Shown: positions 1 through 27,104 of the stretch, one piece after another
Numbering within the stretch: the first letter of the stretch is position 1
Layout: the number at the start of each line of letters is the position of its first letter
IMG/VR virus record: IMGVR_UViG_3300046507_000543
Location: 1 to 27,104 of that record
Reading direction: 5' to 3' (one strand)
DNA: 27,104 nucleotides
Source: a virus
Translations under genes and position numbers: made by a program
Notes under the pieces: model-generated
Database searches by the model: none
Seen by the model: the letters and a program-made list of their open reading frames with translations, nothing else
Told to the model about the DNA's origin: nothing

Positions 1-100
1 TCTGGTAGTGATTGGTTCAAGGCATCGGTGAGAGACAGCTGCGGGATAGAATCAATGGGATACAAATTTCTTAATCGCTCTCTGGGTAATTTTCTGCGGA

Positions 101-256
101 CTACAACCGACCGCTTTGGGTCGATTTCAGCCCCTCGCAAAGCCGGTATAGCTTCTGCCCTCCTTCGGCGTCCTGCCAACCGAACACAATCCGCCCTTCG
201 CAGTAGAGATTCACCGATTCAACGCTGGTATTCTCGCCGCCACGTTCGCCAGGCAT
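101..256 (-). CDS. Small hypothetical protein (51 aa)
   Basis: This open frame of 51 codons begins at the ATG at 256 and stops at TAG near 101. The peptide has a protein-like composition, with a core reading VNLYCEGRIVFGW followed by GGQKLYRL. No family is recognised. There is no clear Shine-Dalgarno upstream of the ATG. The frame stays open further upstream, but that extension runs antisense through the better-supported plus-strand gene at 386, so the short form is preferred. A hairpin lies just upstream at 280-316. It could be a chance frame in GC-rich DNA. Confidence 0.35.
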   Translation of the reverse strand: MPGERGGENTSVESVNLYCEGRIVFGWQDAEGGQKLYRLCEGLKSTQSGRL

Positions 257-279
257 TAAGGGATGCAGGCGAAAATAGA

Positions 280-316
280 AGCCCCGGAGCCGCGAACCTT
301 CGGGGGCTTTGCTTTT
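280..316. terminator. Terminator-like hairpin
   Basis: CCCCGGAG at 282-289 pairs with CTTCGGGG around 298-306 (one bulged G, one G-U pair). On the plus strand it is followed by a T-rich stretch (TTTGCTTTTT), so it would terminate rightward transcription. On the minus strand it is followed by TTCTATTTT, so it may work both ways. It separates the minus-strand frame at 101-256 from the plus-strand gene at 386. Confidence 0.5.
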
Positions 317-385
317 TCTGAACTCTCCGGCCCGGCCTTCCCCGCCCCCCGGTGCTACGCTGAAATCTCCATGGAGGATTTCGCG

Positions 386-595
386 ATGCCAAACTCTGAC
401 CTGCTCCCTTCCCTGCTTTTCAAGATCAATGAAAACCAGCTCGCCCTCGAAGCGGCCATCCTGGAGCTCTCGAACTGGGTCGAGCAGCGCGGCGCGGCCG
501 ACGTCGCCGATAACGTCCGCGGCGCCTTGGACACCATTGATAAAAATGAAGAATTCATCAAGCTGACGCTCGCGGTGCTGATGACCCCCGAGTGA
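386..595 (+). CDS. Small acidic hypothetical protein (69 aa)
   Basis: This short acidic protein starts MPNSDLLPSLLF and is predicted to be mostly helical. It contains a segment rich in Leu, Glu and Ala (residues about 15-45) and an Asn-Val-Arg-Gly-Ala-Leu-Asp-Thr helix. The start at 386 is chosen because TGGAGGA lies about 8 bases upstream; an in-frame ATG at 371 overlaps that ribosome binding site and is less likely. I do not recognise a named domain. It is followed by a LexA-like operator and another plus-strand gene, opposite in direction to the late operon, so it may belong to the prophage end or to neighbouring host DNA. Confidence 0.6.
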   Translation: MPNSDLLPSLLFKINENQLALEAAILELSNWVEQRGAADVADNVRGALDTIDKNEEFIKLTLAVLMTPE

Positions 596-644
596 CCAGC
601 TTTGCATTCCGTCGCCAGCATTCGCCATCTCGCCCGCTCTCGAT

Positions 645-664
645 TACTGTATATCCAAACAGTA
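645..664. promoter_or_regulatory. LexA (SOS box) operator
   Basis: The core CTGTATATCCAAACAG (647-662) fits the gammaproteobacterial LexA pattern CTG-N10-CAG. It sits in a perfect inverted repeat TACTGT-N8-ACAGTA (645-664). It lies 16 bases upstream of the GTG start at 681, so bound LexA would overlap the promoter or transcription start of that gene. The role is inferred from the motif and its position. Confidence 0.75.
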
Positions 665-680
665 TCCGTAAGGCGCAACC

Positions 681-1007
681 GTGGACCACTACGACATCGA
701 AGACACCAGCGATTGGCTCGGCAGTCCGACCAGGCTGGAAACCGTCAAGCATTACGCCCATATGCTCGAGGAGGACATCGAAGAGCTGAGGCGGCAACTA
801 AATGCGGCAAAGGAAAACATTTTCACCCTTGTCGAAATGAACGACCAGCTGTCAGCCGAACTCCAAAAGAAGCGGATATGGATGGCGAACCTAGAGGCGG
901 AAACCACCGATCAGCTTGGCCAGATCCGGAGCCTGACAATGGTCCTGGATCAAAAAGAAAGGCTCATTCGAGATCTGCAGGCGGGCACACCGAACCAGAG
1001 GAGCTGA
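681..1007 (+). CDS. SOS-controlled coiled-coil hypothetical protein (108 aa)
   Basis: A 108-residue soluble protein beginning at GTG 681, with AAGG about 8 bases upstream. Residues about 1-20 are acidic (DHYDIEDTSDWLGSP). Residues about 22-100 form a long heptad-like helix (LEEDIEELRRQLNAAKENI, then a stretch with DQLSAELQKK and QIRSLTMVLDQKE), so a coiled-coil dimer is likely. There is no signal peptide or membrane segment. The LexA operator at 645-664 implies repression in normal growth and induction by DNA damage, the same signal that induces many prophages. No enzymatic motif is visible and no family is assigned; a structural or regulatory role is possible but unproven. Confidence 0.7.
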   Translation: MDHYDIEDTSDWLGSPTRLETVKHYAHMLEEDIEELRRQLNAAKENIFTLVEMNDQLSAELQKKRIWMANLEAETTDQLGQIRSLTMVLDQKERLIRDLQAGTPNQRS

Positions 1008-1092
1008 CAGGTACGGAAGACTCTCCAGATACTGCGAGATACACGACTTCGTTGCTGCGCTGAGTATGCCAAATGCCTAGCCAGTTCCACCG

Positions 1093-1230
1093 GTGTCCAG
1101 CAGAACAAATAGAACGGCCCTAGGGGAGTCGAGTGAGGCCTTCACATGGTTTAAAGTGGAACGCGAAATAGGCAATGTCCGCAATCAAGGTTATGAGTTG
1201 ATCAAGGCGGACAACGATTCACCTCCCTGA
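1093..1230 (+). CDS. Possible small protein (45 aa, GTG start)
   Basis: A 45-codon frame runs from GTG at 1093 to TGA at 1228-1230. The translation looks like a genuine small protein, with WFKVEREIGNVRNQGYEL near the centre and a charged tail. It lies between the SOS-controlled gene and the hydroxylase gene on the same strand. No good Shine-Dalgarno precedes it and no family is recognised. Chance coding is possible, so confidence is low. Confidence 0.35.
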   Translation: MSSRTNRTALGESSEAFTWFKVEREIGNVRNQGYELIKADNDSPP

Positions 1231-1292
1231 CTTTTGCATTGGACCTGACAAGCTGGGTCTCTGTAGACTCGCCCACAAAAAATGGGGCGGCA

Positions 1293-2171
1293 ATGAACGA
1301 TTTCTTGCAGTACATGATCCTGGTGGCTCAGGGCAACGCCAAAGCAGGGCTGGTCGCAGTCATGATTACGGGTGCCGTTTGGTTGTTTGAATGGTGGAAG
1401 CCAGCCGTAGCCGACCCTGGCTTACGCGGTAGGTGGCACAATGTCAAAGTCTTCATTTTATTGCTATTCGGCTTAACACTTGCAGCGCCTTTATTAAATC
1501 GATGCACGCAACTCTTGCCGAGCATTTCACTGCTCGACCGAATAGTGCCGGATTGGCAATCAAAAGGTATAGTCGGTGGCATCCTTGCCACCCTCATCTA
1601 TGCATTCATTTGGGATTTTTTCCAATATTGGACTCATCGATTTGAGCATAAATATGGTGCCCTGTGGGCATTTCATCGTGTGCATCACAGCGATGCGGAC
1701 ATGCATGCCTCAACCTCTCTTCGCCAAAGTGTTGGAGGTGCACTCATCGGCTATTTCCTTGCGCACTTACCCACATCAATAATATGTGGAGGAAACATGC
1801 TTCCATATCTTGGCTCGTTGATATTATTCAGCGGCTGGGGCTATTTCAATCATGCGAATGTCCGCGTCTCATTGGGCCCGCTCACCCGATTCATTTCAGG
1901 CCCACAGTGGCATAGACTGCATCACGGGAAAGAAACTCAGCATCACAATTCAAACTATGCTGCTTTTTTTCCTATTTTCGACCTGGTATTTGGGACATTA
2001 CGACTACCGAAAAAAGACGAGTGGGTAGAAACTGGCCTTCTAAATGATATATCTCCACAGAATTCGTTTAAACAAGCCTTTTTATCTTGGCGCAATAAAG
2101 ACACATCTATTTCCAACACACCTCACGCCCATTCTTCTGCAGAGCCCCTAGAGCCGCTTGGTCAGCGATGA
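1293..2171 (+). CDS. Sterol desaturase / fatty acid hydroxylase superfamily membrane protein
   Basis: Di-iron integral-membrane oxygenase of the fatty acid hydroxylase (sterol desaturase) superfamily, 292 aa. Hydrophobic segments lie near residues 19-33, 52-66, 93-112, 148-165 and 170-186. The histidine clusters are in the family order: H115-x3-H119, H128-x2-HH (131-132), H187, H207-x2-HH (210-211) and HH (217-218). Family members hydroxylate or desaturate lipids using O2 and electrons from a partner; the substrate here is unknown. ATG 1293 is preferred over an upstream in-frame TTG at 1239 because the membrane topology begins just after it; the only upstream purine run is a weak GGGG. It points away from the FkbM gene (tail to tail) and is probably lysogenic cargo acting on membrane or LPS lipid. 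The last 20 residues look non-conserved. Confidence 0.9.
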   Translation: MNDFLQYMILVAQGNAKAGLVAVMITGAVWLFEWWKPAVADPGLRGRWHNVKVFILLLFGLTLAAPLLNRCTQLLPSISLLDRIVPDWQSKGIVGGILATLIYAFIWDFFQYWTHRFEHKYGALWAFHRVHHSDADMHASTSLRQSVGGALIGYFLAHLPTSIICGGNMLPYLGSLILFSGWGYFNHANVRVSLGPLTRFISGPQWHRLHHGKETQHHNSNYAAFFPIFDLVFGTLRLPKKDEWVETGLLNDISPQNSFKQAFLSWRNKDTSISNTPHAHSSAEPLEPLGQR

Positions 2172-2370
2172 ACCCTGCGCCCACGGGGCCTGTATCGCCC
2201 CTTCCGGAAACGCTGGCGGTACCGGATACGTCCCCGCCACTGGTACGGTAACTTTCCGCGATGCCAGCCGGCGAGCAGAGCCAGCAGCACGACATGGACC
2301 GCCAACCGGCAAGCCGCCATGCGGGGCAGTTATGGCACGCCCTTGAAGAAGACGTGCTGGCCCAGAGATC

Positions 2371-3303
2371 TCACTTGGTTATTGATGACGTAAGGTGTTT
2401 CGCTAACCCACTCTTTCCGTAAACCAACTCCGCGACTGCGGCCTGTGCCAAGGCATCATCGTCAGTCTCTGTATGTTCTCGAAAGAACACGGCATCTGCC
2501 CAACCCAGCCGTTCGCCAGTAGTTGTCGGGTCTGGAACGGCTTCATACGCATAGCGGCACAGGTGCGTGAAATCGACGAAATAGAACCCACTTTTTGCCA
2601 GCAAGCGTTCAATTTCGGAAAAAACGGAAGTGCCTTTGTAAATCGGCGCAAACTCTACTTCGCAGTGGACGACATTGGTACGCTGCAAAACCTTTTGCGC
2701 TCCTAGAAGCGCCGGACCTTCGAAGCCTTGAATGTCAAGCTTCAGGAAATCAACTCGCCCAACATCGGATAACACGTCGTCAAGCCGCGATGTTTTCACC
2801 CGCTCCGTTCTAAGCGTTCTAAGTCCAGACAGGTGGTTGTGGTGGCTATTGAATTCTTCATTCAACGGGAGCAACGACGAAGTAGCATCGTCATTATTGA
2901 CGTAGAATGTCTGCTCTGATCCGTCACCTATGAAATGTGGCAACATTTCTATAGTGCCGTCCTCACGCTCGATGCGTTTGTTCTCCAGCGGTTCAAACCC
3001 GATGCAACGGTTCGGCAGCTGCATCAATGGCGCATAGATATGGCTTTCGTTGGCCAGATTTTGCGCCCCAACATCAACAATAACCAACGGTCTGGATGGT
3101 CTGTAACTAACGAGTGGCTTTGCCGTTTTCGGCAGCTTTGCCGACTTCAGAAGATACTCCTCGCTAGATGTGATCGAGTTCAAGACTTCTCGCGGCCCAT
3201 CATTGGCTGCCATCAGAGCGACGTAGTGCGCCAGTCCGCCTGGGTCGGGCTCCCGGGCCAATAGTGTCCGATAAAGTGTTGACACATATTCTTCGTCGTT
3301 CAT
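2371..3303 (-). CDS. FkbM-family methyltransferase with N-terminal DUF4214 domain
   Basis: A 310-residue fusion. Residues about 3-52 resemble DUF4214 (YVSTLYRTLLAREPDPGG, then SSEEY). Residues about 72-280 form an FkbM-type SAM-dependent O-methyltransferase: SAM motif IVDVGAQN (75-82), acidic motif FEPLE (103-107), the FkbM signature FLKLDIQGFEG (186-196) and EVEFAPIY (215-222). FkbM enzymes methylate hydroxyl groups on polyketides, glycans or lipids, and copies in surface-polysaccharide loci are common. ATG 3303 has a weak AAGG upstream and overlaps by ATGA the stop of a decayed frame (3300-3614), which suggests former translational coupling. With the nearby acyltransferase it suggests surface modification by the prophage. 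The target is unknown. Confidence 0.9.
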   Translation of the reverse strand: MNDEEYVSTLYRTLLAREPDPGGLAHYVALMAANDGPREVLNSITSSEEYLLKSAKLPKTAKPLVSYRPSRPLVIVDVGAQNLANESHIYAPLMQLPNRCIGFEPLENKRIEREDGTIEMLPHFIGDGSEQTFYVNNDDATSSLLPLNEEFNSHHNHLSGLRTLRTERVKTSRLDDVLSDVGRVDFLKLDIQGFEGPALLGAQKVLQRTNVVHCEVEFAPIYKGTSVFSEIERLLAKSGFYFVDFTHLCRYAYEAVPDPTTTGERLGWADAVFFREHTETDDDALAQAAVAELVYGKSGLAKHLTSSITK

Positions 3304-3614
3304 GCGGAAACCTTAGAGAGGATGGCCTTGTAAGTGGCGTTGATTGGTTGGGACGCCAAGGCATCGCTCAACACAACCCGCCGTGCACGCTTGACACACT
3401 ATCAATGCATCGTGGACCTTTACAAGGCGACATCGGCGCAAAAACCCACGTTCAGCGCGATGCCAAGTGGCACGTCGGCGGCGATCGGGTGGGTCACCAT
3501 ACGCGATTTGTACGCTGTGATCGCAGTCCAGTGCGGCGAGTATGCAAGTTCTTGCCACAGACGCTCCTGATCGCTCCGTCTGCGGATGGTGTCCCTCTCC
3601 AACAACCTCGGCAT
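3300..3614 (-). pseudogene. Decayed gene upstream of FkbM (formerly directly after Rz)
   Basis: The frame starts MPRLLERDTIRRR at ATG 3614 and reads well through AAYKSRM-like and IAADVPLGIALNVGF stretches to a TAA near 3420. Two more in-frame stops follow, and then the same frame resumes as ARRVVLSDALASQPINATYK and ends at a TGA overlapping the FkbM ATG. Between the stops a second frame (LVKVHDALIVC) reads well, so a pair of compensating indels is the simplest explanation. Its first codons align with the start of the truncated frame at 5126, which places it directly after Rz in an ancestral phage. I do not recognise the family. Confidence 0.5.
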
Positions 3615-3689
3615 GCATCAGTGTAATTGCTTGGCAATATCAACATTCGCCTGTTGCTAGTCTGGCCTAGGGCCGGGCGTGGTCAGCAA
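3599..3689. repeat. Direct repeat, decayed copy of the lysis-cassette end
   Basis: Direct repeat of 5111-5203. Over the first 57 bases (3599-3655 against 5111-5167) I count 46 identities without gaps. Shared words include CTTGGCAA (3630-3637 / 5142-5149), GCCTGTT (3649 / 5161) and GGTCAGCAA (3681 / 5195). The two copies flank the acyltransferase gene. Confidence 0.7.
3627..3689 (-). pseudogene. Remnant of the Rz-like spanin gene 3' end
   Basis: This stretch aligns with the last codons of the intact Rz-like gene at 5139-5203 (offset 1512 bases, changing by 2 at the far end). Translation gives D-H-A-R-P and then an in-frame TAG, with a frameshift after it; the native stop codon TAA has become CAA. 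It is therefore non-functional. The divergence from the intact copy suggests origin from a related phage and not a recent duplication. Confidence 0.6.
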
Positions 3690-3759
3690 GTGCTACCCAT
3701 CACTCGTTTCGCTTGATCATCAGCACACACTGTTACGCCGTGGGCAACTGACTATTTAA

Positions 3760-3993
3760 CAACAGCACTGGTGGCATGGTGGGCATCTACGACCGCAGAC
3801 CAGTGACGCTATCGTCCAGAACTGGCCCAAGGAGGCGTTTGGCTGGTTCGAATTTGACCGGGCCATCGGCAAGGAAAGAGGCATCCATGCCAGGCCGGCT
3901 TTTTATGACGATTGCAACTCTTGTTTTGCTACGATATCCGTCTCGGTGTTCTGCTTCCTTACCCTAGATTGCAGCCGCTTCCTCATCGCATGA
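3760..3993 (+). pseudogene. Protein-like plus-strand fragment without a start
   Basis: Between the Rz remnant and the acyltransferase there is a plus-strand frame open from 3760 to TGA 3991-3993, with no ATG. Its middle part reads like real protein (IVQNWPKEAFGWFEFDRAIG, then GIHARPAFYDD). The neighbouring frame just upstream reads STGGMVGIYDRR, as if one base had been lost or gained. The 3' third overlaps the acyltransferase end on the other strand and is probably meaningless. It may be a gene fragment left by recombination. No family is recognised. Confidence 0.2.
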
Positions 3994-4961
3994 ACTGGGC
4001 GCTCTACCAAATAATGCCCAATGGCACCTAGTATAAATACGCATGATAGGTATATACCGAGGGAGTCAACTGCTGTAAAGACACCGTAGTTTGCAGCGGC
4101 GTCAATCACCAGCACATGGCACAAGAATGCTCCATAAGATACATTACCCAGCCACTCGTCAAAGCCCCTTCGCTTTAAATTTGAAAGTATAAACACAAGA
4201 GGAATACCAACAATCAGGCCAAGCAATACAGCTTTGTTGTAAGTTGCCAACTTATCCATCATCGAGCAAGCAACATATAACGCCAAAGTAAATGCATAAA
4301 TCAGCAGCAGCAAAACTCCTGCCTGTTTTTTACCATTGTTATAGTCGTACATCAGGGAACCGCTTAGGAAAACGAACAGCACACCTGGAAGAAAAAAGTA
4401 ACCATACACAGGTTGATTTACGACATCCAGAGCTGCCAATGCGAAAAGCACTGAGCTGGAGATCACTGCAACCAAGCGGGATCGCAGAAAAAGTATAAAA
4501 GGAAAAATAATATAGAACTGCATCTCTAAGCCCAACGACCATGCTGGATGGATTAGAATGTACCGCGTTAGCCCGCCGAACTCTGAAAAAATATGGAACA
4601 CGCTTCCTGATAGCACAGCCCAATTGAGAGGTACGATAGCTAGGCTTAAGAGGAAGTTTTTAATTGAGAACGGGTCTATTGGATACCCAGCTCCCTGAAA
4701 TCCGGAATATTCAAAAAACAAGACGTACAACAGGTAAAAAAATATGAACTGCGGATAGATACGCAAAAGACGATCAGCATAAAATTTTGGAATAGTAGCG
4801 TAACTAGTAAACTTCGTCCTTAATAGGCCGGTCATGACAAACCCAGAGAGCATGAAAAATATCGTCACGGCGCAGATTCCGAAATTTATCCCGAAAATTA
4901 CTGTGCCCGTATGACCGATAGCAACGAAAAATGCCAAAAGCAAGCGCAAAGTCCCAAACAT
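3903..4961 (-). CDS. Acyltransferase 3 (OafA-type) membrane protein, probable O-antigen/LPS acetylase
   Basis: A 352-residue polytopic membrane protein of the acyltransferase-3 family, with about ten hydrophobic segments. Family hallmarks are R6 and H17 in TM1 (LRLLLAFFVAIGHTG), FFMLSGFVM (35-43), YADRLLRIYP (61-70), WSLGLEMQFYIIFPF in the middle, and YGAFLCHV near the end. There is no C-terminal SGNH domain. OafA/Oac-type proteins move acetyl groups across the inner membrane onto O-antigen or other glycans; phage-borne versions cause serotype conversion and can block superinfection. The gene is visibly richer in A+T than the structural genes, lies just beyond the lysis genes on the late strand, and is bracketed by the repeat copies. 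The ATG at 4961 has no good Shine-Dalgarno. Confidence 0.93.
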   Translation of the reverse strand: MFGTLRLLLAFFVAIGHTGTVIFGINFGICAVTIFFMLSGFVMTGLLRTKFTSYATIPKFYADRLLRIYPQFIFFYLLYVLFFEYSGFQGAGYPIDPFSIKNFLLSLAIVPLNWAVLSGSVFHIFSEFGGLTRYILIHPAWSLGLEMQFYIIFPFILFLRSRLVAVISSSVLFALAALDVVNQPVYGYFFLPGVLFVFLSGSLMYDYNNGKKQAGVLLLLIYAFTLALYVACSMMDKLATYNKAVLLGLIVGIPLVFILSNLKRRGFDEWLGNVSYGAFLCHVLVIDAAANYGVFTAVDSLGIYLSCVFILGAIGHYLVERPVHAMRKRLQSRVRKQNTETDIVAKQELQSS

Positions 4962-5015
4962 TTTAGGCGATCATCTAGTGAAAAAAGTGAGCAACGATAC
5001 CTTACTCGCCAATAT

Positions 5016-5126
5016 TCATCTAGATGGTAGCGCTGGTATTAAATTGGATCCAAGATGCATGTTAACACCAAGCTTTGCTGGCAATTCGTGATGGCACAGA
5101 ACGACCTTCTCCGACAACTTTGTCAT
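5016..5126 (-). pseudogene. Truncated 5' end of the gene that once followed Rz
   Basis: A 36-codon frame begins 13 bases past the Rz stop (MTKLSEKVVLCHHELP) and stops at TGA 5016-5018, just before the acyltransferase. Its first bases align with the start of the decayed gene at 3614 (MPRLLERDT). It is best read as the front of a gene cut by acquisition of the acyltransferase segment. No Shine-Dalgarno is visible. Confidence 0.4.
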
Positions 5127-5203
5127 GAATCAGCGTAATTACTTGGCAACATCATCATATGCCTGTTCGCAAGTCAGTCCCCGGGCTCGGGCTTGGTCAG
5201 CAA
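5111..5203. repeat. Direct repeat, intact copy of the lysis-cassette end
   Basis: Partner of 3599-3689. It covers the Rz 3' end and the first bases of the following truncated frame. Both copies face the same way, about 1.5 kb apart, with the acyltransferase between them. Confidence 0.7.
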
Positions 5204-5654
5204 TTGCAGCCAGGTCGCCCGCTCGCTGGTCAGTGCGCTTGAGCACGTCGGCAAGCACCATTGCGGCGCGGGCAGCTGCCTTGCTTGCGGCGGCAGTGCA
5301 GGAATTACCGCTGGCTTGACTGGCTGCGAGTTGAGCTGCAAGGGCGTCGGCTGCCACGCGCAGGCTGTCAGCAGAAGTGCGAGCGGCAGCAGCATCAGCA
5401 GTTGCTTGATCGATCGTGCGTTGACCATCTTGAATTGCCTTGTTGATTAATTGTTGGCGGGTTTGTTCTTTGGCTCGCTCGGTGGACTCATTGGCGGCTA
5501 GAGCCTTAGCGTCCAGAGTGTTGCGGTCGTTCCACAGGCTCTGCCATTCAGTATCTTTCACCGACAGGCCGTGATGGTAGGCGCCGAACAGTGCACCGAC
5601 CGCCAGCAGCACCGCAGCTATATAAGGAAGCAGTCGGAGCAGGATGGCGTTCAT
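5139..5654 (-). CDS. Rz: Rz-like i-spanin (DUF2514-type lysis protein)
   Basis: Inner-membrane spanin of 171 aa, which joins the inner and outer membranes for the last step of lysis together with the embedded Rz1. It has an N-in signal anchor at residues about 8-26 (PYIAAVLLAVGALFGAYHHG), followed by a long periplasmic helix rich in Ala, Gln and Glu (about 35-165), as expected for the coiled coil of i-spanins. The general organisation matches the Pseudomonas phage Rz-like (DUF2514) proteins. Its ATG overlaps the endolysin stop by 4 bases (ATGA), so the lysis genes are translationally coupled. The GC-rich, Ala-rich coding allows Rz1 in the +1 frame. Confidence 0.85.
   Translation of the reverse strand: MNAILLRLLPYIAAVLLAVGALFGAYHHGLSVKDTEWQSLWNDRNTLDAKALAANESTERAKEQTRQQLINKAIQDGQRTIDQATADAAAARTSADSLRVAADALAAQLAASQASGNSCTAAASKAAARAAMVLADVLKRTDQRAGDLAAIADQARARGLTCEQAYDDVAK
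5174..5428 (-). CDS. Rz1: Rz1-like o-spanin lipoprotein, embedded in Rz
   Basis: An 84-residue frame lies wholly inside the Rz-like gene in another reading frame. It has a basic N-terminus (MVNARSIKQ), a Leu-rich signal core and a lipobox LTAC with the lipidated Cys at residue 23. The mature part is short and Pro/Gln-rich (WQPTPLQLNSQPVKPAVIP), as in Rz1 outer-membrane lipoproteins. Embedded architecture is well known for Rz/Rz1 pairs in lambda. An AAGG lies about 8 bases before the ATG. The C-terminus (ending KPEPGD) is longer than in lambda Rz1 (about 60 residues as precursor), so the exact function of the last 25 residues is open. Confidence 0.8.
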   Translation of the reverse strand: MVNARSIKQLLMLLPLALLLTACAWQPTPLQLNSQPVKPAVIPALPPQARQLPAPQWCLPTCSSALTSERATWLQLLTKPEPGD

Positions 5655-6202
5655 GCCAGCACCCTCAGCGCGGTGTTGTAGAATGCTTGCCGCTCGGCCA
5701 GGCCATTGGTACCACCATTGATGCGCCGTGTTACTCCAACAAAATCTTCAGAATCGGCCAATACGTTCAGATTTCGCGAATTCCAGAACCACGCCGCCGA
5801 CTTGCAAGCCCACTCTGCCTGCTCGAGCAGTTCAGGCGTGCGCAACAAACGGTCGTCGCCGAACAGCGCCTTGCTGCAGGCCAGATAGTTGTCACGGCCC
5901 GTTATTTGAATCAAACCCCTGCCCCTGTACTTCTGCCCGTCCCCGTCCGCCACTGGCGTATTGCCAAGACGTTTAGCCAGCGGGCCGGTGTCGTACTTGC
6001 TCAGGTACTGGTCGCCGCCGATCTCCTTCACGTAGCGGAATTGGCCCGACTCATGTCCCACCTGGGCAATGAAAGCCGCCATGCGCAACCTGGTATTGAT
6101 CTGGTACCGCTCCATCGCCAAATTGAGCGCAGACACAAAAACGCCGGCTTGTTTGCCGACGTTCGGGAGGATCTGCAGCAGCTGCTGCTGAGTGAGAGGC
6201 AT
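5651..6202 (-). CDS. Endolysin, glycoside hydrolase family 19 (chitinase-like muramidase)
   Basis: A 183-residue single-domain GH19 lysozyme that cleaves the peptidoglycan glycan strand. Catalytic glutamates fit E51 (FIAQVGHESGQF) and E60 (YVKE). Substrate-cleft motifs are YRGRGLIQITGRDNY (92-106) and TRRINGGTNGL (158-168). There is no signal peptide or SAR segment, so it should depend on a holin for export. CTGGAG lies 6 bases before the ATG at 6202. It is the first gene of the lysis cassette, preceded by a terminator-like hairpin (6218-6241) and overlapping Rz by 4 bases. Confidence 0.93.
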   Translation of the reverse strand: MPLTQQQLLQILPNVGKQAGVFVSALNLAMERYQINTRLRMAAFIAQVGHESGQFRYVKEIGGDQYLSKYDTGPLAKRLGNTPVADGDGQKYRGRGLIQITGRDNYLACSKALFGDDRLLRTPELLEQAEWACKSAAWFWNSRNLNVLADSEDFVGVTRRINGGTNGLAERQAFYNTALRVLA

Positions 6203-6217
6203 ACTTTTCTCCAGGCG

Positions 6218-6241
6218 AAAAAAAGCCCGCGCGTGCGGGCA
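6218..6241 (-). terminator. Intrinsic terminator upstream of the endolysin
   Basis: On the minus strand, GCCCGCACGCGCGGGC is followed directly by eight Ts. It lies between the stop at 6259 and the endolysin Shine-Dalgarno (about 6209), so late transcription must read through it or the lysis genes need another promoter. No promoter is obvious in the short gap. Confidence 0.75.
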
Positions 6242-6258
6242 CAGGAAGGTGCGCGTAG

Positions 6259-6474
6259 TCAGTTCGCAGGGTCTGTAACTACATCCGGCACGGGCTCGGC
6301 CGTAATGATTACCTCGGCGCTGTAGGCACTGATCAGCTGCGCCGTGCGGACCACGGCCTGCGGCTGTCCGGTGACAATGGCGCGCGCCTGGACGTCCGCC
6401 TCTTCGGCCGTGGCGAAGACTTCGTGATGGATCGGGTCGAAGTTGTTGCTGGTGTTGATGACGATAAAGGACAT
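6259..6474 (-). CDS. Small hypothetical phage protein (71 aa)
   Basis: The start at 6474 (MSFIVINTSNNFDPIHHEVF) is chosen because CGGAGA lies about 7 bases upstream; an in-frame ATG at 6504 sits in a terminator hairpin and is unlikely. The protein alternates short strands with an Ala/Glu helix (EEADVQARAIVTG) and ends in an acidic tail. No membrane segment is present, so it is not the missing holin. It is flanked by terminator hairpins on both sides, like an independent cassette. Family not recognised. Confidence 0.6.
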   Translation of the reverse strand: MSFIVINTSNNFDPIHHEVFATAEEADVQARAIVTGQPQAVVRTAQLISAYSAEVIITAEPVPDVVTDPAN

Positions 6475-6501
6475 GGTGAATCTCCGGTTGCAGATTTTGG
6501 G

Positions 6502-6528
6502 CAAAAATAAACCCGCTCGATGGCGGGT
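6502..6528 (-). terminator. Intrinsic terminator after the DUF1353 gene
   Basis: On the minus strand, ACCCGC (6528-6523) pairs with GCGGGT (6516-6511) around a short loop, and TTATTTTT follows. It lies between the DUF1353 gene and the 71-residue gene. Confidence 0.7.
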
Positions 6529-6554
6529 GACTGTGTTCTGTGCAGATCAGACCA

Positions 6555-6968
6555 TCAGGGTTGCGGCGGGGAGCTGGTCAGGGTATTGGCCGGCCTGGGA
6601 GCCTTGCTGTATCGCCCAGCGCCACCTATTCGAACACCGCCCCAGAACAGCCAGGCTCGCCAACGCGCCACCCCTTCAGCGCGCAGGGCACGGTAGAAAA
6701 TGGCGTCAGCTTGCTTGCGGCTGACGGTACCGGTTGCGTACAGCCAGTCATGCACTGTTGCTGCATAGTTGCCGTAGCCTGACACCAGCGCGAAGAGCGC
6801 GAACAGGAAGGCATTGTGCAGCACCTTGATACTGGCGAAGTCCGTGGCGAAGCCGGCCGGCACCGTGATGACGCGCTGGTTCTCATCGGCCAGCACCAAC
6901 TCATCAAGGAGAATGTGCGTCCACTTGCCGATCTGCTCAGTTTTCAGGGTGGTGGTGAAACGACTCAT
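6555..6968 (-). CDS. DUF1353 family phage protein
   Basis: A 137-residue protein of the DUF1353 family, which is common near phage tail and lysis genes but of unknown function. Visible hallmarks are ITVPAGFATDFASIK (residues about 34-48), a hydrophobic helix after it, and TVHDWLYATG (about 70-79) followed by ADAIFYRAL. The start at 6968 (MSRF) overlaps the upstream stop by ATGA and has GAGGGGTGG in front; an in-frame ATG at 6977 lacks these features. The C-terminal 20 residues are Pro-rich. The hydrophobic stretch is short, so it is unlikely to be a holin. Confidence 0.85.
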   Translation of the reverse strand: MSRFTTTLKTEQIGKWTHILLDELVLADENQRVITVPAGFATDFASIKVLHNAFLFALFALVSGYGNYAATVHDWLYATGTVSRKQADAIFYRALRAEGVARWRAWLFWGGVRIGGAGRYSKAPRPANTLTSSPPQP

Positions 6969-7483
6969 ACCGGCCACCCCTCATTCAACATGGCGGCAGT
7001 GAAGGTACCATCGCCCACCGCTGCCAGCAGGTCAGCTTCACGATCAAAGCAGCCCTGGACAAAGTCCGCGACCGCCTCTGCCATCACCAATACCTGGGCA
7101 GACGGCAGGTCAACGAAACCTTCCGGGGTTTTCCAGCGCAAGGTGTAGGCCAGGTTGCGCATGGCCTTAATGGCTGAACCATTGATCAAGGTCTTGGCGC
7201 GGTCATCGGTATTGATGGCCATGCCATCAACGGTGATGCCCGCCGTTTCAACTTCATACCGCCGTTCCGCGATGCGCGCCGCTTGCTGTTCTGGCGTCAA
7301 TTGAGCTTGCACGTAAAGGCCGATAGCGCCGTGCGCACCCGAGGTGAGAGATGCATACAGCTCACGACCGAACTCATTGTCATCGTCTGGCGAGGCGGTA
7401 AAAGGAATCCAGCCTAGGGCCTCGTGCTCTACTTCACAATCGACGGTGCCGCGTTGGTTGTAACGAGGATTTTTAATATTCAT
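6965..7483 (-). CDS. Tail fibre assembly-type protein with DUF4376-like region
   Basis: A 172-residue protein whose ATG at 7483 overlaps the stop of the tail fibre gene (TAATG), the usual position for a fibre chaperone. The N-terminal part (NPRYNQRGTVDCEVEHEALG, then WIPFTASPDD) resembles tail fibre assembly proteins, which often carry a segment on expected surface or sequence context. The C-terminal part (about 100-170: YTLRWKTPEGFVDLPSAQVL and an amphipathic helix with CFDREADLLAAV) resembles DUF4376. An ATG at 7564 would make it overlap the fibre by 82 bases and is rejected. It probably folds or trimerises the fibre at 7483-8415. Confidence 0.75.
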   Translation of the reverse strand: MNIKNPRYNQRGTVDCEVEHEALGWIPFTASPDDDNEFGRELYASLTSGAHGAIGLYVQAQLTPEQQAARIAERRYEVETAGITVDGMAINTDDRAKTLINGSAIKAMRNLAYTLRWKTPEGFVDLPSAQVLVMAEAVADFVQGCFDREADLLAAVGDGTFTAAMLNEGWPV

Positions 7484-8415
7484 TACGAAACCCTCATAAA
7501 CAACGTTGCTTGATTGTTTGCGGCGGCGCTCATGGCCCTCCAAGCACCTGTAGGCGCACCCCAAGCAGAGTTAGCGGTATCACTAAAACTTAGGCTTGAG
7601 CCAGCCACTACTGCTCCACTGGCCACGACGGCGCCCGTTAAGTTTCTAAGGAAGGAATAACTACCCACTTGATTGAAGGCAACGGATGAAGCCAAGTTAT
7701 TGGTGGTGATAACTTCATCCCAGACACTCCACGCATTCGTAACGTAGATTCGTTCAAACTTCCGTCGCGACCCCCAATATGTCAGTGTTTGGTAAATCAC
7801 TACTGTAGATAGATTCTTTACCTCCAACAGTGCATCACCAACAATTGGCATGTTTCCTGAGCCACTCAGTATGTAGTACAAGCCAGAAGGTCTTACACCA
7901 TTTGCATCGGAAATGGTTTGTAATGTAGTGCCCGTCATTCCCCAGCCAAATGCTCCGGGCATTAACAGAGCCCCTGCTGTAGCGTCATGCGTCGATGTTT
8001 GCACTGCGCGAGTGGAGCCATTGCCTAGCCCGAGCCCCGCTCTCGCGCTCGCCGCATCGGTGCCACCCGTCCCGCCCTTGGTAAGAGGCAAGATGTCGAA
8101 GTTGCCGGTGGTCCCCAGGGCGGCCATCTTGCTGCCGAACTGGTTCACCAATGCCCGCAGAGTATCGGCCGAGTCTTTGACGTAGCCCTGCATCGGTGCC
8201 AGCGCATAGACGCCCGCTGCGGTGGTCGCCCCCTGATAGTTCGGCGAGATTGCCAGGGCCGTGTCGCTGGCAATATTGGTGATTTCATACCAGCCCCCAT
8301 CCGGGCCGCGGAAGGCATCACCGACACGGGCATTGGCAATAAACGCGGTGCCCGCGCCAATGACGGAATTGGAATTTTGGGTGACAGAGACTGATCCCGA
8401 TTTATACCAGGGCAA
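7483..8415 (-). CDS. Tail fibre protein (receptor-binding candidate)
   Basis: A 310-residue fibre starting at TTG 8415, with GGAG about 8 bases upstream. The N-terminal 75 residues (WYKSGSVSVTQNSNSVIG, then AFRGPDGGWYEI) are the conserved attachment-type domain seen at the start of many Pseudomonas and lambdoid fibres. Residues 108-131 carry the fibre repeat motif LPLTKGGTGGTDAASARAGL. The middle (about 135-240) is rich in Gly, Thr and Tyr and resembles a beta-structured shaft or pyocin-knob fold (YYILSGSGNMPIVGDALLEV). The C-terminal 65 residues probably form the receptor-binding tip. It is coupled to its assembly partner by TAATG. Confidence 0.85.
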   Translation of the reverse strand: MPWYKSGSVSVTQNSNSVIGAGTAFIANARVGDAFRGPDGGWYEITNIASDTALAISPNYQGATTAAGVYALAPMQGYVKDSADTLRALVNQFGSKMAALGTTGNFDILPLTKGGTGGTDAASARAGLGLGNGSTRAVQTSTHDATAGALLMPGAFGWGMTGTTLQTISDANGVRPSGLYYILSGSGNMPIVGDALLEVKNLSTVVIYQTLTYWGSRRKFERIYVTNAWSVWDEVITTNNLASSVAFNQVGSYSFLRNLTGAVVASGAVVAGSSLSFSDTANSAWGAPTGAWRAMSAAANNQATLFMRVS

Positions 8416-8486
8416 TTGAATATCTCCAGAAAGTGTTCAGGCCAGTAATTTGGCGCAGAGGAATGCCGGCGTTTATCGCCTAGTAG

Positions 8487-9176
8487 TTAAGTGCCAGGGA
8501 GTCGAGCAAAGATCGCGGCGGGCTGACCGTTATCCGTCCATGGCCCCGCTCCCAAAGCCACGACATACGTCTGCAGCCTGTTTTCTGAGTAGTTAAATCT
8601 GACGCCTAAGTTGAGCCACCCGGCGTTCTGCGGTCTAAGTACGCCACGTGAAAATGGGTTAATCATGAAGTATTCATCAGACGCAAGCGCGGCTACCAGT
8701 TCATTTCTGTAATAGAACTGAGAGCCAATCGTCATCGGAACACTCCCTTGATAACTCCAAGAATGGTTGGCTTTGGTGACGATAACGGGAACGGCACCTG
8801 AGTCGTAACAGAGCGAACCGTCTGCTGCCCACAACCGCAGGCCGTAGGCGCTCTTAGCCAGTGATGCGAACACCGCAGCAAACCACTTACCCAAAGGCCG
8901 CCAAGTTACGTTAGCCGCCTGTATGTTGAAGCCTGTCCAATTACCAGGACCACCATCGATTGTTGTTTGCCAGTAAATATCATTCGGTCTAGACGGGTCA
9001 TTCCTTATAAAAATACACGGAGGCTCGCTCGTCGTAATGGGTGACGGGAACGTGACTCTAGCGTAGTGGTCGCCAGTGGCCTGATATGTTCCATTGTAAA
9101 GTGCGCACAGCCTTGGAGTTTCAGAGTCAATCTGGACATAATTACTCCCATTGATTGCCATTAGCCCAAAGCTCAA
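8487..9176 (-). CDS. Tail-tip associated hypothetical protein with two YGL-type modules
   Basis: A 229-residue protein. The N-terminal motif MSFGLMAINGSNYVQIDSE and an internal motif AYGLRLWAADGSLCYDSG (residues about 109-126) are variants of one module. The latter closely resembles the start of the neighbouring protein at 9173-9502 (AYGLRTWSANGTPELDTD). Small virion proteins starting YGL-x-hydrophobic-x-x-x-G occur beside J in many Pseudomonas siphophages, and a role in the tail tip or fibre network is inferred. Its ATG overlaps the upstream stop by ATGA. No enzyme motif is seen. Confidence 0.7.
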   Translation of the reverse strand: MSFGLMAINGSNYVQIDSETPRLCALYNGTYQATGDHYARVTFPSPITTSEPPCIFIRNDPSRPNDIYWQTTIDGGPGNWTGFNIQAANVTWRPLGKWFAAVFASLAKSAYGLRLWAADGSLCYDSGAVPVIVTKANHSWSYQGSVPMTIGSQFYYRNELVAALASDEYFMINPFSRGVLRPQNAGWLNLGVRFNYSENRLQTYVVALGAGPWTDNGQPAAIFARLPGT

Positions 9177-9502
9177 TTTTTATACCTCATCACTAGAAGT
9201 CGGAACTGAATAGCCGAACCAATGGATGCGCTTGGCTCGGAAGGGTTGCGCGATCTAATCGTTACAACCCCTTCTGCCACTGACTCATAAGGCATGGCGT
9301 TCAAACTGTTTTCCGCCGAAGCGGCTTGTGTTGGAAGAATAGCAGCAGCGCAGGTAGATGGACTAAACCCCGCAATGGGGATTGTTAGAACCTGATTCAC
9401 CGCCAACTGATACAGTCCATTGTGAATAACTTGATACGTGAAGTTGTCTGTGTCGAGCTCAGGAGTGCCATTGGCACTCCAAGTCCTCAGTCCATATGCC
9501 AT
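9173..9502 (-). CDS. Small tail-tip hypothetical protein with YGL-type module
   Basis: A 109-residue protein starting MAYGLRTWSANGTPELD, three bases after the J stop. Its module is repeated inside the next gene (8487-9176). The rest is beta-rich, with Thr/Ser-rich strands and no membrane segment. The position directly after J and the coupling by ATGA to the next gene suggest a tail-tip accessory protein. The function is inferred from context only. Confidence 0.7.
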   Translation of the reverse strand: MAYGLRTWSANGTPELDTDNFTYQVIHNGLYQLAVNQVLTIPIAGFSPSTCAAAILPTQAASAENSLNAMPYESVAEGVVTIRSRNPSEPSASIGSAIQFRLLVMRYKN

Positions 9503-9505
9503 TTT

Positions 9506-12500
9506 TTACCCCAGATAGCCAAGCCGGACACGCAACACATTGTTGGCGTCGTAGACCGAGACGTTCTGCGAGTTGATCACCAGCCGCCCCTGTCCCGGGA
9601 CAATGCCGTTGATCTCTAGCGTTCCGTCTTTATAGAGAACCCAGCCTTGCTGGCCGGCGATGTAGTTGGTGGAACTGATGTAGCTGCCGATCTTGGCATT
9701 GGTGATGGTGCCGTCCTGAATGAACGCAGAGTTCATGAAGACCTGGCCGCCCTGCACTGCAAACGGAACCGAAAGGGCACCGCCAGCCATGCTGTTGACG
9801 ACGGCAAACCGATCTGCGGCGACCAGAAACTGGCTTTGCAGTCCAGCACCGGTGTTCTCGATGCCCAACCCGGCGCCCGCGGCAACATACTTGCCGTCGG
9901 CAGTGACCTGCATCTTCACCGACCACATCACGTTGAGCTTTCCGGCGGTGTCGGCATAGGCCGTTGACGTCTGCTGGATGGCAGCCGTGTTTTGCCCTGC
10001 CGTTACAGACAGCTGATCAATCTTCGTCGCCGTCGCAGACTGATTGGTCGCAACCACCTGTTCCAGCTCGGTGATGTTGGCCGTGTTCGCTCCTATCTGG
10101 GCCTCAAAGCCAGCGAGCCGCTGCGCAAAGGCTTCAGTTTCAGAGGTGCGAACCTTGGATTCCGAAGCGATTTCGGCGGTACTGGTCCAGCCTTTCAGCG
10201 CGTCCGCCAGATCGCCTTCCCCGTTGTCGTCTCGCGACGATGCTTGAAGCGCCTGAAACGCTGTGGCCTGGGCGGTGACCTTCCCTTCCGTGGAAGTGAC
10301 CCGCGTATCCAGCGAATTGAGCGCCGTCGCCTGACCGCTGTTGACACCCTCGACATCGCCCACCCGGTTTGTCAGTTGCGTGAGGCTGTTGCCTTGACTG
10401 GTGAGCGTGGTGCCTTGTGAGGTGACGGTGCTGCTCAGCGAGCTGATGGCCGCGCTCAAGGCTTCCGCGTTGCGCTCGTTCGAAGGCGCGTAGGCCGTGG
10501 CGACAGAACCTTCCTGAAACTGGACGTTGTCCACTTCCATCCACATGTCCATGGTCCCGCCGCTGCGGTTGAACATCCGGCCGGCGTAGATGCCGCCGAA
10601 TGCTGCACCTGCCGGAGCCACCCCAGTGAGGACATAGCGGGTGAACGTCGTGGTCAGTGCGACCTCAGCAAGCGTCATCGTGCTGAGCACGGTGCTGCCC
10701 GCAGCGTCGAGGAACTGCACGTAGGTCGCCAAGCGTACCGTTGCAGCCGAGCCTCTGGCCCACACGCTCAAGGTGTACGGCTGACCCGGCGTGACCTTCG
10801 GCCGGGCGGCCTCCAACGAGTTGAAGATCACGTCGGAATACTGCCCGTTGGTGGCGGCCAAGCGAGTGATCCTTAGCGCCTTAGTGCTGGATGGCAGCGC
10901 CGAATCCACAATGGATGGCGTTGGCACGGCGGTACCGCCGACGCTCCAGTTCAGGGGGCGAGTGGTACTGCCCGCTGCCAGCGTCTCGAACGAGGAGTTC
11001 GGCAGCAGGTTGTCGCCGCCAATGGCGTTCAAGCTGTTGGTCAGCGAGGTGATCGAACTGCCCTGACTGCTGATCGTCCCTTCCGCCGCCGTCACTCGAG
11101 TGGTCAGACTACTGACCGCCGAGGCATCGGCCTTGGTCGCGACCTGCGACAGCGCGGAGGCCGCTGCAGCCGCTGCATCGGTGGCCACCTTATCGGTCAC
11201 CGCGACCCACGCCGAGCCGGTCCAGCGCTTCGGCGTGTTCGCCCCGCCGGTGATGTCGATCCACAGGTTCTGCGCCAGCTGATCGGCCGCCGCCGGTGCT
11301 CCGGTTTGCACGATCACCTTGCCCTTACCGCCGGCCAAAGTGTTCGCCGCGTTCGCTGCTGTCTGCGCGGCAGTCACGTTGGTGTTGGTGGTGGTCAGGC
11401 TGTTGTTCAGCGAGGTGATCAACGACGACTGACTGGTGTTCACACCTTCGGCCGCTGCCACCCTGGCATCCAGCGCCGACACGGCAGAGGCGTTAGCCAG
11501 GCTCTGGTCGAAACTGTTACCCGTAACGAACGGCGACGGATCAGTTACGCCGTTGACCACCGGCTCGACCATGATCTGATCCAGCCAAAGCACGCGACCG
11601 GTAACGTTAGAGCGGTTGGTCTGGATACTCAGCTGCGCCTTGTCGCCGCTGAAGCTGCCGGCGTTGGACACGTCCATCACGACCGAATATCGCGCCCAGG
11701 TATCGGTCACAGTCAGCAACGTGGCTGGACCGGTATTGAAGCCCGAGCCTGCCGCGTTCAACACCCGCAGGTAACTGGCAATCTGATGCCCAGCCACGCT
11801 GGCCCGAGCCTTGAACGACACGATGTATTTCTGCGCCTTGAATGACATGTTGCAGCCGGCCGCAGTCAGCGACGGGCCCAACGTAACCGTCGTGTTGGTG
11901 GTGTTCGTGGACTCGACCCGCAAGGCATAGCCGCGCAGGGTCGCCGCGTCCGCCTCTGTAGTCACCGTGAACGACCCTGTAGTGGTCACTGGCGCAGACG
12001 GCCCGAACACCGTGTACTCAGCCGGCAGCAGGTTGACCCCGCTGGCCCCAAGCCCCCCAATCGCCGCCTGAACACTGGTCAACGCAGCACCTTGCGCCGT
12101 CAGGCTGTCGCCCTGTTGACTCACGGTGTTGCTCAATGCCGACACGCTGTCCGCGCTCGCCTTGGTGTTGGCCACCGACAGGGCATTGGCGGCTGCCGTT
12201 GCCGCATCGGTTGCCACCTTGTCGGTCACCGCGACCCACGCCGAGCCGGTCCAGCGCTTCGGCGTGTTCGCCCCGCCGGTGATGTCGATCCACAGGTTTT
12301 GCGCCAGTTGATCGGCCGCCGCCGGTGCGCCGGTTTGCACGATCACCTTGCCCTTACCGCCGGCCAAAGTGTTCGCCGCGTTCGCTGCCGTCTGCGCGGC
12401 AGTCACGTTGGTGTTGGTCGTGGTCAGGCTGTTGTTCAGCGAAGTGAGCGAGGCGCTCTGACTGGTCAGGGTTGTGCCCTGCTGAGTCACGGTGCTGGTC

Positions 12501-15500
12501 AGCGAGCGCAAGGCATCCGACGTGGCCGCCTGATCGGATGCCAGCGCCAGCGTGCTATCTCTCCAGCCCGACACGGCCGACCCGAGTTCCAGCTGGGCGC
12601 GGGTGAATTCCACGAAGCCAGCTGTGACGCCGCCGCCGAAAATGCGGAAGAACGACGTGACCTTCGCGGTGTTGGCTGGCAGGTTCGCAAACAGCAGAGT
12701 GGCGCGCTGGGTAGAGCCGGTGGCCACGATCAGCGACGTGGACGGTACCGACAGCACGTTGCCTGCCGCGTTGTTGGCTTCCAGATAAATCCGAACCTGT
12801 AAGCCTGCAGTCGCGCGGAAGTAAACGGACAGCGCGACAGAGGTACCCGCCTGCACAGCCGGTCTTACCGCAGCGACCGGGATGATCGAGCGGTACAGGT
12901 TGGTGTCGTTCAGCCCGGTTACGTCGATGCGCTGGGCGTTCTCGCTGGCGTTGATCCACGACGGCACCAACGAGTAGACGCCGGTAGAAGCACCAGGCGT
13001 GATCGGTGTGTTGACAGCCCACCCATCCGCCACACCGGTAACGTTGCCCAACTTGACGAACGCTGGGTTGTAGAACAGGTTCTCGCTACCTACATCGCCG
13101 ATGCTGTTGGTCAGGCTGACGATCGAGCTGCCTTGCGAACTAATCAGTCCCTCTGCAGCGGTGACCTGTGTACCCAGGCTGGTGACCGCCGAGGCATCTG
13201 CTTTGGTCACGACCTGCGACAGTGCCGAAGCGGCCGCAGCGGCAGCGTCGGTGGCGATCTTGTCCGTTACGGCGGCCCAGGCACTGCCGGTCCAACGCTT
13301 CGGCGTGTTTGCCCCGCCGGTGGTATCGATCCACAGATTCTGCGCCAACTGATCGGCCGCCGCCGGTGCGCCAGTTTGCACGATCACCTTGCCCTTGCCG
13401 CCGGCCAAGGTGTTCGCCGCGTTCGCCGCGTTTTGCGCGGCAGTCACGTTACCGTTGGTGGTGGTCAGGCTGTTGTTCAACCCGGTGATCGAAGTGCCTT
13501 GGCTGCTGATCGTCCCTTCCGCCGAGGTTACCCGGGTGGTCAAGCTGGTCAGCGCTGCCGCATCGGCCTTGGTGTTGGCCACCGACAAGGCGTTGGCGGC
13601 TGCCGTTGCCGCATCGGTGGCCACCTTGTCGGTCACGGCTGCCCAAGCCGAACCCGTCCAGCGCTTCGGCGTGTTCGCCCCGCCAGTGATATCAATCCAC
13701 AGGTTCTGCGCCAACTGATCGGCCGTCGCCGGCGCAGCGGTCTGCACGATCACCTTGCCCTTGCCGCCGGCCAAAGTGTTCGCCGCGTTCGCCGCGTTTT
13801 GCGCAGCAGTCACGTTACCGTTGGTGGTGGTCAGGCTGTTGTTCAGCCCGGTGATCGAGCTACCCTGGCTGCTGATCGTCCCTTCAGCCGCTGTCACGCG
13901 GCTGTCCAGGCTGTTGACTGCCGAGGCATCGGCCTTGGTGTTGGCCACCGACAAGGCATTGGCTGCCGCTGCCGCCGCATCGGTGGCCACCTTGTCCGTC
14001 ACCGCTGCCCACGCCGAACCCGTCCAGCGCTTCGGCGTGTTCGCCCCGCCGGTGATATCAATCCACAGGTTCTGCGCCAACTGATCGGCCGCCGCCGGCG
14101 CAGCGGTTTGCACGATCACCTTGCCCTTGCCGCCGGCCAAGGTGTTCGCCGCGTTCGCCGCGTTTTGCGCGGCGGTCACGTTACCGTTGGTGGTGGTCAG
14201 GCTGTTGTTCAGGCCGGTGATGGCCGTGCCTTGGCTGGTATTGACCCCCTCGATGCTGGTGATTTTGGTTTCAGTGGTGTTGACCCGAGCAGCCAAACCG
14301 TTCGACTCGGACACTACTTGACCAACATCCACCCAATAGGTCGCATTCGGCGGCGACTTCGCGCCGCTGGCATCCGCCGGTACCGCGATTTTGGCTTGGT
14401 ACAGACGATCACTCAGGCGCGTTGAGGCGCCGGCGGCGTAGGCTTTTTCCTTCTGGTATTCGGCCGACTTCGCGAGTGTGGAGACCTGATCGATTTGCAA
14501 CTGAAGGTCGGTTTGAGTTTCGCTGAACGCCTGCTGCGCTTCGCTCAGCGCGACTTGCCCTTCGTTCACCAGCTCCTGCAGGTGATCCGTGACTTCGCCG
14601 ATTTGCTCGCCCAGCTCATTCACTCGATTGTTGACTGATCCCGGCAGAGTTGATGGGCCGTCAATCAGCTCGATCCGCCCCAGCAGATGCTGGCCGAGGT
14701 GAGAATCCGTTATTTCCCCCTCCAGCGCATCCAGGTAAGCACCGACGTCATTCGACGTTGATGCGGGTACGTACAGAAATGCGCTTTTGCCATAAGCATT
14801 TGACGACCGAACGAAGTAGTAATAGTTGGTGTAGAAGCCGAGTCCGGCATGAGTAAAGGAAAGACCCTGCCCCAGATACACCGCATCATCCGGGTCAGAT
14901 GCTGGAACCGTGCTGAAGAAGTACTCATAAGTCCCGCCATTCAGCCCGCGCAAGGTGTTGGACGGAATCAAGGTGATCGAATCAATCGATGACTGCACCA
15001 CACAGGCTTCAGGAATGGGCGGACCATTCACGCTGACTGAAATAGTCGCCTCGCCCGACCGAGCCATCGGCCCCACCGCCGCCACACTCATCGTGTAGCT
15101 ACCCGAAGGCAAGCCATTGATAGCCCGCTCGGTGGACGTCGCCGGAACATTGTGCGATTGGATCGCGGTCGCACCCTGGCGAACGATGACGATGTATTCC
15201 TTCACAATGCCGGACGGAGGCACCCAGGAGAGGATGCCCTGTGTCACCTCGGCCGATGCATCCTGCGTCCACTTGAGGTTTGTGGGAGAACCCAGGCCAC
15301 CGGTCGGTAGGTTGATAAAGCCGATCGGATTGTAGGGCTGGCCAACTGCATCACTGAAAATGGCCGGCTCATACTGCGCCACCGAGACACTGCAGCCATC
15401 TTTATCACCCATCGACCAATTGGTGACGATGAACTCCCCCAGGATGTTCAGCGACGGCAGGTTGACCCTGATGACCCGACCAGGCCGGCAGTTGTAGCCG

Positions 15501-16678
15501 GAAAGGTTCATGGGAATGCTGATGGTCCCACCCGCCCGCCGGCGGCGCAGTTCGATGTTTGCCAGGCGCTGAGCCTGGTACGGATCAGTGACATAGGAGA
15601 AGGTCAGCGTCTCCGCCGCCTCCCCACCGTCTTCGACAACCCACTGATCCACTTGCACTTCGGGATAGTCGGTTTCGGTCCAGGACTGCGAAGGGTCAAT
15701 GAAGGTGCCGCGCACCGTGTTGATGGCAGAATCGTTGGTTGGCTCGGTGCTGCCAGTGATGGTGCCCACCACCATGTCTTCGGTGATCTCGAAATCATAC
15801 GGACCGTAGTACGCGCCCGTCTGGAGCATCCAGCGACCACCTACACGGATAAGCTTGCCCGCGCACGCCGCCTCAAGTTTCTGCAATACACCTGTGCGTT
15901 GCTCGTCAGCGCCGATTACGCAAGATGTCCGGTAGCGCGGACTGGCCGATCCGTCAGCGTTGGTGACCGTCTCATCGCAGACGTTGGCTGCACTGGCAAA
16001 AGTCGAAAACACAATCTCATCATCCGGCACACCGCAGCGCGTGCGCAGGTACCAGAGAATGTGCAGCGCCGTGTTTGCGGAATACCCGGATGTCCCAGTG
16101 CGCGGGTCATAAATATCGTTGCGGCCACGAACCACGAAACGCGCATCCGGAATGCCCGATGGAAACTTCTCGGCGCTGTACCGGAAAGACACGCGCACGA
16201 ACGAGAGCCCGCGGCCGATCTGGCTTTCCTTCCACCCCGGGCAATTGGCAAGAAGGAAGGCGTTTACTTGCGTTGGATTGACGACCAGTTCATAGCTGGC
16301 GAACTCGCCGAATGTACCGATCTCCTCTTCGCCCAGGTAGATATTTTCCAGCGCGTCGATGCCGCCCTCACAGAGGACGTAGACCATATGCAACCATTCG
16401 CCGTCTCCGACAGTGCCGGACTGCTCCTGGCCCCAGGCAAGCACGCCACCGGTTGCAGCACGGCCCAGGATGAAGCGCACTGGAGCCTTTGAAGAGCGCA
16501 GTGTCTGCGCTGAGGGCTCGTTGTCGCGAAGTGGCGATTTGGTGTTGAGCTTTTCCTGCTGCTCGGCAGCATAAAAGGCCAGGCCGGCACCGATGATCGC
16601 ACCGACAATATTGCCTTGAGCAAAACCAATTACCGCGCCGACGGCAACTTGGGCAAGTTTTTTTACGCCAGAACTCAT
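9506..16678 (-). CDS. J: Central tail fibre / host-specificity protein J (2390 aa)
   Basis: This lambda gpJ-type protein forms the tail-tip hub and central fibre that contacts the host. Residues about 1-40 hold a hydrophobic Gly/Ala-rich stretch (VGAVIGFAQGNIVGAIIGAG). The tail-hub region runs to about 460, and an FN3-like domain is at about 463-550. A coiled coil (about 676-750) precedes a shaft made of five near-identical modules (about 821-900, 943-1022, 1065-1144, 1412-1491, 1755-1834), joined by heptad linkers of the SLTTRVTAAEGTISSQG type. Three different jelly-roll, carbohydrate-binding-like inserts occur at about 1194-1378, 1543-1721 and 1886-2066, each opening with an ENLF/NLLP-type motif. 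The C-terminal 230 residues resemble DUF1983 and the J tip. Lambda J is 1132 aa, so this one is about twice as long. The ATG overlaps the upstream stop by ATGA. Confidence 0.95.
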   Translation of the reverse strand: MSSGVKKLAQVAVGAVIGFAQGNIVGAIIGAGLAFYAAEQQEKLNTKSPLRDNEPSAQTLRSSKAPVRFILGRAATGGVLAWGQEQSGTVGDGEWLHMVYVLCEGGIDALENIYLGEEEIGTFGEFASYELVVNPTQVNAFLLANCPGWKESQIGRGLSFVRVSFRYSAEKFPSGIPDARFVVRGRNDIYDPRTGTSGYSANTALHILWYLRTRCGVPDDEIVFSTFASAANVCDETVTNADGSASPRYRTSCVIGADEQRTGVLQKLEAACAGKLIRVGGRWMLQTGAYYGPYDFEITEDMVVGTITGSTEPTNDSAINTVRGTFIDPSQSWTETDYPEVQVDQWVVEDGGEAAETLTFSYVTDPYQAQRLANIELRRRRAGGTISIPMNLSGYNCRPGRVIRVNLPSLNILGEFIVTNWSMGDKDGCSVSVAQYEPAIFSDAVGQPYNPIGFINLPTGGLGSPTNLKWTQDASAEVTQGILSWVPPSGIVKEYIVIVRQGATAIQSHNVPATSTERAINGLPSGSYTMSVAAVGPMARSGEATISVSVNGPPIPEACVVQSSIDSITLIPSNTLRGLNGGTYEYFFSTVPASDPDDAVYLGQGLSFTHAGLGFYTNYYYFVRSSNAYGKSAFLYVPASTSNDVGAYLDALEGEITDSHLGQHLLGRIELIDGPSTLPGSVNNRVNELGEQIGEVTDHLQELVNEGQVALSEAQQAFSETQTDLQLQIDQVSTLAKSAEYQKEKAYAAGASTRLSDRLYQAKIAVPADASGAKSPPNATYWVDVGQVVSESNGLAARVNTTETKITSIEGVNTSQGTAITGLNNSLTTTNGNVTAAQNAANAANTLAGGKGKVIVQTAAPAAADQLAQNLWIDITGGANTPKRWTGSAWAAVTDKVATDAAAAAANALSVANTKADASAVNSLDSRVTAAEGTISSQGSSITGLNNSLTTTNGNVTAAQNAANAANTLAGGKGKVIVQTAAPATADQLAQNLWIDITGGANTPKRWTGSAWAAVTDKVATDAATAAANALSVANTKADAAALTSLTTRVTSAEGTISSQGTSITGLNNSLTTTNGNVTAAQNAANAANTLAGGKGKVIVQTGAPAAADQLAQNLWIDTTGGANTPKRWTGSAWAAVTDKIATDAAAAAASALSQVVTKADASAVTSLGTQVTAAEGLISSQGSSIVSLTNSIGDVGSENLFYNPAFVKLGNVTGVADGWAVNTPITPGASTGVYSLVPSWINASENAQRIDVTGLNDTNLYRSIIPVAAVRPAVQAGTSVALSVYFRATAGLQVRIYLEANNAAGNVLSVPSTSLIVATGSTQRATLLFANLPANTAKVTSFFRIFGGGVTAGFVEFTRAQLELGSAVSGWRDSTLALASDQAATSDALRSLTSTVTQQGTTLTSQSASLTSLNNSLTTTNTNVTAAQTAANAANTLAGGKGKVIVQTGAPAAADQLAQNLWIDITGGANTPKRWTGSAWVAVTDKVATDAATAAANALSVANTKASADSVSALSNTVSQQGDSLTAQGAALTSVQAAIGGLGASGVNLLPAEYTVFGPSAPVTTTGSFTVTTEADAATLRGYALRVESTNTTNTTVTLGPSLTAAGCNMSFKAQKYIVSFKARASVAGHQIASYLRVLNAAGSGFNTGPATLLTVTDTWARYSVVMDVSNAGSFSGDKAQLSIQTNRSNVTGRVLWLDQIMVEPVVNGVTDPSPFVTGNSFDQSLANASAVSALDARVAAAEGVNTSQSSLITSLNNSLTTTNTNVTAAQTAANAANTLAGGKGKVIVQTGAPAAADQLAQNLWIDITGGANTPKRWTGSAWVAVTDKVATDAAAAAASALSQVATKADASAVSSLTTRVTAAEGTISSQGSSITSLTNSLNAIGGDNLLPNSSFETLAAGSTTRPLNWSVGGTAVPTPSIVDSALPSSTKALRITRLAATNGQYSDVIFNSLEAARPKVTPGQPYTLSVWARGSAATVRLATYVQFLDAAGSTVLSTMTLAEVALTTTFTRYVLTGVAPAGAAFGGIYAGRMFNRSGGTMDMWMEVDNVQFQEGSVATAYAPSNERNAEALSAAISSLSSTVTSQGTTLTSQGNSLTQLTNRVGDVEGVNSGQATALNSLDTRVTSTEGKVTAQATAFQALQASSRDDNGEGDLADALKGWTSTAEIASESKVRTSETEAFAQRLAGFEAQIGANTANITELEQVVATNQSATATKIDQLSVTAGQNTAAIQQTSTAYADTAGKLNVMWSVKMQVTADGKYVAAGAGLGIENTGAGLQSQFLVAADRFAVVNSMAGGALSVPFAVQGGQVFMNSAFIQDGTITNAKIGSYISSTNYIAGQQGWVLYKDGTLEINGIVPGQGRLVINSQNVSVYDANNVLRVRLGYLG
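11177..11414 (-). repeat. J module repeat 5 (residues about 1755-1834)
   Basis: Encodes LNNSLTTTNTNVTAAQTAAN followed by the AGGKGKVIVQTGAPAAADQL core and the WIDITGG/KRWTGSAW segment. It is 1029 bases (343 codons) away from the previous copy because an insert domain lies between them. Confidence 0.9.
12205..12443 (-). repeat. J module repeat 4 (residues about 1412-1491)
   Basis: Same module as the other four, nearly identical in DNA to repeat 5 (both use the TNTNVTAAQT variant). It is 1041 bases (347 codons) away from repeat 3. Confidence 0.9.
13246..13484 (-). repeat. J module repeat 3 (residues about 1065-1144)
   Basis: Third tandem copy, in exact 366-base (122-codon) register with repeat 2. 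It carries IDTTGG in place of IDITGG and a Gly in VQTGAPA. Confidence 0.9.
13612..13850 (-). repeat. J module repeat 2 (residues about 943-1022)
   Basis: Second tandem copy, 366 bases from both neighbours. It carries a Thr change in VQTAAPATADQL. Confidence 0.9.
13977..14216 (-). repeat. J module repeat 1 (residues about 821-900)
   Basis: First copy in translation order: GLNNSLTTTNGNVTAAQNAA, then the AGGKGKVIVQTAAPAAADQL core and WTGSAWAAVTDKVATDAA. It directly follows the coiled-coil region. Confidence 0.9.
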
Positions 16679-17073
16679 TCAACCCTCCACGCGGCCAGTG
16701 GCGCGCACTCAACCCGGGCGACACCGTCTTCAGTGGTTGCCCAGAAATCACCTGCCCAGAACACGGCCATACTTCGGCCGCCAGGCGCGTCGTACAACAC
16801 CACGTCACCGCGCTGAATGAAGGCCAGGGACACCCGCGTAAAGCAGGCATCCCATGCCGCTTCAAGGCTGCCGTGCTGTTTCCTGAGCTGCCGCTTTGCT
16901 CCCCGCTCGGTCTTGTATTTGCCGCGGTACTGCTCGGCAGGATCGACACCGCACACAGCAACAGTGCAATCCGCGGAAAACAGGCAGCAGTCAAATTCGC
17001 CCCATGAAAAAGGCCGCCCGTGGGCAGCCTTGATAACGTCATGAAGACGCGTGGTCCAATCTCTATGCCGCAT
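16675..17073 (-). CDS. DUF6950-type tail assembly protein (cysteine-peptidase-like)
   Basis: A 132-residue protein between the distal-tail genes and J, where lambda-like phages carry the NlpC/P60-type K gene. It contains WGEFDCCLFSADC (residues 24-36), with Cys29/Cys30 placed after Trp-Gly-x-Phe-Asp as in NlpC/P60-like peptidases. Later come RGDVVLYDAPGGRSMAVFW (about 88-106), in which the usual catalytic His after GD-V is not evident (Arg/Ser there). This matches the DUF6950 family, which looks like a degenerate or unusual NlpC fold. The ATG at 17073 follows the upstream stop by 5 bases, and the stop overlaps the J start by ATGA. Confidence 0.75.
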   Translation of the reverse strand: MRHRDWTTRLHDVIKAAHGRPFSWGEFDCCLFSADCTVAVCGVDPAEQYRGKYKTERGAKRQLRKQHGSLEAAWDACFTRVSLAFIQRGDVVLYDAPGGRSMAVFWAGDFWATTEDGVARVECAPLAAWRVE

Positions 17074-17078
17074 GGTGT

Positions 17079-17678
17079 CTACTCATAGGTGAATGTCGGT
17101 GCGTCCTTCTTCGACCCCCAGTAAATGGGCCACTCGGACATCTGGGCGATGGCGTAAAAGAAGCGGTCGCCGTCATGACGCGCACGGTGGTTTTCGTCGG
17201 TGAACCGCTCGGTACCGGTACGGCTCCACTCGGCCATACGGTCGATCACCGGAACGGCGATGCTGTTGCCTTCCGGACCATTACCAGCAAAGGAAAACTT
17301 GGCGGCATCCATGCGCCCCGAGAAAAGGATGTCAGCGGCATAGGTGCCGTTCTCGTCGAACACCACGAATATCACCTTGGCCAACCGCCCGCGACAACCG
17401 CGCACATTGGTCTCGGACAGGATGTACGCATCGAGGCCGCTCAACGTCAGCTCAACCGACATCGGCGAGCTTGAGTTGTCGCTTTCCTGGGACTGACTCA
17501 CCTCGCCGAAATTGCCGACTCCCAGATAGGTAATGCCGTCGATGACGAGATCGCCGGTACCGGTATGTGCGAAGACCATGCCGTCGACAAAGTCCAACTG
17601 CACGGCATAGACGGGCATGAACTTGCCGGTGGCGATGATGTTCACCACGCTCTGGCTGAATGGGAATGCTGACGGCAT
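17079..17678 (-). CDS. Distal tail / tail hub component (unnamed)
   Basis: A 199-residue protein. VNIIATGKFMPVYAVQLDFVD, then VFAHTGTGDLVIDGITYLGV (about 33-52), is the typical start of tail-hub proteins that resemble lambda gpL or DUF2163 members. The middle reads VELTLSGLDAYILSE followed by a Cys-containing loop, and the end GDRFFYAIAQMSEWPIYWG is conserved-looking. The position just before the DUF6950 gene and J agrees with a gpL/gpM-like role in the tail tip. Its ATG overlaps the preceding stop by TGATG. The exact lambda equivalent cannot be assigned by eye. Confidence 0.65.
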   Translation of the reverse strand: MPSAFPFSQSVVNIIATGKFMPVYAVQLDFVDGMVFAHTGTGDLVIDGITYLGVGNFGEVSQSQESDNSSSPMSVELTLSGLDAYILSETNVRGCRGRLAKVIFVVFDENGTYAADILFSGRMDAAKFSFAGNGPEGNSIAVPVIDRMAEWSRTGTERFTDENHRARHDGDRFFYAIAQMSEWPIYWGSKKDAPTFTYE

Positions 17679-18262
17679 CAGAAAGCCTCTCGAAACTGAA
17701 AGCTGCCGTTGGCCACGACGGGCTGAACAGTCAGCTGATTGGTGTCATCCACTCGGCGCATCTCGGAATAGGGGTTGCGATACTCCACGGCAGCCCCGGG
17801 CGTGATAGCCCGGCGAATCCGTTTGTTGAGAAACACCTGAACCCGTCCCTGAACGTTCGATGCGGCGTCGTCCACCACCTCAAACATCTCACCGGCGATG
17901 GAGATGTAGTCGCCAAAAGAAAAGACCTTCTGGTTCGGCGTCACCCCACCCAAGATCATGTTGGTGGCTTGGGCATTTGCTGTGGCCACCACCGGTGCGC
18001 CAATGTTGTCGGACCTGGTACGCGTGAAGGCAGGAATATTCACCGTCCCAAACATGCCCTGAAGGCGGCCCAGCAGCGCCGTTACTTCGCGCTCGTCCTC
18101 ATCAAACAGGCCATCAAAGCTGAGCGTGCACAACCAGTAGGCCCCCGGATAGCCCATGATCTGCTGGGCGTTGGACAGCGTCGACGTGAAGGCCCGGTTG
18201 TTGTAGACCATGCCCCAGGTCATTTGCGACGGCCACAACGCAGCCGGCCAAGCGATAGCCAT
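17678..18262 (-). CDS. Distal tail protein (unnamed)
   Basis: A 194-residue protein directly after the tape measure, the place of lambda M/L or of the distal-tail (Dit-like) protein in other siphophages. It has an N-terminal strand-rich region (AIAWPAALWPSQMTWGMVYN), GYPGAYWLCTLSFDGL (about 37-52), a Glu-rich helix, and beta-rich C-terminal repeats ending SFQFREAF. No catalytic motif is seen. Function is inferred from gene order. Confidence 0.65.
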   Translation of the reverse strand: MAIAWPAALWPSQMTWGMVYNNRAFTSTLSNAQQIMGYPGAYWLCTLSFDGLFDEDEREVTALLGRLQGMFGTVNIPAFTRTRSDNIGAPVVATANAQATNMILGGVTPNQKVFSFGDYISIAGEMFEVVDDAASNVQGRVQVFLNKRIRRAITPGAAVEYRNPYSEMRRVDDTNQLTVQPVVANGSFQFREAF

Positions 18263-18281
18263 GAAGTACTCCTACAGCCGT

Positions 18282-21200
18282 TTACCGGCGATTGATTAGC
18301 TGACGGGCGGGGCCGTTTTGTTTGAGGTCCTTGAGCACCATCTGGTAGCCGCCTTCGGCACCACGTCGCGCCGCCTCCTGGATACGGGCGAGCGTGGCTT
18401 CGTCAGCATTGCCCTGTACGGTGATGTGCTGCGTGATTCCGCCAACGGACACTATTGCAGCGGATTCAGCTGCTGACGCCTCTGATCCACCAATGGCCCG
18501 AACGCCGAGCGACCCATCAGCCGCCCGAGTGAGCGGCATGATTGCCTCGGGGCCGGCTTCCGCGAAGATGCCGGCGCCCTTGGCGAAGGCGAAGGTCTGC
18601 GGTGTGTCGTAGACACCGCCAGAATACGATGACAGGCTCGCAGAGCTGTAGACACCACCTTTGGCGTTGGCCACCATCGCGCCTTCGCTGAAGCCGGTCA
18701 TGGTTCCGCTGCCAGCCCCCCAGCCCGTGAATGCGCTGAATGCACTGCTGAGGAAACCGGCAGCGGCTTGCCGAACCTGAATTCGAATCAAGTCCTCGAT
18801 AATCGAGTCAGCCATATCCTTAAAGGACAGCTTCCCCGTTTTAACGAAGTCGACGATGCCATCCTCCAGCCCACTAAAGGCACTGGTGAACATTTGCTTG
18901 GTTTGGCCGGCAACATCAGCAGCCTGGTCAACGTAGTCCTGCAGTGCATCCGACGCACCGTTTGACCAGTCGGACTGGGCGGCATCCACCTGGCTGAAGT
19001 AGGTCTGTTGGGCAGCCAGCCGCTTGCCGAGCTCATCCTGCAGAACTTTCGTCTCGCTGGCATAGAGCTCTGGCGAAATCTGTCCGGTGTTGCGTTGTTC
19101 GTTCAAGCTGGCCAAGTCAGCCGCGTACTTTTGTCGAAGCGCCAGATCCGCACGCATCCGGTCGCGGGCCTTGTCGCCCATGCCGATGCCGGCCAATTCC
19201 TGATCGAAACCGTCCTGTGTGGTCTGCGTACCAGTGGCCTGCGCCGCCTTGAAGGCCGTCAGCTTCAGGTCGTCTTCATTGGCCTTCTTGATCTTATTCA
19301 GCGCGTCGAGCTCGGCGGCCATGCCCAGCAGGCGTTTTTTCTGCTCCTCGGTCAGCTTGCCGAGTTTGCCTTCCTGCAGCTCGAAGGAGAGCTTCGCCAC
19401 CTCGGTGGCATCCTTCTGCTTTTCGCCAGTGGTGTTGATCAGCTCGATCTGACGTTTGTAGCTTTCCTCAGTCGACTCAAACGACTTGAGTTGCTGCTTG
19501 GCGGCTGACTCGCCTTCGCTGGCGTTCTTCTTTGAGGCCTTGGTTGCGGCATCATCCGCCGCTTTCTGGGCGTCTTTGGCAGCAGCAGCCGAACGGATGG
19601 CGACGATCATGCCTTCCGTGAGGTCAGTGTTTTCCTCAATGAATCGGTTTGCGGCATCCAGGCTGGTTTTGTCCTGAGCGGCGCCGAGTTGCTTCTGCAG
19701 TTGATCGAGGTATGCCTGGCCGACACCCGCCGCTTTCGCTTTGGCGGCTGCGTTTCCGCGCTCTGCACGCGTATTTTCGTCAGTCTCGCCGGTCAGGGCC
19801 GCAAAGGTCGCTCGTTGTTTATCAAGCTCCGCAGATAGCTCGGTGACGGGGCGTTGGCTTTCCTCAATGGCCTGCGCCATCGACTCAGTGACACCAGGCA
19901 TAACACGGAGCTGGTCAGCGACGGCCTTCCAGTCGACAGTCATACCGGTCGCCTGATCTTTGGAAGCTTTGCGCACCAGTTCCAGTGCGCTCTGCGCCTC
20001 CGCCGGCAGCGGTGCCAGCCCTGTCATTAGACCATCGGCGCCGGCAGCACCGATGTTCCGGAGATCATTCTCGAACTGGTCAGCGATAGCCCCGGCTTTC
20101 TGCCCGAGGCGAGATTGCATGTCGTCGATTTCCGACTTCAACTGGCGAAGCGTGACCGATTGAGTGGCCCGATTCAGCGCACCGAAGCGCTCGATCAGCT
20201 TATCGATAGGGTCGGCGAGATCACCGAGCTTATCCTCCAGCACGCTGGTGTTATCACGCAACGTCAGAAATGCCGTGGCCGCACCAATGGCGAGCGCTGC
20301 AATTCCTAACGGCCCGCCAAGGACGCCCATAATCACGCCGCTGGTACGACTCAATCCGGCCTGAGCGACAGCTACGGCGCTCGTTGCACGCGCCTCCACC
20401 ATCCTGGCCTCGGCCAACTGGATCGACATTTGAGTCTGTACCGCTGTGCCACGCGCCGCGACGGCCTCTCTTTCGGCCAGAACCACCGAGGTCCGGGCCT
20501 TCTGCTGCTCGGCCTCAGCGGCGAGCAGAACAGCCGCGGCTTGCGCCTTTCGTGCGGCAGCATCTTTAAATGCGGCATACGTCGCCACGGCGGCGGTATT
20601 CGCGGAACTCACCCCGTACCGGGTCAAGGCAGCGATAGCCGAAACAATGGCAATATCTGCCAAGGTTTCGAAGTTGTTGCCTAGGGCACTAATCCCCCTG
20701 CCCAAGACGCCTGTGAAATCAGCTGTCTCGTTCAGCCTGCCCATGTAGACGGTGAATGCGTTCGAGAGGTTCTGCACCGCATCGCGAACTGCGATGCTCA
20801 TGCTGTCCGCCAATATTCCATTTGCCTCTGCGGACTTCTGCAGGCCTTCGGTCAGAATATCCAGGCTGAGCTTACCCTGTGCCCCAAGGCTGCGGATCTC
20901 TTCGGCTGTTTTCCCTGTGGACTTTGCAATCGTGTCGACCACTGTCGGCATGGCTGCGAGAATCGACTGCCAGCCGTCAGCTTCGACCTTGCCGGTTTGC
21001 AGCGCTTGCGAATAGGCGTCGATGGCTGAGCTGGCCTTGTCTGCCGTCGCCGAATTGGTCACCAGCAGGAAGCTGAAGCTGTCCATCACATCCAGCGCCT
21101 GGCCGGTGTTGTAGCCCATCGACTTCAAGCTGTCAGCGGTCCGGATGTATAGCTCTTGCGCTTCACTCAACGGGCGATAGGTGCGCTTCGCGGTCTCCAG

Positions 21201-21530
21201 CAAGCGCTGCTGCACCAGGTCGTATTCGCCGACACTGCTGGTAGCCATGCCGATGCGGTCGGACATCTGTCCGTAGGAGTCTGCCGCTTCTACAATCCTG
21301 CCGATGGCTGCGACGCCAATTGCCGCGCCAAGGGCGTTCTTGATCAATCCAGCGGCGCTTTCGGCGCTTTCACCAGCACGATCAAAGGCTTCGTCTACTT
21401 GCCCCAGGCTCTTATCGATTTTGCCGGACGCCTGGGCCACGCTGGAGTCAGCCCGCGCCATCTCTTGACGCAACTGTGCAGTAGTTGCCTCAATGCGAAC
21501 CAGCATCCCCTGCACATCTGTGTCTGCCAT
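18282..21530 (-). CDS. Tail tape measure protein (lambda gpH-like)
   Basis: A 1082-residue tape measure protein setting tail length and crossing into the cell during DNA entry. It is mostly helical and Ala/Gln/Lys-rich. Residues about 80-270 are the conserved N-terminal tape-measure domain (DRIGMATSSVGEYDLVQQRL, then TADKASSAIDAYSQAL and GWQSILAAMP). A hydrophobic segment lies near 395-420 (IMGVLGGPLGIAALAIGAAT). Residues about 848-926 are the lambda-type C-terminal domain (DWSNGASDALQDYVDQA, then IVDFVKTGKLSFKDMADSI). The start at 21530 has AGGAG 6 bases ahead; an ATG at 21548 lies in the terminator. Scaling from lambda H (853 aa, about 135 nm) suggests a tail near 170 nm. Confidence 0.95.
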   Translation of the reverse strand: MADTDVQGMLVRIEATTAQLRQEMARADSSVAQASGKIDKSLGQVDEAFDRAGESAESAAGLIKNALGAAIGVAAIGRIVEAADSYGQMSDRIGMATSSVGEYDLVQQRLLETAKRTYRPLSEAQELYIRTADSLKSMGYNTGQALDVMDSFSFLLVTNSATADKASSAIDAYSQALQTGKVEADGWQSILAAMPTVVDTIAKSTGKTAEEIRSLGAQGKLSLDILTEGLQKSAEANGILADSMSIAVRDAVQNLSNAFTVYMGRLNETADFTGVLGRGISALGNNFETLADIAIVSAIAALTRYGVSSANTAAVATYAAFKDAAARKAQAAAVLLAAEAEQQKARTSVVLAEREAVAARGTAVQTQMSIQLAEARMVEARATSAVAVAQAGLSRTSGVIMGVLGGPLGIAALAIGAATAFLTLRDNTSVLEDKLGDLADPIDKLIERFGALNRATQSVTLRQLKSEIDDMQSRLGQKAGAIADQFENDLRNIGAAGADGLMTGLAPLPAEAQSALELVRKASKDQATGMTVDWKAVADQLRVMPGVTESMAQAIEESQRPVTELSAELDKQRATFAALTGETDENTRAERGNAAAKAKAAGVGQAYLDQLQKQLGAAQDKTSLDAANRFIEENTDLTEGMIVAIRSAAAAKDAQKAADDAATKASKKNASEGESAAKQQLKSFESTEESYKRQIELINTTGEKQKDATEVAKLSFELQEGKLGKLTEEQKKRLLGMAAELDALNKIKKANEDDLKLTAFKAAQATGTQTTQDGFDQELAGIGMGDKARDRMRADLALRQKYAADLASLNEQRNTGQISPELYASETKVLQDELGKRLAAQQTYFSQVDAAQSDWSNGASDALQDYVDQAADVAGQTKQMFTSAFSGLEDGIVDFVKTGKLSFKDMADSIIEDLIRIQVRQAAAGFLSSAFSAFTGWGAGSGTMTGFSEGAMVANAKGGVYSSASLSSYSGGVYDTPQTFAFAKGAGIFAEAGPEAIMPLTRAADGSLGVRAIGGSEASAAESAAIVSVGGITQHITVQGNADEATLARIQEAARRGAEGGYQMVLKDLKQNGPARQLINRR

Positions 21531-21544
21531 GGTTTTCTCCTGGC

Positions 21545-21571
21545 ACAAAAAAGCCCGGCGCAGTCCGGGCT
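21545..21571 (-). terminator. Intrinsic terminator after the lipoprotein gene
   Basis: On the minus strand, AGCCCGG (21571-21565) pairs with CCGGGCT (21558-21552), and the T-run of TTTTTT begins at once. The tape measure Shine-Dalgarno follows within 10 bases. It marks the 3' end of the lipoprotein cassette. Confidence 0.75.
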
Positions 21572-21617
21572 CTTCGCTGTCTTCTAATTTTGGCCAATCA
21601 TCTGGCAGAACGCGGCA

Positions 21618-22064
21618 TCATTTGCCGCCAGATTTATACAAATAAGGTGGTCGACCGGAGAGCGACAGCCCAGGGTCACCCATCATCCCTCTGTAACCCC
21701 TGACTTGATAGGAGTAGCCCGGTTTCAAGTCCAATGCGAGCTCCTGTAAACCGCCACCTCCACACATGCTGTTGCTCTTGATTCCAAGCATTACCGGGCC
21801 GGGACGGTGATAAAAAGTAGCTGTCTCTGACGTTCCAACCGATGCAACCTTCTCTCCGTCGATGTGAAGATGCAAGTCATAGAGCATGCATGAAGCGCCG
21901 CTATCTCTAGTAAACACGATTCGCGCATCATCAGGACTGGTAGATCGCTGCATTCCGTAGAGGGAGTCGGCTGGTACCGGATCTGCCTCGTTTGGAGGCA
22001 CTGGACTGGTGGCGCAGCCGGCGGTCACAATTAACGCAACCGTCACGGTTAAAAATTTCAGCAC
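21618..22064 (-). CDS. Lipoprotein moron in the tail operon
   Basis: A secreted lipoprotein of 148 aa. The signal is MLKFLTVTVALIVTAGC with lipobox VTAGC (Cys17). Residue +2 is Ala, so outer-membrane sorting is likely. The mature part is beta-rich, with ARIVFTRDSGASCMLYDLHL (about 48-67), HIDGEKVASVGTSET, a TFYHRPGPVML strand and YSYQVRGYRG; this resembles small DUF2846-like lipoproteins. The GTG at 22064 has GAGG 8 bases ahead, while the TTG at 22070 has only 2 bases to it. It is not a virion part by type and sits with its own terminator between GT and the tape measure, so it is probably a moron acting on the lysogen surface, perhaps in superinfection exclusion. That role is inferred. Confidence 0.75.
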   Translation of the reverse strand: MLKFLTVTVALIVTAGCATSPVPPNEADPVPADSLYGMQRSTSPDDARIVFTRDSGASCMLYDLHLHIDGEKVASVGTSETATFYHRPGPVMLGIKSNSMCGGGGLQELALDLKPGYSYQVRGYRGMMGDPGLSLSGRPPYLYKSGGK

Positions 22065-22101
22065 GTTCAATTCCTCTTTGAGCGGGCCTCAACTCTATCA
22101 A

Positions 22102-22371
22102 TTATTTCGATTCGCGTCCGGTGAACGCCTGCCGCAGCTTGGCCGCAACGGTCGACGGCTTTGGCTTTTCCTTCGGACCGGACTGCTTTCCGCCAAAGGG
22201 GTTGGTCATCTGTGCCCACTCGATCCGCGCGTCCATCGCTAGGAACAACTCGGGGAGCGGCGTACGCCACGCAGTTTCGGGCGACCACCCCAGCCAGCCC
22301 GTGGCCACCGCGTACATCCGGTCGACGTAGCTGCCGTCCTCGACAGCGCTTACTCCTTCGCCGTCTTCTCC
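22102..22371 (-). CDS. Tail chaperone GT extension (lambda T-like, made by -1 frameshift)
   Basis: The -1 frame after the slippery site encodes 89 residues with no internal stop: GEDGEGVSAVEDGSYVDR, then MYAVATGWLGWSPETAW, LFLAMDARIEWAQMTNPFGG and a Lys-rich end (KEKPKPSTVAAKLRQAF). It has no independent Shine-Dalgarno. The WSPETAW and MTNPFGG stretches are typical of gpT-like domains that bind the tail tube protein while G binds the tape measure. Fused to the first 103 residues of G it gives a GT of 192 aa. Confidence 0.85.
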   Translation of the reverse strand, partial: GEDGEGVSAVEDGSYVDRMYAVATGWLGWSPETAWRTPLPELFLAMDARIEWAQMTNPFGGKQSGPKEKPKPSTVAAKLRQAFTGRESK

Positions 22372-22679
22372 TTTCCCGGCACTGTACCCCGTGGGTTATA
22401 CAGCGCCGCCAGGTAACTGTTCAGCTGAACAGATACTTCAACCACACCCGCCTGCCACACTTGTTCCTCGACCGCTTCAGCGTGCTTTCCAGCGAGGCCA
22501 GCACCAGCAGCAATGATTGCAGCGCAGCCCTCAACGCTAAGCGACGTGATGGCCTGGGCTGCGCCCCGCAATCCGCCAAAGCGCGCTTCGATCGCGCGAA
22601 CAGCGGCCAACGTTGGCAGCAGTTCATAGCTCTCATCTCCCAGGGTGATGGTGGTCGTACCGTGCAGGGTTTTGCTCAT
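22350..22679 (-). CDS. Tail assembly chaperone G (lambda gpG-like)
   Basis: A 109-residue chaperone for the tape measure protein. It begins MSKTLHGTTTITLGDESYEL. The central helices are typical (LAAVRAIEARFGGLRGAAQA, then GCAAIIAAGAGL) and the C-terminus is charged (KEKTAKE). Its frame ends seven codons after AAG at 22373-22371, the last codon of the slippery GGGAAAG. It follows the tail tube gene and precedes the tape measure, the conserved siphophage order. Confidence 0.85.
   Translation of the reverse strand: MSKTLHGTTTITLGDESYELLPTLAAVRAIEARFGGLRGAAQAITSLSVEGCAAIIAAGAGLAGKHAEAVEEQVWQAGVVEVSVQLNSYLAALYNPRGTVPGKEKTAKE
22371..22377 (-). promoter_or_regulatory. Programmed -1 ribosomal frameshift site GGGAAAG
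   Basis: The heptamer reads G-GGA-AAG in the G frame, codons 102-103, identical to the lambda G/GT slippery sequence. A shift by -1 re-reads the last G and enters the T frame, which is open for 89 codons. Confidence 0.9.
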
Positions 22680-22719
22680 GGATCAATTCCTTGGAAGGTT
22701 GGGGCCGGAGCCCCACCGG

Positions 22720-23208
22720 TCATGTCGGGAGGATTTCAAGGATGTCGGAGTTGATGCCGATGGTGACATTGCGGCGCACCACGTTGTCAGCGGCACCGGC
22801 AGCGACGGTGTTGTTCATGACCTTGCCACGCATGTAGAACGTGGTCGGAAGAATGGCCGGGGTTGCATCAGGATCGCCGTCGTTCAGGGTGACTTTGATG
22901 TTGTAGTCACCTTTGCTGCGATCCTTGTGGGCAACTTTAAGCTTGGCTTGGCCCAGGTCGCCGTTGTCCAGGCCCACGGTCAGCGTCAGGTCGCCCGCAT
23001 CGGCGGTACCCTTGTATTTGCGAACACGACCATCCCGTAGGGACGTGAAGTTCACGGAGCTGAAAGTGTCGCCGAATTCGCCCAGGTCTTCGATCTCGCC
23101 GACTTCGACATAGGTGTCCGCCTTGTAGAGCGCTTCGGTATCGGCGCCGTTCTTGCTGCCGATCGAGAATCGGCAGCCGGCGGCGGTATTGAGGTTGTCA
23201 TCGGCCAT
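22720..23208 (-). CDS. Major tail tube protein (lambda gpV-like)
   Basis: A 162-residue tube protein. It is rich in beta strands and polar: MADDNLNTAAGCRFSIG, ADTYVEVGEIEDLGEFGD, a VNFTSLRDGRVRKYKGTA strand pair and LTLTVGLDNGDLGQAKL. GGAGG lies upstream of the ATG (GGAGGAACCCCC). The order fits: it follows the DUF3168 and gp10-like genes and precedes the chaperones. It lacks the extra immunoglobulin-like C-terminal domain of lambda V. Confidence 0.9.
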   Translation of the reverse strand: MADDNLNTAAGCRFSIGSKNGADTEALYKADTYVEVGEIEDLGEFGDTFSSVNFTSLRDGRVRKYKGTADAGDLTLTVGLDNGDLGQAKLKVAHKDRSKGDYNIKVTLNDGDPDATPAILPTTFYMRGKVMNNTVAAGAADNVVRRNVTIGINSDILEILPT

Positions 23209-23235
23209 GGGGGTTCCTCCAAAGGCACATTGGAT

Positions 23236-23251
23236 AAAGCCGCGAGGCGGC
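23236..23251 (-). terminator. Weak terminator-like hairpin
   Basis: On the minus strand, GCCGC pairs with GCGGC around a 3-base loop, followed by TTTAT only. The short stem and poor T-run make it uncertain. Confidence 0.35.
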
Positions 23252-23261
23252 CGGATTTAAA

Positions 23262-23648
23262 TTAATGAGTGGTGATAACGCGAACAGCGATCGAACCTTG
23301 ATAGGTGACACCATCCGCATCGCGCTGAGCGTCGGCCTGCTCAACCCTTACGGAGACAACCCGGCCAACCGTCAACGGTAAACGGCGCTCGTCCAAGGCT
23401 GCGACGATCTCGCCGTTGATCCGCTTCACTTCCGCCTGGCCGTGAGCATCAGACCAAACCGACAGGTAGAGCATCCGGGTTTCGCGCTTACGGCCGGAGA
23501 TGGGCCGAGTATTCACCGAGACTTCGCGATCAAACGAAATGTAAGGCATCGGCGTATCCATCGGAGCACCGTCGTACACAGGACACGAAACCTCAGCTTC
23601 CAGTCGCGCGACCAGCGCTTCCTGCAGTGCAACAGACGGATCAGCCAT
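23262..23648 (-). CDS. Tail completion / tail terminator protein (DUF3168-like)
   Basis: A 128-residue protein starting MADPSVALQEALVARLEAEV. The following PVYDGAPMDTPMPYISFDRE and TRMLYLSVWSDAHGQAEVKR are typical of DUF3168, as in phage tail terminator proteins that cap the tail tube at the neck. The start at 23648 overlaps the upstream gene by 8 bases; an ATG at 23663 would overlap more and lacks support. It ends SIAVRVITTH. The role is taken from family and position. Confidence 0.85.
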   Translation of the reverse strand: MADPSVALQEALVARLEAEVSCPVYDGAPMDTPMPYISFDREVSVNTRPISGRKRETRMLYLSVWSDAHGQAEVKRINGEIVAALDERRLPLTVGRVVSVRVEQADAQRDADGVTYQGSIAVRVITTH

Positions 23649-24219
23649 CGGTAATGCCCTCACTCGCTTTGCTCAATGTCCTGGCCACGGCGGCACGGAT
23701 ATTGGCCAGGACAAATTCCCGATTCACGGCCATTGCAGGTCGTAGCCATGGGTGTGCGGGCCGAGCCGGTATATCCGGGTAATTGCCGTAAAAGTGACCA
23801 CCATCACTTTTGTTCTTGGTAGGCCGCTGGTTCAGGGCATTGCGGCGCCCCTTGAGTTGCGACTTATCCCGGTTGTTGGTGTGCTCACCGCCGACGGCGT
23901 TGGCATCAGCCCGTCGATAAAGCGCGCCGCTGTAACCCTTGGTGCCGTACTCAAGAAAGCGCAAATAGAAAAACCGCCGCATGTCCTTTTTACCTCGGAT
24001 GCCGATCTGCGCATCCAGGCCACTTTTGGAAACGAAGGTTCTCAAAGCAGACGCAGCGGTGCCGGTATCTTTCGGCACCAACTGCCGCATGGTGGTGAGG
24101 ATTTGGTCCGCTGACTCCTGCATCGCCGGGACCAATTCGTTATCCATCTTCAAGTGAATGTTGCGCAATGTGCGCCGCAACTTGAAGTCACCGGACATGC
24201 GCGAGCGGCGAGCAGCCAT
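23641..24219 (-). CDS. HK97 gp10-like head-tail protein
   Basis: A 192-residue basic protein of the HK97 gp10 type, a neck or tail-completion component. Hallmarks are MQESADQILTTMRQLVPKDT (about 33-52), GTAASALRTFVSKSG, FFYLRFLEYGTKGYSG (about 83-98) and IPARPAHPWLRPAM near the end. The middle (about 105-140) is Asn/Arg/Lys-rich and probably flexible. Two starts compete. ATG 24219 has GGAG 9 bases before it; ATG 24225 overlaps the upstream stop (TAATG) but is only 3 bases from that Shine-Dalgarno, so 24219 is chosen. Confidence 0.88.
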   Translation of the reverse strand: MAARRSRMSGDFKLRRTLRNIHLKMDNELVPAMQESADQILTTMRQLVPKDTGTAASALRTFVSKSGLDAQIGIRGKKDMRRFFYLRFLEYGTKGYSGALYRRADANAVGGEHTNNRDKSQLKGRRNALNQRPTKNKSDGGHFYGNYPDIPARPAHPWLRPAMAVNREFVLANIRAAVARTLSKASEGITDG

Positions 24220-24224
24220 GACCA

Positions 24225-24392
24225 TTACTCCTTTGCTGCTTCGGTCTTTTTGGCCACCGGCGACTCGACTGCTTCGCGAACAAGCCCGCGATTGACCAGT
24301 TCGGCACCTGTCTTGGCATCGACAGTGAACTCCTCGCCTTTAAATTTTTCGCCAGTGGCGCCGGACAGGTTGCCCAATGCAATTACTTTCAT
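24225..24392 (-). CDS. Small DUF7210-like head protein (55 aa)
   Basis: A 55-residue protein with MKVIALGNLSGATGEKFKGE, then EEFTVDAKTGAELVNRGLV and a Lys/Glu-rich tail ending KTEAAKE. This matches small DUF7210-like proteins beside head-tail genes. GAGGTG lies 5 bases ahead of the ATG at 24392. The stop forms TAATG with a start of the next gene. The C-terminal pattern (acidic, then Leu-Val/Ile-x-x-Gly-Leu) recurs at the end of the protein at 25077. Confidence 0.8.
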   Translation of the reverse strand: MKVIALGNLSGATGEKFKGEEFTVDAKTGAELVNRGLVREAVESPVAKKTEAAKE

Positions 24393-24401
24393 GGTTCACC
24401 T

Positions 24402-24734
24402 CTAAGGATTGGGGACGTTTGAACAGAGGAGCCGAAGCATCGAGCGGGCGTTATCCGGCAACACCGCCTCGATGAGGTAGGTCATGGCGATACCGCCGAC
24501 CACATGCACCAGGCGATTTCCGGCGACTGCATCCGCGCGGGGCCGGATGCGAATTTCAGCTGACACAGTCGCCTTCAATTGCTCAGCAACAGGGGCGATG
24601 CGTCCGGTGGGCAGCGCGATATCAGCCCAAAGCTTGCCGACTTCTGCCCAAGTGACCTCGAAGCCGGCAGATGAGTTCTTAACGCGCACCGGCTTTTGCA
24701 TGGCACAGCGATGACGCAAGGATCCTGCTCTCAC
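24402..24734 (-). CDS. Head-tail adaptor (phage head-tail joining protein)
   Basis: A 110-residue protein starting at GTG 24734, which overlaps the upstream TAG (TAGTG), and beginning (V)RAGSLRHRCAMQKPV. This is the classic start of SPP1 gp16/HK97 gp8-type head-tail joining proteins, followed by SSAGFEVTWAEVGKLWADI, PVAEQLKATVSAEIRIRP and VVGGIAMTYLIEAVL. A farther upstream in-frame ATG (24860) would overlap the connector gene by 127 bases and is rejected. Confidence 0.85.
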   Translation of the reverse strand: MRAGSLRHRCAMQKPVRVKNSSAGFEVTWAEVGKLWADIALPTGRIAPVAEQLKATVSAEIRIRPRADAVAGNRLVHVVGGIAMTYLIEAVLPDNARSMLRLLCSNVPNP

Positions 24735-25075
24735 TACACCCCCCAGCCAATACGATATGGCGTTAACAACGATCGTGACCCCATGGGTAGCTCGGAAGAA
24801 ATCGTACCGACGACGACATCTTCCCGGTTCGCGTAGAGACTGCCGGCTATCAGCAGGCACGCCGCGCTAATGGATGGGTTAATGACAATTGGCTTGCTGC
24901 CAGCAGAGCCATCCGACACGGCTGCAGCAAGCGACAGTTCATCCGAATAAAAGCGTCGGTTCAGAAACTGTGCCGCGCTGTCTTCGGCTGCCGCCAGAAG
25001 CAACTCCACATACGCACGATCGTCTTCCTCCGCACGCAAATGCTGCATTGCTTCATCGGTCGATATGGCGCTCAT
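24734..25075 (-). CDS. Head-tail connector protein (HK97 gp6-like)
   Basis: A 113-residue helical protein typical of gp6-like connectors at the portal exit. DRAYVELLLAAAEDSAAQFL (19-38) is the characteristic helix, followed by NRRFYSDE, ISAACLLIAGSLYANREDVV and PMGSRSLLTPYRIGWGV, which is conserved in the family. The ATG at 25075 is one base after the upstream stop. The order of connector, joining protein, gp10-like and DUF3168-like follows HK97-type phages. Confidence 0.88.
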   Translation of the reverse strand: MSAISTDEAMQHLRAEEDDRAYVELLLAAAEDSAAQFLNRRFYSDELSLAAAVSDGSAGSKPIVINPSISAACLLIAGSLYANREDVVVGTISSELPMGSRSLLTPYRIGWGV

Positions 25076-25076
25076 A

Positions 25077-25412
25077 TCAGGCCTTTGGATCTTTGTCAGT
25101 CGCGAGGCCGGCAGCGATCAGCGAGGTCGCGTCATGCTTCGGCGAAAGATAACCGGCACCACCCCGGCGGCGGATTTCTTTGCCGTCCAGGTAGCTGCGC
25201 AGCGGGTAAATCATGATCGAGTTGTCCGACGCTTGTACGCTTGTAGCGGTGATCGCACGCACATCGAGCGCGGCGATACCCATGGCAGTAGAGTCGCCGG
25301 GGATAACCTGCCCTGCATTGTCAGTAGCCGCTCCGCCAGCGGCAGATACAGCCACAGACGTATCAGTGACATTGTCATTTTCCGCAGGCGAGCTTGAAGT
25401 ATTACGCGCCAT
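25077..25412 (-). CDS. Hypothetical head-region protein (111 aa)
   Basis: A 111-residue protein with a Ser/Thr/Ala-rich low-complexity N-terminus (1-40), a middle segment MGIAALDVRAITATSVQA, and a conserved-looking end PLRSYLDGKEIRRRGGAG followed by YLSPKHDATSLIAAGLATD. AGGAG lies 8 bases before the ATG. It follows the major capsid gene, where decoration or small head-associated proteins often lie, but no family is recognised. Its C-terminal DATSLIAAGLA pattern resembles the end of the 55-residue protein at 24225. Confidence 0.7.
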   Translation of the reverse strand: MARNTSSSPAENDNVTDTSVAVSAAGGAATDNAGQVIPGDSTAMGIAALDVRAITATSVQASDNSIMIYPLRSYLDGKEIRRRGGAGYLSPKHDATSLIAAGLATDKDPKA

Positions 25413-25433
25413 ATCGATCTCTCCTAAACGAGC

Positions 25434-25455
25434 AAGGCCACCGAGCGGTGGCCTT
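25434..25455. terminator. Strong hairpin after the capsid gene
   Basis: AAGGCCACCG (25434-25443) and CGGTGGCCTT (25446-25455) form a perfect inverted repeat. On the minus strand the trailing T-run is imperfect (GCTCGTTT); on the plus strand TTTTAATT follows. It may act as a terminator or as an mRNA-stabilising hairpin that sets the high expression of the capsid gene. Confidence 0.6.
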
Positions 25456-25466
25456 TTAATTGGGGA

Positions 25467-26657
25467 TTAAGCGGCAGTCAGGTCGCCAGTAACGAACGCT
25501 TCAGGTCGGTACACGGCGAACGCCAAGCGTTCTTCTGCACGGATGGTGACCATGTTGTTTTCGAAGTCCTTGTCGTTCTCGGTCGAGATGAGCACCTCGA
25601 TGCCCATGCGGTCGAAGATCTGCGCGGCAAGGCTGAAGGCGCCGACCAGGAACTGGTCTTGGACGATGGCCTGAGTTTCAACAACCGGCAGGTTCCATAG
25701 GCGAGGTGCGGTGCCGTCCTGAGGCTTGCCGATGATGTAGCGACCATCGCCGTCCTTCAGGAGTTCGATCGCAGCCCAGTCGATCGGGTTAAGAACCACG
25801 CCGGTCGATGGGAACTCAGCCAATGTCGCCTGCAGCAGCGCCAGGCGAATGCGGTCGATGCGCTGCTCGGCGGCCACGGTGATTCCGGCCGGCGCGGCGT
25901 ACGCTTGAGCTTGGGGAATGATGCCGTTCAGGTTGTTGCCGGTACCGTTGCCATACAGCAACTGGGCTTCTTCGGCCAGCAGCAGCCCGTAACGCGCACG
26001 TGCGTCAATGTAGCTTTGCAGTGCGGCGGCATCGTCCAGAATCTGGCGGCTACCTTTGAACAGGTGAGCAATGGTGCGAACGTTCGCGTTCTCCAGCCCG
26101 AAGGTCAGATCGCTGTATGGCTTGGCCAAGCCTTCGCCGACGATCGCCGCGTTGTTGGTAAAGCCGGTCTCCCGGACGTACTCGACAGCGTTGCTGCCAG
26201 TGGTACCCGGCGCGACCAAGTCGCGAATAGTCAGGCGGCGCTGAGGGGCAATAATCACGCCGACGCGGTCAGGGGCGACCAGGGCGCCGCCGGTGGCAGT
26301 GGTGATGGCGGCGCGCGGAACCTCGACTCGACGCGAGCCGCGAAACGAACTGGTCACGCCCTCTTCGGTCATCTTGGCGGCCACCAGGTGACCAGCAGAT
26401 TGCTGCACTTCTGGCTCGTGCAGCTTGCCAGCATTGACCAGCTTCTGCTCGGCCTCCTGCACACGGGCTTGCAGCTCGCCTTGCTTGAGCAGCAGCTCAT
26501 CCACCTTGCCACGGGTTTCCGCCTGCATCTCACCGGAAGCTTTGATTTCCTTCTCGGTGCGCTCAGCATAGGTTTTGATTTGATCGCCAACAGCTTTTAG
26601 GTCGGCCTGGGTTTGCTTCTGGGAGGCTTCGATTTGAGCATAATCCGGAGCTGGCAT
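25467..26657 (-). CDS. Major capsid protein (HK97 fold)
   Basis: A 396-residue HK97-type capsid protein. Residues about 1-80 are a coiled-coil scaffold (delta) domain rich in Lys/Glu/Gln (IEASQKQTQADLKAVGDQ, ELLLKQGELQARVQEAEQKL). The mature fold begins near 110 (VEVPRAAITTATGGALVAPD) with typical E-loop and N-arm features, P-domain stretches (FGLENANVRTIAHLFKGSRQ) and an A-domain (VVLNPIDWAAIELL, GTAPRLWNLPVV, ISTENDKDFENNMVTI). The delta domain is probably removed by the adjacent protease. AAAGGA lies just before the ATG. Confidence 0.95.
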   Translation of the reverse strand: MPAPDYAQIEASQKQTQADLKAVGDQIKTYAERTEKEIKASGEMQAETRGKVDELLLKQGELQARVQEAEQKLVNAGKLHEPEVQQSAGHLVAAKMTEEGVTSSFRGSRRVEVPRAAITTATGGALVAPDRVGVIIAPQRRLTIRDLVAPGTTGSNAVEYVRETGFTNNAAIVGEGLAKPYSDLTFGLENANVRTIAHLFKGSRQILDDAAALQSYIDARARYGLLLAEEAQLLYGNGTGNNLNGIIPQAQAYAAPAGITVAAEQRIDRIRLALLQATLAEFPSTGVVLNPIDWAAIELLKDGDGRYIIGKPQDGTAPRLWNLPVVETQAIVQDQFLVGAFSLAAQIFDRMGIEVLISTENDKDFENNMVTIRAEERLAFAVYRPEAFVTGDLTAA

Positions 26658-26678
26658 TTTTTGGTCCTTTCAGAAATG

Positions 26679-26700
26679 AAAAAACCGCCACAGGGGCGGT
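26679..26700 (-). terminator. Intrinsic terminator between protease and capsid genes
   Basis: On the minus strand, ACCGCC (26700-26695) pairs with GGCGGT (26689-26684), followed by TTTTTT. It lies just upstream of the capsid ribosome binding site. Confidence 0.75.
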
Positions 26701-26726
26701 AGGTAATCGGGTGCGGTTACAGCCGC

Positions 26727-27104
26727 TCAGCGGCTCGGGAACAAACTTCGAAGCGCTGACGCCTGGTTTGCGGTTTCTTCAAACGCGGATACATCAAGGA
26801 CAGCGCTGGGCATGCCCGGCACGACAGCGCGAAGCGTGTCGCCGCCAGCAGTGCTAGACGTGCTGGTCTTGATTTCGGAAATGAGCTTTCGCCGTTCGCT
26901 GCGAGGCATGCCGGACTTCGCCAGTGCCGCGTCAAGCTTGCGCGCTGAATGGGCCTGCGCCCCCTCTTCGCTTGGCGTTTGCTCAACCTCGGTTGCGGAA
27001 ATAAGACCGGTAGCGAATCCCTTCTCGACGGCGTTCGATCCGTTCATGTAGGTCTCGGCGTCGAGCATTTTCTCTACCGCAGCTTCATTTTGCCCGCTGG
27101 TGTC
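26727..27104 (-). CDS. Prohead protease (ClpP-like), C-terminal part
   Basis: This gene runs off the right edge on the minus strand; about 125 C-terminal codons remain. MLDAETYMNGSNAVEKGFAT, followed by GLI, matches the last helical part of ClpP-type (S14) prohead proteases, in which an Asp/Glu-Thr stretch and an Ala/Gly-Leu-Ile turn precede the end. The Ser and His of the catalytic triad lie outside the window. The remaining tail is a disordered Ser/Thr/Glu-rich linker. Its placement directly before the HK97-fold capsid gene supports the assignment. Confidence 0.85.
   Translation of the reverse strand, partial: DTSGQNEAAVEKMLDAETYMNGSNAVEKGFATGLISATEVEQTPSEEGAQAHSARKLDAALAKSGMPRSERRKLISEIKTSTSSTAGGDTLRAVVPGMPSAVLDVSAFEETANQASALRSLFPSR

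Follow-up and report, generated by a model that had tools for sequence, protein, structure and literature searches.

Dead lysis-gene ends border the cargo genes behind Rz in a Pseudomonas-type temperate phage

Phage mosaicism and the existence of cargo (moron) slots are well established, the bor gene that follows Rz in phage λ being a familiar case. Cargo genes are known to move; the steps by which they do so are usually invisible. The right end of a Pseudomonas-type temperate phage, analyzed here as a window of 27,104 nucleotides (positions 1 to 27,104 of IMG/VR record IMGVR_UViG_3300046507_000543), raises the question of whether such steps can be read from a single genome. An acyltransferase gene is found there between two copies of the end of Rz, one intact and the other decayed (Table 1). 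The initial annotation of the sequence described this arrangement as a fossil of cargo exchange and took the divergence of the two copies as a sign that two related phages had been joined. How did the two ends come to lie on either side of a cargo gene?

Table 1. Features at the right end of the phage (window coordinates).
Feature	Positions	Strand	Basis
Gene A, small conserved right-end gene	263-595	+	opposes, and lies downstream of, Rz in many relatives
Gene B, coiled-coil-like right-end gene	681-1007	+	same position in relatives
SRAP (SOS-response-associated peptidase) relic 1	1009-1208	+	nhmmer E 6e-13 and 9e-13; tblastn
Fatty-acid hydroxylase family gene	1239-2171	+	PF04116 E 7.5e-25
Scar of other lysis cassette: last codons of SleB-type hydrolase and following DNA	2221-2377	-	match to L115
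FkbM methyltransferase with DUF4214 domain	2371-3303	-	PF05050 E 1.4e-18; PF13946 E 4e-9; phrog_8156
Small gene after Rz relic (MPRLLERD...), orphan	3313-3614	-	sequence
Decayed Rz 3' end (DUF2514 family), first repeat copy	3593-3753	-	alignment; Rz-end profile
SRAP relic 2, middle and C-terminal pieces	3762-3875	+	nhmmer E 1.4e-11 and 5.6e-4
Acyltransferase-3 family gene	3903-4961	-	PF01757 E 9.5e-24; phrog_3333 O-acetyltransferase E 1.2e-40
Short frame (MTKLSEK...)	5016-5126	-	sequence and alignment
Second repeat copy: end of intact Rz and start of next frame	5105-5207	-	alignment
Intact Rz (i-spanin)	5139-5654	-	PF10721 E 7e-29; phrog_312 E 9e-47
GH19-type endolysin of active lysis cassette	5651-6202	-	PF00182; phrog_181 E 5e-73

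The repeat is real. A local alignment of 3593-3693 with 5105-5207 has 82 of 103 columns identical (79.6%) and two 1-base gaps; its score of 97 is far above the best value obtained with 1000 dinucleotide shuffles (32), and blastn of the window against itself returns the pair with an E value of 3.2e-17. A plain repeat scan of the window caught just a 20-nt core. Both copies are in the same orientation (minus strand in gene terms), at an offset of 1512-1514, and each comprises, in the direction of the gene, the last Rz codons, the stop, and then 7 codons at the start of the next frame. The right-hand copy terminates an Rz gene whose match to the DUF2514 profile (PF10721/phrog_312) spans the entire protein and which is overlapped by an Rz1-like frame at 5174-5428. 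The left-hand copy is damaged, as had been noticed initially: the Rz stop has changed from TAA to CAA, two single bases have been lost opposite 5187 and 5168, and in-frame stops are present. A profile built from 88 Rz 3' ends follows the relic to about position 3753, through internal deletions (E 5e-8).

In order to assign the differences to one copy or the other, the base at each differing site was read in the Rz ends of 66 outgroup loci. Judged by the 25 outgroups listed, of these 66, the fossil branch gained 7-10 changes as against 0-2 for the intact branch, and the mismatches are distributed over the three codon positions as 6, 3 and 5, of 23 each. The outgroups had been fetched using the intact copy and are biased towards it; this bias cannot explain, however, the several fossil changes at columns that are invariant in all 50-66 outgroups covering them. 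Because the changes sit on the fossil branch, the two copies were near-identical when one of them died, and since the mismatches affect all codon positions, the left copy decayed after it had ceased to function as a gene. The divergence of 20%, being almost entirely decay of the fossil copy, therefore cannot separate a two-phage join from a duplication. It is a measure of how long the relic has been dead and not of an origin in another phage. Divergence as an argument for a two-phage join fails the relative-rate test and was dropped.

Other evidence comes from the genes on either side. Relatives were fetched with the Rz protein as query. In these loci Rz is followed by cargo and then by an opposing block in which SRAP (whole or as a fragment) comes first and genes B and A come last, with a 252-aa gene standing between SRAP and gene B in some cases. 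Among the 26 measurable loci, Rz is separated from the A/B/SRAP block by 21 bp to 3.8 kb (the largest distance, in L043), and the interval is occupied by differing genes, acyltransferases filling it in several relatives. In four loci (L003, L007, L025 and L040) the slot is empty, with 21-39 bp between Rz and gene B. A fixed place at which cargo is present or absent and varies among related phages is what characterizes a moron slot.

The empty versions bear in part on an earlier expectation, namely that phages should exist in which Rz is followed directly by the gene beginning MPRLLERD or MTKLSEK. Slots without cargo do exist, but it is gene B that adjoins Rz in them; no phage with Rz followed by either of the two frames was found, and a pattern for the common Rz/next-gene junction had zero matches in IMG/VR. 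The accompanying proposal, that one gene family once stood behind Rz, draws on a short match: only about the first 7 codons are common to the two frames, with 17 of 22 bases identical after the start codon, and the databases add no support to these 22 bases. The MPRLLERD gene could not be placed in a known family, as searches of phages, IMG/VR, 399 Pseudomonas genomes, Pfam, PHROGs and NCBIfam all failed to yield a homologue. The gene is open for 64 codons (3614-3420), after which one apparent frameshift leads to a 100-aa reading. As no homologue was found with which to compare it, the gene can be called decayed, as in the initial description, only tentatively. Near its end, the frameshift-joined reading contains CQACTAGCVERC, which resembles a metal-binding cysteine cluster. 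Short matches of the region 3304-3902 to L098, L099 and L100 sit in unrelated genes and were taken as chance. As a separate observation, a small related protein (MYFLITRMREKGVA...) occurs just after Rz in L044, L063, L073, L012, L014, L029, L039, L049 and L055, phages that are otherwise different.

In the window, both borders of the slot, SRAP and the Rz end, are doubled. From gene A towards Rz, the order is A, B, SRAP relic 1, fatty-acid hydroxylase, SleB scar, FkbM, small gene, Rz scar, SRAP relic 2, acyltransferase and intact Rz, and the cargo differs between the two segments. Both SRAP/YedK-family relics match intact SRAP significantly and in colinear order, and both are broken. Relic 1 retains an N-terminal and a C-terminal piece, the middle having been lost in a deletion of about 470-500 bp; an intact SRAP occupies its place in L115 and L116. 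Relic 2, which lies no more than 10 bp from the Rz relic, is 91% identical over 67 nt to the intact SRAP of L115, its second piece being a weak match (E 5.6e-4). The two relics differ by about a third, as judged from a very short overlap of 41 bp.

The loci L115 and L116, retrieved with the fatty-acid hydroxylase as query, carry A, B, intact SRAP and the hydroxylase in the order of the window, with 84-90% DNA identity in parts (86% for gene A in L115, where the hydroxylase protein is 78% identical). They differ from the window in their intact SRAP, in the lysis gene that is present (SleB in L115, GH19 in L116) and in being without an Rz-tail relic of the window's type. Comparison with L115 revealed the remains of another lysis gene: window positions 2221-2365 are 80% identical over 149 nt to L115 4961-5109, where an intact SleB-type hydrolase gene ends and the DNA behind it begins. 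The last SleB codons can still be read at 2377-2333 (QVRSLGQHVFFKGVP, then stop), and L116 has a shorter match to this stretch directly behind the hydroxylase gene. Given this SleB tail, it appears that another lysis cassette formerly terminated the left segment. The possibility that 2107-2330 represents the tail of Rz2, the Rz of the SleB-type cassette, was considered, and no convincing match was obtained. L115 itself has, besides the intact SleB-type hydrolase (5499-5074), SleB fragments at 978-808 and 3472-3387; with SleB pieces on both sides of its A-B-SRAP-hydroxylase block, it constitutes another layered right end.

Comparable scars are found in relatives. With Rz2 from L094 as query, orphan C-terminal pieces of 22-69 codons were detected in eight loci (L020, L022, L042, L053, L083, L103, L107 and L108), the end in L022 recurring in L082. 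All eight lie downstream of an active DUF2514 Rz, on its strand, with just 0-39 codons of open frame before them. A further Rz2 end in L092 is at the edge of the locus, where its context is cut. As controls, 50 shuffled queries gave 0 matches and the reversed query gave 1, in L094. Weak long Rz2 matches in L053 and L111 turned out to be the active Rz itself. In L042, an IMG/VR contig, and L107, a locus from a Pseudomonas genome, an acyltransferase lies between the active Rz and the orphan Rz2 end, on the same strand, an arrangement like that of the window. Because these orphan ends belong to another Rz family, they cannot be copies of the active Rz, and their origin is explained more simply if the late block was replaced than if the gene had duplicated itself. 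A search of other loci for a second DUF2514 Rz tail gave no clear case and two weak matches, in L085 and L089.

These findings lead us to consider it probable that swaps of late-gene blocks by illegitimate recombination leave old lysis-gene ends behind as scars, and that the slot in the window was rebuilt at least twice in this manner. The slot would correspond to the interval between the Rz end and the conserved opposing right-end block (A, B, SRAP). At each event, illegitimate recombination would fuse the late block of a related phage, comprising cargo and lysis genes, to the resident right end at a point within the last lysis gene, and the gene so displaced would leave its 3' end as a scar. 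One could envision the SleB tail as the first scar, joined to FkbM, the small gene and Rz, and the Rz tail as the second, fused, at a distance of some 10 bp or less, to the middle part of another SRAP; the second join would have brought in the acyltransferase and the present Rz. The scars themselves would be inert and subject to neutral decay. The order of these events and a source in two phages are what we infer from the layering, and no donor phage carrying either single layer together with the small gene was found. There is good support for describing the region as a fossil of cargo exchange, namely the doubled SRAP, the scar of a third lysis-gene end and the comparable scars in relatives.

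The most serious competitor is a tandem duplication within one lineage, whose unit would start in mid-SRAP, include the cargo and stop at the Rz end, followed by decay of one Rz and replacement of one cargo, which we regard as rather unlikely. It would account for the doubling of both borders in the same order and for the near-identity of the Rz copies at the time of inactivation; an internal duplication would be expected to yield two Rz ends belonging to one family and nearly identical at first, as those of the window were, and this counts against a join. The difference between the SRAP relics likewise fits a decay of both at the rate of the Rz relic. However, the genes between the doubled borders differ, which is not the picture of a simple tandem duplication: the segments have no cargo in common, an extra cargo replacement is needed, and the SleB scar and the heterologous Rz2 scars of relatives are left unexplained. 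It is because of the different cargo and these heterologous scars that we favor a join, while duplication with later cargo replacement could account for the second step, since the two Rz ends share one family and a nearly identical past.

Neither of two further explanations seems at all likely. The acyltransferase sits between the repeat copies and differs in base composition, as might be the case if a small mobile element carrying it had inserted after Rz and the duplicated target formed the flanking repeat, but there is no transposase among the ORFs and no terminal inverted repeat in the segment, a SRAP relic lies inside the presumed element, and we know of no transposon target duplications of 100 bp or more. 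Joining of two related phages in one contig by the assembler deserves equally little credence: although the window, a viral record of 27 kb from IMG/VR, may be a fragment, a repeat of 80% identity is unlikely to confuse an assembler, the relic shows decay, and scars of a similar kind are seen in other records as well as in isolate genomes.

As for the cargo, the acyltransferase has a G+C content of about 0.41-0.45, compared with about 0.57-0.62 for the lysis genes, a contrast that is weaker for FkbM and the fatty-acid hydroxylase. Its relatives in Pseudomonas genomes are 35-41% identical. FkbM has no strong relative at E 1e-20 in 389 Pseudomonas genomes and perhaps, for this reason, came from outside Pseudomonas; the search for donors of FkbM and the acyltransferase found no useful viral relatives. 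The combination of acyltransferase-3, FkbM and fatty-acid hydroxylase families suggests envelope modification, and the phage probably retains this cargo as a means of changing the host surface in the lysogen. There are phage O-acetyltransferases that block superinfection (PMC9558356). The window's gene shares with Oac/OacA of Shigella phages the acyltransferase-3 Pfam family, the PHROG O-acetyltransferase assignment and the location on a phage (PMC9558356); as a serotype-converting enzyme that acetylates the host O-antigen and changes phage adsorption, it is a candidate by family match.

The window has in common with the morons and mosaicism of lambdoid phages that foreign-looking genes, varying from phage to phage, separate the end of the lysis genes from the block that follows, and that joins through illegitimate recombination are the presumed route. 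In contrast to the lambdoid case, the joins appear to be marked by dead lysis-gene ends, two in one genome, and the borders are doubled. Since related phages have similar scars, we view this as one variant of the usual shuffling of phage genes, not as a new machine; the process is ordinary, the record unusually legible. A literature search, thin on subscription journals, found no papers on Rz remnants. It is tempting to speculate, with appreciably less confidence than for the block swaps themselves, that the exchange of whole late blocks in these Pseudomonas prophages has its preferred breakpoint at the Rz/SRAP border, and that orphan C-terminal ends of spanins and hydrolases form a layered record of past lysis and cargo modules. 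Dead lysis ends would then mark the joins between old and new blocks, and their decay could serve to order the exchange events; if this were general, cargo acquisitions could be counted, and earlier lysis types named, from single genomes. Elsewhere, a search for tRNA genes found none in the window, and the region 9506-16678 encodes a tail-tip protein of 2390 aa, within which nearly identical repeats (NSLTTTNGNVTAAQNAANAANTLAGGKGKVIVQT...) recur several times.
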